Assembly (NCBI GenBank): GCA_019163135.1
Contig: JAFLKR010000051.1
Location: forward strand, 1-64,000
Direction: 5' to 3'
Length of the DNA: 64,000 bases
Origin: Desulfobulbaceae bacterium
Lineage (GTDB): Bacteria; Desulfobacterota; Desulfobulbia; Desulfobulbales; Desulfobulbaceae
Below the pieces are notes generated by a model that had not been told where the DNA came from, did no database searches, and was given only the letters and a program-made list of their open reading frames with translations. Every line of letters starts with the position of its first letter. The stretch's first letter is position 1. The position numbers were made by a program, and so were the translations under genes. Shown here piece after piece: positions 1 to 64,000 of this stretch.

Positions 1-16
1 CCGCCGGTTTATACCT

Positions 17-55
17 AAGCCTCATCAATCTTTTGATTGATGAGGCTTTTTTTTT
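17..55 (+). terminator. Rho-independent terminator
   Basis: A perfect 14-bp inverted repeat (17-30 and 35-48) with a four-base TTTT loop runs into a T tract that ends at 55. It most likely ends a plus-strand gene lying to the left of the window; the A-rich sequence on the other side is too weak to call it clearly bidirectional. Confidence 0.85.
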
Positions 56-316
56 AAGAAAAAATAGAGGGTTTCTTAAAACTCAAAAAAAGAAAAAATC
101 AGGCCCCTGCAATATCAAGCCAAACCTGATGCAAAATGCATTAAAATCTGACTTTTTGCGAGTCAATCAAAACTGCTACTGTCAACGGCGATCTCAAAGA
201 GTACCTGCTGTCACGTAATACGGATGGGTGATAGATAGAATTCATCCTTGCTCGATACAACGGATAGACCCTTATTTTAACTGCGCTCTATCCGTTGGCT
301 GACTGACGCATTTAAA
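56..316. other. Gene-free left flank with an 11-bp hairpin
   Basis: I see no credible gene between the leftmost terminator and the rubredoxin stop; a 61-codon frame at 33-218 runs through the terminator and has lysine-rich, low-complexity coding. The stretch holds an 11-bp perfect inverted repeat (CAACGGATAGA at 258-268 and its complement at 287-297, 18-base loop). It lies just downstream of the minus-strand metH-rubredoxin genes, so it may act as their transcript end or a 3' stabiliser, but there is no T tract. Confidence 0.5.
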
Positions 317-490
317 TCAATCCAGCAAATCGAAGAGATCCTGAGATGCGTAGCACATGGGACAGACCCATGCTTCCGGCAAATCCTCAAAAAGCGTTCC
401 AGGCATAATCGCATTCATAGGATCCCCAGTCCCGGGATCATAAATATACCCGCAGTTAACGCATATATACCGATCGGTCTTGATTCCCAT
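317..490 (-). CDS. Rubredoxin (57 aa, divergent second iron-binding loop)
   Basis: Small non-heme iron protein that carries single electrons in the cytoplasm of anaerobes. The reading shows the first loop CVNCGY (Cys10, Cys13) followed by IYDP, then a second loop WVCPMC near residues 41-46, the two CxxC knuckles that hold one iron in rubredoxins. The length of 57 residues is normal. The residue after the last cysteine is Tyr where most rubredoxins have Gly, and the usual Lys three residues later is missing, so it is a divergent member. The start codon lies three bases past the stop of the MetH core gene, which implies co-transcription and perhaps translational coupling. A role as electron donor to a partner encoded in the same operon is inference only. 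Confidence 0.88.
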
Positions 491-493
491 AAT

Positions 494-2944
494 TCACACC
501 GCGAAGTATTTGGCCTGCGGATGATGGGCCACGATAGCAGAGGTAGTTTGTTCGGGCACCATCTGCATATTCTCGGTCAATGAAATGCCAAGGACCTCCG
601 GCTTGAGGAAAGCAAACAAGGTTCGGTGTGCCTCCAAATCCGGGCAGGACGGATAACCGAAACCGTAACGAGAGCCTTGATACTCCTGGGTGATCGCCCC
701 ATGAAGATCACAAGTCTGTTTTCCACCGATCCCCAACTCCTGCCGCATCACCCCGTGCCAATATTCTGCCAAGGCATCGGTAACCTCGACACTGAAACCG
801 TGGAGCAGAAGATAATCATGGTAGGCATTTTCAGCATAGAGCCGAGCGGTTACTTCGCCGACCCGTTCCCCGATGGTGACGATAAAAAATCCGGCGATAT
901 CGCCCCCAGCCTCGGCTGATTTATAATAATCGGCAATGCATAAATACGGCGGCTCAGCCTGACGCGGAAAGGAAAAAGCGTGTGCTTGCCCATCAACCTC
1001 GACCCATAAGGTATTCTCCTCGGAATGGCACCTAAAATAGCCGTACGTAACCTTGGGCTGGATCCAGCCTGCATCCAGCGACCGGCGCATTAATTGGTCA
1101 TAATGCGGCCGGACGGTTCCCTTAATCAACTTCGCATACTCCCCTGCCCCCATTTTCCCGCGCCGGTATCCCCAGCGGCCGCGAAAGAGTGCTTGGATAT
1201 TAATCAAAGGAAAAAGCGCCGCCGGATCGATATCGGTCACATAGCGCTGCCCGATAAAGGGTGGTATCGGTACCGGATTCGACCGGTCGAGCACCACATC
1301 CTTGACCCCAGGTATCATCGGTTTGACGGCGGTGGCCCCGTTGTAACTGGTCGAGACTAAGCGTCCCTCTTCAAACTCGCGGACCGCCTTCAAGCCAGCA
1401 AAGGCATCGGCGCAATAGACAACTGCACCTGGATAGCTCGGCACGCAAGATTCGGCCACGAATTTCGGAGTCAGGGCAGCCCCACCCAACAGAATAGGGA
1501 CCTTTAATCCGGCCTCGCGATACTGCGGCATGGATTCCTGCATCACAATGGCGGACTTGACCAACAATCCGCTGAGACCAATTAGATCAACCTGGTATTC
1601 CTTGGCCTTTTCGATAATTGTTTCAGTCGGCACTTTAATGCCGATATTGTACACCTTGTACCCGTTGTTAGAGAGGATGATGTCCACCAAATTCTTACCG
1701 ATATCATGGACATCACCTTGGACCGTGGCCAGGAGAATCTTGGTGGCGCTACCGCCCTCGGCCTTGTCCATATAGGGTTCCAGTAAATTTACGGAGGCTC
1801 GCATCACCTCGGCCGACTGGAGGACAAAGGGCAGCAAAAGTTCTCCCTTGCCGAAAAGTTCCCCGACATGGCGCATAGCCGGAACTAAGATCTGATTGAT
1901 GATATCCAACGGTTTGAACCGCTCCCGAAGGATGGCCAGGATATCGTCAAGCCCGTCCTTGTCACCGTCCATTACCCGATGAAACAGTTGTACCTCGGGT
2001 GTCTTGGTGACAGTTTGATCCTCATCCGTGATAACCGCCGCCTTACCACTGAAGTGATCGATGAACCGCATTAGCGGGTCCTTTTCGTTGGCAACTTGCC
2101 GGTTCTCGAGTAAATCCAGACTGATCTGACGATCTTCCGCGGAAATACGCGCCAGCGGCAAAATTTTAGCAGCATCAACTATGGCGGCGTCCAAGCCAGC
2201 GCCCACCGCCTCGTGGAGAAAGACAGAATTGAGAATGCGCCTTGCATGGGGGGCCAGACCAAAAGAAATATTGCTCAGGCCGAGCACGGTCAGGCAGCCG
2301 GGTAATTCCGCTTTTATCCGACGAATTCCTTCCAAGGTTTGGAGAGCGGCATCGCGCAGGGTATCGTCCCCTGAGCCGACGGTGAAGGTCAGGCAATCAA
2401 ACAATAGATCCTTGGGCCGCAAACCGCATTCATCAACAGCGATGGCATGGATAGCATTGGCAATCCGCAGCTTGTCGTCGCTGCCCATAGCCATGCCTTT
2501 TTCGTCGATGGTCAGGGCGACGACAGCAGCCCCATATTTTTTTGCGGCCCGGCAAATACGGCGGATATTGATGCCACCATCCTCAAGGTTAATGGAATTA
2601 ATGATCGCCCGGCCCGGATAGAGTTGCAGGCACGCTTCAATACACTCCGGCGTGGTTGAATCGATCATCAGGGGGGCTTTGAGGGCGTTGGCGCACAACC
2701 GGACCATCGTGGTCAGGTCCGCCTTTTCGTCACGGCCGGCATAAGCTGTGCATAGGTCGATAATGTGAGCCCCTTTGGCCTCCTGCTCCAGTGCGATTTT
2801 CAGGCAGCTCTGGTAATCATCGGCGAGCAGCAGTTCCCGAAATTTTTTTGAACCGTTGGCATTGGCCCGCTCACCGATCAACAGCGGCGGGATTTCCTGT
2901 TGCAGTTCAACGGCCTGGTATAGACTGGCAACCGATGGTTTCAT
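494..2944 (-). CDS. metH: Methionine synthase, folate/B12/reactivation part (split MetH)
   Basis: Cobalamin-dependent methyl transfer from methyltetrahydrofolate for methionine synthesis. The 816 residues hold, in order, a pterin-binding domain (about 15-290), the helical B12 cap (about 315-395), the B12-binding Rossmann domain with DVHDIGKN and the cobalt-ligand His413, and a C-terminal AdoMet-dependent reactivation domain (about 580-810), recognisable by SRYGFGYPSCPD and the LTEN...VPEQTTSA segment. The homocysteine-binding domain that starts classic MetH is absent here and is encoded just upstream as a separate protein; the start ATG overlaps that gene's stop in an ATGA. Full-length MetH in Escherichia coli is about 1,230 residues, close to the sum of the two. 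Cytoplasmic; expected to work as a complex with the homocysteine subunit. Confidence 0.93.
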   Translation of the reverse strand: MKPSVASLYQAVELQQEIPPLLIGERANANGSKKFRELLLADDYQSCLKIALEQEAKGAHIIDLCTAYAGRDEKADLTTMVRLCANALKAPLMIDSTTPECIEACLQLYPGRAIINSINLEDGGINIRRICRAAKKYGAAVVALTIDEKGMAMGSDDKLRIANAIHAIAVDECGLRPKDLLFDCLTFTVGSGDDTLRDAALQTLEGIRRIKAELPGCLTVLGLSNISFGLAPHARRILNSVFLHEAVGAGLDAAIVDAAKILPLARISAEDRQISLDLLENRQVANEKDPLMRFIDHFSGKAAVITDEDQTVTKTPEVQLFHRVMDGDKDGLDDILAILRERFKPLDIINQILVPAMRHVGELFGKGELLLPFVLQSAEVMRASVNLLEPYMDKAEGGSATKILLATVQGDVHDIGKNLVDIILSNNGYKVYNIGIKVPTETIIEKAKEYQVDLIGLSGLLVKSAIVMQESMPQYREAGLKVPILLGGAALTPKFVAESCVPSYPGAVVYCADAFAGLKAVREFEEGRLVSTSYNGATAVKPMIPGVKDVVLDRSNPVPIPPFIGQRYVTDIDPAALFPLINIQALFRGRWGYRRGKMGAGEYAKLIKGTVRPHYDQLMRRSLDAGWIQPKVTYGYFRCHSEENTLWVEVDGQAHAFSFPRQAEPPYLCIADYYKSAEAGGDIAGFFIVTIGERVGEVTARLYAENAYHDYLLLHGFSVEVTDALAEYWHGVMRQELGIGGKQTCDLHGAITQEYQGSRYGFGYPSCPDLEAHRTLFAFLKPEVLGISLTENMQMVPEQTTSAIVAHHPQAKYFAV

Positions 2945-3864
2945 GCGCTCACCTCCCGCACTGCCGGTTTCACTCCGTCCAGGGTCTGGACCAACTGCCG
3001 GATATGGGCGGGCGTCGTGCCGCAGCAGCCCCCGACCACGCTGACCCCGTAGTCGACCACAAAGCGTTTCATTTCGCGACCGTAGGTTTCAGGACTTAAA
3101 GGATAGCAGGTCTTGCCGCCCACAACCTCGGGCATCCCCTGATTGGGAACACAGGAAATGCGCCCAGGCCAGTTGCGACTGAGGTAGCGAATGTGGGATT
3201 CCATGTCCATGGGGCCGGTGGCACAGTTCAGCCCAAAAGAAAAAATGGGGTAAGGCTCAAAGGTGACCGCCGCTGCCGCGATATCAGTGCCGACCAGCAT
3301 AGTGCCGGTGCGCTCGATGGTGACCGAAGCCATCACCGGGATATCAAGGCCCAGGGCTTCCAGGGTGGCAAAGCAGGTGGTCATGGCGGTCTTGATCTGC
3401 AACAGATCCTGGCAGGTTTCAATGATGAGCAAATCCACCCCGGCCAAAGCCAGGGCCCGAATCTGTTCTTCGTGAGCCCGAGCCAGCGCCTCCACCGAGA
3501 TATGACCGAGTGAAGGCAGTTTAGTGCCCGGGCCGATTGAACCGGCTATATAGGTGTTAGCCTTACCGCCAATGGCCTTGCGGGCATTTTCGACCCCGGC
3601 GCGGTTAATGGCCTCGACCTGATCCTGCAACCCGTATTCCTCTAGGACGATCCGGCTGGCGCCAAAGGTATTGGTCTCTATCACCATGGCCCCAGCCGCC
3701 ACAAAGGCGCTATGGAGCTCGATGATTTTATCCGGGGCGGTCAGATTGAGCAACTCGTTACAGCCCTCTTTCCCTTCCCAGGCCGTTGCCGGTATATGCA
3801 TTTCCTGAAGATTGGTCCCGCAGGCACCGTCAAGGATCAACACCTCATGGTCAGATGGTCGCAT
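2941..3864 (-). CDS. metH: Homocysteine S-methyltransferase domain of split MetH
   Basis: The 307-residue protein is the Zn-dependent homocysteine-activating module of MetH. It begins with the LDGACGTNLQEM segment typical of the family and carries the three zinc-ligand cysteines, one in LNCATGP and the pair in VGGCCGTTP near the C terminus. It ends in an ATGA overlap with the start of the pterin/B12 gene, so both halves should be made in equal amounts. As it has no B12 or folate domain it is not a full methionine synthase; BhmT- or MmuM-like activity with another methyl donor is an alternative, but the tight coupling to the other MetH domains argues for a split enzyme. Only a weak GAGA-type ribosome site precedes the ATG. 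Confidence 0.93.
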   Translation of the reverse strand: MRPSDHEVLILDGACGTNLQEMHIPATAWEGKEGCNELLNLTAPDKIIELHSAFVAAGAMVIETNTFGASRIVLEEYGLQDQVEAINRAGVENARKAIGGKANTYIAGSIGPGTKLPSLGHISVEALARAHEEQIRALALAGVDLLIIETCQDLLQIKTAMTTCFATLEALGLDIPVMASVTIERTGTMLVGTDIAAAAVTFEPYPIFSFGLNCATGPMDMESHIRYLSRNWPGRISCVPNQGMPEVVGGKTCYPLSPETYGREMKRFVVDYGVSVVGGCCGTTPAHIRQLVQTLDGVKPAVREVSA

Positions 3865-4287
3865 TGGTCAAATTTCTCGCTAACAGGTTATTCTTTGATT
3901 TCATCTATTCCTCGCACGTCCACAATTTAAGCATTGCAGACAATTTGACTAAATGGAGAAATCTTACGTTCCCTCACCTTCGTTCGGGATGACAAAAATA
4001 CAGATTATACCCTGCGCAGTATACGAAAATTGCAGCACAGGGGGCACAACGTCTTAGTTTTTTGGCCGAAACTTGAGATTTTGTTGTTTCGGTCCTTCCA
4101 GTCCGGCCAATGTAAGGATGAAACGCAAGATTCGCATTAAGTTTCTACCTTTTACGGCCAAAGAAAGTGTCTGCTTAACAGTTTAATCGGCTCCATTGTT
4201 CTGGTAAGGAGCTCTTGTCAAACCCGTCATTTTTTTCTACAGTGGACCACTTTTCTTTTTTTTCATTTTTCTTGCAAGGTTGCTGCC
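3865..4287. other. Divergent metH / glmU intergenic region
   Basis: This 423-bp stretch separates the minus-strand metH genes from the plus-strand glmU-like gene and must hold both promoters. I looked for a cobalamin or SAM riboswitch ahead of metH and saw no recognisable core. The short frames here are shadows or low-complexity. Confidence 0.4.
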
Positions 4288-5301
4288 ATGAACCCATCGA
4301 TTACCGCTGTTGTCCTCGCCGCCGGCAAGGGCACCCGCATGAAATCTGCCCGCGCCAAGGTATTGCACGAAGTCTTCTTTCGGCCGATGATCCACCATGT
4401 GCTGGATGCGGTCACCGAGGCCGCGATCACCGCGTGCGCGATCATCGTCGGCCACCAGCGCCAGGAGGTGCTCCACGCGCTGACCGACTACCCGATCACC
4501 CCGGTGATTCAGGAACAGCAATTAGGGACCGGCCATGCCGTACTCTGTGCGGAGTCGGCCTGCGCGCAGGCGGAACAGGTGATGATCCTCTGCGGTGATA
4601 CGCCGCTCATCCAGCCAACCACGCTCCGCGCGATGATCGCTGCCCACCGGCAACAACAGGCCCCCATTACCCTGATGACCACCCTGCTCGACCAGCCCTT
4701 CGGTTACGGCCGAATCCTCAGCGATAACAAAGGCGCAGTACTGGCCATTGTCGAAGAAAAAGACGCCACTGAAGCGCAGCGCGCCATCCGGGAAATCAAT
4801 GCGGGAATCTACCTCGTGGACCGTCATTTCCTGTTTGCCGCACTCCGCCAAGTCGGAACCGACAACAGCCAAGGCGAAGTCTATCTGACCGATATCGTCG
4901 CCATCGCCAACCGGCAGGGGCTGTCGGTACAGAAATTCGTCCACCCCCAGGCCATCGATGTACTTGGCGTCAATTCCCGGATCGAACTGGCCCTGGCGCA
5001 TGCCACCTTGCAACTCCGCCACAACCACGGACTGATGCTCGCCGGCGTCACCCTTTACGCGCCTGAATCGACCCTGATCGCGCCGGACTGCGCCATCGGT
5101 CAGGATACCATCCTCCATGGCAATGTTCAGATCAGCGGCAGCTCAACCTTAGGCCAAGGCTGCTGCATCTACAGCGGTTGCGTACTCCACGGCTGTCACT
5201 TGGGAGACGGGGTCATGGTCGGGGCCAACGCCGTGCTTGCCCATTGTGCGGTTTCGGCAGGGGCAGTTATCCCGCCGCTGACCCTACGGAGCGGCGACTG
5301 A
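4288..5301 (+). CDS. glmU: UDP-N-acetylglucosamine pyrophosphorylase, GlmU-like, lacking the acetyltransferase end
   Basis: Makes UDP-GlcNAc from GlcNAc-1-phosphate and UTP, the precursor of peptidoglycan and lipid A. Residues 1-225 are a GlmU nucleotidyltransferase domain: LAAGKGTRMKS loop near the N terminus, QLGTGHA, CGDTPL with a metal-binding Asp, and INAGIY. Residues from about 250 form a short left-handed beta-helix with several hexad-like repeats (for example CAIGQD, STLGQG, CHLGDG). The protein has 337 residues where bifunctional GlmU has about 455; the C-terminal coils that bind acetyl-CoA and hold the acetyltransferase His are missing and the frame ends cleanly. So the uridylyltransferase step is supported and the acetyl-transfer step is not. 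AGG sits about eight bases before the ATG. Confidence 0.85.
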   Translation: MNPSITAVVLAAGKGTRMKSARAKVLHEVFFRPMIHHVLDAVTEAAITACAIIVGHQRQEVLHALTDYPITPVIQEQQLGTGHAVLCAESACAQAEQVMILCGDTPLIQPTTLRAMIAAHRQQQAPITLMTTLLDQPFGYGRILSDNKGAVLAIVEEKDATEAQRAIREINAGIYLVDRHFLFAALRQVGTDNSQGEVYLTDIVAIANRQGLSVQKFVHPQAIDVLGVNSRIELALAHATLQLRHNHGLMLAGVTLYAPESTLIAPDCAIGQDTILHGNVQISGSSTLGQGCCIYSGCVLHGCHLGDGVMVGANAVLAHCAVSAGAVIPPLTLRSGD

Positions 5302-5352
5302 ACGACCCATTTTTTCCAACGCTCATTTAACCCTTTATCGACAACGGCCGAC

Positions 5353-5383
5353 AGGGTACATTCCGTCACCGATACCCTTTTTT
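5353..5383 (+). terminator. Possible weak terminator after the glmU-like gene
   Basis: Six-base arms AGGGTA (5353-5358) and TACCCT (5373-5378) with a 14-base loop are followed by a run of Ts to 5383. The stem is short, so attenuation or read-through into purH is as likely as full termination. Confidence 0.4.
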
Positions 5384-5419
5384 CGCCCCTTACCTACTCC
5401 CTTTGGAGCCTTGCGGATT

Positions 5420-6709
5420 ATGACCGACCTTAAAAAAATGTATTCCACCCTCTTGGGCGACTCGTTCCCCATGGAAATGACCATCTCCTTTGGCGGTCAG
5501 ACCTTGGTCTACCGAAAAAAAACCTGGAAAATCCCCATGACCGACGGCACTGTCGAAGAGCGGGGCCTGCGGTACGGCGAAAATCCGGATCAAGAGGCCG
5601 CCCTATATGAACTGGTGAACGGTAACCTGGTGCTGGGCAACTGTACCTTCATTGAACCCGGCAACGGTCTGGTCAGCGCCATCACCGTGGAAGACATGCT
5701 TCAGGTCGGCAAGCATCCGGGCAAGATCAACCTTACCGATGTCGACAACGGGCTTAATATCATCAAATACCTGATTGACCGACCGGCCGCAGCCATCCTC
5801 AAGCACAACAATCCCTGCGGAGCCGCCATCGGCACCAACCTCGCCGATGCCTACAACCGGGCCAACCGCTGCGACCGGATCGCCGCCTTCGGCGGTGCCG
5901 TGATCACCAGCCGCCCCATAGATCGAGAGACCGCCGAACTGATGGCGGACAATTACCTAGAGGTGGTCTGCGCCCCGGACTTCGAGGAGGGAACAATGGC
6001 GATTCTCGCCCGCCGCAAAAACCTGCGGGTCATCCGTATGGCTGGCATCTCCCGGCTGGCGGCCTATGAGCAACACCGATTCGTTGATTTCAAATCGCTG
6101 ATCGACGGCGGCATTATCGTGCAGCAGTCCGCAGTCAACTCTATCCGCCAGGCCTCGGACCTGAAACCAGCCACCGCCACCTATAAAGGTGCGGCCTATG
6201 CCTGCGAGCGCCAGCCCACCGCGCGCGAAATCGAAGACATGCTCTTTGGCTGGGCGATCGAGCACGGCGTGACTTCCAACTCAGTGATCTATGTCAAAGA
6301 CGGCTGCACCGTTGCCATCGGCGCTGGCGAACAGGACCGGGTCGGGGTCGCCGAGATCGCGGTGCACAAGGCCTACGCCAAATACGCCGATATCACCTGC
6401 TTTGATGCCCACGGCCTCCCTTACGTCGATATGGTTGCGGAGATTGGACGCGGCCAGCGGGACAAGGCTGACCAGGAGGCGATCGATGCCAAGGTTCGGG
6501 CCGACCGGGCCGGCCTTCCCGGATCGGTGATGATCTCGGATGCTTTTTTCCCGTTCCGTGACGCCGCCGAAGTCGGCATCCGCGAAGGCATCAGTGCCAT
6601 CCTCCAGGCAGGCGGCTCAATCCGCGACTTCGAATCGATCCAAGCCTGCAATGAGGCCAAGCCGCAGGTGGCGATGATGTTCACCGGGCAGCGTTCGTTT
6701 AAGCATTAA
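5420..6709 (+). CDS. purH: AICAR formyltransferase (PurH without the IMP cyclohydrolase domain)
   Basis: Transfers the formyl group of 10-formyl-THF to AICAR in the ninth step of purine synthesis. The 429 residues correspond to the AICARFT half of PurH: RYGENPDQEA near residue 51, the catalytic KHNNPCG (Lys128-His129), IAAFGGAV, and the family's C-terminal ending TGQRSFKH. The first ~190 residues of bifunctional PurH, the MGS-like IMP cyclohydrolase domain, are absent. I chose the ATG at 5420, with GGAG about eleven bases upstream; a TTG at 5411 in the same frame would be only two or three bases from that site. FAICAR produced here must be closed to IMP by a separate enzyme not seen in the window. 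Confidence 0.9.
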   Translation: MTDLKKMYSTLLGDSFPMEMTISFGGQTLVYRKKTWKIPMTDGTVEERGLRYGENPDQEAALYELVNGNLVLGNCTFIEPGNGLVSAITVEDMLQVGKHPGKINLTDVDNGLNIIKYLIDRPAAAILKHNNPCGAAIGTNLADAYNRANRCDRIAAFGGAVITSRPIDRETAELMADNYLEVVCAPDFEEGTMAILARRKNLRVIRMAGISRLAAYEQHRFVDFKSLIDGGIIVQQSAVNSIRQASDLKPATATYKGAAYACERQPTAREIEDMLFGWAIEHGVTSNSVIYVKDGCTVAIGAGEQDRVGVAEIAVHKAYAKYADITCFDAHGLPYVDMVAEIGRGQRDKADQEAIDAKVRADRAGLPGSVMISDAFFPFRDAAEVGIREGISAILQAGGSIRDFESIQACNEAKPQVAMMFTGQRSFKH

Positions 6710-6727
6710 ACCAAAAAGACCGTAAAA

Positions 6728-6772
6728 CAGCAGCGCCTCACCCGACCTGTTGCCTCGGGTGAGGCGCTGCTG
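6728..6772. terminator. Terminator between convergent purH and oxidoreductase genes
   Basis: A perfect 18-bp GC-rich inverted repeat (6728-6745 and 6755-6772, nine-base loop) fills the gap between two convergent genes. On the minus strand it is followed by TTTT and a second T-rich run, so it reads as an intrinsic terminator for the long minus-strand operon; on the plus strand the T tract is lacking. Confidence 0.8.
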
Positions 6773-7747
6773 TCAAACCTCCACCCATCGTCCCGCAGCC
6801 GCTGACCGCAGACAGGCCTCGGAGATACGAACTGCGGCCAGTCCCTCCTCGCCGGACACCGGATTTGCTTGCGTGCCACGGAGCCATCCAAGCCAATCCA
6901 CCAGCAGCGGCACAATGGCGCTCACCGGTGGTTCCAGGTCAAGGGAAACCCGCTCCATTCCGCGAATCCTCTCACAAAAATGATGCACTTGATCACCGTG
7001 CAACTGCCCGGTTTCACCGACAAACTCGAACCGTCCCGAGCGAGCCGGACTGATCTTGGAACAATCCACCGTGCCGATCGCCCCGTTATCGAGTTCCACC
7101 AGCACCAGTAGGATATCCTCAAGATGAGCGGAGCGAAAACAGCGGACCCTGGCCATGACCCGGATAATTTCCCGGCCGGTAATGAAACGAAGGGCGTCAA
7201 AGACATGCACCGCCGTGTGAAAACTCACCCCGGCGCCGGCCAGCGCCGGGTCATCTAACCAGTCCAGCATAGCCGGTTCCAGCCGCAAATTGACGGCAAA
7301 ACTTTGGAGCGCCCCAATACTGGCGAGTTGATCGCGCAGCGCTCGCACCACGCGGTTATAGCGGAGCGTCTGACCAATGGTCAGCGGCAGTGCCTGTTGG
7401 CAAAAGCTCTGATTGATCGCCGCAGCCTCGGTCACTGAAACGGCCATGGGCTTCTCAAGGAGCAGGGGTTTGCCAGCCGCGACACAGGCGGCGGCTATTT
7501 CCCGATTAAATACCGGCGGCATCGCCGCCACCACACATTCCACCTCGGGAGCTTCCACCAATTGCCGCCAATCCCCATACCAGCGGCAACTCCACGCTTC
7601 CGCCTGCTTTTGCCCTTCCTCGGACCGGCGGCTGACAGCCGCCAGCTCAAGGCCCTCGACATCATTGACAATATGACGGGCATAGCGGCTACCGTGCTTG
7701 CCCGTGCCGATCACACCAACCTGCCACTTTTTTTTTAACGAGATCAA
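6773..7747 (-). CDS. Gfo/Idh/MocA family NAD(P)-dependent oxidoreductase
   Basis: The 324-residue protein opens with a Rossmann nucleotide-binding loop (VGVIGTGKHGSRYA, residues 10-23) and has the family's LLLEKPMAV segment near residue 100, where the Lys of EKP is catalytic. The C-terminal part matches the substrate-binding alpha/beta domain. Members oxidise or reduce sugars, inositols or related polyols, or act as biliverdin-type reductases; the substrate cannot be read from sequence. The start is TTG in a TTGA overlap with the stop of the DUF2062 gene, so the two are translationally coupled. It is the last gene of the operon that includes hemA and ends against a strong terminator. A link to tetrapyrrole metabolism is possible from position but not supported by any motif. 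Confidence 0.85.
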   Translation of the reverse strand: MISLKKKWQVGVIGTGKHGSRYARHIVNDVEGLELAAVSRRSEEGQKQAEAWSCRWYGDWRQLVEAPEVECVVAAMPPVFNREIAAACVAAGKPLLLEKPMAVSVTEAAAINQSFCQQALPLTIGQTLRYNRVVRALRDQLASIGALQSFAVNLRLEPAMLDWLDDPALAGAGVSFHTAVHVFDALRFITGREIIRVMARVRCFRSAHLEDILLVLVELDNGAIGTVDCSKISPARSGRFEFVGETGQLHGDQVHHFCERIRGMERVSLDLEPPVSAIVPLLVDWLGWLRGTQANPVSGEEGLAAVRISEACLRSAAAGRWVEV

Positions 7748-8259
7748 GAGGCCGACTCCTTGACCTTCTTATTCAACAGATGCTTTTCGTAGCGCTTTCG
7801 CTCGATCTGCAAAAAAATTCGGAGCGCCGCGGGATAACTTAGCAAGGCTACCGGCAAAGCCAGGACCAGACCACCGGTTAACAACACCAGTCCAGTGTCG
7901 ATTCCAATGCGGCCGGCGACCGAAAACACTTCGCCCCAACCAACTTCCTGCATCCGGTCGAGGCCTGCTTTCAAGGTCTCCCAGTTAGCCCGCCCTGGCA
8001 GAAGGAGATTGCCAACCAGCCAAGACAGGTAGTAGAGGGGCACATAGGTGAGAGGATTACCGATAATCGTGGCCACCAGCAAAGCAGCCACCGTACTGCT
8101 GCCGGTGGCCAGGGTGATCAAGAGGATCAAAATAGATTTCAATGGCATCAGAGGAGCTATGCCGACAAAGACCCCCACCGCTGTCCCTCTGGCAAGGGAA
8201 ACGGGCGAACCTTGTAGTTGCCTAAACTTCTGTAAGAAAGAGATAAGAATCTTTTTCAA
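7744..8259 (-). CDS. DUF2062 family inner-membrane protein
   Basis: A 171-residue membrane protein with the typical DUF2062 start (SPVSLARGTAVGVFVGIAPLMP) and hydrophobic spans around residues 28-55, 60-85 and 120-145; the N and C termini are basic. The family's biochemical role is not established; it is often found near glycosyltransferases or other envelope genes. The start appears to be TTG, 18 bases downstream of the 168-residue unknown gene's stop, with no strong ribosome site, and the stop overlaps the oxidoreductase start. Confidence 0.82.
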   Translation of the reverse strand: MKKILISFLQKFRQLQGSPVSLARGTAVGVFVGIAPLMPLKSILILLITLATGSSTVAALLVATIIGNPLTYVPLYYLSWLVGNLLLPGRANWETLKAGLDRMQEVGWGEVFSVAGRIGIDTGLVLLTGGLVLALPVALLSYPAALRIFLQIERKRYEKHLLNKKVKESAS

Positions 8260-8277
8260 GGGAGAGGCCGGGGGGTG

Positions 8278-8784
8278 TTATACCGATTTTTCACAGAGAC
8301 AGGCCCATTCACCCGACAAGGCCGTCATGTCTGTCCCCAGAGTGAGCGCGAAGGACACCAAGGCCTCGGTGGAGCAATTGACGGAAGAAGATCGGGTGCC
8401 AGAGCGGACGTCTTCCAACTCCTGTTGCAGAAAGGTCAACAGCGCCTGGGCTGCGGTTGCCCGGAAATCTTCATAGGGGCAACCGATCTTTTCGCTGAAA
8501 CGTGCAAACCGATACCAATTGTGGAGCGCCCGTTTTATTCCCCGAAACAGGCTGCGATCGCGGTTGGTTACATTAAGATCGCGCAGGATGATTTCCCGAT
8601 ACCGTTCCAGGGCAGCATCCTGCAGTGAACGCAATTCCTCGTCCCCAAGAATAAACCGAGGTCCTTCTGTATCTTTGCAGAGGTAATGCAGACTGGCATG
8701 GAGGGCCACCTCGGGAATCTCGCCGGAATGGCGGACCAGCAGCAGTTCTTCCTCAAGGATGTATGTACGCTCGTTGTTGATCAC
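8278..8784 (-). CDS. Unknown 168-aa protein translationally coupled to hemA
   Basis: I do not recognise this protein. It begins at a GTG that overlaps the hemA stop (GTGA), which makes coupled translation likely. It has no signal peptide or membrane span and looks alpha-helical, with an acidic N-terminal half (ILEEELLLVRHSGEIPEVAL) and a central arginine/tyrosine-rich stretch (DRSLFRGIKRALHNWYRFAR, about residues 77-96). Cysteines are scattered and do not form a CxxC or obvious metal site. The position between hemA and a membrane protein suggests a role linked to tetrapyrrole or cytochrome synthesis, but that is inference from order only. The protein is a good length and the reading frame has codon use like its neighbours, so I consider it real. 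Confidence 0.75.
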   Translation of the reverse strand: MINNERTYILEEELLLVRHSGEIPEVALHASLHYLCKDTEGPRFILGDEELRSLQDAALERYREIILRDLNVTNRDRSLFRGIKRALHNWYRFARFSEKIGCPYEDFRATAAQALLTFLQQELEDVRSGTRSSSVNCSTEALVSFALTLGTDMTALSGEWACLCEKSV

Positions 8785-10073
8785 GGTGCATCTTGCTCAT
8801 GGTTGCCGTTATCGAGCTGAAACAGGGTTCGTACCGTGTTGATCCGATCCGGCAGGCTGATGCAATGATTTTCATTTTTGAGATAATGCAGAGGGCGATA
8901 CAGCATTTTGCCGGTGATGGCGGCCACCAGTTTTTCCGTGCGCTCCTGGTCGTGTTCACTCAAGCCTTCCAGACGGCCCATGGTTTTTTCGACCTCCCCC
9001 CGGACCAGTTCTTCCACCATGGTCCGCAGTTGGATAATCGTGGGGGTGGACTCCATGTTCAACAACCATTTACCGAACTTCAACTTTTCTTCGGCGATAA
9101 TCCGTTGAGCCTTGACAGCCTCTTTGTCGCGCTCGGATTTATTCATCTCAACGACATTGTGCAGGTCGTCGATGTCGTAAAGGTAGACGTTGTCGAGTTC
9201 GTTGATGGCTGGGTCGAGATCGCGGGGCACGGCGATATCGATGAAGAAAAGCGGCCGATTACGGCGTTCCCGCATCACCGAGCGGACATCTTTCTTGTGG
9301 AGGATGAGATCGGGCGCACCGGTGGAACTGATGATGATATCGACATGCTGCAACTGGTCCAGCAACTCCTCCAGGGACACTGCCCGCCCATTGAAGCAAC
9401 GTGCCAGATTTATGGCCCGCTGCAGGGTCCGATTGGCGACGATGACCTCGGTGACGCCCTGCCCCAACAGATGTTCCGCTGCTAATTCCGCCATTTCACC
9501 GGCACCAACCAGCATGACTTTTTTGCCGGCTAGATCACCGAAAATTTTTCTGGCAAGTTCGACGGCGGCATAGCTGATCGAAACCGCACTAGCCCCGATC
9601 CGGGTTTCAGTTCGGACCCGCTTCGCCACAGAAAACGATTTATGGAGCAGTTTGTTCAGCACAAATCCACTGCACCCGTTTCTGGACGCATGCCGGTAGG
9701 CCTCCTTCAGTTGCCCAAGAATCTGAGCCTCACCAACTATCATGGAATCCAGACTGGCAGCCACCAGGAACAGGTGTTCCACAGCCTGACCATCCAGATA
9801 CTGGTAAATATGCTGGTCGAACTCTTCCTTGGACAAGGTGCCGGCAAACAACTGCTCAAGCACCCGGGTTCTCGCCTGCTCGACATTCTGGCAGGTAAAA
9901 AGAATCTCCACCCGGTTGCAGGTGGAGAGCAGATAGTATTCCCGCAATTCTTCCAACTGCCCCAACGCCAGGAGCGGCTCGTCGTACCCTGCCGAAAGTG
10001 CTAATTTTTCTCTGATCGCCAGCGGCGTCGTCTTGTGATTGACGCCCAGCAGCACGATGGTGTCACGAGACAT
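8781..10073 (-). CDS. hemA: Glutamyl-tRNA reductase
   Basis: First committed step of C5-pathway tetrapyrrole synthesis: NADPH reduction of glutamyl-tRNA(Glu) to glutamate-1-semialdehyde. The 430 residues include VNHKTTPLAIREKLA near the N terminus, the STCNRVE active site with nucleophile Cys52, GEAQILGQ, the NADP-binding loop LVGAGEMAELAAEHL, and the C-terminal dimerisation domain. Length matches the family. It overlaps the end of ccsB by 11 bases and its own stop overlaps the next start. In sulfate reducers the pathway serves siroheme for sulfite reductase, cobalamin for MetH, and heme by way of siroheme, so it fits dsrC, sirC and metH in this window. Confidence 0.97.
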   Translation of the reverse strand: MSRDTIVLLGVNHKTTPLAIREKLALSAGYDEPLLALGQLEELREYYLLSTCNRVEILFTCQNVEQARTRVLEQLFAGTLSKEEFDQHIYQYLDGQAVEHLFLVAASLDSMIVGEAQILGQLKEAYRHASRNGCSGFVLNKLLHKSFSVAKRVRTETRIGASAVSISYAAVELARKIFGDLAGKKVMLVGAGEMAELAAEHLLGQGVTEVIVANRTLQRAINLARCFNGRAVSLEELLDQLQHVDIIISSTGAPDLILHKKDVRSVMRERRNRPLFFIDIAVPRDLDPAINELDNVYLYDIDDLHNVVEMNKSERDKEAVKAQRIIAEEKLKFGKWLLNMESTPTIIQLRTMVEELVRGEVEKTMGRLEGLSEHDQERTEKLVAAITGKMLYRPLHYLKNENHCISLPDRINTVRTLFQLDNGNHEQDAP

Positions 10074-10881
10074 AAGTGTGGACCCCTTTCAGCAGAAAGG
10101 AAACACCCCAGAGGGTAAACAGGACAGCAAGAAACCCAATGATGCTGAGGATAGCCACCCGGCGTCCCCGCCAGCCGACGGTAAAACGCTGATGCACAGC
10201 TGCCGCGTATAGAAACCAGGTCACCAACGACCAGGTCTCCTTGGGATCCCAGTGCCAATAAGCGCCCCAGGCCTGCTTAGCCCAGATTGATCCGGTAATC
10301 AGGCCGAGGGTGAGCAGGGGAAAACCCACACTCAAGCAGTGATGATTGAGTTTATCCAACGCCTCCAAAGAAGGCAGGCGTGAATAAAAAAGTCCGAACC
10401 GTTTGGTTTTGATTTCCCGCTCCTGCAACAGGTACATGATGCCGCCAATAGCGGCCAAGGCCAGAAAACCATCGGCAATCAAGGCGATGGAAGCATGCAC
10501 CGGCAACCACCAGGATTGCAGGGCAGGAGGCAGGGGCAAAATCTCTCGGGAGGAAAAAGTGGCCACCAACATCAAAGCCATCACCAGGATACTGACAAAG
10601 GTGCCGAGATTCTTAACCGTATAACGCCAGCGAAACGACAGGTAGCAGCAACCAAGCGACCAGGCGAAAAAAGAGACCGTCTCGTGATGGCTGGTGATGG
10701 GCGTGTGGCCAGCTTCAAAATAACGGAAGATTATATTGACGGTGTGCAGCAGGAAAGCAGCAAAAAAAATCCACCGACCGATCCGGCGTACCGTTGTTTT
10801 CTTAGTCAGAAAGAAAACCAGGTAGGCTGCAACGGAAAATAGATAGACTGCCACACTGGCCTGAAAGAGCAAAAAACTCAT
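10063..10881 (-). CDS. ccsB: Cytochrome c biogenesis protein CcsB/ResC-like (CcsA family)
   Basis: Inner-membrane heme-handling subunit of system II cytochrome c maturation. The 272-residue protein has about eight hydrophobic spans and the tryptophan-rich periplasmic heme-presentation motif WGAYWHWDPKETWSL near residues 210-224, with flanking histidines (SHHETVSF, HHCLSVGF) that can ligate heme. The name follows the common database usage for the short ~270-residue CcsA-family protein in Desulfobacterota and Geobacter. The ATG lies in an ATGA overlap with the precorrin-2 dehydrogenase stop and its end overlaps hemA. This gene order (ccs-hemA) is frequent in delta-proteobacterial lineages. The partner ResB/Ccs1 protein is not in the window. 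Confidence 0.9.
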   Translation of the reverse strand: MSFLLFQASVAVYLFSVAAYLVFFLTKKTTVRRIGRWIFFAAFLLHTVNIIFRYFEAGHTPITSHHETVSFFAWSLGCCYLSFRWRYTVKNLGTFVSILVMALMLVATFSSREILPLPPALQSWWLPVHASIALIADGFLALAAIGGIMYLLQEREIKTKRFGLFYSRLPSLEALDKLNHHCLSVGFPLLTLGLITGSIWAKQAWGAYWHWDPKETWSLVTWFLYAAAVHQRFTVGWRGRRVAILSIIGFLAVLFTLWGVSFLLKGVHTYVS

Positions 10882-11573
10882 GGATTCTCCTTGGTCAGCG
10901 TCCCCGGGTCAAAATCAACCGGACAGCCGAACACCTCCTGCAAGTGTTGCTGAATCTTATCCCAACGGTGGTCCCGGAGCCAGTCGACTATATCGTCATG
11001 GAGGATCTTTTGGAACAGAATCTTTTTTTCTTCGTGATTGCCTGCTGTTTCGATCAAGATACGGTCGCGCAGCAAGGCCATCAAGGAAGTAAGCTGGGCG
11101 TATTCCTCACCAAAATCGCGTTCAAGCCTTCGCCTGACCATAGCCGCCACCGCCGGGCTTTTGCCATTGGTGGCGACGCATAAGGTCATATCGCCCCGAC
11201 GGAACGAGGCCGGCACGTAAAAATCGCAAGCCTGCGGATCATCTGCAATATTAACCAGGAGGCCCAAGGCTCGAGCCTCCCTCAATACAGCCTGCTGCAC
11301 CTCGGGAATATTAGTGGCGGCAAAGACCAGAAAGGCTCCGTCGAGATCGATGGCGCGGTAGAGTTGCTCCCGCCACTCAATGACACCCTGGTCGGCCAGG
11401 GTGCGCAGCGTAGGCGTGACAACCGGACTGACAACCCGTACCGAACCCGAACCGGAAAGTATCCCCTGCACCTTACGCTCCGCGACTACGCCGCCGCCGA
11501 CCACAATGCACAATTTGCCGGAGAGGTTCAGGCAAACAGGATAGGTTTGATGATGGTCCGATTGCTTGGTCAT
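10878..11573 (-). CDS. Precorrin-2 dehydrogenase / siroheme synthase N-terminal domain protein
   Basis: NAD-dependent oxidation of precorrin-2 to sirohydrochlorin, toward siroheme, and possibly iron chelation as in Met8p. The chosen product of 231 residues starts near TYPVCLNLSGKLCIVVGGGVVAERKV, a typical CysG-N/Met8 Rossmann start, and has VVSPVVTPTLRTL, FAATNIPEVQQ and the conserved GKSPAVAAMVRRRLE helix. There is no C-terminal SUMT methyltransferase as in full CysG. A GTG at 11663 would add 30 residues with no family similarity, so I prefer the ATG at 11573. The C-terminal extension after about residue 150 is longer than Met8p's minimum. It is coupled to ccsB and hemA. Siroheme is needed by the dissimilatory sulfite reductase that pairs with DsrC. 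Confidence 0.9.
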   Translation of the reverse strand: MTKQSDHHQTYPVCLNLSGKLCIVVGGGVVAERKVQGILSGSGSVRVVSPVVTPTLRTLADQGVIEWREQLYRAIDLDGAFLVFAATNIPEVQQAVLREARALGLLVNIADDPQACDFYVPASFRRGDMTLCVATNGKSPAVAAMVRRRLERDFGEEYAQLTSLMALLRDRILIETAGNHEEKKILFQKILHDDIVDWLRDHRWDKIQQHLQEVFGCPVDFDPGTLTKENP

Positions 11574-11690
11574 GGTTGCATTAAAATCCGTCGGCCCCAG
11601 TGTTTTCCATCTGCGTGAATATGGTAGCAAGTGAAAGCCTGCAAAAACTGCGAGCCAAGTCACTTGAAGAAGCGGCAGATCCCGAAGAAA

Positions 11691-12383
11691 TCATCGGCGA
11701 GGCTGCAACCGGTTCAATAGAATGACTTTATCCTCATCCAAGCTTCTCAGCTTTCTTGGGGAGGCTGAGACATGGTATTCCTTTTCAGCTAATTTCAAAA
11801 AGGGTTCCAGGCTGCGACGTTTGATATCGTGGGCCAGATAGACAACCCCTTCAGGCTTGAGCGCCCTGCGCAAAACCCCGAGCAACGGCTCGAAGAACTC
11901 TTCACGAAACAAAATCTCCGCGCCGACAATAACATCATACTGCACCATTTCGGGAGGATTCAGCCAGTCAAGCATGGCAAACTGCACATTATCCAAATTG
12001 CTCGCCGCTGCGTTAATCCGTTCAAAGTCAAGAATCATCGGCTCGTAATCGCTTAAGGTAACCTGAAAACCGGCGGCAGCGGCGGTGAGTCCGGGAGCGC
12101 CAAGTCCTGCGCCGAGTTCCAGTAAGGTGGCGCCTTCGGCATGCTGCTGGCCGGCAATAAACTCCGACAGGACAATGGCGGATTCCCATAATCGTATCCA
12201 GAATGGAAAAGTGGATACATCCTTCAAGGGGTCCTTGCCCCCGAGAATCTGCTCCAGATCAGTGATTTTCAGGAGTTGCAGTTTATGTTCCCGAATCTTG
12301 AGCGGTTCAAACGTCACTGTATACTGGTTTTTGATGTTATTGTACAAGGTCCGCTCTAAAGCCGGCAAGGTTTTAGGGTCCAT
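11691..12383 (-). CDS. Class I SAM-dependent methyltransferase (METTL21/protein-lysine type)
   Basis: The 230-residue protein has the SAM-binding motif I LLELGAGLGAPGL near residue 88, an acidic post-I segment (VTLSDYEP), and motif II-like YDVIVGAEILF. The E-x-G-x-G-x-GxPG version of motif I and the preceding WIRLWESAIVLSEFI helix resemble the METTL21/Methyltransf_16 group that modifies protein lysines, although the family also includes small-molecule enzymes. The gene leads the tetrapyrrole operon, with about 117 bases to the precorrin-2 dehydrogenase start. A corrin or porphyrin methylase is unlikely because those have a different fold (SUMT-like). Substrate unknown. Confidence 0.8.
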   Translation of the reverse strand: MDPKTLPALERTLYNNIKNQYTVTFEPLKIREHKLQLLKITDLEQILGGKDPLKDVSTFPFWIRLWESAIVLSEFIAGQQHAEGATLLELGAGLGAPGLTAAAAGFQVTLSDYEPMILDFERINAAASNLDNVQFAMLDWLNPPEMVQYDVIVGAEILFREEFFEPLLGVLRRALKPEGVVYLAHDIKRRSLEPFLKLAEKEYHVSASPRKLRSLDEDKVILLNRLQPRR

Positions 12384-12551
12384 TTTTTCTCTCTCTTAAA
12401 AGGCATGCACGGGAATAAACGCGGTGCAAAGCAGGAGCACCCGATCAACAGCCCGGATTAAAGTCATCCAAGACACCTTCAGGTTACCGCAGGGACAGAT
12501 ACACCAGGAAAGCAGAGATTACCTTTCAACGATATCCTGCCTGGTGCCGAA

Positions 12552-12589
12552 TAAAAAAAGAGCGGGCCGATCAAAATCGGCCCGCTCTT
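12552..12589 (-). terminator. Rho-independent terminator of the small exported protein gene
   Basis: A perfect 14-bp inverted repeat (12558-12571 and 12576-12589, four-base loop) is followed on the minus strand by seven Ts (12552-12558). It begins 27 bases past the stop of the 63-residue gene and is one of the strongest terminators in the window. Confidence 0.9.
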
Positions 12590-12615
12590 CAATACTACAA
12601 AAAGACTTCAGACTC

Positions 12616-12807
12616 TCAGCAACCTTCCAGTCCCTTTTTGGCGGCTTTCACGGTAACGCTATCACCGGCTTTCATGCCGTCGGCTTTATCACAGGTCACG
12701 GTAACTTTGTTGCCGTCTACACTGTCAACGGTGCATTTAGCGGCAAATACTGCGCCAGCACTCAATACAAAAGCCGCAACCATAACTGCTGTTACAATTT
12801 TCTTCAC
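12616..12807 (-). CDS. Small exported cysteine-containing protein (63 aa)
   Basis: A signal peptide is clear: KK at the start, a hydrophobic core and an AGAVFAA cleavage region at about residue 22. The mature part is only about 41 residues and reads as one small beta-domain (CTVDSVDGNKVTVTC then GDSVTVK), with cysteines at 25, 39 and at the very C terminus (63). The pattern recalls the small periplasmic proteins annotated in Geobacter and Desulfobulbales genomes near metalloid-reduction genes, but no neighbour here supports that. Own gene with a good ribosome site (AAGGAGA before the ATG) and a strong terminator, which suggests a monocistronic, well-expressed transcript. Function unknown. Confidence 0.75.
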   Translation of the reverse strand: MKKIVTAVMVAAFVLSAGAVFAAKCTVDSVDGNKVTVTCDKADGMKAGDSVTVKAAKKGLEGC

Positions 12808-12936
12808 GGTGATCTCCTTTATGAAATGGATTATATAAAACTAAACAAGTAACCATTTTTCCTGTGCCACAATTTAAGAAATACCACCCGGATTGTCAAC
12901 AGCTATTCACCACATTATACGAGGCCATGGATGCAC

Positions 12937-13422
12937 TCAAAGAGTTGATTCAATATCTCTTTCAAGCACCCCAGGAGGGACGGATCCCGGATATTTTTTT
13001 ACCACATGGCCATTTTTGTTGACGAGAAACGAGGTTGGAATGGCAATAACGCCGCCGAATTTCTGAGCGGTCGCCTGGTCCGCCATTAAAACCTGATAAT
13101 TAATATCCGCCTTTTTTACCAGTTGGAGGACAGCGCCTGCCCTCCCTTCATCCACCGACAAGGCCACCACCGCAAACCCCTGCCCCTGAAATTTTGCCTG
13201 TAACGCTTTCAGGCTCTTAATTTCGTGAAGACAACTCGAGCACCAGGTTGCAAAAAAGGTTATCAGCAGGGCTTTCCCCTGATACGACTCACTGGTAACG
13301 ACGGTGCCATCTATCGCGGTTGGCAGCGAAAAGGACGGCATGGTGACTGCCCCCTGACTTTCCCCGTAGAAGATAAAAAAACACCAAAGGAGACTGCAAA
13401 TTCGCAATCCTTTATTCACCAT
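12937..13422 (-). CDS. TlpA/ResA-like exported thioredoxin
   Basis: A periplasmic thiol-disulfide protein of 161 residues. The first 25 residues are an export signal; the rest is an AhpC/TSA-Redoxin fold with FFATWCSSCLHEI, whose CSSC is the redox pair at about residues 60-63, and IPTSFLVNKNG with the cis-Pro segment. TlpA/ResA proteins keep apocytochrome cysteines reduced or carry out related disulfide chemistry. That fits with ccsB two kilobases away, but the two are not in one operon. The ATG at 13422 has a GGGAGG ribosome site six bases upstream. Confidence 0.9.
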   Translation of the reverse strand: MVNKGLRICSLLWCFFIFYGESQGAVTMPSFSLPTAIDGTVVTSESYQGKALLITFFATWCSSCLHEIKSLKALQAKFQGQGFAVVALSVDEGRAGAVLQLVKKADINYQVLMADQATAQKFGGVIAIPTSFLVNKNGHVVKKYPGSVPPGVLERDIESTL

Positions 13423-13648
13423 ATCCTCCCTGCTGAAATTGCATTATGCTGTGCCGCACCGACGACACAGAACGTAGCCTGTTTTTTTCAATAACACCGA
13501 AACAAAGATTGCAAAGACTCCTCAACCAAAGCCCTCGTTTCCGAGACCATGAAGCCCCCTCGGGTTCCTTAAGAAGAAAGGGCTCTCCAATCACCCTTTC
13601 GAAACAGAACTGACGTTTTGGTTACCCGTAAACACGCCGACCATGACC

Positions 13649-14002
13649 TCACACCTTGATATCGAGCAAACTCTGCAACATCTTATCAGTGGCCTGCAAC
13701 GTTTTGAGATTAGAGGTGTACCCGTGGGCATTGAGCATCATCTCGGGCAATTCCTCGCCCAAGTCAACGTTTGATTGTTCAATCATTACATAACCCTGAT
13801 CGGTCAACTCGGCAACAACCGGATTGGAGAGGTTGACTTGCTCAACCGTCGCGCTGACACCTTGCGGAGGTTGCTCGGACAACAGCACCCTGTTTTTCTT
13901 GAACCCTTCGGTGTTTACATTAGCGACATTTTGCGCATTATTTTCGATTTTCTTCGCAAAGGCCTGTAAACCCGACAAGGCTGACTGAACCCCGTTAATC
14001 AT
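13649..14002 (-). CDS. Orphan flagellar basal-body rod-type protein
   Basis: The 117-residue product begins INGVQSALSGLQAFAKKIENNAQNVANVNTEGFKK, the N-terminal heptad and ANVNT signature of flagellar rod and hook proteins (FlgB, FlgC, FlgG, FlgE), and ends with the matching C-terminal helix LNAHGYTSNLKTLQATDKML. The middle is short, so it resembles FlgC rather than FlgG/FlgE. The ATG at 14002 has GGGAGGAAAAAT directly upstream; an in-frame start at 14038 adds 12 residues with no ribosome site. No other flagellar gene lies in the window, so it may serve a remote flagellum or another export-linked structure. Confidence 0.8.
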   Translation of the reverse strand: MINGVQSALSGLQAFAKKIENNAQNVANVNTEGFKKNRVLLSEQPPQGVSATVEQVNLSNPVVAELTDQGYVMIEQSNVDLGEELPEMMLNAHGYTSNLKTLQATDKMLQSLLDIKV

Positions 14003-14221
14003 ATTTTTCCTCCCTGGAACATTTATTGACAATACCATAAAATATTTAAAGCAAAATTAACGCCAGATTTCAACAATATTTATTTTGGTCATTTGACCAC
14101 CATGCCGTTCCCGCAAAAACCGTTGCACCTTTACCGTGTTCCGAGTAGATAGATTTTCGTGAGTAAGACAACGCACAGAGTTGCAGTCCCCCTATTATCT
14201 CATCCCCATCCATCATATACC

Positions 14222-15205
14222 ATGGCCCCACGAATCTACCTGCTACCCACCTTCTTTTTCTTTTTGTTCCTCCCATCTCTCGTTTGCGCCAATGTGGTTG
14301 ATCGCACGGTTGCCGTGGTCAATGAGGACACGATCACCCTCTCGGAGGTGAACGAGCTTGGCAAATCTTTTTTCCAAAAAATCACCGAAGAAACGCCTGC
14401 GGACCGGTTGAACGAAGCCTTGCAGCAAGCACGAAAAACTGTGATCGATAAACTGATCGATAAAAAACTCCTGATGCAGGAAGCAAAAAAATATAATCTC
14501 AAGGTGAGTGATGAAGAGGTTGAAAGCGCCCTGCAACGCGTTATTGCCAACAACCAAACTACCATGGAGCAATTCCGGAAGGAAATAAGCACGATGGGCC
14601 TGACCGAAAAACAATACCGGGAAAATTTAAGGGACCAAATACTTAACTCGAAACTGATCAACCACGAAGTTCGCTCCAAAGTAGTCATCTCCGAAGACAA
14701 GATTATCGACTACTATGACACTCATTTCACCCAACAAGTCGGCGATGGTGAATATTACATCCTGCAGATAGGGTGCGTATGGAACGCCAAAGATCGAAAT
14801 GGTGCGACACCGACCCAGGCGGAGGCCAAAGCCACGGCTGAAAAAATTCGCGAGCTAGCCCTGAAGGGCAAAGATTTCAAAGATCTGGCAAAACTATATT
14901 CCGATCTGCCATCAGGTGCCGATGGCGGCGACCTGGGGATGTTTCAGCAGAGCGAAATGGCCCCGTACATGCTTGCCGCTGTGCAGAATCTTAAATCCGG
15001 GGATGTTAGCCAGGTCGTAGAAACCGAGAATAGCTACCAATTTTTCAAACTCCAATCGAGCCTGCAAGGGAAGATTGTAACCAAAGCACCGTACGACTCG
15101 GTAAAAGATGAGATTCGTGAAAAGCTTTCCCAGCAGGCCATGGAACTTCGATTCAAAGAATGGTTGAAAGATATCCGCGACAAGGCCTACATCAGAATTC
15201 TGTAG
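14222..15205 (+). CDS. SurA-like periplasmic peptidyl-prolyl isomerase/chaperone
   Basis: Chaperone for outer-membrane protein folding. After a signal peptide (MAPRIYLLPT...CANVV, cleavage near residue 23) comes a SurA N-terminal helical domain (VVDRTVAVVNEDTITLSEV) and one PpiC-type parvulin domain at about residues 160-265, with KDLAKLYSDLPSGADGGDLGMFQ typical of the family. The total of 327 residues is shorter than Escherichia coli SurA (428), which has two parvulin domains. The ATG at 14222 starts directly at the signal peptide; an upstream GTG at 14159 would put 21 polar residues before it. It starts a plus-strand run with the rodZ-like and recO genes. Confidence 0.88.
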   Translation: MAPRIYLLPTFFFFLFLPSLVCANVVDRTVAVVNEDTITLSEVNELGKSFFQKITEETPADRLNEALQQARKTVIDKLIDKKLLMQEAKKYNLKVSDEEVESALQRVIANNQTTMEQFRKEISTMGLTEKQYRENLRDQILNSKLINHEVRSKVVISEDKIIDYYDTHFTQQVGDGEYYILQIGCVWNAKDRNGATPTQAEAKATAEKIRELALKGKDFKDLAKLYSDLPSGADGGDLGMFQQSEMAPYMLAAVQNLKSGDVSQVVETENSYQFFKLQSSLQGKIVTKAPYDSVKDEIREKLSQQAMELRFKEWLKDIRDKAYIRIL

Positions 15206-15322
15206 AGTGTTATGTAAGGCACGCAGTGCAACGAGTCGCGGACAATCGCTTTACACTTTTCCCCAGTGAAACGGTTCCTTTCCAAGAACAGCGCCTCGCA
15301 AGTCAAGTGGACTGTCGAATAA

Positions 15323-16114
15323 ATGTTCATGACCGTTAAAGAAATACAAGCCCCACCTCCTTCCGAACAGCACGCTGCCGGCCTACTGCAGCAGGTACGA
15401 CTGGAAAAGGCATTAACCCTGGAAGATGTCACCAAGGCGACTCGGGTTTCAACCGCTAACCTGCGTGCCATCGAATCGATGGAGTATGAAAAACTCCCGT
15501 CCGACACCTTCGCAAGAGGGCAAATCACCCTTTACGGTAATTACTTAGGCCTTGAAGGCCGAAGAATCGCCGAGCAATTCTTTATTAAACGTGATGGCGG
15601 CAAAAGAACAGCGCCTCACCTCAAGAAAAGACTGTCGACCCATTGCCTGACCCCTAAACAACTGGCCGAACCGACCCACATCTCCTCCGCAACCATCGCC
15701 GGCCTTCTCCTGCTGTTTATTGTGCTTTCGTTTACCGGTTTCTGCCTGTACACCTCATGGAACCCTTTCGCTTTCCTGACGGATCAGACCAAGAACCTCT
15801 CCTCTTCAGTAATCAACACCTTTCATCCGGCTAACCCAGCCACCGCTAACCGGGCAACGCAGAAACCCTTGAGCCTGTCCGCCGTGTTCCTGAAAGATAC
15901 CCAAGTGCTCATTTCGCTCGATAATAAGGAATCGACCCAAAAGACGTATACCAAAGGAACAAGTGCGCATTGGAAAGCTGAAAAAAAGCTCTACCTGGAA
16001 TTTCTTCAGCCGGAAAGCGCCGAACTGCAGTTCAATAGTTCGCCCCTGCCTTTTCCCTCACTGGCCGCCAACGGACACTACATTCTCCAAATCCCGACCC
16101 CCGCTACGCCATGA
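15323..16114 (+). CDS. RodZ-like membrane protein with N-terminal helix-turn-helix
   Basis: The 263-residue protein has an N-terminal HTH_25 domain (LLQQVRLEKALTLEDVTKAT ... LRAIE), as in RodZ, where it binds MreB and supports rod shape. A single transmembrane span lies at about residues 124-147 and a DUF4115-like beta domain follows (VFLKDTQVLISLDNKES). The gene overlaps recO by ATGA. Starts at 15323 or 15329 are both possible. A soluble-regulator reading is unlikely given the membrane span. Confidence 0.82.
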   Translation: MFMTVKEIQAPPPSEQHAAGLLQQVRLEKALTLEDVTKATRVSTANLRAIESMEYEKLPSDTFARGQITLYGNYLGLEGRRIAEQFFIKRDGGKRTAPHLKKRLSTHCLTPKQLAEPTHISSATIAGLLLLFIVLSFTGFCLYTSWNPFAFLTDQTKNLSSSVINTFHPANPATANRATQKPLSLSAVFLKDTQVLISLDNKESTQKTYTKGTSAHWKAEKKLYLEFLQPESAELQFNSSPLPFPSLAANGHYILQIPTPATP

Positions 16115-16959
16115 CCCTCAGCCGTACCTACGGCATCGTCTTGAAAATCGCCGCTTATGGCGAATCGGACAAACTGGTCACCTTGTACAGTTACGACCTT
16201 GGCCGCGTCACCGGTATTGCCAAGGGGGCGAAAAGAAGCAGGCAACGGTTTGTTAATAAGCTCGAAGAATTCTCCCTTCTTCAGATTCTGTATCGTCCCC
16301 CCCGCGGCCCTGCTGGATTGCTTCTTATCAGTGAAGCGGAATTACTCTGTGCCCACCTGTCGCTGCGAAAAGTTTTCCAGCGATATGTCGCAGCCATGTA
16401 CATCAGCGAATTACTGTTACGCTTCACCAGAGATAATGATCCCGATCCACGACTCTACTCTTTGTTGCAATGGGCACTCATTTCCTTGGATAAGGCTGAT
16501 TCCCCCCAAAAAATAGCGGCGCTCTATCACCTGCAGTTGCTCGCCGCCGTAGGTTACCGACCGGAACTGCAGCGGTGCAGCAACTGCAGGCACCCAGTCG
16601 GTCCCGGTCGCACCTTTCTGTTTATACCCGGTAGCGGTTCGTTATTGTGCAGTTCCTGTCACCATCAAAAGGGGCCGCATTATAACCGCTTATCGATCCA
16701 AGCCCTTAAATTTCTTGCCAGCGCCCAGTTGGTTACTCTTGAGCGGCTCAACCGGTTGCAACTCTCCGGGCAAACGGCAGCCGAGGCCATGGATGCCCTC
16801 TACCACTACACCTTTCATCTCCTGCAACAAGACATCCATTCCTGGCAGGCCATGCGCACCCTCAACATTACTCCGACTCGAAAAAGTATCATGAGTTCCT
16901 CCCTCAGCCATGAAAGGACCAGTCCGGCGGAGGCCCGCAGCCGCAAATTAGATATTTAA
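16111..16959 (+). CDS. recO: DNA repair protein RecO
   Basis: Recombination mediator that works with RecR to load RecA on SSB-coated DNA. The 282 residues have the N-terminal OB-fold start TYGIVLKIAAYGESDKLVTLYS, the helical middle with EAELL and YISELLLRFT, and a C-terminal zinc finger with CSNC and CSSC pairs (near residues 153-182). It is coupled to the rodZ-like gene by an ATGA overlap. The tail of about 60 residues after the zinc finger is charged and variable, which is normal. Confidence 0.92.
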   Translation: MTLSRTYGIVLKIAAYGESDKLVTLYSYDLGRVTGIAKGAKRSRQRFVNKLEEFSLLQILYRPPRGPAGLLLISEAELLCAHLSLRKVFQRYVAAMYISELLLRFTRDNDPDPRLYSLLQWALISLDKADSPQKIAALYHLQLLAAVGYRPELQRCSNCRHPVGPGRTFLFIPGSGSLLCSSCHHQKGPHYNRLSIQALKFLASAQLVTLERLNRLQLSGQTAAEAMDALYHYTFHLLQQDIHSWQAMRTLNITPTRKSIMSSSLSHERTSPAEARSRKLDI

Positions 16960-17312
16960 TAAAAAATTGAACAGTTTAGTTTTGTCGGTTCTTTTTTACT
17001 ATTCGTGGAAATGTTTGATATGGCGCTTGACTGTCCTGAGCTTTTCATTTAATCATCGCTCTGCCTGTAGCCGTAAAAACGGATCACGATGGTAGGATGC
17101 GCGAACTGATGCAGGACCAAGCGAATTTACCTTATCCTTCTGCACCTCCTGCTTGTTTTCTCCACAGGAAACCTGTTATAAATTTTTGGATTATTTTTTC
17201 ATTCTTTCGCGTTATCCCCTCTAATTTTTCATCACTATCCTCTGGGGAATATGTTTTCTGCCAGAATGCCGTCGCTGACCATGCTTAACACCCTCAACCT
17301 GTCTAGCTGATT
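16960..17312. other. Gene-free gap between recO and ndvB
   Basis: The 353 bp are AT-rich with pyrimidine runs and no strong hairpin with a T tract. A 63-codon plus-strand frame at 17097-17288 has no recognisable start context or family signature and I do not call it. The promoter of the ndvB-like gene is presumably here. Confidence 0.4.
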
Positions 17313-19922
17313 ATGAACCGTTCCAGCCTTATCATTACCATTATCATGGGATGCCTTGCCGTATTACTCTGGAAAGTCGTCAATGCGCCCAACATGGAGC
17401 CCCCTTGGCCATCAAAAATACAGGGATTTTCTTTCTCACCCTTCCGCGAGGGACAATCCCCCAGTAAAAAGATTTACCCATCGGTTGAGGAAATCGACCG
17501 AGATCTGGCGGTACTGGCCGGTGATGTCCATGCGGTCAGATCCTACACCGTTGAAGACAACCTCGCCGAGATCCCCCGCCTGGCCGCCGCCAGGGGGCTA
17601 AACGTCGTCTTAGGGGCGTGGATTGCCACGGACGAAAAAGAGAATGAGGAACAGGTCGAAAAACTGATCAAAATTTACCGGGAAAATCACCGGAACATCG
17701 TTCGGGTCCTGGTCGGCAACGAAGTGCTGCTTCGCGCTGACCAGACCGTTGATCAGGTGATTCATTATATTGATACCGCCAAAAAATCCATCTGGCAAAA
17801 AGTCAGTATCGCCGAACCCTGGCACGTCTGGCTGCAGAACCCGAAACTGGTTGAACATGTCGATTTTATAGCTGTCCACCTGCTGCCCTACTGGGAAGGA
17901 ATCCCTATCGATGAGGCCGTGGATTATTGCGTGATGCGCTATAACGAGTTGCGCAAGGCCTATCCCGATAAAGAGATCATTATCGCAGAGATTGGATGGC
18001 CCAGCGCCGGACGAATCCGTCAAGGCGCCGTTCCCAGCCCGACCAATCAAGCCAAATTTCTGCGGCGTTTTCTCGATGTCGCTGAAAAAAACAATTACAC
18101 CTATTACATCATGGAAGCCTTTGACCAGATCTGGAAAAAGGATCTTGAAGGGGAAGCGGGCAGCCAATGGGGTGTCTACAATGATGAACGGCAACCTAAA
18201 TTTGAATTCACCCAACCGGTTATCAGGATTCCCCAGTGGCGGGAGCTGGCCGCCATCAGTATCGCTTTGGCTGTCCTGATCCTGCTCCTGTTATTCAGAG
18301 ACAGCAAAGGACTGCTGGATCGCGGCCGCGGTTTTCTTGCTATTGTTGCCTACGCCATCACCACCTTTGCCGTATGGGTGGTCTATGATTTCCAGTCCCA
18401 GTACATGACGGCCTCATCCTTGCTGGTCGGCATTGTCCTGCTCATTGCCGCCACCGGCGCGATCCTCGTTATCCTGGCAGAGGCGCACGAATGGGCGGAA
18501 TCGCTGTGGACCCACAAATGGCGGCGCCTTCCCCAACAGGTTGAAGCCGTTGCCGATGACGATCTACCGATGGTGTCGATCCATGTCCCAGCCTATAACG
18601 AACCACCGGACATGATGATCCAGACAATCAATGCCTTGGCGGAATTGGATTACCCGCGGTTTGAAGTTCTGGTCATCGATAACAACACCAAAGACCCGGC
18701 GGTCTGGGAACCGGTGGCAGCGCATTGCCAGACCATGGGCCCGCGTTTTCGATTTTTCCATGTGGCCCCGCTCGCCGGTTTCAAAGCAGGCGCCCTCAAC
18801 TATGCTCTTCGAGAAACAGCTCCAGAGGCGGAAGTGGTGGCGGTCATAGACAGTGATTATCTGGTGGAACCCAATTGGCTCCGGGCCTTAACACCTAACT
18901 TCGCCGATGAGAACATGGCCATCGTCCAAGCCCCTCAGGATTACAGAGACGCCGACGAAAACACCTTCAAAGCCATGTGCATGGCCGAGTATCGCGGATT
19001 TTTCCAGATCGGCATGGTGACCCGCAATGAACGCAATGCCATCATTCAACACGGCACCATGACCATGGTGCGACGCAAAGTGCTCGATGAGGTGGGGGGC
19101 TGGGCGGAATGGTGCATAACCGAAGACGCGGAACTGGGGTTGCGAATCTTCGAAAAAGGCTACGCGGCCTGCTATGTGCCGCACAGTTACGGCAAAGGCC
19201 TGATGCCCGACACCTTCCTCGACTATAAGAAGCAGCGCTTCCGCTGGGCCTATGGCTCCGTGCTCATCCTCCGCCATCATATGATGGCGATGTTCGGCCT
19301 GGCCAAGACCAAACTGACCCGAGGTCAGCGCTACCATTTTCTTGCCGGTTGGCTCCCCTGGTTCGCCGATGGCATCAACATGCTGTTTAACATCTTAGCC
19401 TTGGGCTGGTCCTGGGGCATGATGATTTTCCCGGAATATTTATCGCCGCCGCATATTGTCTTTGCCGGTCTCCCGATAGCTCTATTCTTTTTCAAAAGCT
19501 TAAAGATGTATTTTCTCTACCGCCGCAGACTGGACGCTACTCGCCGCCAAAGCCTTGCCGCCGGTCTGGCGGGCCTGGCCCTGTCGCACACCATCGCCAG
19601 AGCCATGCTCACAGGGTTCCTCACGCGCCGTATCGGCTTTTTCCGTACCCCCAAAAAGGCGCAGGCCAATGCCTTTTTTAAGGCGCTGGGGGATGCCCGC
19701 GAAGAACTGCTATTCGCCCTGGCGCTTATCCTGGCGATTATCGGGGTATTAATGCGGGAAGACGGCGACATGCTCGACGTACGCATATGGACGCTGGTGC
19801 TGGCTATCCAGGCTATTCCCTACAGCGCAGCGGTCATAATCTCTTTAATCAGTGGTCTGCCGAAGTTACCGGCAAAACTGGTTGGAGTTATGGCCCCGCT
19901 GCAGGGGGTAAAAAACGATTAA
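17313..19922 (+). CDS. ndvB: NdvB-type beta-glucan synthase: GH17 transglycosylase fused to GT2 glycosyltransferase
   Basis: The 869-residue membrane enzyme begins with a signal anchor (residues 5-25), then an outward GH17 domain (about 35-300) with the acid/base VGNE (Glu137) and nucleophile AEIGWPSAG (Glu226). Transmembrane spans at about 311-330, 340-360 and 368-388 lead to a cytoplasmic processive GT2 domain (about 418-650) with IDSD (Asp513, Asp515), the TED catalytic motif (Asp605) and QRFRW (641-645). Further spans end the protein. The order and length match NdvB of Pseudomonas aeruginosa, which makes cyclic beta-1,3-glucans tied to biofilm tolerance. In this family GT2 extends beta-glucan from UDP-glucose and GH17 branches or closes it. 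Galactose/UDP-glucose epimerase galE lies 10 kb away. Its stop overlaps the convergent SNF2 stop. Confidence 0.85.
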   Translation: MNRSSLIITIIMGCLAVLLWKVVNAPNMEPPWPSKIQGFSFSPFREGQSPSKKIYPSVEEIDRDLAVLAGDVHAVRSYTVEDNLAEIPRLAAARGLNVVLGAWIATDEKENEEQVEKLIKIYRENHRNIVRVLVGNEVLLRADQTVDQVIHYIDTAKKSIWQKVSIAEPWHVWLQNPKLVEHVDFIAVHLLPYWEGIPIDEAVDYCVMRYNELRKAYPDKEIIIAEIGWPSAGRIRQGAVPSPTNQAKFLRRFLDVAEKNNYTYYIMEAFDQIWKKDLEGEAGSQWGVYNDERQPKFEFTQPVIRIPQWRELAAISIALAVLILLLLFRDSKGLLDRGRGFLAIVAYAITTFAVWVVYDFQSQYMTASSLLVGIVLLIAATGAILVILAEAHEWAESLWTHKWRRLPQQVEAVADDDLPMVSIHVPAYNEPPDMMIQTINALAELDYPRFEVLVIDNNTKDPAVWEPVAAHCQTMGPRFRFFHVAPLAGFKAGALNYALRETAPEAEVVAVIDSDYLVEPNWLRALTPNFADENMAIVQAPQDYRDADENTFKAMCMAEYRGFFQIGMVTRNERNAIIQHGTMTMVRRKVLDEVGGWAEWCITEDAELGLRIFEKGYAACYVPHSYGKGLMPDTFLDYKKQRFRWAYGSVLILRHHMMAMFGLAKTKLTRGQRYHFLAGWLPWFADGINMLFNILALGWSWGMMIFPEYLSPPHIVFAGLPIALFFFKSLKMYFLYRRRLDATRRQSLAAGLAGLALSHTIARAMLTGFLTRRIGFFRTPKKAQANAFFKALGDAREELLFALALILAIIGVLMREDGDMLDVRIWTLVLAIQAIPYSAAVIISLISGLPKLPAKLVGVMAPLQGVKND

Positions 19923-22900
19923 CTGGACCGGATCAGTTCGAGGAGTTCTTCGGTACTGATCCGGGTACTGACATCGGCGCCTTCCAGCAGAGAGTTGGCC
20001 AAATCACGTTTCTCCTGATGCAACCGGACAATCTTCTCTTCAATGGTATGGGCTGTGACCAGACGGTAAACGGTGACCGGTCGTTTTTGACCTATGCGAT
20101 GCGCCCGGTCAGCGGCCTGATCCTCAACCGCAGGATTCCACCAGGGATCCATATGGATGACGTAATCGGCAGCGGTCAAGTTCAGCCCCAAACCGCCGGC
20201 CTTCAGGCTGATCAGGAAAAGATCGCCCTCGCCGGCCTGAAAACTCTCGACTTGCTGCTGCCGCTCTTTTGCCGGGGTAGTGCCGTCAAGGTATTTATAG
20301 TATATGCCCTGTTCATCGAGGTAAGCCCGAATCAGGGCAAGGTGCCCGGTGAACTGGCTAAAAACCAGCGCCTTATGCCCCCCTCCTAGTAACTCCTCCA
20401 CCACTTCGGCAAATACCTGCAATTTAGTTGAGGGGATAGTAACCTGCTCATCTATGAGCTTCGGATGACAGCAGGCACGGCGCAACCGCATGATTTCCGC
20501 CAGAATCCGCAGATGCCGTCCGGTCTTTTCGCTACTCCCTTCGATATTCTCGATGGCCTGCTGTCGCAGCGCCTCGTAAAATTGCAACTCCTCCGGCGCC
20601 ATCTCCACCCGCAGGGTTATCTCGGTCCGAGGCGGCAACTCTTCCAGGACCTGTGATTTGATCCGTCGCAGCATAAAAGGCCTGATCAATTTTTTCAGAG
20701 TCCTTCGGGCCTCTCGATCGTGATATTTCTCAATGGGAATCCCAAAGCGCCGGTTAAACTGCTTGTAGGTTCCCAGGAGGCCTGGGTTAGTGAACGCAAA
20801 GAGATTCCAGAGCTCTCCTAGATGATTTTCAATCGGGGTGCCGGTGGTGATCAGCCGAAAACTCGCATCCAAACGCATGGCAGCCTTAGAACGCTTGGTC
20901 GCTGCGTTTTTGATGGCCTGGGCCTCGTCGAGCACAATCGATTGCCAGTGGACCTGTGACAGCAACTCGATTTCTTGCTGCAAAAGGGTGTAACTGGTAA
21001 CCAGCATGTCAAACTTGCCCAGGGAGGCAATCACTTCGTCCCTATTCAGTTCGGAAAACATGTGGAAATTAAGAGTCGGGGCAAACCGGTTAACCTCCGT
21101 CTCCCAGTTCATGCACACCGACGTGGGGGCGACCACCAAAGTCGGTCCCAGATGCCCCCGACTCAGGATAACTGCAATCGCCTGCAAGGTCTTGCCCAAG
21201 CCCATATCATCGGCCAGACAGGCCCCCACCCCCAGATGGGCCAACCGACTCATCCAGACAAACCCCTCTTTCTGATAATCGCGCAGTTCAGCTTTCAGGG
21301 TCGAGGGTACCTTGGGGGTCAGATCCTGGGCCTCGGAAATCGACTGCAACCGCTGCCGCCACCCTTTATCCGCAGTGGTCTGGGCTTGATGAGTCAGTTC
21401 TTCCAGGGCAATGGCGGCCAGAGGATGAATCTTGACCTCGGTCTCGTTACCCGGTTGATTGTTGCCATACAGGATGAGTTCTTCCAACCGGTTGCGAAAT
21501 TCCTGGGTTAAGGCGAGAAACTGCCCTTCCCCCATCGGGATAAAGCGGCTTCTGGTTTCCCGGACCTTGTCCAGTAAGGTTTTGAGTTCCATAACCTCAT
21601 CCTGGTCGATTTCCAGTTGGCCCGACAGGGTAAACCAATCCTGTTGGCTGGTGCGGATATTGAGATTGAGTTGATTGACGCCAGCCTGCCGGCGTACCGC
21701 CAATTTCTCTCCCTCCGGCCATTCGAGAATTACCCGCTCTTTGATTTCCTCGATCTCCAGCAGGACCTGCAGGCACTCTTCGGGATCGAGCAAGTGCCAT
21801 TCCCGTTTATTTTCCTGCTCAAAATCAATGGCAAGGTCGAGCATGGGGCAGCTTTCTTCGATCTCTCTGGCTTTTTCCTCTTCCAGGCGCAAATTGCGCT
21901 TGGTCCGCAACCGTTTGCCGTCAATCTCGGCCATGAGATTGGCCACCCCGACGCCGGGTTTGAGATAGGGACCGCCACCGGTAAAGGGACGGACGAACAA
22001 CTCAATCCGAAATCCGCTGCCATAGGGAATGATATGGATATAGATGGTAGGATCGCTTTCGACAAGGTCGGCGGGCACACCTTCGCTGGGAACCTCAATA
22101 GCTGAGTGTACCGTCATGAAGGAGGCGATGTTGCCGATGGCGTCAAGCACTTGACGACTTGCGGCCAAGGGCACATGCAGGCCGTCACGGCCGGTGATTT
22201 CGGCGACCTTCCGGTGTTCATCGCTGATCTGGATAATGCGGAAGCGGGTGGGGGTTTCCGGCCAGACCGCGATGGGCTGTTCGCCGATATCCTGGTAAAA
22301 ATGGATAAAAAGCGTATCGCCTTGGCGCTCAACTACCAACTCCGGTTCCCCGGCGACAATTTCGACCGGCGTCTGCGGGGATAGTCTGAGAAACACCAGG
22401 GGGTGTCCTACCAAGAAGGGCAGCGCTTTGCCGAGATCAAAAACATACCCCCCATTTTTAACGCCCCCTCCCTCGACCTGATACAGGGCTGTACAGACCT
22501 GCCGATCCTGACTGGTCAGATAATCGAGTTCTTTGGTCAGAAGTCGATTGTAGGCAAGGGTCCGCCCTTTGGTCCAATTGCCTCCTGCAGCCTTTTTCTG
22601 TTCTTTGGCAATCAACTCCAGCGTGCCATCAACGTATTCGACCAACCAGCAAAGCCGGGTCGATCGCTCCGGTTCCCTGATCCGACTGGTTACTTCGATC
22701 AGGTTTTGCAGGCTCTGTTTCCAGGAGGCATGAGGGGAGATGATATGAGTAAGAAACCTACAATTCAACTGTGCCGACAGTTCCTGCGCTGTTGCTTTCA
22801 TTGCCACTTGGCTACTGTCAAGGGTGGCCAGCAGTTCGGCTGATTCCATCGCGACCCACAGAAAATTATTATCCTGGGCCTGTCGATGCAGTTTCTGTAA

Positions 22901-24112
22901 GATATTCTGAAAATTCGGGGGGATTTCGACCCCTATCCAGTGCAGAGAGAGGATGGCCACTAGGGATGTCAGGCTCCGTTCATCGGCTACCAGATCTTCG
23001 GTCAGCGCCAACATGTCGGGCATGAGGTCACCGGGTGAACAGATTACCGCATCAAGGAAACGAAAAGGCACCTCCTCGGGACAAGCATTACAACGCTTGA
23101 GCACTGTGGCGACAGCCTGACGCGCCCGATCGCGATCCCCCTCCATATCTCTGGCCAGTAGGGAAAAAATGCAGAACAATCCTGTAATTCCGAGAAAAAA
23201 AGAGGGCTCGGCTCCTGCATATAACTGCAACTGCTTAAGGTCTTCGGCAAATAGACGCAAGGCCTCCTCGGTATCTCCACTTAGAAACGCCGCGGAACCG
23301 GCAAAACCCGAGCCTAAAAACGAATCGTGATGCTGGTGAAGGAGACGGCGCAAATCATCCAGACGACCTTGCAGCAGATAACAGCTGGCCAGTAATCGGC
23401 GAAAGGGCACACGTTCATCCGCAGCCACGGTCTGGGATTGTTCATCCTCGAGATATGTGAGAATATTGGGGAAATGACGCAACCTTTCCAAGGAATACCG
23501 GACCACCAGATCCAAGAGAAAAAATTGCAGCGAACCGGGCAGTTCACCAAACCAAACCGGGTCAAAAGCATGCGCGGCCACCAAAACAGCCGGTGGATCG
23601 GTATCAAGATACCGGTGACATCCTCCTTCAATGAAAACCGAGGCTTCGTCGAGTTTATCAAAATCCTGGCTATACAGACCGATACGAAATTGCCGCATCG
23701 CCCGCCAGCAGCGGGTGGGCCATTTTCCGTGGGTATAATCGACCGGAGCCGTTTTTTCGACAAAGGTGGACAGTAAGGCAAAACGATGACCGGCAACAGC
23801 CTGCCGGGTCAGTAATTCAGCCAGTACCGGAGGACATTGATTTTTTCCGTTTAAAAATCCTTTTCGCCGAAGGCGGGAAAGCATCTCACCGATCTCTTCG
23901 GCATTCGGACGCCGATCCTCGAACAGCGTGGGATCCAGAGAGGCAACGCATCTCGCAAGAAATCCGGCGGAGACCGGCTCGTAAATAATGGAGATCAACT
24001 GCAGCAGCAGTTGTTCTGCTGCGCTCAGGGTAGAGACAGCCAGGAGATCACCGGAAGCCCGGGATACAGCAGCCAAAGATGAGGGTGGGGGAACTTCCTT
24101 GATTTCTTTCAA
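19919..24112 (-). CDS. Large SNF2/RapA-like helicase with unknown N-terminal region
   Basis: A 1,397-residue ATP-dependent DNA translocase. The C-terminal 460 residues are a complete SNF2 motor: DDMGLGKT (Walker A, about 968-975), DEAQ (1062-1065), TGTPIEN, the HELICc VFSQFTGHL segment and AADRAHRIGQ arginine finger motif. The first ~900 residues show no domain I can name; they are not SWIM or HEPN by eye. Bacterial SNF2 proteins of the HepA class recycle RNA polymerase or act in stress; a defence role is possible but no methylase, nuclease or other partner gene adjoins. The start is TTG, with an in-frame stop eight codons upstream and only a distant AGGA, so translation may be weak. Stop codons of this gene and ndvB overlap in TTAA. 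Confidence 0.85.
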   Translation of the reverse strand: MKEIKEVPPPSSLAAVSRASGDLLAVSTLSAAEQLLLQLISIIYEPVSAGFLARCVASLDPTLFEDRRPNAEEIGEMLSRLRRKGFLNGKNQCPPVLAELLTRQAVAGHRFALLSTFVEKTAPVDYTHGKWPTRCWRAMRQFRIGLYSQDFDKLDEASVFIEGGCHRYLDTDPPAVLVAAHAFDPVWFGELPGSLQFFLLDLVVRYSLERLRHFPNILTYLEDEQSQTVAADERVPFRRLLASCYLLQGRLDDLRRLLHQHHDSFLGSGFAGSAAFLSGDTEEALRLFAEDLKQLQLYAGAEPSFFLGITGLFCIFSLLARDMEGDRDRARQAVATVLKRCNACPEEVPFRFLDAVICSPGDLMPDMLALTEDLVADERSLTSLVAILSLHWIGVEIPPNFQNILQKLHRQAQDNNFLWVAMESAELLATLDSSQVAMKATAQELSAQLNCRFLTHIISPHASWKQSLQNLIEVTSRIREPERSTRLCWLVEYVDGTLELIAKEQKKAAGGNWTKGRTLAYNRLLTKELDYLTSQDRQVCTALYQVEGGGVKNGGYVFDLGKALPFLVGHPLVFLRLSPQTPVEIVAGEPELVVERQGDTLFIHFYQDIGEQPIAVWPETPTRFRIIQISDEHRKVAEITGRDGLHVPLAASRQVLDAIGNIASFMTVHSAIEVPSEGVPADLVESDPTIYIHIIPYGSGFRIELFVRPFTGGGPYLKPGVGVANLMAEIDGKRLRTKRNLRLEEEKAREIEESCPMLDLAIDFEQENKREWHLLDPEECLQVLLEIEEIKERVILEWPEGEKLAVRRQAGVNQLNLNIRTSQQDWFTLSGQLEIDQDEVMELKTLLDKVRETRSRFIPMGEGQFLALTQEFRNRLEELILYGNNQPGNETEVKIHPLAAIALEELTHQAQTTADKGWRQRLQSISEAQDLTPKVPSTLKAELRDYQKEGFVWMSRLAHLGVGACLADDMGLGKTLQAIAVILSRGHLGPTLVVAPTSVCMNWETEVNRFAPTLNFHMFSELNRDEVIASLGKFDMLVTSYTLLQQEIELLSQVHWQSIVLDEAQAIKNAATKRSKAAMRLDASFRLITTGTPIENHLGELWNLFAFTNPGLLGTYKQFNRRFGIPIEKYHDREARRTLKKLIRPFMLRRIKSQVLEELPPRTEITLRVEMAPEELQFYEALRQQAIENIEGSSEKTGRHLRILAEIMRLRRACCHPKLIDEQVTIPSTKLQVFAEVVEELLGGGHKALVFSQFTGHLALIRAYLDEQGIYYKYLDGTTPAKERQQQVESFQAGEGDLFLISLKAGGLGLNLTAADYVIHMDPWWNPAVEDQAADRAHRIGQKRPVTVYRLVTAHTIEEKIVRLHQEKRDLANSLLEGADVSTRISTEELLELIRSS

Positions 24113-24321
24113 AATATTTTTTGTTTCCTGCAGTTACGCTTGTTGTCCATGGGTAACAGACAGGGGAGACCATGGAGTGGCTTATGGGGGTGGTGTTCCA
24201 TTGTACATACCGATTACACCAACTCTACAAGCACTGATGATCTGGATATATTTCAGGATAAATTTACGATTCGCCGACGCTTTGATTGCGGTGCGACACC
24301 GCAAGATCCTATTCGCCGCTG

Positions 24322-26199
24322 TTACTGCAACATTTTGACATTCGTCCAAATTTTCGCTTGTTTCCTCAATTGATCCAGCCAGTCAGCCATCAGTTTATTT
24401 TTATGGGCGGCAAGTAACTGCTGTTCGAGGTTCCGGCGCTTGATTTCATCCATCCCCTCTTGAGCCGGACGGGAATCCACAATTTGATAGATATAAAATT
24501 CGTTATCCATCGCGAAGGCCTTCTCTGGGTATGCCTCCTTACCGACTTGGGAATAAGCATTTTGCCGAATCTGATCGGGAAGGGCACCCGAGGGACCCTG
24601 CCTTTTTATATATGCAGTTTCCTTTTTCTCCTGCCCCGCCGGCCAACTCTGCTGTTCCTTAACTTTTTTCAGCAAATCTTCAGCAGCAAGACGAGCCAGC
24701 TCAACACTTTTCTCTTTCTTAAAATCAGTAACAACCTGTTCGCGAACCGCGGACAGTTCGGGCACCACCGCCACCTTAATATCATCAACAAAAATAATGG
24801 CATAGCCATTTTCGGTTTCGACAATGGAACTCAGTTCACCCTTCCGCAACCCAAAAGCCGCCTGCAAAAAAGCATCGTTCCGAACCACACTGTCCTGCGG
24901 CGGGTTGATTTGCGCAAAAAAATCGGTCCGTTTTACAATGGACCCACTTTTTTCACTGTACTTGGCCAGGCTGCCAGCCTTGATGATATCTTCATAGGCG
25001 GTCGACACCTTTTTAAAGGTAATCGCTTTGACCGCCTGCTGCTCAAGCTCTTTGCGGATCGAAGCTCTGACCTCGCCAAAAGATTGCATCTTTTCCGGAA
25101 TTACATCCTCGAGCTTAATAATATGGTACCCAAAAGAGGTCTCAACCAGCCCGCTAACCTCTCCTTTTTTCAAGTTGAAAACGGTTTCTTCAAAGGCCTG
25201 CACCATTTTTCCTCGACTGAAAAACCCAAGATCGCCGCCATTGTTTTTGGTCGAATCTTCAGAAAATTGACGGGCAAGTTGAGCGAAATCGCCTCCTTTT
25301 CTGATTTGATTCAGCACATTTTCCGCTTCGCTCTTTTTGGCAGCCCTAAGTTCCGGGCCTTCTTCGGTTGCCGCCTTAATCAGAATGTGCCGAGCCCGTC
25401 GCTGTTCAGGTGTGTTATATCTGCTTGCATTCTCTTGATAGTATTGCTGTATGGCCTCATCACCGATTGCCACCTGCTTCAAATCATCGTCGTAATTGAA
25501 AAAGAGATATTGCAGTTTGCTTTGGGGCGGGAATTTATAGTTCTGGTTTCTGGTTGCATACCAGGCTTGTAATCCTTCTTCATCCACCTTGACCTGGGGT
25601 AAATAGTCCGCACTCTTGAATACAGCCCAGGCCAGTTTAATTTCCAGATCAATGTAATCGACCCAATCCCGAACCTCTTTCTCAGAAATTTTGGCGAAAG
25701 ACCCCAGGAGGTTAATCACCCGATTAACCAGCAGATCATTCTTAATGCCGGTTTCAAAGGCCGTGGGCGACAATCGGTTACGTTCGAGTATTGCTTTATA
25801 TTGCGCAAGATCAAACCGACCACCGGTTTTAAAAACTTCCATCTCTTGGATTTTTCTCTGGGTCGCCTCGTTACTGATCACCACACCTATTTTCTCGGCG
25901 CCCTGACGCAACAACTCTGACTGAATGAGCTGATTGAGTACTTGTTCCTTCAAGCCGATGCTTTCCAGAAACCCCTGCGGCATCTGCCCCCCAAGCTGTT
26001 GCTTGTAGGTTTCCACTGCCTGCTCGTAATTTTTCTGAAAGTCGCGGTAAGAAATTTCCTTACCGTTGACGACGGCCAATGCATTGGGGTTATTATTGAG
26101 ATTGGAACCGACACCCCAGAAAACGAAAACAACGGCGATCACAACAACGATCACCTGAATAATGATTGACTGGGCGTTTTTCCTTAAAATATTCAGCAT
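24322..26199 (-). CDS. ppiD: PpiD-like membrane-anchored parvulin chaperone
   Basis: A 625-residue inner-membrane folding factor that faces the periplasm. The chosen ATG gives MLNILRKNAQSIIIQ, a short cytoplasmic basic tail followed by one membrane span (about 10-35), as in PpiD. A SurA_N_3-type helical domain and the parvulin domain (RRARHILIKAATEEGPELR ... GDLGFFSRGKMVQAFEE, about residues 255-355) follow. A second parvulin-like segment at about 440-500 (AFGLRKGELSSIVETENGYAI) is degenerate. An in-frame ATG at 26244 would put 15 basic residues before the anchor with no better site. It is the upstream neighbour of the SNF2 gene with 209 bases between, and transcription is probably separate. 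Confidence 0.9.
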   Translation of the reverse strand: MLNILRKNAQSIIIQVIVVVIAVVFVFWGVGSNLNNNPNALAVVNGKEISYRDFQKNYEQAVETYKQQLGGQMPQGFLESIGLKEQVLNQLIQSELLRQGAEKIGVVISNEATQRKIQEMEVFKTGGRFDLAQYKAILERNRLSPTAFETGIKNDLLVNRVINLLGSFAKISEKEVRDWVDYIDLEIKLAWAVFKSADYLPQVKVDEEGLQAWYATRNQNYKFPPQSKLQYLFFNYDDDLKQVAIGDEAIQQYYQENASRYNTPEQRRARHILIKAATEEGPELRAAKKSEAENVLNQIRKGGDFAQLARQFSEDSTKNNGGDLGFFSRGKMVQAFEETVFNLKKGEVSGLVETSFGYHIIKLEDVIPEKMQSFGEVRASIRKELEQQAVKAITFKKVSTAYEDIIKAGSLAKYSEKSGSIVKRTDFFAQINPPQDSVVRNDAFLQAAFGLRKGELSSIVETENGYAIIFVDDIKVAVVPELSAVREQVVTDFKKEKSVELARLAAEDLLKKVKEQQSWPAGQEKKETAYIKRQGPSGALPDQIRQNAYSQVGKEAYPEKAFAMDNEFYIYQIVDSRPAQEGMDEIKRRNLEQQLLAAHKNKLMADWLDQLRKQAKIWTNVKMLQ

Positions 26200-26352
26200 G
26201 ATACACCTTGTCCTCGGTCCAATATTAACAGAACGCCGCTTCACTTGAAGCGAGCATTATGTTCAATTTCTCAGCAAGTTACCAGTGAAAAATGCATAAC
26301 GACCCTGGCAATTAACGCTTAATGCTTCATTTAAAAAAATCAGGGTGTTTGC

Positions 26353-26382
26353 TTGACAAAGCCCACCCCCTATAGTAAGAAT
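26353..26382 (+). promoter_or_regulatory. Candidate dsrC promoter
   Basis: TTGACA at 26353-26358 matches the sigma-70 -35 consensus exactly. A -10 at normal spacing would be TAAGAA or AAGAAT at 26376-26382; the better-looking TATAGT at 26371 is only 12 bases away, too close. The dsrC ribosome site follows about 55 bases later. Confidence 0.45.
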
Positions 26383-26450
26383 CTGATGATTTTTTAAATT
26401 AGGATTTCATTTACTCATCCATAATTAACAATTTGGCCAAGGAGGAACAC

Positions 26451-26771
26451 ATGGCAACTATCGAGCACAAAGGAAAAAACTACGAGGTGGACGAAGACGG
26501 ATTCCTGCTGAAAGGTGCGGAAGAGTGGGACGAAAACTGGGTTGACTACGTAAAAAGCGTAGAAGGCATCGTAGACATCACCGATGAGCATCAGAAAGTT
26601 ATCGATGCTCTTCAGGAGTACTACAAGAAAAACGGTATCGCCCCTATGGTCCGTATCCTTTCTAAGACCACCGGTTTCCCTCTGAAACGCATCTACGAGC
26701 TGTTCCCCTCAGGACCTGGTAAAGGCGCCTGTAAGATGGCTGGATTACCGAAACCGACCGGTTGTGTCTGA
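26451..26771 (+). CDS. dsrC: DsrC sulfur-carrier protein
   Basis: Cytoplasmic substrate and product carrier of dissimilatory sulfite reductase; its C-terminal trisulfide is reduced by the DsrMKJOP complex. The 106 residues start at an ATG with AAGGAGG five to six bases upstream; a TTG at 26433 would place the ribosome site inside the gene. The TusE/DsrC fold is clear (YEVDEDGFLL, EEWDENW, FPSGPGKGACKMAG) and both key tail cysteines are present: Cys94 and the penultimate Cys105, eleven residues apart. Two cysteines separate true DsrC from TusE, which keeps only the last one. It stands alone with its own promoter and terminator; dsrAB is not in the window, which is common in sulfate reducers. 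Confidence 0.96.
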   Translation: MATIEHKGKNYEVDEDGFLLKGAEEWDENWVDYVKSVEGIVDITDEHQKVIDALQEYYKKNGIAPMVRILSKTTGFPLKRIYELFPSGPGKGACKMAGLPKPTGCV

Positions 26772-26795
26772 TCTACCGCTTTAAGCTATCATTGT

Positions 26796-26830
26796 AAAAA
26801 AAGGCTGCCCCTCAAGGCAGCCTTTTTTTT
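26796..26830 (+). terminator. dsrC terminator
   Basis: Arms 26796-26809 and 26816-26829 form a strong stem with a six-base loop and end in eight Ts. The A run on the 5' side gives it some bidirectional character, for the convergent zinc-ribbon gene. Confidence 0.92.
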
Positions 26831-26896
26831 AACTTTCCCCTGCATCAATCAGGCCCGACGGCTTGCCCGCCGCCAGAGCCGACACACAGTCCCTCG

Positions 26897-27148
26897 TTAG
26901 AAGGACATCTCCAGAAAATGCGCGTGGAATCGAGTCATATCCGCGCCACATTTGCCACAGATAAATTTCACCTCCCCAAAAATTTCAGTGGTATTCTCTT
27001 CAGGCGTAAAAGAGCCGTCAATATTTTGCAGATAATGGGTCGTGACCAGAACATTTTCAGCAATTTCAACAAAATTTGAATTGTTACCGCACTGTTGACA
27101 GACAATGCGTCCGGCCGGTTCACCGGAAGGAATTTGGACTTTCTTCAT
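26897..27148 (-). CDS. Small zinc-ribbon protein
   Basis: The 83-residue protein has two CxxC pairs (CQQCG at about 17-20 and CGKCG at about 69-72) that can bind one zinc ion, the layout of a zinc ribbon. The middle is a short beta-rich stretch (VLVTTHYLQNIDGSF). No catalytic signature is visible. It may bind RNA or protein; I do not name a family. It is separated by about 90 bases from the acylphosphatase gene. Confidence 0.7.
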   Translation of the reverse strand: MKKVQIPSGEPAGRIVCQQCGNNSNFVEIAENVLVTTHYLQNIDGSFTPEENTTEIFGEVKFICGKCGADMTRFHAHFLEMSF

Positions 27149-27240
27149 AGACGTATCTGCTAGCGTTCACGCTTGTGAGTTGAGGTTGAGTACTGCCTTC
27201 CCACCAGGAATGCAGTAAAGATCTGCAGCATCACCGAATC

Positions 27241-27524
27241 TCAGGAGAGATACCGGATAAAAAAAGGACTGGTCTCGCCTTCTGGAGGAAGTTCATTATA
27301 CTCGACCCGAGTTACATGGGAATAGGGTGAACCAATGGCAAGCCAAGAAAGAAGCGCCTCCGTTTGGGTAGCAGAACCTTCGAACATCACTTGGACTGTG
27401 CCGTCAGGAAGATTCCCGACCCAACCCGAAAGGCCAAGCCGTGACGCCTCTCGCCGGGTATACTCACGAAAGGCAACTCCCTGCACCCTGCCGTGCACCA
27501 TGGCCTGGATACGTTTTCGATCCA

Positions 27525-27525
<1 letters not shown>
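27241..27525 (-). CDS. acyP: Acylphosphatase
   Basis: Hydrolyses acyl phosphates such as carbamoyl phosphate and 1,3-bisphosphoglycerate. The 94 residues carry the family signatures VHGRVQGVAFREYTRREA (the catalytic Arg lies in GVAFREY) and GWVGNLPDGTVQVMFEG with the catalytic Asn. The start ATG shares bases with the ligA stop (TAATG), so it is expressed from the ligA transcript. Confidence 0.95.
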
Positions 27526-29730
<2,205 letters not shown>

Positions 29731-29994
29731 ACTCCCACCTCCTTTTATTGTTGTTTTACTGGAAACCTTCCGCAAGAGCGGACCAACAGCACCTTTAATT
29801 ACCACTTAAAATTCCTGATGAAGGTGAGCGGAGCGGCTCTTTACAGAGACAAAAACAAGCATGTTGCCTCGCGCACCTTTTTGCAAGACAAACACCTTCA
29901 ACCTAGGTAAAACATATCAGAATTTTTCCTGTAAGTCGATCAGGTTTACACGGATGCCAGTCAGAGATCTTACTTGAATAAGGGGGGAGCCAAC
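29731..29994. other. Divergent tautomerase / galE intergenic region
   Basis: About 260 bp between the minus-strand tautomerase and plus-strand galE. No gene or strong hairpin seen; it must carry both promoters. Confidence 0.35.
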
Positions 29995-31008
29995 ATGCAT
30001 ATCATCGTTACCGGTGGCGCCGGCTACATCGGCAGCCACACCTGCCTGGAACTGTTGAACGCCGGTTATCAGGTTTCGGTTATCGATAACCTCTGTAATT
30101 CAAGCCGAGAATCGATTAAACGGGTGGAAAGAATCACCGGCAAATCCATCGCCTTCTTCGAGGTCGATCTACTTGATAAAAACCGTTTGCACGAGGTATT
30201 TGCTCAAACCCCGGATGCGCAGGCAGTGATTCATTTCGCCGGGCTTAAGGCGGTCGGTGAATCCGTTCAGCGCCCGCTGCTTTACTATCAGAACAATTTG
30301 ACAGCAACCCTGAATCTCTGCCAGGTCATGCAGGAACGGGGGCTTAAAAATATCGTCTTTTCCTCATCGGCCACGGTCTATGGCGATCCAGCCTCTGTGC
30401 CCATCCGAGAAGATTTCCCTCTCTCCTGCACCAACCCGTACGGTCGCACCAAACTAATATCCGAAGAGATTCTGCGCGATCTGTACCTTGCCGATCCCCA
30501 ATGGAATGTCATTTTACTTCGCTATTTCAATCCGGTTGGCGCCCATAAAAGCGGGCTTATTGGCGAGGACCCCAACGGCATACCCAACAACTTGGTTCCA
30601 TACATCGCACAGGTAGCGATCGGAAAACTACAGAAACTATCGGTTTACGGCAATGATTACCCCACCGACGACGGCACCGGCGTACGCGACTACATCCATG
30701 TCGTTGACCTAGCCATTGGCCATCTGCGGGCTTTGGAAAAACTTACAGAAAAACCTGGTGCGGTGACCTATAACCTCGGTACGGGCCGAGGATACTCGGT
30801 TCTTGAAATGATCGGGGCTTTTGCCCAGGCCAGCGGCAAACAGATTCCCTACCGCATAATCGGCCGTCGGCCCGGTGATATAGCCCGATGCTTTGCCGAC
30901 CCCACCCTTGCCAAAACTGAACTTGGATGGACAGCTCGGTTCGGCATTCAAAAAATGTGCGAGGATACCTGGCACTGGCAAGTAACCAACCCGCAGGGAT
31001 ACAAATAA
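29995..31008 (+). CDS. galE: UDP-glucose 4-epimerase
   Basis: Interconverts UDP-glucose and UDP-galactose (or their GlcNAc forms) for surface polysaccharides. The 337 residues begin MHIIVTGGAGYIGSH, an extended-SDR NAD site, and carry the FSSSATVYG and NPYGRTK (catalytic YxxxK) motifs, then DYIHVVDLA. The ATG at 29995 follows GGGGGGAG; a TTG 21 bases earlier is in frame but less likely. Its products feed the exopolysaccharide and glucan enzymes elsewhere in the window, by inference. Confidence 0.94.
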   Translation: MHIIVTGGAGYIGSHTCLELLNAGYQVSVIDNLCNSSRESIKRVERITGKSIAFFEVDLLDKNRLHEVFAQTPDAQAVIHFAGLKAVGESVQRPLLYYQNNLTATLNLCQVMQERGLKNIVFSSSATVYGDPASVPIREDFPLSCTNPYGRTKLISEEILRDLYLADPQWNVILLRYFNPVGAHKSGLIGEDPNGIPNNLVPYIAQVAIGKLQKLSVYGNDYPTDDGTGVRDYIHVVDLAIGHLRALEKLTEKPGAVTYNLGTGRGYSVLEMIGAFAQASGKQIPYRIIGRRPGDIARCFADPTLAKTELGWTARFGIQKMCEDTWHWQVTNPQGYK

Positions 31009-31166
31009 ACACAGCCTCCAAGTCCTGCCGTCTGGCGGGCGTATCGGGATCGTGCAACCTAGCAGCGATCCCCAATCTGAACCTGCTTTTTTTCTACCCC
31101 TGGCAGGCACAGCTGTGTTACAAAAAGTCGTACACCTTGCGGCGTTATTATTGGTTGTGTTGAGGC

Positions 31167-31192
31167 CTAACGGCTCTACCGTTAGTTTAATA
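31167..31192 (+). terminator. Short hairpin after galE
   Basis: A 7-bp stem (31167-31173 and 31179-31185) with five-base loop is followed by an AT-rich TTTAATAAT run. It is short, so termination would be partial; it is 40 bases before the cmoA start and may let some galE transcript through. Confidence 0.4.
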
Positions 31193-31225
31193 ATAGTCAG
31201 TTGGACACGGTTCACTTATATCTCG

Positions 31226-31954
31226 ATGGCCGATGACACCCTATATTCCACCGGCATGGTCGAAGAAGACTTCTCCTTTAACGATCGGGTAGCCGAAGTA
31301 TTCGACGACATGCTCGACCGGTCCATCCCCTATTATCGTACGGTTATCGAAGGGATGGCCCAGTTACTTGCCTGCCGGTTAGCAACTGGGGCGACCCTTT
31401 ATGACCTGGGCTGTTCTACCGGCACAACCCTGCTGGAACTGTCCAGACGGCTACCCGCCATGAATTTTCATTATATCGGGATCGACAATGCCCCTGCCAT
31501 GTTGGACAAAGCCCGAAGAAAAAGCGCCATGTACAGTAAAACAGCAATCCTCGAGTTTCGGCAGGACGACATCACCCGTTGCGCTCTACCAGCGGCCAGT
31601 GGGATTATCTGTAACTATACCCTCCAGTTTCTGCGCCCCTTGACCCGGCAGGCCTTTGTCAGGCGACTCTATGAGGCGCTTCCCCCAGGAGGGATTTTAT
31701 TTCTCAGTGAAAAAACTATCTCTCACGCTGGCCGGCTCAATCGTGATTTCATTGAAATTTATCATAGCTTTAAAAAACAACAGGGCTATTCGGAACTTGA
31801 AATAGCCGCCAAGCGCGAAGCCCTGGAAAACGTTCTGATCCCGTTTTCCCTCCAGGAAAACATTGCCCTGCTACAGGGAGCTGGCTTTGACGAGATTGAG
31901 ACCTTCTTCAAGTGGTTCAACTTTACCGCCCTCATCGCCTTGAAACGGCCATAA
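31226..31954 (+). CDS. cmoA: Carboxy-S-adenosyl-L-methionine synthase CmoA
   Basis: Makes carboxy-SAM from SAM and prephenate, the donor for wobble-uridine modification of tRNA. The 242-residue product begins MADDTLYSTG and has FVFNDRVAEVFDDML-like FNDRVAEVFDDMLDRSIPYY, motif I LYDLGCSTGTTLLELS, and NYTLQFL, all typical of CmoA. A frame opening at 31052 adds 58 residues unlike the family and hydrophobic in a random way, so the ATG at 31226 is preferred. It lies one base before the cmoB start region; the two work in sequence. Confidence 0.94.
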   Translation: MADDTLYSTGMVEEDFSFNDRVAEVFDDMLDRSIPYYRTVIEGMAQLLACRLATGATLYDLGCSTGTTLLELSRRLPAMNFHYIGIDNAPAMLDKARRKSAMYSKTAILEFRQDDITRCALPAASGIICNYTLQFLRPLTRQAFVRRLYEALPPGGILFLSEKTISHAGRLNRDFIEIYHSFKKQQGYSELEIAAKREALENVLIPFSLQENIALLQGAGFDEIETFFKWFNFTALIALKRP

Positions 31955-31955
31955 T

Positions 31956-32909
31956 ATGGATCTACTCCAGCGATTTCCCCAAGCCGACCTCGACCGGCTC
32001 CGTCGTCTCCTCGAAGAAAAAGCCGCCTGGATCAATCAAGATAAAACCGGATTTCTCCGCTATCGCCTCCCCATGCAATCAGTGCAACACCTGCGGGCCT
32101 CATCCTGTGATTTTTCCGGCGACGTGGTCCGCATCGGTACGATTGAGGACTTGACGCCCATTGAGCATCAGTTGGTTGATACCGTGCTCCGGGGTTTTAT
32201 GCCGTGGCGCAAAGGGCCATTTTCGATTTTTGGGATCGACATTGATGCCGAATGGCGAAGCGAACGAAAATGGAACCGTATCGTAACCGAACTGCCCGAC
32301 CTCTCCGATAAGATTATCGCCGATATCGGCTGCAATAACGGCTATTACATGTTTCGCATGGCCGGATTTCAGCCTAAATTGGTCCTGGGCTTCGAGCCCT
32401 ATATCCAGCATCACTTTACCTTCAACACCCTCAATGCTTTTGCCGGTCAATCTCGACTTCAAACAGAATTGCTCGGCATTGAACATCTCGACCTGTTCCC
32501 TGAATGTTTCGATGTAATTTTCTGCCTCGGCATCCTTTATCACCGCCCGTCACCGATAGAATCCCTGCGTGACCTGTTTGGTGCCCTAAAGCCCGGTGGA
32601 ACGCTGATCGTGGAGTCCCAGAGTATCCCCGGGGACGAATCCATGGCCCTCTTCCCTGAAAACACCTACGCCAAAGTCCCTGGGACTTGGTTTGTTCCCA
32701 CCGCCACCTGCTTGCACAACTGGATGACAAGAACAGGCTTTCAGCAGGTACGACTATTCTGTGATCACGCCATGAGCAGTGAGGAACAGCGACAAACCTC
32801 ATGGATGACTTTTGAATCATACCAAGATTTTATTGACAAGCACGACCCGGCGCGTACTATAGAGGGATATCCTGCGCCCCGCCGGGTATTCTTTAAAGCA
32901 ACAAAATAA
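31956..32909 (+). CDS. cmoB: tRNA U34 carboxymethyltransferase CmoB
   Basis: Uses carboxy-SAM to turn 5-hydroxyuridine at tRNA position 34 into cmo5U, widening codon reading. The 317 residues carry WRKGPF, SDKIIADIGCNNGYYMFRMAG (SAM motif), DVIFCLGILYHR and ESQSIPGDE, a close CmoB pattern and length. It follows cmoA by one base, so they are one operon. Confidence 0.95.
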   Translation: MDLLQRFPQADLDRLRRLLEEKAAWINQDKTGFLRYRLPMQSVQHLRASSCDFSGDVVRIGTIEDLTPIEHQLVDTVLRGFMPWRKGPFSIFGIDIDAEWRSERKWNRIVTELPDLSDKIIADIGCNNGYYMFRMAGFQPKLVLGFEPYIQHHFTFNTLNAFAGQSRLQTELLGIEHLDLFPECFDVIFCLGILYHRPSPIESLRDLFGALKPGGTLIVESQSIPGDESMALFPENTYAKVPGTWFVPTATCLHNWMTRTGFQQVRLFCDHAMSSEEQRQTSWMTFESYQDFIDKHDPARTIEGYPAPRRVFFKATK

Positions 32910-32997
32910 CTGTTCAGACGTTTTTCTTATTTCGAACAGTGTCTCCGGCTGATAACAACAGCCTTACAATCGTATAACGAAAAACCAAGGTGAGTTG

Positions 32998-33549
32998 ATG
33001 ATGAATGCAAATGATTGCACGTTGTACCACGGTGGCCTGAAAGGAGCAGAATCTGCTTTTGGCGAGAATTCCGAAAAATACGGCATGAATGAGGTGATTT
33101 TTACTTTTGAAGGCCATCGCCTCAACCGCGATCGCAATTCGGTTATGCTGAGCGAGGACGAGTTACTCCGGGGGGATATCAGCATGGAAATCGCTTCTCG
33201 CATGATGAACCGAACCTACTATGAAACCGAAAAAATCCGACGGGTTCTGCAAACGATCTTTCATATGGTCAACAAAGGCCATCAGATATTTGTGATCGGC
33301 TCTATCCTGGAGGACAACTCAGTCAAAGGGGGCACCGGCTGGGCTGTGGAATTGGCAAAATTGTTCAATCGCCCACTCCATGTCTATGACCAGACCCGCA
33401 CCCAGTGGTTTACCTGGAAGGATGGGACTTGGGCGGAAGATACCCCAAAAATCAGTTACAACACTTTCGTCGGTTCAGGAACCCGATACCTCAGCGATGC
33501 CGGTATCGCCGCGATTGCGCAACTTTTTGCCGACAGTTTTGAAAAATAG
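32998..33549 (+). CDS. SLOG/LOG-like Rossmann protein of unknown role
   Basis: The product of about 183 residues (ATG at 32998 or 33001, AAGGTGAG upstream) looks like a LOG/DprA-type SLOG nucleotide-binding fold. It has an N-terminal HGGLKGAESAFGE turn, a central HQIFVIGSILEDNSVKGGTGWAVELAK where VIGS and GGTGWAVE resemble the GGxxGxME/PGGxGTxxE loops of LOG proteins, and a second-last strand with VGSGTRYLS. Relatives I recall are small stand-alone or phage-linked proteins of unknown function. The call is by motif resemblance only. It follows cmoB by 88 bases and could share its transcript. Confidence 0.55.
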   Translation: MMNANDCTLYHGGLKGAESAFGENSEKYGMNEVIFTFEGHRLNRDRNSVMLSEDELLRGDISMEIASRMMNRTYYETEKIRRVLQTIFHMVNKGHQIFVIGSILEDNSVKGGTGWAVELAKLFNRPLHVYDQTRTQWFTWKDGTWAEDTPKISYNTFVGSGTRYLSDAGIAAIAQLFADSFEK

Positions 33550-33598
33550 ACCTTAAAAAACTTTGCACATTCCCCTTGTGTAAAATCACACTAAAGCG

Positions 33599-33655
33599 AT
33601 CATAACATTACGATTTGAATAATTCTCTCTGTTACTGTCACCGTAATGTTATGAT
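33599..33655. repeat. 14-bp perfect inverted repeat with 29-bp spacer
   Basis: ATCATAACATTACG at 33599-33612 is repeated in inverse as CGTAATGTTATGAT at 33642-33655. It lies between the SLOG-like gene and the convergent mnmE gene and is followed by TTGTTTT on the plus strand. It may be a long-loop terminator or a bipartite binding site. Confidence 0.65.
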
Positions 33656-33810
33656 TGTTTTACGGCCGCTCTCTGTATCCTGGCAGGGCCGGGCTCCTAA
33701 TCCCTTGTTCCCCGTTCCAGCAAACCATCCAACCCTCACGGTTGCCGGTTGATATTTGCCGATCACCGCGGTGGCTGAAAAAAGCGATCATCCTTAATCC
33801 ATCCAATGGG

Positions 33811-35202
33811 TTATTTGCCGATACAGAACCGGCTGAAAACGGCATCCAGGACCTCGTCCGGGGTTGTCAATCCGGTAATATCGCCTAAATAATCAAGCGC
33901 TGATTGCAGTTCCACTGCCAACAAGTCGAACGGTGCCCCTGCCAGCATCGTCTGCTCAAACTTCAGACAAGCGGCCAAGGTTTTATTCAAAACGGAGCGA
34001 TGCCTTGCATTGGGCGCACAGGTCATCTGCTCGCAAAGGGCACCATTATCGCCGATGACCGCTTGATAAAGGGCATCCTGGAGATCTTCAAGCCCAAGAT
34101 GCTGCTTTGCTGAGATTGCAAGGGTCTTGTTATAAGGAAATTCCTCGTACAGTTGTTGCAATGCTTCCTGGGATACCAAATCCCGCTTATTGATGACGAT
34201 CAGATGCTTCTTGTCTTGCAGTGTTACATACAACTCGCGGTCACTGGTCCCCATCCCGCTCAGTGCATCCACCAGAAACAAGACCACATCAGCATCCCGC
34301 AACTTTAGCCGTGCCCTTTCGATCCCAAGAGCTTCCACAGGATCTTCATGCATTCTTATCCCGGCAGTGTCGATGAGATGTACCGGAATGCCGCGTATGG
34401 CAATCTGCTCCTCTATAGTATCCCGCGTCGTTCCCGGGGTGGGCGTTACCAAGGCCCTTTCCTCTTGCAGCAGGGCATTGAGCAGGCTCGACTTGCCTAC
34501 ATTCGGCCGACCTGCGATGACAACCTTGACCCCTTCTCGGACTATCTTACCCTGCTCGGACAGGGTAACGAGTTGCTCCAAGGGGGAGATGATCTTCGAG
34601 CGCAATGGCACTGCCATCTGACCGGTATTAAAAATTTCGACATCATCATCAGGGAAATCAATCGCCACTTCCAGCAAGGCCAGGATAGCAATTATTTCCC
34701 CACGAATCCCTTCCAGGATTTGGAAGAGATCACCCCGCATCTGATTAGCTGCAAGTTGGGCACCTTTAGCGGTTTGGGCCTGCAACAGATCAAGTACCGC
34801 CTCGGCTTGGGTCAGGTCTATCCGACCGGCTAGAAAAGCCCGTTTGGTAAATTCTCCGTTTTCAGCAGGACGCGCTCCACGCTCAAAAAGGTTCCTTAGG
34901 ATTTCCTGAAGTACGAGGTAGGACCCGTGGCAATGAAGCTCAACCACATCTTCACGGGTATAGGTAGCGGGCGCCCGCATGTAGACCGCCAAAGCTTCGT
35001 CCAGGACTTGACCGTCAAGGCTAATTACCGTGCCGTAATAGAGCTTGTGACTTGAAAAATGGGAATGGGCTTTATGGGGGACAAACAATTGGTGCAAGAA
35101 AGGAAGGGCATCAGGACCTGAAATCCGAATAATGCCGATCCCCCCAATGCCGGGAGCTGTGGCGATGGCAGCTATAGTATCAGTCGCCGGATGGACGGCC
35201 AC
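33811..35202 (-). CDS. mnmE: tRNA modification GTPase MnmE
   Basis: With MnmG it adds (carboxymethyl)aminomethyl groups to U34 of tRNAs. The 463 residues have the folate-binding N-terminal domain (DTIAAIATAPGIGGIGIIRISG), a G domain with GRPNVGKSSLLNALL, TPGTTRD, DTAG and NKRD, and end in the family FCIGK with the conserved last Cys. The start is GTG with AGGAGG six bases upstream, inside the end of jag. MnmG is encoded 4 kb away on the other strand. Confidence 0.97.
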   Translation of the reverse strand: MAVHPATDTIAAIATAPGIGGIGIIRISGPDALPFLHQLFVPHKAHSHFSSHKLYYGTVISLDGQVLDEALAVYMRAPATYTREDVVELHCHGSYLVLQEILRNLFERGARPAENGEFTKRAFLAGRIDLTQAEAVLDLLQAQTAKGAQLAANQMRGDLFQILEGIRGEIIAILALLEVAIDFPDDDVEIFNTGQMAVPLRSKIISPLEQLVTLSEQGKIVREGVKVVIAGRPNVGKSSLLNALLQEERALVTPTPGTTRDTIEEQIAIRGIPVHLIDTAGIRMHEDPVEALGIERARLKLRDADVVLFLVDALSGMGTSDRELYVTLQDKKHLIVINKRDLVSQEALQQLYEEFPYNKTLAISAKQHLGLEDLQDALYQAVIGDNGALCEQMTCAPNARHRSVLNKTLAACLKFEQTMLAGAPFDLLAVELQSALDYLGDITGLTTPDEVLDAVFSRFCIGK

Positions 35203-36139
35203 CTGATCCTCCTCGCCGTTTTTTGGAAACGGGACGCCGGCCTTTGCCAGGCTTATAAATCAATACTTTCTTAAACAACCCTTCACCCACCGATCGACTG
35301 CGCACGCCTTTGTCATCCTGCAAAGCCATATGCACCACTCGACGCTCCGACGGGTTGAGCGCAGCGATCGCCTGGGTTTTGCCATCCTCTTTGACCAAGG
35401 CAGCCAATTCAACCGCCCGTATCTTAAGTTCCTCGGCTCTTCGCTCCCGGAAATCGCCGGCATTTAAGGCCAGCATAATTTTATCAGGCAGTAGGCGACT
35501 GACCATTTTACGAAGCAAATATTGCAAACTGTCGAGGGTTCTACCTTCCGGGCCGACGATATGCGTCTCATGCGGCCCGGAAATATTACATAACACGGTA
35601 TTTTGCTCAAAGATAACATGGACCTCGGAGGACAACCCCATCAGAGAGAGCAACTTGTGCAAATCCTCCTGAATCAGAGCTAAACTTTCTTCAGAAGGTG
35701 GTTCCAATGGCACCTCCTCTTCAAAATCTTCGGGCTCAGCTTCTTGCTCTTCAAGAACCGGTTCATTTTTTTCACGGCGTTTCCCTCGAGAGGCTTTCGA
35801 GGCCGCGGGAGGGGCAACTGCTTGATTGCCGTCTACCTCTTCTACAACCGCGAGGGCGAGAACTGGCTCAATGGGCACTACTGACACGACGGTCTCGACA
35901 ATGACTTCCTCAGCAGGATCGCTGGAGATTAAACCAAGCTCAGTTGTGGATTCCACCAATGCATCTGTTTTTCGCTGTACACGGATATGTGCCTTTTTCT
36001 TGCATAGACCAAAAATGCCGGCCGAACCTGTCTCCAGTACTTCTATATCCAGATCCTCGCGCGAAGCACCGAGATCCCTGCACGCTTGTTCTATAACTTC
36101 AGAAATTTCTTTACCGTAAAAATCTTTTCCTTTTGCCAT
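35180..36139 (-). CDS. jag: KhpB/Jag RNA-binding protein
   Basis: RNA-binding regulator usually paired with KhpA. The 319 residues show a Jag_N domain at the start (MAKGKDFYGKEISEVIEQAC ... AGIFGLCKKKAHI), an acidic low-complexity spacer of about 100 residues (60-160) that is longer than usual, a KH domain (VGPEGRTLDSLQYLLRKMV) and R3H domain (NPSERRVVHMALQDDKGVRS), and an R/K-rich tail. It overlaps mnmE by 23 bases and follows yidC by 24 bases, as in many bacteria. Confidence 0.93.
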   Translation of the reverse strand: MAKGKDFYGKEISEVIEQACRDLGASREDLDIEVLETGSAGIFGLCKKKAHIRVQRKTDALVESTTELGLISSDPAEEVIVETVVSVVPIEPVLALAVVEEVDGNQAVAPPAASKASRGKRREKNEPVLEEQEAEPEDFEEEVPLEPPSEESLALIQEDLHKLLSLMGLSSEVHVIFEQNTVLCNISGPHETHIVGPEGRTLDSLQYLLRKMVSRLLPDKIMLALNAGDFRERRAEELKIRAVELAALVKEDGKTQAIAALNPSERRVVHMALQDDKGVRSRSVGEGLFKKVLIYKPGKGRRPVSKKRRGGSGGRPSGD

Positions 36140-36163
36140 GACAAACCTTCCCTGCGCATAGGT

Positions 36164-37810
36164 TCAGGCCTTATTCTGCCGATTAATAAGCTGCTGTTGA
36201 AGAATGGAAAGCAGGTTATTGATAAACCAGTAAAGCACCAGACCCGATGCGAAATTGATGAACATGAATGTGAAAATAACCGGTAGAAATTGCATGATCC
36301 GCGCTTGGGTCGGATCAGCGGTGGTGGGTGTCATCTTCTGCTGCAAGTACATGGAAGCCCCCATCAGCAGGGTAAGGATCGGTATACCGTGCAAATAGGG
36401 AAGATCAATGCCTATCCAGAGCCTATCTGGGGCGGACAGGTCGTTGATCCACAGCATGAAGGGCGCATGCCGGAGTTCGATTGCCGCCAGCAGCACCTGA
36501 TACAGAGCGAAAAAAAACGGGATCTGGATTACCATCGGCAAACAACCACCCACTGGGTTGACCTTATAGGTCTTGTAGAGGGTCATCATCTCTTGATTCA
36601 TCGTTGCCGGATCGTTCTTATATTTCTCCCGCAATTTTGCAATTTTGGGTTGCAATTTCTGCATATTTTTCATCGACTTCATACCCTTTTGGGTAATAGG
36701 CCAGAAAACCAGCTTGATCAGGATCGTCACCAGGATAATAGCGACTCCGTAATTGCCGATGTACTGATGAAAGATGTTAAGCAACCAGAGCATAGGCTTG
36801 GCCAGGATATCGAACCAGCCGAAATTCACGGCTTTGGCCAACTCGCTCCCAGCAGCCTCCAAAATCTGTAACTTTTTAGGTCCGAAATAAAGTTTATAGG
36901 TGAAAACTTGGGAACCTTGTGCCGGTACGGTCTGGATTCCTTCTGAAATAACGCTCCGAACATGCTGCTCCGATCCTTGCACGGTCACAGTGTGCACTTC
37001 GCCGGTAGTCGGAACCGCTGCGGTGATGAAATAGTTGTCGACAAACCCGGTCCAATTCACCTTACCCTGAAGCACTACCGGTCCTTCGGTCAATTTTTTC
37101 GGTTTAGTTTCCACCAATTTGCCGTTTATATAGGCCGCCGGTCCGAAAAACAGATATGCACTAGCCGCACCGGCATGGTCAAATGGTTCATTGGCCATGG
37201 ATAGCGCCGGTGAGATCCGCAGCGGTTTATCGGTCGAATTTTCCACTTTATATTCGACATCCATCAGGTAACTATCGCCATGAAAAGTCAAGGTGCGGAC
37301 GATTTTGATGCCATCAGGAAGCGAAGCGGTCATGACCAACTTGGCGGTTTCCTGCTGGGTAGGCAAGGCCACCTTGCTCTTGTCTGCTGTGAAAAGGGGC
37401 AGCGTCGCCGATTCACCATTATCGAGGGTAAAAAGCACCGGCAAATCCGCCAATTCTTTTCCAGGCACCAACTGCATCGGACCGGAGTCCTTTGCCATTT
37501 TCGTCCGATAATCCTTCAAGACAAAGCTCTTGAACCCGCCCCCCTGTTCCATAATCACAGCGGTGTAAAGCGGTGTATCAACAGTAATATCCTTGGCATT
37601 AGGGTCAAGGGTAACGGAGTTATGGGGTTTGCCGGTAGAAATGGCGGCGGTTGGCACGGAAACCGCTGCCTGTTTGCCTGAGGATTCGGTCACCTGCTGC
37701 GATTGAGGTGCGACAGGAGGTGGCGGTGTGGGCTTGGCAAAGAAATACTGATACCCAACCAGAATGAGGAATGAAAGAACAATGGCCAAAAAGGCTCTGT
37801 ATAAATCCAT
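36164..37810 (-). CDS. yidC: Membrane protein insertase YidC
   Basis: Inserts and folds inner-membrane proteins with or without SecYEG. The 548 residues have an N-terminal anchor, a large periplasmic beta-sandwich (about 60-340) and the conserved 60KD_IMP core with spans at about 350-370, 420-440, 470-490 and 510-530 and GGCLPMVIQIPFFFALYQVLL. Length and order match Gram-negative YidC. The gene follows yidD by 74 bases. Confidence 0.96.
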   Translation of the reverse strand: MDLYRAFLAIVLSFLILVGYQYFFAKPTPPPPVAPQSQQVTESSGKQAAVSVPTAAISTGKPHNSVTLDPNAKDITVDTPLYTAVIMEQGGGFKSFVLKDYRTKMAKDSGPMQLVPGKELADLPVLFTLDNGESATLPLFTADKSKVALPTQQETAKLVMTASLPDGIKIVRTLTFHGDSYLMDVEYKVENSTDKPLRISPALSMANEPFDHAGAASAYLFFGPAAYINGKLVETKPKKLTEGPVVLQGKVNWTGFVDNYFITAAVPTTGEVHTVTVQGSEQHVRSVISEGIQTVPAQGSQVFTYKLYFGPKKLQILEAAGSELAKAVNFGWFDILAKPMLWLLNIFHQYIGNYGVAIILVTILIKLVFWPITQKGMKSMKNMQKLQPKIAKLREKYKNDPATMNQEMMTLYKTYKVNPVGGCLPMVIQIPFFFALYQVLLAAIELRHAPFMLWINDLSAPDRLWIGIDLPYLHGIPILTLLMGASMYLQQKMTPTTADPTQARIMQFLPVIFTFMFINFASGLVLYWFINNLLSILQQQLINRQNKA

Positions 37811-37884
37811 GTTAAATACCTTAAAGAACCCCTGCTATCGCAGCGGCGTTGACAGGATAAAACCGTTTACGTGTAAAGGCCGTG

Positions 37885-38160
37885 TCATTTCACCGGGTCA
37901 TACCCGCCGCGGCAAAAAGGATGACAGCGCAATATCCGCCATAAAGCCAGTAGAACACCGCGAATTGCTCCATGTTTTTCGACGGCTTCAATAGCGTATT
38001 GGGAGCACGAGGGAACAAAACGGCAGGCAGGTGGGAAAAGTGGTGAAATAAAACACTGGTAGCCCTTAAAAAGCAAAATCAGGCATCTTCCCGGCACTCT
38101 CAGCCATGCGGAACGTCTACGCACGCTAACGATTGGAGATTCCCCATGGTGACAGTTCAA
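37885..38160 (-). CDS. yidD: Membrane protein insertion factor YidD
   Basis: Small peripheral inner-membrane protein that helps YidC. The C-terminal 60 residues give the whole family signature: [48 protein letters not shown] place the start at the TTG at 38160, which has GGAGG eight bases upstream; the resulting 91 residues suit the family. The frame extends to 38292 inside rnpA, and a GTG at 38124 is another option. Confidence 0.85.
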
Positions 38161-38182
38161 GGCTGTTGCCTCCTGCCTGTTC

Positions 38183-38518
38183 TTATCCACCGAAAATTCG
38201 AACCATGCCTGCTTGCAGATCGACGAGGCGATTAGTGGCGAAATCAGGCCTGACCGTAAAAACAATATCGCATGATTGCGGAAAGAGGCCACGGTTGAGG
38301 CGGAACACCTCCCGAATTAACCTCTTGATTTTATTGCGCCGCACAGCATTGCCCGTTTTTTTGTGCACACTGATGCCCAACCGATTGTAGCTTCCTGCGT
38401 TCGGCAGAAATATCACGACAAACCCGTTACCTCGAATCCGCTGACCAAGACGATATACGCACTGAAACTCCCTTGTCGTCCTGAGCAGATGAATTTTAGG
38501 GAGAGTAAAACGGTTCAA
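38183..38518 (-). CDS. rnpA: Ribonuclease P protein component
   Basis: Protein subunit that helps RNase P RNA remove tRNA 5' leaders. The 111 residues start near [20 protein letters not shown] and have the RNR-type signature [17 protein letters not shown]. It lies five bases past rpmH, the classic order rpmH-rnpA-yidD-yidC. Confidence 0.95.
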
Positions 38519-38523
38519 GCGTA

Positions 38524-38661
38524 TCAGGCAGACAAGTGTTGGCGCCCTTTTGCTCTTCTTCTCTTGATGACAGCCTGGCCTGCACGTGTTTTCATGCGGA
38601 CGCGAAACCCATGGGTGCGGGCGCGCTTGATTACGCTGGGTTGGTACGTTCTTTTACTCAT
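38524..38661 (-). CDS. rpmH: Ribosomal protein L34
   Basis: A 45-residue, highly basic protein, read directly from the minus strand: [19 protein letters not shown], then [21 protein letters not shown]. This is the full L34 family pattern. It begins the minus-strand rpmH-rnpA-yidD-yidC-jag-mnmE run. An AT-rich stretch lies upstream; no clear AGGAGG is present. Confidence 0.97.
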
Positions 38662-39304
38662 AATACAATTCCTTTATTATTATAATTGGTTAATAGATGT
38701 CATAGGCGGAATTTGCTCCCCTGCCTGCCTGATTTCCATACACACTTGTTGAACGAGGTGATCGAAAATCGTAACCGAAGCGGGTGATCAAGGTACAATG
38801 GCGGCAGCCCAACCCATCGTTTCACTTTTAAAAAAGAAACACTTTAATCATAGAGAGCCAAATCTGTCAAATTATTTCACCCAGGAAAAGGAAAAGCATG
38901 CAAACACGCCGCCACAAAACTCCAGAATTAGGCCCACTCTGGCAACAGACCAAGCTGGAAATAATCGTGGCTAGTTGAGGATATCCACGGGCATAGTTGA
39001 TAGGGAGGACCGAGTCTGACAACTTCCGCCGAATGCATTGGAAATGCACTGCAAAATCAGGGCATCTCAGCACCTACATCGTGTCACCCAAACCCAAAAA
39101 GAATTAGCCTTCCTATATGTTTTCAATAGTCCTGCGTCCTCCCCCCTGACCCTTCCGCCACCGACATCTCCCCATGAGGGTTGCAAATAACGCCCAATAC
39201 TTCTATACTAATCAATTTAAACCATACAATGCGAGACTCCATGCAACCTACTGTAAGTCCAAAGTTCCTCTGCCCGAGCGCTTGTGCGCCATCCGAAAGC
39301 AACC
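38662..39304. other. Large divergent rpmH / mnmG intergenic region
   Basis: About 640 bp with no credible gene; a 68-codon minus frame (38867-39073) looks spurious. The place between rpmH and mnmG is where many bacteria keep dnaA or oriC. By eye I see only one weak DnaA-box-like word (ATATCCACG near 38990), no cluster of TTATCCACA, and an AT-rich patch at 38655-38700 directly before rpmH. So it is a candidate origin only by gene order. Promoters for both flanking genes must be here. Confidence 0.45.
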
Positions 39305-41188
39305 ATGACTGATTTTGATATTGCCGTAATAGGCGCGGGGCACGCCGGTTGTGAAGCGGCTCTTGCTTCTGCCCGAATGGGATGCCGGACCCTGGTCTGC
39401 ATCATCAACGCCGACACGATTGGCGCCATGTCCTGCAATCCGGCTATTGGCGGCCTGGCCAAAGGCCATCTTGTCAAAGAAATCGATGCCCTTGGCGGTG
39501 AAATGGCCAAAAATATCGACGCGACCGGTATTCAGTTCCGCAGGCTTAACACCAGCAAAGGCCCGGCCGTTCGATCTTCCAGGGCGCAGGCAGATCGGCT
39601 ACTCTACCGGCTTCGGATGAAGCATACCCTGGAAAATCAGCAGAACCTAGCGATTCGCCAAGCCGTGGTCGATGAGATTCTGGTGAAAAACGGCAAGGTC
39701 ATCGGGCTGCGCACCTCGCTGGATGAACATATCCGGGTCAAAGCGGTGGTGGTGGCAACCGGCACCTTCCTCAACGGCCTGATCCACATTGGTCTGAAAA
39801 ATTTTCCGGCCGGTCGGATGGGGGATGCGCCTTCGACCAAACTCGCCCAGTGGTTTACCGCCACTGGCTTTGCCGTGGGTCGCATGAAAACCGGAACCAC
39901 TCCCCGCCTGGACGGCAACACCATCGACTACTCCCGGCTGGAGGCGCAATACACCGATGAACCGCCTGCGCTCTTTTCGTTCTCGTCCCATGGGCAACCG
40001 CCTCTGGCCCAACGCCCCTGCCACATCACCTACACCAACGAACAAACCCATGAAATTATAAGAAAATCGATACATCAATCACCAATGTATGCCGGTATCA
40101 TCGAAGGAATCGGGGCCAGATACTGTCCGTCGATTGAAGACAAAGTCATGCGTTTTCCCGAAAAAATCCGTCACCAGGTTTTCCTGGAGCCTGAAGGGCT
40201 TGACACCATCGAGGTCTACCCCAATGGCATCCCCACCAGCTTGCCGCTGGCCACACAGATCGACATGGTCCACTCCATCCCCGGCCTTGAACATGCAAGA
40301 ATCATCCGGCCAGGATATGCCATCGAATACGATTATGTCGATCCCCTGGAACTCAAGCCTTCACTCGAAACCAAAAGAATTGACGGACTTTTCCTCGCAG
40401 GACAGATCAACGGCACCTCCGGGTACGAGGAGGCGGCCGGCCAAGGACTGATGGCGGCGATTAACAGCGTACAGTATGTCCGCAGCAAAGATCCGCTCAT
40501 TCTGGATCGTTCTCAAGCCTACCTAGGCGTGCTCATTGATGATCTGGTTACCTTGGGAACCAAGGAACCGTACCGCCTCTTCACCTCCAGGGCGGAATAC
40601 CGCCTGCTGCTTCGCGAAGACAATGCAGACCGGCGCCTCCGCGCTATCGGGTACCGCATCGGTCTGGTGGACGAACAGACCTGGAACGATTTTCAAAGAA
40701 AGGAACAACGAATCATTGAAACGGTCCGTCATCTCCACGAAATCCGGATCAAACCGCTTCCCCCGGTCAATGCTTTCCTGGTAGAACTCAACTCCACCCC
40801 AATCAGTCAGACCATGACCTTGGCGGAACTGTTGCGCCGACCTGAAATCCGACTGCACCATCTCTTGGACATTACCGAGCAATGCGACCAACCCCTGGAG
40901 TGTCCAGAAGAAATCTTGGCATTTCATGACGAAATCGAACTGGAGATTAAATACGCCGGCTACATTAAGCGACAGCAGGAGCAAATCGAACGATTCAAAA
41001 AATTAGAATGCATCGAACTCCCGCCAGAGATCAGTTACAAGGGACTGCCAGGATTATCCAACGAGGTTGTTGAAAAACTAACCAAAGTGCAACCCCGATC
41101 ACTGGGACAGGCCTCACGGATTTCAGGCATAACTCCGGGGGCCCTATCCGTGCTCCAGGTGCATCTGAAGCGACTCGGATATCTCTAA
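39305..41188 (+). CDS. mnmG: tRNA uridine modification enzyme MnmG (GidA)
   Basis: FAD enzyme that with MnmE makes the cmnm5/nm5 group on U34. The 627 residues start [26 protein letters not shown] (dinucleotide-binding loop), and have [28 protein letters not shown] and [17 protein letters not shown], all family landmarks. An upstream in-frame GTG at 39284 is less likely. It runs 18 bases into lgt. Confidence 0.97.
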
Positions 41189-41206
41189 GAAAGACACAGA
41201 ATCTAT

Positions 41207-42052
41207 ATGCTCGAAATTCCGACCATCAATCCGGTTCTTTTTTCCTTGGGTCCGCTGCAAATTCGCTGGTATGGGCTCATGTATGTTATTGGCTTCACCG
41301 CCGCCTACCTGCTGGTGGTCCATCAGGCCAAAAAATTCGTTTGGGACCGGATACTACACAAAATTGACGATCTGAATCTGGCGTTGATCATTGGGGTTAT
41401 TATCGGTGGCCGCCTGGGATATGTGTTTTTCTACAATCCAGCGCACTATCTCAGCAATCCTATAGAGATTTTGGCGATCTGGTCAGGTGGCATGTCTTTC
41501 CACGGCGGTTGCCTGGGCGCCCTTATGGCCGGACTTATATACTGCCGACGTACCGGGCTGAATTTCTGGAAGGCCGCAGATCTGTTTGTCGTCACCGTGC
41601 CTGTGGGACTTTTCTTCGGCCGTTTGGGGAACTTTATCAATGGGGAATTGTATGGTAGACCCACCGAGGTGTCATGGGGCATGATATTTCCCGGTGGTGG
41701 CCCACTTCCCCGACACCCTTCGCAACTTTACGAGGCAACGCTCGAAGGGATTGTCCTCTTTGCCATCCTCTGGACGCTAAAAGCAAAACCCTGGCAACAA
41801 CCGTATTCTCGTTCCTGGCCGCATGGAACGATGCTGGCTCTCTTCCTCACCCTTTACGGCTTGTTCAGGTTCCTGATTGAATTCTTCCGTCAACCGGATC
41901 CGCAGATCGGTCTGCTATTTCTTGACTTTTCGATGGGGCAGATCCTTTGCCTGACTATGATAGGCGCGGGGATACTGTTATGGTTCGTACGCAAAACGGC
42001 GCCAATGAAAGAATTCCCTTCAAAAAAGCACAATTTCAGCCACCTGCGATAA
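41207..42052 (+). CDS. lgt: Prolipoprotein diacylglyceryl transferase
   Basis: Inner-membrane enzyme that adds diacylglycerol to the lipobox Cys of lipoproteins. The 281 residues have about seven spans and the signatures IRWYGLMYVIGF, GGRLGYV, the Lgt motif GRLGNFINGELYGRPT with catalytic Arg and Asn, and RHPSQLYEA. It follows mnmG closely and is convergent with the HU gene 13 bases away. Confidence 0.95.
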   Translation: MLEIPTINPVLFSLGPLQIRWYGLMYVIGFTAAYLLVVHQAKKFVWDRILHKIDDLNLALIIGVIIGGRLGYVFFYNPAHYLSNPIEILAIWSGGMSFHGGCLGALMAGLIYCRRTGLNFWKAADLFVVTVPVGLFFGRLGNFINGELYGRPTEVSWGMIFPGGGPLPRHPSQLYEATLEGIVLFAILWTLKAKPWQQPYSRSWPHGTMLALFLTLYGLFRFLIEFFRQPDPQIGLLFLDFSMGQILCLTMIGAGILLWFVRKTAPMKEFPSKKHNFSHLR

Positions 42053-42065
42053 AAAATTCAGCAAT

Positions 42066-42338
42066 TCACTTGATCTTCAGCGAGAGTTCCTTGCCGGGAC
42101 GGAATCTAACCACTCGGCGCGGGGGTATCGGTATAGATTCACCTGTTTTTGGGTTTCTGCCGGTCCTGGAGGCTCGCTCGACAACGGAAAAACTACCGAA
42201 TCCAAGCAACCTCACCTGTTTGCCATTTTGCATTGCGGACCTAAGCGTAGACAAGAGTCCATTCAACCCCCGTGCTGCCGATATTTTGCTGATTTGCGCC
42301 GAATTCGCTATCGATTCAATAAGATCGTTTTTATTCAT
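42066..42338 (-). CDS. HU/IHF-family DNA-binding protein
   Basis: Small nucleoid protein that bends DNA. The 90 residues match HU length and pattern: N-terminal NKNDLIESIANSAQISK, GFGSFSVVERASRTGRNPKTGE, with the proline of the intercalating arm in that region, and FRPGKEL near the end. It could be HU or an IHF subunit; the sequence alone does not decide. Plain promoter region of about 340 bp upstream. Confidence 0.92.
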   Translation of the reverse strand: MNKNDLIESIANSAQISKISAARGLNGLLSTLRSAMQNGKQVRLLGFGSFSVVERASRTGRNPKTGESIPIPPRRVVRFRPGKELSLKIK

Positions 42339-42677
42339 GGCTTCCTGTCATTTTAGTTAATGATCACAAGCTTGCGAATCCTGTGCACCTAGCACACTTC
42401 GCCCTGCATTGGAGTAAAGCGTAGGAAGGGAAAAAAAACAATTGTGGAAGTTACTCATAACGGAGCGGGTAATAATACCCAAAGATAAAAAATATTCTTT
42501 TAAAATCAAAGTGTAAGCAGCGTCTTTTCCCTATATAAAGCAGAAAATAATATTTTTTTAGAATGTCAATGGATGAAACGTAGCTAGGTATATTGCCTGG
42601 CAAACTTATACCACAACATTCTTCCCTGCATGAAAAAATTTCGGTTTTTTAGAGAGATGCCTGGAATAGGCGTGGTT
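42339..42677. other. Gene-free gap upstream of HU
   Basis: AT-rich 340 bp between HU and the response regulator, both minus strand; it holds the HU promoter. Near 42670-42683 a GCGTG/CACGC hairpin overlaps the regulator's stop and is too weak to call a terminator. No repeat array or gene seen. Confidence 0.35.
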
Positions 42678-43358
42678 TCACGCTATTTTGTGGAAAACTA
42701 CACAACCACTTTCTGGAATGACCAACGAATTCCGCACCACATGACTCACAAGGTCCACAGTATGTTTCATTTTGTATTTTTTTAACAAGCTTGCCCGATG
42801 GTGATCAATGGTTCGAGGGCTTAATTCCAACATTTTTGCAATTCTTTTACTGGAATATCCCCGAACCACAAGCCCGAGAACCTGCTTTTCCCGTTCACTG
42901 AGCACCACACACTGTTTTCCCTGATCACGGAGAGCTGAAAACATCTCACTGGCCACCTCCAGGGACAATTGTGGTGAGATATACGAATTCCCCTCCTTGA
43001 TCGTCTTGATGGCGATGAGCAATTCATAGTCCGAATCATCTTTCATCAGATAACCTTGGGCTCCGGCGGTTATGGCCTGACAAAAGTAATGACTGCCGGA
43101 GTGCATGGTCAAGACCAGGATGGCGATCCCGGGAAGGGAATCCCGAATATTCGTCATGGCCTCAATACCGTTCATCTGCGGCATCGAAATATCTACAATG
43201 ACCATATCAGGCAAATACTGCTGCGACAGATCGAGCAACTCGGCACCGTTGCTTGCCTCCGCAATAATCTGCAACGACGAATCCTTCGATATTATCCCTT
43301 TGATGCCTTGCCTGATAAGGCTATGATCATCTGCAATAATAATACGGTACGGCTTCAT
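42678..43358 (-). CDS. NarL/FixJ-type response regulator (orphan)
   Basis: Two-component transcription factor of 226 residues. The receiver domain has Asp10-Asp11, the phosphoacceptor Asp56 in VIVDISMP, Thr of VLTMHS and Lys in YLMKDD. A LuxR-type helix-turn-helix follows (LSEREKQVLGLVVRGYSSKRIAKMLELS, about 152-180). A 30-residue tail beyond the HTH includes one Cys. No histidine kinase lies next to it, so its signal is unknown; the ~210-bp gap upstream would carry its own promoter. Confidence 0.92.
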   Translation of the reverse strand: MKPYRIIIADDHSLIRQGIKGIISKDSSLQIIAEASNGAELLDLSQQYLPDMVIVDISMPQMNGIEAMTNIRDSLPGIAILVLTMHSGSHYFCQAITAGAQGYLMKDDSDYELLIAIKTIKEGNSYISPQLSLEVASEMFSALRDQGKQCVVLSEREKQVLGLVVRGYSSKRIAKMLELSPRTIDHHRASLLKKYKMKHTVDLVSHVVRNSLVIPESGCVVFHKIA

Positions 43359-43565
43359 GGGTCCACCTGTAACAAATAATACATAAATGTTCAGTTAGCT
43401 TCTTTGCTGCCCTCCCTATTTCCCTAGATTAACTCGGCCAAAGACGTGTTTTCACCATGAGCAGACAAGGAAACCTCGACCCGAAACCTAAACGTTTCCG
43501 CCCCCCGGGAAAAAGCTTTTTATGCCAGAGACCCAACTTTTTAGAAAATTCTTGCAACCAAGCCA

Positions 43566-45011
43566 TCATCGAAAACGCACGCTTACCGGACAATGATCGG
43601 AACCGGTGACCTCCCCATGGATTGAGGCATCAAGAACTCGATCGCTACTGGCACCATCGATAATAAAATAATCAATTCTCCACCCAATATTTTTAGCACG
43701 GGCATTAAAACGATAACTCCACCAGGTATACTGGGCCGGCGACTGATTGAATTTTCGGAAGGTATCAATATATCCAGCAGCAATCATTTCATCCATCCAG
43801 GCTCGCTCCAGTTCGGAAAAACCAGGATTTTTGACATTTGCCTTGGGATTGGCGAGGTCAATCTCCTTATGCGCAACATTCAAATCGCCACAGAGCACCA
43901 CCGTTTTATCCTTACTAAGACGATCCATAAAATCGAGCAGCACACGGTTAAAATCCTGCTTGAAGGCTAAGCGCTTGAGTTCGGGTTGTGCATTGGGCGA
44001 GTAACTGTTGATAAAATAAAAATCCGGATATTCGAGCGTCAACACGCGTCCTTCATCATCAAACTCGGGACAATCGAGACCATAGAGGATCTGGAGAGGG
44101 GCCAACTTGCTAAAAACTGCTGTCCCTGCATACCCTTTTTTCTTGGCAGGATACCAAAAAGCCTGATATCCGGGGAGAGTTCGAAGTTCATCAGGGAGTT
44201 GATCCGGCTGAACTTTTATCTCCTGCAAGGCAAGGATATCGGGGTCCAGATCTCGCAGCACTTCAAAAAAACCGTTTTTCAAAGCGGCCCTGAGCCCGTT
44301 GACATTCCAGGAAACCAATTTTTTAGCCTCTGCGGTTGGCGCTATTGTCATCTTATCAATTTTCCGTGGCGTCACGCCAATCTTAGGACATAATGCTGCA
44401 ATGACGCAACGGTGACAGTGGGGTCGCTGCGGTCTGCATGTCCCCTGACCGAACGTCACTAAAATCGAATTAATCCGAATCCAATATTTGATTGGCAATT
44501 TTTCACGCAAGGCCATTTCGGTCTGCAGTGGAGTCGCTGTCTGCACATAACCCCAGATGTTCATAATGCGGTGAACATGGGTATCGACGCAGATCGCTGG
44601 TTCATTAAAGGCCACAGCTACGACAAGATTTGCGGTCTTGCGCCCAACCCCTGGCAATTTGAGCAGGGATTCAATATCATGGGGCACGACACCATCAAAC
44701 TGCGTATTAAGCACTGCCGGCAATGCTCTGAGAAACTTGGCCTTGTTGCGAAAAAAGCCTACAGGATAAATGTTCTTTTCCAGCTCAGGCAATGTCAACT
44801 GGGCAAGTTCACTAATAGTGCCGGCTCGGGCAAACAACCGACGAGAGGCAGCTGCGGTCACCTCATCTTTGGTGCGCGCTGAAAGAATGGTCGCGACCAG
44901 CACCTTGAACGGATCTTTGGTCTGGGTTGCAATCAAGTCGACCACCGGAACCTGATAATCCCGGATTTCACGTTCCAGAAGCAGAATAATCTTGTTAATG
45001 GGGAAAGTCAT
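43566..45011 (-). CDS. Endonuclease III (Nth) - exonuclease III/ExoA fusion
   Basis: One 481-residue frame joins two base-excision-repair enzymes. Residues 1-210 are Nth: LPGVGRKTANLVV with catalytic Lys125, VDTHVHR with Asp143, and a complete [4Fe-4S] Cys set at 192, 199, 202 and 208 with the exact C-x6-C-x2-C-x5-C spacing. Residues about 230-481 are an AP endonuclease of the ExoIII/ExoA class: SWNVNGLR (Asn236), LQEIK (Glu264), NSYSPN (Tyr337), GDLNVAH (Asp376, Asn378) and the final GSDHCPV (Asp472, His473). About 20 polar, Lys/Pro-containing residues link them. Met221 in the linker could be an internal start for a free ExoA, but no ribosome site precedes it. So both a glycosylase/AP lyase and the enzyme that cleans AP sites or its 3' ends are predicted in one cytoplasmic protein. 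I see no frameshift or sequence gap at the join. Confidence 0.93.
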   Translation of the reverse strand: MTFPINKIILLLEREIRDYQVPVVDLIATQTKDPFKVLVATILSARTKDEVTAAASRRLFARAGTISELAQLTLPELEKNIYPVGFFRNKAKFLRALPAVLNTQFDGVVPHDIESLLKLPGVGRKTANLVVAVAFNEPAICVDTHVHRIMNIWGYVQTATPLQTEMALREKLPIKYWIRINSILVTFGQGTCRPQRPHCHRCVIAALCPKIGVTPRKIDKMTIAPTAEAKKLVSWNVNGLRAALKNGFFEVLRDLDPDILALQEIKVQPDQLPDELRTLPGYQAFWYPAKKKGYAGTAVFSKLAPLQILYGLDCPEFDDEGRVLTLEYPDFYFINSYSPNAQPELKRLAFKQDFNRVLLDFMDRLSKDKTVVLCGDLNVAHKEIDLANPKANVKNPGFSELERAWMDEMIAAGYIDTFRKFNQSPAQYTWWSYRFNARAKNIGWRIDYFIIDGASSDRVLDASIHGEVTGSDHCPVSVRFR

Positions 45012-45205
45012 CCGGGGGTGGGTTCGAACAAAGAAAAAAACCAGATACCAGCTACAGGATTGGCGTATCGAAAGAAGAATTGCCCTTCAGAAAGGTGGTG
45101 GACAGGGCCAACTGCTATAATAAAAACCAGCTTCATGAAAAGCAATAGGAAAAAACCCTTCCAGCAGCCAGAAGAAAAGCAAGCAATAACGCAGGCACTA
45201 GAAAT

Positions 45206-45814
45206 CTACAGGACTTCTTCACTGAGCATCGAAACGATTCCGGTTTCGAGATCATAATAGGTGGCCACAACGAGTACCCTGCCTGCCTTGACTAAATCCA
45301 CCAAAATCGGCTCCGACTCTTCTATTTTCTTAGCCGTGGTTTTCGCAAGTTCTTTGGACGCATTTTCAGTCCAAAGCCCATCCATGCCTTTCGCCTTTTT
45401 CAAGGCGGCATCAATCGATGGGGTTAAACTGGCGATATGCCCATGCAACTTCACTCCCTGCGCAACCGCTCCGACCGCACCACAAGAAGAATGCCCCATC
45501 ACCATGACTAGCGGTGTGTTCAAATGGGACACAGCATATTCAATACTGCCGAGGATATGGTCATTGATAATGTTGCCGGCAACCCGGACAATAAAAAGAT
45601 CGCCCAACCCCTGATCAAACAAATTAACCGGAGGTACGCGTGAATCGGCGCAGGTCAAAACCACGGCAATGGGATTCTGGGCGGAGACGAGCCCTCTTCG
45701 TGATTCTTCGCAATGATTCGGATGTTCAAATTTTCCGGTTACAAACCTTTGATTCCCATTCATTAACAATTGGAGCGCTTCCTTTCCTGTCACCTGTTCC
45801 TTGCTTGGCTGCAT
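45206..45814 (-). CDS. Beta-class carbonic anhydrase
   Basis: Zinc enzyme that interconverts CO2 and bicarbonate. The 202 residues have the ligands Cys55 in TCADSR (with Asp57-Arg59), His108 and Cys111 in MGHSSCGAV, the beta-class pattern. No export signal, so cytoplasmic. It stands alone with a gap of about 190 bases to the repair fusion gene. Confidence 0.95.
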   Translation of the reverse strand: MQPSKEQVTGKEALQLLMNGNQRFVTGKFEHPNHCEESRRGLVSAQNPIAVVLTCADSRVPPVNLFDQGLGDLFIVRVAGNIINDHILGSIEYAVSHLNTPLVMVMGHSSCGAVGAVAQGVKLHGHIASLTPSIDAALKKAKGMDGLWTENASKELAKTTAKKIEESEPILVDLVKAGRVLVVATYYDLETGIVSMLSEEVL

Positions 45815-46127
45815 CGTTGTCGTCCTTTGTAGTCAGTGCTTATCCTTCTTGAACCCAATAATAGACTGGTGCCCGTTTAACGGCCCCAAGGCACGGGGTG
45901 AAAAATGAAATACCTTAGCAGTAACAATCTGATTTATCTACCGGAAAAAAAAGAAAAAATATCCTCAGCGTTACACCTCCGCCGGACCTGAAAAACTTCA
46001 TAATCTACCCAAAATAGCTTGCCATTCGATCAGTAAAACAGGGATGCCCTTTTTTACGCACCCTGTTTTCTAGCCATCACTGACGCGCACAACATGAGGT
46101 ATTCCTTAACAATAAAGCAGCCAAAAC
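45815..46127 (-). terminator. Gap with terminator-like hairpin after the EPS genes
   Basis: The 312 bp between the exopolysaccharide kinase gene and the carbonic anhydrase gene contain a 9-bp inverted repeat (AAAACAGGG at 46035-46043 and CCCTGTTTT at 46061-46069). On the minus strand the stem ends in Ts, which suggests the end of the EPS transcript. No gene seen. Confidence 0.5.
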
Positions 46128-46997
46128 CTATTTCTCATTGTAGTAATAGGCATGCTGGTAATCGTAATAGCCGAACACCTTGGAATCGAGCATATTCGAG
46201 GTGTACGCGTTGAAGACCACCCCCACTATCTTATCCCGACCAATGGTGTCCACTAGGGCTCTGACATGTTCCCGGCGTGACGAACCGTGTCGCACCACTA
46301 AAACCACACCGTCAACATGACGAGCCAGAATAGCTGTCTCGCTGGCGGCATTCAGAGGCGGGCTGTCCAGAATAACGATACGATCATCATACCGCTTTGC
46401 TAACTCATCGACCAAACCAGTCATGGATGAAGAACCCACGAGTTCGGCCGGGTTGATCGACCGGGGACCAGCCGGCAGGATTGAAAGCTTGTCGATTCCA
46501 GAGGGCACCAGGAGTTCTGACACCTTCTTTTTATGCTGGAGATAATCAACCAACCCTGCTTTGTTACTCAAACCAAAGAGGATATGCTGTGCAGGCCTCC
46601 GCAAGTCGCAATCGACCAACAGACAGTAATCGTCGACGCCTTGGGCCAGCGAGATGCCAAGATTCGCACAGACAAAGCTTTTTCCTTCCCCAGGGGACGC
46701 ACTAGTAACCAATAAACTCCGGGGCACCCTGCCCGAGGAAGGGTGCAGAATGCGCGTGCGCAGGGTACGAATGCTTTCCGCCACCGGTCCGGTAGTAGCC
46801 GTTGCCAGAGTAAGACGATCGTCCCACCGCCCTGGCCGCGCAAGGTCTTCGACCTCGCTCCGGGTATAATTCTGTGGCACTACAATCGGGTCGTCTCTCT
46901 GGGACTCCAGGGATTGAAACTCGTTTTGTCGTGGTTGCTCCTGTTCCGATCCGACAGATTCGTCCGCCAACCTCAAGGCCTTAAATACCTTTCCCAC
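46128..46997 (-). CDS. Bacterial tyrosine kinase of exopolysaccharide synthesis (CpsD/CapB type)
   Basis: Cytoplasmic BY-kinase whose phosphorylation cycle controls polysaccharide chain length. The 289 residues have Walker A SASPGEGKS (99-107), Walker A' LLVDCDLRRP (126-135), Walker B-like VILDSPP, and a C-terminal tyrosine cluster (FGYYDYQHAYYYNEK) as the autophosphorylation tail. The first 60 residues are polar, as in XrtA-linked kinases. The GTG start follows GGAGGG. It follows the ATPase and Wzz genes, 22 bases apart from the former. Confidence 0.9.
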   Translation of the reverse strand: MGKVFKALRLADESVGSEQEQPRQNEFQSLESQRDDPIVVPQNYTRSEVEDLARPGRWDDRLTLATATTGPVAESIRTLRTRILHPSSGRVPRSLLVTSASPGEGKSFVCANLGISLAQGVDDYCLLVDCDLRRPAQHILFGLSNKAGLVDYLQHKKKVSELLVPSGIDKLSILPAGPRSINPAELVGSSSMTGLVDELAKRYDDRIVILDSPPLNAASETAILARHVDGVVLVVRHGSSRREHVRALVDTIGRDKIVGVVFNAYTSNMLDSKVFGYYDYQHAYYYNEK

Positions 46998-47019
46998 ACT
47001 ACCCTCCGATCAAAACCAA

Positions 47020-48012
47020 TTAAAAATGCAGATACTGTAACCAGGATTCGGGCAACATCTTGCCAAGAAGCGAAAATTTTCGGGTTACCGGTAAAATTTC
47101 AAGCAATAGCAGAATACCGCCAAGAGCGGCAAATCCAAGGCCACCAAGAAGCGCCAATCTTTTACCTTCCGGCTTAAAAGGCTTTGCCACGGGAAGGGGA
47201 TTATCCTCGCCGGGAAAATGAAGGTCATCGATACTCTCCCGAATAAGTTCCGCACTGATTACTGGCTTATTTTCGGCAAACCCGGTGAGCAGGGCATGGT
47301 CGCCAATAATATTAATAAGCCGGGGAGTTCCTTGGCTCGCCTCATGGATCAAGGCGAGAGCCTCGCCAGAAAAGATATTGAGATGGCGGGCGCCTGCGGT
47401 GCGCAGTCGAAAGAGGATATATTGCCGAGTCTCCTCAAGATCAAACCGGTTGAGATGAAACCTGATACCTATCCGTTGCCGCAGGGGCAGGAGACGATCA
47501 TCGCTCATCCGCTCATTTAATTCCGGTTGCCCAACAAGAAATATGGACAGCACGTCCTGACCTTTTTCTTCAAGGTTGGACAACAGGCGGATTTCCTCTA
47601 GCAGATCAACGGGTAACACATGGGCCTCATCGAAAATTAACAGCACCCGTTCCCCTTTTTCAAAACACTGTTTGAGCAAGAGGCCGAATTCGATCAGGAA
47701 CATCGCCTTGTTGCCGTCCCAATTGATCCCTAATTTATTAGCAATGTAGGAAAAAAACTCATCACGGTGCAAAATTGGGTTATTGAGCAGACAAAGATGC
47801 ACGTCCTGCTCCAGGGAATTGACCAGTGCCTGCAGCAACGTAGTCTTTCCTGAACCGACGTCTGCGGTCAATACCAGAAAGCACTTTTTACTGAGAATTC
47901 CGTACTTAAGAATTGCCAAACCTTCCTGGTGGGTTTCACTCATGAACACGGCTGCCGGATCAGGAGTGAGGGAGAAAGGCTTTCTAGCGAGACCGTAATA
48001 TTTAGTATACAT
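47020..48012 (-). CDS. ExeA-like AAA ATPase of an exopolysaccharide (XrtA-type) system
   Basis: A 330-residue ATPase with Walker A DVGSGKTT (about 50-57) and Walker B LLIFDEAH (about 125-132), a sensor-like GTPRLI segment and a C-terminal transmembrane span (about 288-308). Proteins of this shape lie in exosortase/PEP-CTERM polysaccharide clusters beside Wzz and a BY-kinase and are called XrtA-associated ATPase; they are cousins of ExeA of general secretion. The gene order here agrees. No exosortase or PEP-CTERM protein is seen in the window. Confidence 0.85.
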   Translation of the reverse strand: MYTKYYGLARKPFSLTPDPAAVFMSETHQEGLAILKYGILSKKCFLVLTADVGSGKTTLLQALVNSLEQDVHLCLLNNPILHRDEFFSYIANKLGINWDGNKAMFLIEFGLLLKQCFEKGERVLLIFDEAHVLPVDLLEEIRLLSNLEEKGQDVLSIFLVGQPELNERMSDDRLLPLRQRIGIRFHLNRFDLEETRQYILFRLRTAGARHLNIFSGEALALIHEASQGTPRLINIIGDHALLTGFAENKPVISAELIRESIDDLHFPGEDNPLPVAKPFKPEGKRLALLGGLGFAALGGILLLLEILPVTRKFSLLGKMLPESWLQYLHF

Positions 48013-48052
48013 TACCGATAGTTTCTAATGAAAGAGTACGTGGGCAGCAGCC

Positions 48053-49624
48053 TCAGACGATGATCATGCCTTTGATCCATAAAAAGGCGATGGCTGCCAG
48101 CAGGATTGTACCGTAGATCGACACCAGAGCGACACTCAATCGCAACAGAACCTGTTTCCTTCGGGTTTCCGCATCTTTTTCGAGATAGGGGATGGCACTT
48201 ATCACGGGTACACCGAGATACTCTTCTATTTCCCGGGCATCCTTGAAAGAAGTGTCAATAAACTCCATGGCTACGATGGTACCGACACTCAACGCCAGAC
48301 CTGCGGCGATGGCTGCGAGGAGGATTTTCAGAAAATTAGGTTTGGACGGCTTCTCGGGCAGCCGGGCGGAATCAATAACTTTAAATTTGCTGCCCTTTTG
48401 ATTGTGCTCCAGTTTTTCTGCGGATTGGGCCTGCAGATTCTGGGCAACCAAATAGTCATAATGGCGACGCAACTCTTCATAGTCCCTAGTCAGCCCCTTC
48501 CATTCCGCTTCCCGCACCGGGGCAGCCTCAACCCATTTCTGATACTTTTCGATCTCTTCTGGGACAGTCGCCAAGCTAAATCGCAATTCCTTAATATTAC
48601 TATCGATTTCTTTTAGTTGCAGTTGTAATCGCTGGCTTTCCATGCTATCTAGAAGGTTAGCCCGACTTGGCGCGAATGCTGCCGATTGAGGAGATAAGGG
48701 TTGTTCTTTGCCTACCTTCCCCTCCAACTGCTCGATCAACTGTTTGGTTCGTCGTACTTCAGGATGCTGTTCTGTGTATTTCGAAAGCAGGTCACTTAAA
48801 TAGACTCGTAATCGTTGCAATCGTTCGACATTGGTCTCACCCTGCCGACCGGTCCCAACGGTCTCACCAGTGACACGTGTTGCGGCCAGACGCTGTTTCC
48901 AAACCATCTGCTCCTGGGCCATAATCTTGGTACGCTCAAGTTCCTGGATGGAATTCTGTATGCCCTGGCTCCGCTCATTCAACGCTTTGATCCGGGCGAG
49001 ATTGCTTTCCCGTTGTTCCGGCATTTCATTAAAATACTTCAGCTTGTAATCCCGCATGAGCAGTTCTTTTTCATCAAGCACCTTCTTGGACATCGCCAGT
49101 TCATCCTGGGTATACTTGGAGGTCTCGGTCGCCCGTACCTCCCGATACTTGAGATTCTCCTCAATAAACAACGAAGCAAGGGAATTGGTGACCCGCATGA
49201 CCTTTTGTGGGACCGCCCCCTGGAAGGAGACACTGAAAATATCACCCTTGGGTGCCGGTTTAATGATGATATCCTTGCGCATGCTCTCAATGACATCCTC
49301 TATCGGCAACTTTTTCCTGGCCTCCTCGTACAAAGAAAACTGGGTGATTACCTTTTCTAGGCTGTTGCGGCTCATGACCATTTCTTTCAGCGTCGCCAAG
49401 GTTTCTTCCAGTTTGACTTTTCCTTCCTCAGGAGCCATTTTGGCAGGATTGATCTGTCGTTGCTCGTAACTGAGGAGCGCGTCGCTCTGATAAATTTTTG
49501 GAACATAGAGATAATAGACGAGGCCCGCAGTGATGGCAAGCAGCAGGCTGGCGGCGATCAGCCGCCATCTATCAATAACTAGATCGACGCACCTCTTAAT
49601 CAATTGACGCTGTTTACTGTCCAT
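48053..49624 (-). CDS. Wzz-type polysaccharide chain-length determinant
   Basis: Polysaccharide co-polymerase of the inner membrane. The 523 residues have one span near the start (about 18-35), a long periplasmic coiled coil (about 180-395, with KYTEQHPEVRRTKQLIEQL), a Wzz C-terminal stretch with the proline-rich RLPEKPSKPNFLK before a second span (about 432-450), and a third hydrophobic run at the C terminus, after a cytoplasmic loop of about 45 residues. It is the first gene of the Wzz-ATPase-kinase run. Starts 40 bases from the divergent phosphatase. Confidence 0.88.
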   Translation of the reverse strand: MDSKQRQLIKRCVDLVIDRWRLIAASLLLAITAGLVYYLYVPKIYQSDALLSYEQRQINPAKMAPEEGKVKLEETLATLKEMVMSRNSLEKVITQFSLYEEARKKLPIEDVIESMRKDIIIKPAPKGDIFSVSFQGAVPQKVMRVTNSLASLFIEENLKYREVRATETSKYTQDELAMSKKVLDEKELLMRDYKLKYFNEMPEQRESNLARIKALNERSQGIQNSIQELERTKIMAQEQMVWKQRLAATRVTGETVGTGRQGETNVERLQRLRVYLSDLLSKYTEQHPEVRRTKQLIEQLEGKVGKEQPLSPQSAAFAPSRANLLDSMESQRLQLQLKEIDSNIKELRFSLATVPEEIEKYQKWVEAAPVREAEWKGLTRDYEELRRHYDYLVAQNLQAQSAEKLEHNQKGSKFKVIDSARLPEKPSKPNFLKILLAAIAAGLALSVGTIVAMEFIDTSFKDAREIEEYLGVPVISAIPYLEKDAETRRKQVLLRLSVALVSIYGTILLAAIAFLWIKGMIIV

Positions 49625-49664
49625 GATTTACTGAGTTCACTCTTAAAATTATTCTTTAGCCACT

Positions 49665-50336
49665 ATGCCTATAAAAAATTCAACCACCTGCGTGATCGGT
49701 GACATCCACGGTTGCCACACCTCGCTCACCCTGCTACTGCAAAAGGTTCTGCACCGAGCGAATACCTTTGTTTTCCTGGGTGACTATGTGGACCGGGGAC
49801 CCAATTCCAAAGCGGTGGTTGCCACCATACTCTCCCTGCAAAAAAACCACGAGCACGTGATTGCCCTTAGGGGTAATCACGACTTGCTCTTCCTGCAGCA
49901 TCTGACCGGTGAGGACAGTTCGCTTTTTCTCCAAGTCGGCGGGCGACAGACCCTTGCCAGCTACGGCCTTTCCCCCACAGCCGACCGTGCTGAAATCGAC
50001 CGAATCATCCCCCCTGAACACCTCGCTTTCCTGGAAAACCTGCCGCTGTTCTGGGAAGACCAGTATGCTATTTACGTGCATGCCGGTTTACAACCCGGTC
50101 GCCATCTCAGCCAACAGACGCCGCAATGGTGCCTGTGGGCGAGAGAGCAATTCATCCATACCACCTATGAGTTCGGCAAGCCGGTAGTCTTTGGCCACAC
50201 CGTCTTCAGCGAGCCACTGCTGACCCCAAATAGGTTCGGCATTGACACGGGCGCTGTTTATGGCGGTCGACTCACCGCCCTGTTACTGCCGCAACGAGAA
50301 TTGATCAGCGTTCGGGGAGAGTCCGTAAACTTTTAG
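49665..50336 (+). CDS. PPP-family serine/threonine (or Ap4A-type) phosphatase
   Basis: The 223-residue metallophosphatase has the full PPP signature: GDIHG, GDYVDRG, RGNHD and a later HAG and GHT segment that supply the two-metal site. Bacterial members act on phosphoproteins or on diadenosine tetraphosphate. It is divergent from the exopolysaccharide genes across only 40 bp, so the promoters overlap. The substrate is not known. Confidence 0.88.
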   Translation: MPIKNSTTCVIGDIHGCHTSLTLLLQKVLHRANTFVFLGDYVDRGPNSKAVVATILSLQKNHEHVIALRGNHDLLFLQHLTGEDSSLFLQVGGRQTLASYGLSPTADRAEIDRIIPPEHLAFLENLPLFWEDQYAIYVHAGLQPGRHLSQQTPQWCLWAREQFIHTTYEFGKPVVFGHTVFSEPLLTPNRFGIDTGAVYGGRLTALLLPQRELISVRGESVNF

Positions 50337-50379
50337 AATGTATCGTATCTGAAAAAAAGAAAAAAACCAAATAGGTTGC

Positions 50380-51297
50380 TCACAATTCTTCAATAATAAA
50401 CGGCATAGCTTCAGCAAGGCTGGAATAACCCATCAACAGCATGAACAAACGATCAAAACCAAGCGCGATTCCGGCGGTTTCGCCGACCAAGGCCAAATCC
50501 GCAAGAAAGGTTTCCGGCATGGCCGCATCCTTGCCCTCGCCCCGCAACCTTTCAATTTCCAGGGAGAACCGATGCCGTTGTTCTTCCGGGTCAACCAATT
50601 CGGAAAAACCGTTGGCCAACTCCACTCCGCCGATATACAATTCAAAACGTTCTGCCACCTGGCGATTGTTCGGGCGGCAACGAGCAAGCGAACCCAATGC
50701 AACCGGATAATCGTAGAGAAAAACCGGCCGTTCCCGGCCCAACTTCGGCTCCACCGCAGTGACCAAGACCTCATCAAAGATCCCAAGTTTCAAGACCTCG
50801 TCGACCTCGACCCCGGCATGCTGTCTAAAAGCCGCCGCCACGGTCAAGCGATCCCAGGGCTGACATAGCGAAATCCTACACTCCCGCCAACTAAGCGTTC
50901 CCTCGGAACTGAGCCCCGGCATTTGCGGTAAAAGTCGGCACAGTAAGGCAAGCAAGGCCTCGCACTCCCGCATCAAATCAAAATAACCCCAGCCTTTATG
51001 ATACCACTCCAGCATGGTAAATTCTGGCTGGTGAATCCGGCCTGATTCTTCCTTGCGAAAACAGTGGCAAATCTGGAAAATTTGTGAGCAACCCCTGGCC
51101 AGGAGCCGTTTCATGCACAGCTCAGGAGAAGTGTGCAGATACCAGTCTTCGCTGGCGAAAGGAACAATATTTGATTCAGGAAGCAAGACCGGGAGTCGGA
51201 GCGGCGTGTCGACTTCCATGTAGCCGCCTTCGAAAAAAAACGACCGGATGGCCTGCAGCAGATCCGATCGCTGCTGCAAGCCTTGGGGTGTCAACAT
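50380..51297 (-). CDS. epmA: EF-P (R)-beta-lysine ligase EpmA
   Basis: Adds (R)-beta-lysine to EF-P Lys. The 305 residues are a bare class II lysyl-tRNA synthetase catalytic core (EVDTPLRLPVLLPESNI, FRKEESGRIHQPEF, GGVELANGFSELVD, ALGFDRLFMLL) without the N-terminal anticodon-binding domain of LysS, the layout of EpmA (PoxA/GenX). It is followed, in order of transcription, after efp by five bases, so enzyme and target share an operon. EpmB, which makes beta-lysine, is not seen nearby. Confidence 0.95.
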   Translation of the reverse strand: MLTPQGLQQRSDLLQAIRSFFFEGGYMEVDTPLRLPVLLPESNIVPFASEDWYLHTSPELCMKRLLARGCSQIFQICHCFRKEESGRIHQPEFTMLEWYHKGWGYFDLMRECEALLALLCRLLPQMPGLSSEGTLSWRECRISLCQPWDRLTVAAAFRQHAGVEVDEVLKLGIFDEVLVTAVEPKLGRERPVFLYDYPVALGSLARCRPNNRQVAERFELYIGGVELANGFSELVDPEEQRHRFSLEIERLRGEGKDAAMPETFLADLALVGETAGIALGFDRLFMLLMGYSSLAEAMPFIIEEL

Positions 51298-51302
51298 GCC
51301 CG

Positions 51303-51866
51303 CTATTCTTTGACCCGGGTGATATAGGACCCTGTTCGAGTATCGATCTGGATTTTATCGCCCTGCTCGACAAACGGAGGAACCTGGAGCTGAAAACCGG
51401 TCTGCACCGTCACCGGTTTGGTATCGGTGCCCGAGGTGTCGCCCTTGGCCCAAGGATCGGCAACAGTAACCTCCAGATTGACAAAGGTCGGCAAGGTGAC
51501 ATCAATGGGCCGCTCCCCAAAAAACAATACCTGCACTTCCATATTGTCGATCAGAAAACTGAGATTGTCGCCCAGTTGTTCTTTGGTCAAAAAAATCTGC
51601 TCAAAGGAGACGGTGTCCATGAAATGATACTCGTCGTCCTGGGCATAGAGGAACTGCATGTTCCGCTCCTCCAGATTCGGGCGATCGAATTTATCGTTGG
51701 AACGGTAGGTCTGGGTGAACTGCACCCCGGTGATCATGTTGCGCATCTTGGTCCGGTAGAGGGCCTGCCCTTTCCCTGGTTTTGAGAAATCAAATTCAGT
51801 GACGAGGTACGGCTCGCCATCAATTTGAATTTTCAACCCTTTCCGCAAATCAGAAGCTGTATACAT
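51303..51866 (-). CDS. efp: Translation elongation factor P
   Basis: Relieves ribosome stalling at polyproline. The 187 residues have the three EF-P domains and the modification loop SKPGKGQA with Lys32 between two glycines, the residue that EpmA modifies. The length is standard. Ends near the epmA start, consistent with one transcript. Confidence 0.97.
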   Translation of the reverse strand: MYTASDLRKGLKIQIDGEPYLVTEFDFSKPGKGQALYRTKMRNMITGVQFTQTYRSNDKFDRPNLEERNMQFLYAQDDEYHFMDTVSFEQIFLTKEQLGDNLSFLIDNMEVQVLFFGERPIDVTLPTFVNLEVTVADPWAKGDTSGTDTKPVTVQTGFQLQVPPFVEQGDKIQIDTRTGSYITRVKE

Positions 51867-52057
51867 AGACTCGTCCTTAACTCTTTATTTATCGGTAGAT
51901 TTGAAGGGGAGCATGTTACGGTAAACCCCTGTTTTTTGCAATAGCTTCCTGCGTTTTCGGTAAAATTATGCGCCACCCGCTCGGTCTGCTCTTGTTTTCG
52001 ACTTACAATTTTTATAGATTGTCTCTCAACTAGCAACTCTAACCAAGCAGGCAAAGC

Positions 52058-52555
52058 ATGTTGATCAGAGCAGGGGTGCTTTCGGATACGCACCTCATCC
52101 GACCGGACAACCGTTTCAAAACACAGATCGAGCAATGTTTCCATGCCTGTGATGTCATCATCCATGCCGGCGACGTCACTCATCCGTCGGTGCTTGAGGC
52201 ATTCCACGGCAAAACCATTTACGCGGTGCATGGCAACATGTGCGACCGAGGGCTCCAAAGCCGTCACCCCGATCAGCTGTTGTTCACCCTCAACCGGTTC
52301 ACCATCGGTCTCACCCATGGCGCCGGTCTGGGACAGGATATCGAAAACGCGCTCTGGAATCTCTTCCCCGATGCCGACTGCATGATTTACGGCCATACCC
52401 ACAACCCGGTCTGCCATTACCACGGCAAGGTGTTGTTTCTCAATCCGGGTAGTTTTCAAGCAACCAGCCGTTACGGCGCCCCAGGCACCTTTGCCATCCT
52501 GGAAGCCGGAGAGGAACTCCGGGCAAGTCTTTTTCAAATACCGCTGGTACCATGA
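52058..52555 (+). CDS. YfcE/MJ0936-type metallophosphoesterase
   Basis: A 165-residue cytoplasmic phosphodiesterase with the calcineurin-like motifs GVLSDTHLI, HAGDVTH, VHGNMCD and GHTHNPV. Some relatives hydrolyse bis(p-nitrophenyl)phosphate or small phosphodiesters, but the natural substrate is unknown. Its stop overlaps the HIT gene start (ATGA), so it is part of a three-gene operon with mutS. Confidence 0.9.
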   Translation: MLIRAGVLSDTHLIRPDNRFKTQIEQCFHACDVIIHAGDVTHPSVLEAFHGKTIYAVHGNMCDRGLQSRHPDQLLFTLNRFTIGLTHGAGLGQDIENALWNLFPDADCMIYGHTHNPVCHYHGKVLFLNPGSFQATSRYGAPGTFAILEAGEELRASLFQIPLVP

Positions 52556-53054
52556 AAACCCTCTGGGCCCCCTGGCGGATGGAGCATGTTCCGGGTGCTG
52601 CTCCTCAAATTTCCGGCGGCCTTATTGAGCCTCCGAGAGGTGAGCCCTCTGACCGAGCCCACCTTCTGCTCTTTCGCGTCGAGCTAAGCGTGGTTCTGCT
52701 CAATCGTTTTTCCTACGCCAACGGCCATCTGCTTCTTGCCCCCAAACGTCACCTCGGTGACCTCACCAAACTTGATGCCCAGAGAAATCTGCACTTTATG
52801 ACCACGCTTTCCGCCTGCTGCACGATTCTGCGCCAGCGGCCTCACCCCCATGGCATCAACATCGCCCACAATCTGGGTAAAACCGCCGGCGATGGAATCA
52901 TCGACCATCTCCACTTCCACCTGGTTCCCCGATTGAAAAAAGATCATAATTCCATGACCGTCTGCGCGGTGATCAGAACCATTCCCCAACATATCGATCA
53001 AACCGTTGACCTGCTGCTCCCGGACTTTCTCAATCTGCTGACCCCGCCGGCCCC

Positions 53055-53058
<4 letters not shown>
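52552..53058 (+). CDS. HIT-family nucleotide hydrolase/transferase
   Basis: The 168-residue protein has the HIT signature IIDHLHFHLVPR with the catalytic His triad (HxHxH), and an upstream LLNRFSYANGHLLLAPKRHLG typical of Ap4A phosphorylase-like HIT proteins. Substrates are probably dinucleoside polyphosphates. It is coupled to both neighbours by ATGA overlaps. Confidence 0.9.
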
Positions 53059-55724
<2,666 letters not shown>

Positions 55725-56000
55725 CTCCACCCCTCCACCAACCTTTTATGAGCAAGATTTAGCCTGACCTGGACCGGCGACCATGGAAGGTTAAATTTTT
55801 TGAACCGAGCAAACCCCCTTTTTACAGGTAATTCTCAAAAAAAAATGCGCAGGCTCATTAAAAAGTACAATTTCTTTTACCTATTATCCTGAATACGGTA
55901 TATTGGTCCCAGTTACTCTAAGCTGATGCTGTTTGTTTTCTGAAATTTTCGAATACAATCATCTCGGATCGTTTTCATTTTCCAGGTTCTCTCCGTATCT

Positions 56001-57926
56001 ATGCTCGCACTCCATGCATCGGCAGTTTTCTACACATTGATCCGATACCAACGGACGATACGGTTGCATGCCGTTATGCTGGGCTTGCTCTGCCTGTTCC
56101 CCTTGGGATTGTGCGCAGAGACCGATTCTCCAACGATTGCGCAATTAAATAATGAACCCATAGAGCAGCAATATCAAACTGCAAAAGAATATTTTGCCCT
56201 GCTCGAGCGCGACTCCGTCCAGGGCAAAGATCGGGGAAACTGGCTTAATGGCGTCCGAAATTTCCGCAGGATTCATCTCGCTCAAAAGAAAGGTCCACTT
56301 GGCCCTCCCAGTTTATATATGATGGCCAAGATGTATCGCCGAATGTTCGACCAGTTTAAATTTCCGATCGATTTAGAAAACGCTATCGAGCAATTCCCCG
56401 AGGTTGCCACGCTCTATCCTGCAAACTCTCTTGCCGATGACGCCCTCTATGAAGCCGCTGAATGTTCTCTGCTTGGAAAAGGCACTGAACAGCAGGCAAT
56501 CGGATTGTACAATAAAATTATCGAAGTCTATCCGAAGAGCGACTATTATCCAAAAGCGCTAGCTCGGATCCAGGAACGCCAAGGAAAACAGTTGGAACAA
56601 ACTTTGCCAGTGGCGGCGGACGGTGCAAAATCAAACCATCTCACCCATCTTGCCCCGGTCAAGTTCTGGTCTACTGCAGATTATACTCGTATCGTTATTC
56701 AGACCTCGGCGCCGGTTTCTTTCAATTCCAGTGTACTTGAAAAATCCGGGGATCAGCCGAGAAGGCTCAATGTAGATTTTGCCCATTGCTATGTCCCCCC
56801 CAATCTTCGTAATCCCGTCGCAATTCAAGATGGTTTGCTCAAACAAATTAACCCCGGCCAGTTCAGCAACGATACCGTCAGGGTAGCTCTCGATATCGCT
56901 TCTCTTTCCGAATACAAAATATTCAGCCTGAATGATCCCTTCAGAGTCATCATCGATATCCATGGCAATCTGCCCGCAACAATCGTTGCTGACCTGACCG
57001 CGAAAACGACTGCCAGCGCACAACTGCCACCCGAAATTCAAAAAAAAATGTCCCCCCCTGGACTCCAAGCGAGCACAGCAAAACTACCTGTTGCTGACCA
57101 ACCAGTACCTGCAGAAAAATTATCAGTTCCAGCAAAATTGGTGATCAGCCTTGAAGATCAAAAGAAAAAAAGTCCTAAGACCGAAGTCCCCAAAAAACCG
57201 ATGGGCCATGACAAGATTTCATTGGCGCAACAGTTGGGATTAGGTGTTCGCAAGATCGTAATTGATCCTGGCCACGGCGGAAAAGATCCAGGAGCGATGG
57301 CCTATAACCTCAAGGAGAAGGATATTGTCCTAAAGGTTTCGAAAAAAATAGCCAAAATTCTCAAAGCGACCTATCGATACGAAGTGGCGATGACCCGAAC
57401 AAAAGATGTGTATATTCCATTGGAAGAACGTACCGCTATCGCCAACACCCAAAGTAGCGATCTCTTCATTTCCATTCATGTGAACGCCCATCCTGACAAA
57501 ACGATTGGCGGCATCGAAACCTATTTCCTCAACTTGGCTACCAATGCAGATGCCATGCGGGTTGCCGCCCTTGAGAACTCCACCTCAACTCATAAAATCA
57601 GCGACTTGCAGGATATTCTCGCCAATTTGATGAAGAATTCGAAAATTGACGAATCTTCGCGTCTGGCCCAGTTTGTTCAGACAAATCTCATCTCAGGAGT
57701 TGAGCAGAAATACAAAACCAGAAATCTTGGGGTCAAACAAGCGCCTTTTTATGTATTGATCGGCGCACAAATGCCAGCCATCCTCGCAGAAATTTCATTC
57801 ATCACTAATCCGGAAGAAGCGAAATTATTACAAGATGAACATTATCTAGACAAAATTGCCCAACAGATCGCCGCTGGTATCGCCGCCTATGTCGATCATC
57901 ATCACACCGCAGCTGTAAAATTTTAG
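56001..57926 (+). CDS. N-acetylmuramoyl-L-alanine amidase with TPR-like and AMIN domains
   Basis: Periplasmic peptidoglycan amidase for cell division. The 641 residues open with a signal peptide (MLALHASAV or, from an internal Met at residue 26, MLGLLCLFPLGLCAE), then a TPR-like helical region (about 45-195), a beta-rich AMIN domain (about 215-330, as in AmiC), a low-complexity proline/lysine linker (about 335-410) and an Amidase_3 catalytic domain (VIDPGHGGKDPGA, SIHVNAH, AEISFITN) with zinc ligands. The N-terminal TPR is unusual beyond Desulfobacterota-type amidases. The start is uncertain because no strong ribosome site precedes either Met. Confidence 0.92.
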   Translation: MLALHASAVFYTLIRYQRTIRLHAVMLGLLCLFPLGLCAETDSPTIAQLNNEPIEQQYQTAKEYFALLERDSVQGKDRGNWLNGVRNFRRIHLAQKKGPLGPPSLYMMAKMYRRMFDQFKFPIDLENAIEQFPEVATLYPANSLADDALYEAAECSLLGKGTEQQAIGLYNKIIEVYPKSDYYPKALARIQERQGKQLEQTLPVAADGAKSNHLTHLAPVKFWSTADYTRIVIQTSAPVSFNSSVLEKSGDQPRRLNVDFAHCYVPPNLRNPVAIQDGLLKQINPGQFSNDTVRVALDIASLSEYKIFSLNDPFRVIIDIHGNLPATIVADLTAKTTASAQLPPEIQKKMSPPGLQASTAKLPVADQPVPAEKLSVPAKLVISLEDQKKKSPKTEVPKKPMGHDKISLAQQLGLGVRKIVIDPGHGGKDPGAMAYNLKEKDIVLKVSKKIAKILKATYRYEVAMTRTKDVYIPLEERTAIANTQSSDLFISIHVNAHPDKTIGGIETYFLNLATNADAMRVAALENSTSTHKISDLQDILANLMKNSKIDESSRLAQFVQTNLISGVEQKYKTRNLGVKQAPFYVLIGAQMPAILAEISFITNPEEAKLLQDEHYLDKIAQQIAAGIAAYVDHHHTAAVKF

Positions 57927-57954
57927 ACCAGCCAATCCAAAAAATTTACCGACG

Positions 57955-57987
57955 TGCAATCTGCGAAATTTCCATGCTCAGATTGCA
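57955..57987. repeat. 9-bp hairpin after the amidase gene
   Basis: TGCAATCTG (57955-57963) and CAGATTGCA (57979-57987) form a perfect 9-bp stem with a 15-base loop in the convergent gap between the amidase and HNH genes. There is no T tract nearby, so its role as a terminator is uncertain. Confidence 0.5.
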
Positions 57988-58061
57988 TCTGCCAAGTACA
58001 TATAATTGTTTTTTAAATCCTCAGGCAAGCGGGTCTTGGTTTTGCGTAACGCGCTGCGTCC

Positions 58062-58400
58062 CTATTCGTCTGCTTTGTCCTTTTTCTTATACTGGTCACG
58101 CTTCTTCACCAGATTCGCAAGGTCTGCGAAAGGGTTATGGGTGGACGTTGGCCCTTTTTTTCTGTCCGCATCTTCAGTGGGCAACCATTCGGCGTCGAGG
58201 AAGCGGGAGTGTTCATTATCGTGGCAATAGAGGCACAATAACTCCCAGTTGCTGCCATCGGGTGGATTATTCTTGAAATTATGGTCTTTGTGATGCACCG
58301 TCAGTTCGCATAATTTTTTCCCGGAAAAATCACGGCCGCAACTGGCGCAGACCCAAGGGAAAATCTTCAGCGCTTGCTCTCGATATTCTATTTTTTTCAT
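58062..58400 (-). CDS. HNH endonuclease family protein, YajD type
   Basis: The 112-residue protein has a zinc CxxC (CASCG, residues 18-21), the HNH core (LTVHHKDHN with catalytic His) and a second CxxC (CLYCHDNEH), followed by a charged tail. This is the YajD arrangement. No partner gene is adjacent. Family members are of unclear biological role. Confidence 0.88.
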   Translation of the reverse strand: MKKIEYREQALKIFPWVCASCGRDFSGKKLCELTVHHKDHNFKNNPPDGSNWELLCLYCHDNEHSRFLDAEWLPTEDADRKKGPTSTHNPFADLANLVKKRDQYKKKDKADE

Positions 58401-58525
58401 GGGCGTCTTTTCCGATATTCAGGATTCGTTGTTTGTCTTTTAGCTATTTTTAGGGATTTTCTTTTCTCGTCTGCACATTCGATCCAATTGCCTTTCCCCT
58501 TACCCTCCCCCCACCCTCGCGACAT

Positions 58526-61252
58526 TCAAGTATCTTTCTTTTCATTTTTCTCAACCTTTTTTTCCTGATTGCTCCCACCTTGCGGAGGCAACAGCGGTTG
58601 CCATTTAAGCCAATCCTCTTCGAAGGTTTTGACCAAAGGGAAATGATATCCCGGGGCGGCCGGAACCCCCATCTGCTCAGCCTCGGGGGTTGCCAGGGTG
58701 ATCCCGCCGGTAAGCAGGGCTTCCATGGATTCAGTGCTGACGGTCATGCCGCTCATCACCCCGCCGCTGACCCTGACGCCGCTGGCATTCCAAAATTTGG
58801 TACCAGTGTAGATCAGCTTGGTATAGGCGGGTTCTATATTGGCGGTGATCCAGACTTCCTGGGCGGTGGGGGACAACTGGAAGCCGGTGACCTGGCCGAC
58901 CTTGACCTGCCGGTAATAGAGGGGGCTGCCTTGCTTGAGCGAACCCAGGGTCGAAGTTTCCAGGACGATATTAAGTCCGTTGGCCGGTTGGAAGGTGTCG
59001 GCGGCCAGGGCCAGAACGGTGAAATCGGTCTGGGGCTGACCCGATCCGGCCCGAATATCGATATAAGCCCCGGAGAGCAGGGTTTCGAGATGGCGGACGC
59101 CGGTGAGGCTCACCTCCGGCCTGACCAGACGCAGGATGGTGTTCTTGCGGAACAGCCGAGCCATTTCCTGAGGCACACAGACCTCACCGCGGACGCCGTT
59201 GGAGGCAGAATCCAGGCGGATAGCGGTCACCTTGCCAAGGCTGATGCCCTGATATTTGATCTCGGTGTTTTTGGTGATGCCCTCACCGCTGCTGAAATGC
59301 AGACTCAAACGCAGGGCGTCGGCGTTGGCGGCCTCCTGCAGCGACTCGTAGAGCACGAGGATCTGGCCGGGCCGGAGGGGGTCGCTTTTGGTGCCGCTCA
59401 AAAAGGCGATGCCGCCGTTGAGCAAGGCATCGAAGGGCGCGGTCTCCAGGTTGACGCCCTGGAGGGAGGCGGTGAACTTGACGCCAGCAAAAATATAAAA
59501 GCGGGACGAGCCGGTCACCAGGTCACGATAGCCCTCGTTGACGAGGAGTTGGATGAGGGTCTCTCGACGATTTTTGGCGAGATCGAAGCCGAGCACTTCG
59601 CCTACCTTGATATTATTGTAGAGAACCGGCGCGCCGACGGTCAGCGGCGGCGCCTTAGCGGTGAACAATTGCAACCGCAACCCTTTGTGTTCCAATTCAG
59701 GAACCGCCTTAACCGCTTCGCCGTAGGAATCAAAAATCTTGAAAGTGCTCTCCGCCTCCGCCGGGGGAAGGGAGGTGCCGGTTTTTAACTGTGGATTGGC
59801 AAAGGCCACCCCTCCAGCCAGCAAGCTCTGGACCGAACCGAGATTGACCTGGAGCCGGGAAAGGCTGGCCTCGACCTTGACGCCTCCCGAGTTCCAGAAC
59901 ACAGTTTTTTTGTTGATCAATTCATTATAGGGGTGATGCAGCAGCAGGCGAATATGGACGGCATCCCCCTTGGGGGCGAGGGTGAGGCCACTGATCTCAC
60001 CAACTGCGATCTGTTTGTAGAGAACCGGCGCCCCGATGACCAAACCGCCGCTGTCAGGGGCGATCAGCGTATAATGGGTGCCGGGGCTGATGGTGGGTTT
60101 GGCCATCGGGGTCGTTTCTTCGACAAAACGATCCTGTCGTTTGCCCTCGCCGATTTCAAAGGTGATGAACGGCCCAGTGAGAAGGGTCTCCAGGTGTTTG
60201 ACCCCGGTGATGTTCACCTCCGGGCGAATGATCCAGAATCGAGTGCGCTCTTTGAGGATTACCTCGGCCCGTGGGTCAAGGAGCAGGGTGGCGGTGACGG
60301 TGTGGAACTGATCATTGTTGATGTCGATATTCTTGACCACCCCGGTCTTGAGGCCCCGGTACATCACTTTGGTTTTACCGGCGACGATGCCTTCTCCCGT
60401 GGCTAGTTGCAAGGTCATGTTGATGCCGTATTCGGCATCCTCGAAATCTTTGTGGAGCTTGAAAGTGCTTTGGTTGTCCGCCGGATCTGTCTGTTCCAGG
60501 GATGGCGGGGTGGCGCAGGTAATGCCACCGTAGATGAGCGAGGCGAGCGACTCAACATTGACGGTCAGGCCGCTTTGGACATCGCCGGTCAGGCTGAGAC
60601 CGCTGGCGTTCCAGAACCGGGTGCCGGTGCGGATCAGATGGGCAAATTTGGCGTCAATAAAGGCTTTCAACACGATCTTGCCATTATCCTGAAGGCTGTA
60701 GTCCTCCAAATAGCCGATCTGCAGGTTTTTGGTGTAGATATTGGAACCGCGCTGCAGCGAGTAAAGAGTCTCGGTTTCCAGGGTGATATGGAGGCCCGGG
60801 GTGGAGGTGTCGAGGGAGGGTTGTTCGGCCAGCCCTTCAAAGCTGGTAGCTAAATTGGTTGAGCTGCCTTTGCGCATGCCGATATATGAGCCGCCGAACA
60901 GGGTATCCAGGCCGCTGATCCGCCCGGCCGAGACTTCGGGTTTGACGACCCAGAAGGTGCTGTCCTCGACCAGGGCGCTACGGGTCTGGCGGTCCATGGT
61001 AATAACCAGGTTAACCCCCTGCATCCCTTCGTCAACCTCCAGCCGTTTGACCGTGCCGACGGGAATCCCTTTGACGATGACCTTGGTTTTGCCGGGGGTG
61101 ATGCCGGTGGCATCCTGGAAATGTACGGTGATTTCAACGCCGGCATCCCGGATAGTGGTGTAGAGCAGCCAGCCGCCGATGCACAGGGCGACCAGAGGCA
61201 GAATCCAGATAGGGGAAATGCTGCGTCGTTTACGAATGAGTGGTTTTTCCAT
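58526..61252 (-). CDS. letB: LetB/YebT-like protein with seven MCE domains
   Basis: Periplasm-spanning lipid-transfer tube. The 908 residues hold one N-terminal membrane span (about 14-34) and seven MCE domains starting near residues 39, 154, 276, 393, 524, 646 and 759, each with a strand and a VGxV/IGxL-type turn. Escherichia coli LetB has 877 residues and seven MCE domains, PqiB only three, so LetB is the better match. The C-terminal tail is short and charged. It follows letA by three bases, the known pairing with LetA. Confidence 0.9.
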   Translation of the reverse strand: MEKPLIRKRRSISPIWILPLVALCIGGWLLYTTIRDAGVEITVHFQDATGITPGKTKVIVKGIPVGTVKRLEVDEGMQGVNLVITMDRQTRSALVEDSTFWVVKPEVSAGRISGLDTLFGGSYIGMRKGSSTNLATSFEGLAEQPSLDTSTPGLHITLETETLYSLQRGSNIYTKNLQIGYLEDYSLQDNGKIVLKAFIDAKFAHLIRTGTRFWNASGLSLTGDVQSGLTVNVESLASLIYGGITCATPPSLEQTDPADNQSTFKLHKDFEDAEYGINMTLQLATGEGIVAGKTKVMYRGLKTGVVKNIDINNDQFHTVTATLLLDPRAEVILKERTRFWIIRPEVNITGVKHLETLLTGPFITFEIGEGKRQDRFVEETTPMAKPTISPGTHYTLIAPDSGGLVIGAPVLYKQIAVGEISGLTLAPKGDAVHIRLLLHHPYNELINKKTVFWNSGGVKVEASLSRLQVNLGSVQSLLAGGVAFANPQLKTGTSLPPAEAESTFKIFDSYGEAVKAVPELEHKGLRLQLFTAKAPPLTVGAPVLYNNIKVGEVLGFDLAKNRRETLIQLLVNEGYRDLVTGSSRFYIFAGVKFTASLQGVNLETAPFDALLNGGIAFLSGTKSDPLRPGQILVLYESLQEAANADALRLSLHFSSGEGITKNTEIKYQGISLGKVTAIRLDSASNGVRGEVCVPQEMARLFRKNTILRLVRPEVSLTGVRHLETLLSGAYIDIRAGSGQPQTDFTVLALAADTFQPANGLNIVLETSTLGSLKQGSPLYYRQVKVGQVTGFQLSPTAQEVWITANIEPAYTKLIYTGTKFWNASGVRVSGGVMSGMTVSTESMEALLTGGITLATPEAEQMGVPAAPGYHFPLVKTFEEDWLKWQPLLPPQGGSNQEKKVEKNEKKDT

Positions 61253-61255
61253 GGA

Positions 61256-62560
61256 TTATTGTTGATCCGGGGCAACGGCAGCCGCGTCCCAGAGCAGGCG
61301 GGGATCAAAGCTCAAAGCCGCGAACATGGTTGAAAGAACGACACCAGTGAAATAAAAAGCCGCCGGGGCAGCATTGATGGAAGACAGAAAACCAAACTGC
61401 GCCAAGGCGCAAAGCAGGGTGATAACAAAGATATCGAGCATTGACCAGCGGCCGATGAATTCGATGTACCGGAACATTATGGCCTTGTGGCGCAGCCAGC
61501 TGTGCCAATGAAAATGGATGGAAAGCAGGATGATGATCAACCCGATAATTTTGAACAGCGGCACCAGCACGGAGGCGATAAAGATGACCAGGCCGATGCC
61601 GTACGACCCTTCACGAAAGAAATAAAGAATGCCGTCCATAATGGTGGACCGGTCGGGGACTCCGAAAGATTCCACTTCCATAATCGGCAACAAGTTGGCA
61701 GGCACCGTCAGCAGGCAGGCGGTGAGGAGCAGCGCCCAGGTGCGGGCAATGCTGTTCTTTTTTCTTGGGCGGAGCGAATGCCCGCAACGAGGGCAGCGGT
61801 CGTGGCCGGTTTGGGTCGTATATTCGGCAGGTAACAGTTTGTGGCAGCTATGGCAGAGGAGGAAGCCGCTGGCATTCGGCATCTGTTCCGTTGCCGCCGT
61901 TGCAGTCATTTTTTGATCAGGCCGCAAGGTATCTTGTGCGTCCATCAGCGACCAGAAAAGCTGGTGGTCGGTTACCGCCTGGGTAGCGATAGTGGTGACG
62001 ACCAAGCCAATCAAACAGAAAAAACCGGCATTGAGCGACACCGTCGCCATGTGCGACATTTTTATTACCGTTATCAAGACTCCGACGAGGAAAACATCGG
62101 TCATCGCCCATTCGGTCAGGTGATGATAAAATCGGAAAAAACGGGGCATCCAGGGTGCCTGCCATTGCCGGGACAGCCCCAGGGTGATGAGCAGCAATCC
62201 GGCCAAGACCAGGAGCGGAAAGACCAGCGTGGTCAACGCCACCGTAACCCCGAGGACATACTGCTGCTGATTAAACAAGCGCAAGCAGGCCTGCATGATC
62301 GAACTATGGGTATTGATGCCAAGGACCGAAAAACTCAGGAGCGGCAGCACGTTGGCAGGCATATAAAGGAAAAGACCGGTAAGGCTCAGGACCATGGCTT
62401 TCTGGATGGTATTGTGTCGGTAGCGGTACAACTGTTGGGCGCAGCGCGGGCAGACCGCAATCTGATGCGGCAGCGGCACGATCGCCTGCAGAATGAGGCT
62501 GCAGTCGGGGCAGACCGTCACGCGAGCGGAGGGTAGATTGAGGGTACTTGGGGCTTTCAT
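61256..62560 (-). CDS. letA: LetA/PqiA-like inner-membrane protein
   Basis: Partner of LetB. The 434 residues have two repeats of a zinc ribbon (CPDC...CPRC at 18-40; CHSC...CPRC at about 237-260) each followed by a four-span membrane module, with two PqiA domains. It may feed lipids into or out of the MCE tube using proton motive force or an unknown drive. It is 3 bases upstream of letB. Confidence 0.92.
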   Translation of the reverse strand: MKAPSTLNLPSARVTVCPDCSLILQAIVPLPHQIAVCPRCAQQLYRYRHNTIQKAMVLSLTGLFLYMPANVLPLLSFSVLGINTHSSIMQACLRLFNQQQYVLGVTVALTTLVFPLLVLAGLLLITLGLSRQWQAPWMPRFFRFYHHLTEWAMTDVFLVGVLITVIKMSHMATVSLNAGFFCLIGLVVTTIATQAVTDHQLFWSLMDAQDTLRPDQKMTATAATEQMPNASGFLLCHSCHKLLPAEYTTQTGHDRCPRCGHSLRPRKKNSIARTWALLLTACLLTVPANLLPIMEVESFGVPDRSTIMDGILYFFREGSYGIGLVIFIASVLVPLFKIIGLIIILLSIHFHWHSWLRHKAIMFRYIEFIGRWSMLDIFVITLLCALAQFGFLSSINAAPAAFYFTGVVLSTMFAALSFDPRLLWDAAAVAPDQQ

Positions 62561-63046
62561 GCGGTCAAAGAATGGTGGGGGTGGGGTGAACCGAGATTAA
62601 ACCATGACAATAGGGGCATGCTGGGTATCCTTCAGGGATGGGTACGGAGACGCGATCAACATCGATACCATGGTAATGACATAATGACACGTTCCGGATC
62701 GGGTCAAAACCTCTTTACCGATAAACAGTCCGGCAACAAACGGCACTTGGCCGGTACTCGCCGCCGATTTGGTCGCTGCTGTTTGCCGTGGCAATATACC
62801 GGTCTTGTGCGTGACATACAAGTGTATCTCTTCGAAAAACGAGTGTTTTTATACCGCCCTCGCCATCAGCGGCGCAGGTATTGATCCCGTTTTCCCGTCG
62901 CCGGATCAAGGCTCCGAATGGCGGAATCTCGGGAAACCTTGTATAGGATGCAGGAGGCGCAAGGCTGGCGATCAGGTGGTCGTGATCCAGTCCGAATTCG
63001 CAGTTTTTTTCGCACTGCAAAGAAGTAAAATAGGAGAGAAGAGGCC
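62561..63046. other. Divergent letA / MFS intergenic region
   Basis: About 486 bp with promoters of both genes. Several overlapping short frames on both strands show no family sign and I do not call them. No hairpin terminator or repeat stands out. Confidence 0.4.
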
Positions 63047-64000
63047 ATGGAGAATCAGCGTCGGATAAAAGGAGGCACAGAAACGGCAAAGCCGATTTCA
63101 CCGTACTCGCTGTCCAATATTCGGCTGTTCCTGGCGTTCAGGGTGTTGTTCAACGCCCGATTTTATTATCCCGTTTTCACCATTCTTTTTCTCGATTTCG
63201 GCCTGACCCTAGAGCAGTTCGCCCTGCTCAACACGGTGTGGGCACTCACCATCGTCCTGGTGGAGGTGCCCTCAGGGGCCCTGGCCGACCTCATCGGCAG
63301 GAAGCGGTTGCTGGTCGCCACCTCCGCCTTGATGATCATGGAGATGTCGTTGCTCGCCTTTGTGCCGCTCGGCAATGCCAGGGGCATCTTCATCGCCTTC
63401 CTGGCCAACAGGATACTCAGTGGCTTGGCCGAGGCCATGGCCAGCGGCGCCGACGAGGCTTTGGCCTACGACACCCTGGTGGAGCACGGGTTGGCCGGCG
63501 AGTGGCCCAAGGTACTGGAGGTGCAGATGCGTGCCCAAAACATCGGCTATATTTTCGCCATGACCCTGGGAGCGGCCGTCTATGATCCCGGCCTGATTAA
63601 TCGCATCCTCGGTTTCTTGGGTCTGCCTGGGGGAATCAGCCAGCAGGTGAGCATGCGCTACCCCATCTATCTGACCCTGCTGTTCAGCCTGCTGGCACTG
63701 GCCGCTACCCTCAGGATGCGCGATCCCCTAGGACCGCCGGAGCGTTCCGGCCTGCACCGCCCCTCGGTCTCGATCTGGGAGATATCCCGCCTGACCCTGC
63801 AGTCCGGGGGATGGATACTCCGCACCCCGTTTGCGTTGGCGATCATCCTGTTTGCCATGACCTTTGATCATACTTTGCGGATGATCGTCACCCTGACCAG
63901 TCAGTATTACCGCTTGATTGCACTGCCGGAGGCCAGTTTCGGCCTGCTGGGGTCGGCGGTGGCGGTCATTGGCCTGTTTGTACCCAGGATCGCCCGGATC
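63047..64000 (+). CDS. MFS transporter, N-terminal part (cut by window edge)
   Basis: An open frame of 318 residues from an ATG with GGAGAG about ten bases upstream continues without a stop to the end of the window, so the C terminus is missing. The first transmembrane helices are clear, and the loop 2-3 motif of major facilitator proteins is visible as GALADLIGRKRLL, with the GxLaDrxGRkr pattern. A second half with several more spans has begun by the edge. Family substrates are not readable here. The gene has a G+C-rich third-codon choice, slightly richer than its left neighbours. Confidence 0.82.
   Translation, partial: MENQRRIKGGTETAKPISPYSLSNIRLFLAFRVLFNARFYYPVFTILFLDFGLTLEQFALLNTVWALTIVLVEVPSGALADLIGRKRLLVATSALMIMEMSLLAFVPLGNARGIFIAFLANRILSGLAEAMASGADEALAYDTLVEHGLAGEWPKVLEVQMRAQNIGYIFAMTLGAAVYDPGLINRILGFLGLPGGISQQVSMRYPIYLTLLFSLLALAATLRMRDPLGPPERSGLHRPSVSIWEISRLTLQSGGWILRTPFALAIILFAMTFDHTLRMIVTLTSQYYRLIALPEASFGLLGSAVAVIGLFVPRIARI

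Follow-up and report, generated by a model that had tools for sequence, protein, structure and literature searches.

The ndvB-type locus and the predicted protein

The window, the whole analysed stretch of 64,000 nucleotides of a Desulfobulbaceae bacterium (GenBank assembly GCA_019163135.1, contig JAFLKR010000051.1), contains an ndvB-type gene coding for a protein of 869 amino acids in which a membrane anchor is followed by a GH17 domain, transmembrane helices, a GT2 synthase domain and more helices.

17313-19922, forward strand: ndvB-type gene, 869 aa, stop codon included; open reading frame from ATG, as given in the initial annotation
17325-17381, forward strand: N-terminal transmembrane anchor, residues 5-23 (hydropathy)
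17424-18212, forward strand: GH17 domain, approximately residues 38-300 (Pfam, sequence and fold matches; limits approximate)
17721-17723, forward strand: E137 in VGNE, acid/base glutamate by family motif (invariant in 47 of 47 aligned proteins; role as tabulated for the motif in PMC10237404)
17988-17990, forward strand: E226 in EIGWPS, nucleophile glutamate by family motif (invariance and source of the role as for E137)
18240-18476, forward strand: three inter-domain transmembrane helices, residues 310-388 (310-328, 340-358 and 370-388; hydropathy)
18567-19256, forward strand: GT2 domain, residues 419-648, with D456, D513/D515, E604-D605 and QRFRW at 641-645 (Pfam, alignment)
19437-19883, forward strand: C-terminal transmembrane helices, residues ~709-857, with the FFRTPK gating-loop motif at 776-781 (hydropathy, motif)

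Full-length copies of the same genus, which are 70-96% identical and have no internal stop, confirm that this open reading frame is a real and intact gene. Promoter-like and terminator-like sites (3 versus 2.4 in shuffled sequences, sd 1.4, and 6 versus 3.4, sd 1.6, respectively) are recorded with nothing claimed from them.

One polypeptide thus holds the N-terminal GH17 and the C-terminal GT2 domain, the combination by which the family is recognized. While the GT2 families of Pfam are readily matched, with the best stretch at residues 419-648 (E 2.8e-29), Glyco_hydro_17 at residues 214-298 scores 27.3 bits (E 3.5e-6), slightly below the curated 28.2; in a whole-genome search the same site reaches 28.8 bits, above the cut-off, with no signal in 14 control genomes. 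As Pseudomonas aeruginosa NdvB itself obtains only 20.6 bits, a weak GH17 score is common to the named family member. The GH17 assignment is firmer from direct comparison with the β-1,3-glucanosyltransferase of Rhizomucor miehei (4wtp), which residues 54-291 match with E 2.4e-25; residues 318-808 match a chain of the cellulose synthase BcsA (4hg6, E 2.6e-24). A structure prediction built from 15 sequences was poor (mean pLDDT 61, pTM 0.40), so that only single-domain matches were used; in this model, the first Foldseek match is BcsA chain 5ej1 and the predicted GH17 part resembles 4wtr (target TM-score 0.82). Hydropathy, with the crossings counted, places GH17 and GT2 on opposite faces of the membrane, and the start of the protein together with its family suggests that GH17 faces the periplasm.

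Elsewhere in the window, three genes on the reverse strand are of note. The gene at 43566-45011 codes for a 481 amino acid protein in which an endonuclease III-like (HhH-GPD) domain is fused to one of the exonuclease III type, with 177.6 bits for nth, below the cut-off of 211.7, and 296.3 bits for xth, over its cut-off. A near match to an XrtA-system polysaccharide chain-length determinant at 48053-49624 (247.1 bits, cut-off 278.85) hints at a separate exopolysaccharide locus, while a 908 amino acid protein at 58526-61252 shows MlaD (MCE) domain matches in two stretches.

Assignment to the NdvB family

The P. aeruginosa gene annotated as ndvB (WP_003082380.1, taken as reference) adjoins dapE and codes for a protein of equal length (869 aa), with which the window protein shares 51.9% identity over 98% of the query, 45.4% in the GH17 and 68.5% in the GT2 domain. 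The GT2 motifs D, DxD, ED, QxxRW and FFRTPK are all present, in strings equal or close to those of P. aeruginosa NdvB.

Loss of the GH17 catalytic glutamates in relatives had been named in the initial annotation as an observation that would speak against its proposal. Judged by the VGxE and ExGWP motifs, which Spiers et al. tabulate (PMC10237404), E137 and E226 are kept throughout 47 aligned full-length fused proteins, the window's own, 20 of the same genus, 25 from the remainder of the phylum and one from P. aeruginosa, and so are the GT2 residues D456, D513, D515, E604, D605, Q641, R644 and W645. This alignment omits the contig-end fragments of three genomes (G006, G017 and G020), a two-frame protein (G375, L112) and five GH17 proteins lacking a GT2 alignment (L085, L086, L107, L108 and L110).

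Grouping of the GT2 domain with cellulose or other synthases would equally have spoken against an NdvB-type enzyme. The GT2 tree had 44 rows, 34 GH17-GT2 proteins, with 13 of the 20 same-genus rows omitted, and ten other GT2 sequences, namely three BcsA, E. coli PgaC, OpgH, two plasmid-borne, two further GT2 of the window genome and one of Enterococcus. A branch with support 100/99 separates all 34 GH17-GT2 rows, P. aeruginosa NdvB included, from the other ten, BcsA, PgaC and OpgH among them; the reference rows are long branches, about which the program warned, and identity and architecture agree with the grouping. In a GH17 tree of 37 rows, 32 fused proteins stand apart from five GH17 proteins without a GT2 match. 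Three GH17 proteins of 555-666 aa (L107 in G093, L108 in G342 and L110 in G340) match the window protein over GH17 only, group with plasmid-borne GH17 of Azospirillum and Bradyrhizobium, and occur in genomes that also hold the fused enzyme.

A cellulose synthase, or another β-1,4 or PNAG-type synthase, to which a GH17 domain has been added, could be read from the best NCBIfam match, the CelA/BcsA model, and from the BcsA chains among the first Foldseek matches. This is very improbable, as the score of 113.5 bits is far under the cut-off of 699.1, P. aeruginosa NdvB gives the identical match pattern, no PilZ match is found in the window protein (Pfam, E 0.001) and the GT2 tree, within the limits set by its long reference branches, separates the protein from the three BcsA, PgaC and OpgH; a cellulose or PNAG synthase identity was rejected by PilZ absence, CelA/BcsA score and tree. 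Length, architecture, the common GT2 clade and the invariant glutamates instead bear out the likeness to Pseudomonas NdvB originally noticed, and support the assignment of the predicted protein as an NdvB/'Orphan'-type synthase, a typical representative of an already known family. GH17, NdvB and GT2 are treated together by Spiers et al. 2023, whose tree already contains deltaproteobacterial members and who describe dapE beside ndvB as a pseudomonad trait rather than as family-defining (PMC10237404); beside the window gene dapE is not found, the neighbours being recO upstream and an SNF2 gene downstream. A literature search joining Desulfobulbus with GH17 found nothing.

Distribution and host

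The host genome (3.64 Mb, 98.95% complete) has Desulfobulbus as close named relatives and carries dsrA (579 bits, cut-off 392.85), followed ~250 bases downstream by a weaker match which is probably dsrB, in agreement with the probable sulfate reducer initially presumed. Named genomes yielded 19 loci, 18 of them strong matches and one a remote Enterococcus GT2; the strong loci include eleven of Desulfobulbus (D. elongatus, D. alkaliphilus and D. rhabdoformis among them), two of Desulfobulbaceae bacterium and one of Desulfopila aestuarii.

In a set of 55 genomes, the window's own, 22 of the same genus and 32 from the rest of the order, every one of the 22 congeneric genomes has the ndvB-type gene (three times as a contig-end fragment). 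Beyond the genus it occurs in 1 of 11 genomes belonging to the family and in 7 of 21 from elsewhere in the order; the remaining weak matches are to other GT2 or GH17 proteins. An even sample of the phylum, 395 genomes, gave a strong match to the GH17 part (E below 1e-60) in 26 genomes and a weaker one in six more; one fused open reading frame is present in 25 of the 26. The other (G375, L112, G375:C1:1627500-1639500) has NdvB-type GH17 and GT2 parts in two frames and a short matching piece on the opposite strand, either an assembly fault or a rearrangement.

Within the genus, 19 distinct loci have flanks (three duplicate loci uncounted, gene calling mechanical). At 16 of them the first gene-sized open reading frame upstream is recO, and at 16 the first one downstream is an SNF2 gene in convergent orientation, the exceptions being contig edges or other open reading frames. 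The locus gives the impression of a single gene passed on by descent within the genus. The patchy occurrence outside the genus would fit a gene that has been horizontally acquired or is decaying and has no standing function in the window genome. Such a history is practically negligible in view of the presence throughout the genus, with mostly the same neighbours, the open frame and the invariant catalytic residues, and recent acquisition or decay was rejected on these grounds.

Discussion of the NdvB family has centred on biofilm-linked antibiotic tolerance of Pseudomonas. The constancy of the ndvB-type gene in Desulfobulbus, which is added here, means that antibiotic tolerance is not necessarily its basic role, as the genus consists of anaerobic sulfate reducers, and the gene points to a little-studied envelope sugar of sulfate-reducing bacteria.

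An MdoB/LtaS-like phosphotransferase in relatives

Directly downstream of ndvB and on the same strand, a genome of another genus of the family (G023, L113 8515-10656) and Desulfopila aestuarii (L048) encode an MdoB/LtaS-like protein of 711-714 aa, both proteins belonging to one cluster. A further member is located upstream of ndvB on the opposite strand, separated from it by one gene (G051, L118), and another ~6 kb from ndvB on the same contig (G035:C9:44282-46402). The protein carries a PF00884 domain; its best NCBIfam match, phosphoglycerol transferase I, scores 58.3 bits, far below the cut-off of 572, and among solved structures it is nearest to an uncharacterised Vibrio protein and to lipoteichoic acid synthases, for which reasons it is called MdoB/LtaS-like and not a proven MdoB.

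Close homologues, defined by E below 1e-100, were detected in 17 of the 55 genomes, all 17 among the 31 ndvB-positive and none among the 24 ndvB-negative ones (Fisher p 4e-6, uncorrected for kinship). Outside the genus they occur in 3 of 8 ndvB-positive versus 0 of 24 negative genomes (p 0.011), and in the phylum sample in 7 of 395, each of them ndvB-positive; since these seven are also among the 17, the sample contributes further ndvB-negative genomes without a close homologue, and its positives are all among those already counted. More distant PF00884 relatives are common, with matches at E 0.001 in 55 of the 395 genomes.

No close copy was found in the window genome or its two closest relatives by identity (G019 and G010), nor in several others, two of which are single-contig, 100% complete genomes (G001 and G014), so that NdvB does not depend on the MdoB/LtaS-like protein; some of the absences fall in incomplete genomes (G003, 72%, and G008, 56% complete). 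On a 28-row ndvB tree, presence of the MdoB-like gene is unclustered (9 changes, with 219 of 500 shuffles equally low).

One such neighbourhood of phosphotransferase and ndvB, in Desulfofustis glycolicus, was noted by Spiers et al., in whose account an enzyme that phosphorylates such glucans is a proposal only (PMC10237404). The subfamily described here, found within these samples in ndvB-positive genomes only, provides a concrete lead on this enzyme and suggests phosphate decoration of the NdvB-type glucan in some relatives, the window genome having no such partner. Tentatively, and with slightly less than even confidence, we propose that NdvB-type synthases of Desulfobulbales may feed a dedicated MdoB/LtaS-like phosphotransferase subfamily that would add phosphoglycerol, or a like group, to the β-1,3-glucan; sulfate reducers would then have an anionic periplasmic glucan system other than OpgGH, with the glucan bare or otherwise decorated in lineages without the phosphotransferase, the window's included. 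If this is true, the subfamily makes glucan decoration genetically testable.

Proposed mechanism and product

The enzyme is, with high probability, a β-glucan synthase of the NdvB/'Orphan' type in which GT2 polymerises and exports and GH17 transglycosylates, short, most likely cyclic β-1,3-glucans being released. The cytoplasmic GT2 domain would polymerise glucose from UDP-glucose and the chain would pass through the enzyme's own transmembrane channel, and the periplasmic GH17 domain of the same polypeptide may cut the emerging β-1,3-glucan and re-join it by transglycosylation, whereby the short and most likely cyclic products would reach the periplasm or the medium. This follows the model of Spiers et al., in which GT2 makes and passes the chain and GH17 cleaves and re-joins it, transglycosylation being reported for the GH17 domains of two Pseudomonas orphans (PMC10237404). 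The donor UDP-glucose, the β-1,3 linkage and the ring closure are carried over from the Pseudomonas enzymes and are thus putative for the window enzyme; an osmoregulated or matrix role of its product, along the lines of the osmotic adaptation or biofilm suggested in the initial annotation, is conceivable with still less assurance. According to Spiers et al., no known feature tells which β-glucan a GT2 makes (PMC10237404), and linkage and ring closure are not fixed by sequence.

Alternatively, an enzyme of the same family could produce a linear or branched β-1,3(1,6)-glucan which GH17 trims, elongates or branches without ring closure and which is exported as matrix. That the fungal GH17 relative yields elongated and branched glucans and that Pseudomonas GH17 domains have been shown to elongate (PMC10237404) favours such a product, which is nevertheless unlikely, as the in-cell product reported to be tied to ndvB in the NdvB family is cyclic (PMC2997053) and a general look at the neighbouring genes revealed no outer-membrane export gene beside ndvB. 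The canonical OPG pathway is no evident alternative glucan source in the window genome, as no match to OpgG (PF04349) was found there. In the phylum sample, OpgG occurs in 17 of 395 genomes, none of which is among the 26 with strong NdvB GH17 matches; with about one shared genome expected by chance, this mutual exclusion says little.

Comparison with known systems

Among the closest known systems, P. aeruginosa NdvB and the pseudomonad BcsA-like 'Orphan' cyclic-β-glucan synthases are alike in architecture, in the length of 869 aa, in the GH17 and GT2 catalytic motifs and in the absence of PilZ, but differ in the gene neighbours, dapE in Pseudomonas versus recO and an SNF2 gene in the window genome, and in the host, here an anaerobic sulfate reducer. 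R. miehei Bgt17A (4wtp) has the GH17 domain, both catalytic motifs and the fold in common with the window protein, but is a single soluble domain without a synthase. BcsA shares the GT2 core and the fold of the transmembrane channel, whereas the window protein has the extra GH17 domain, is without a PilZ match and belongs to a separate clade. The OpgGH pathway for osmoregulated periplasmic glucans, which we take to be a possible functional analogue of the NdvB-type system in providing a periplasmic glucan, differs in that E. coli OpgH falls outside the NdvB clade and the OpgG family is without a match in the window genome.
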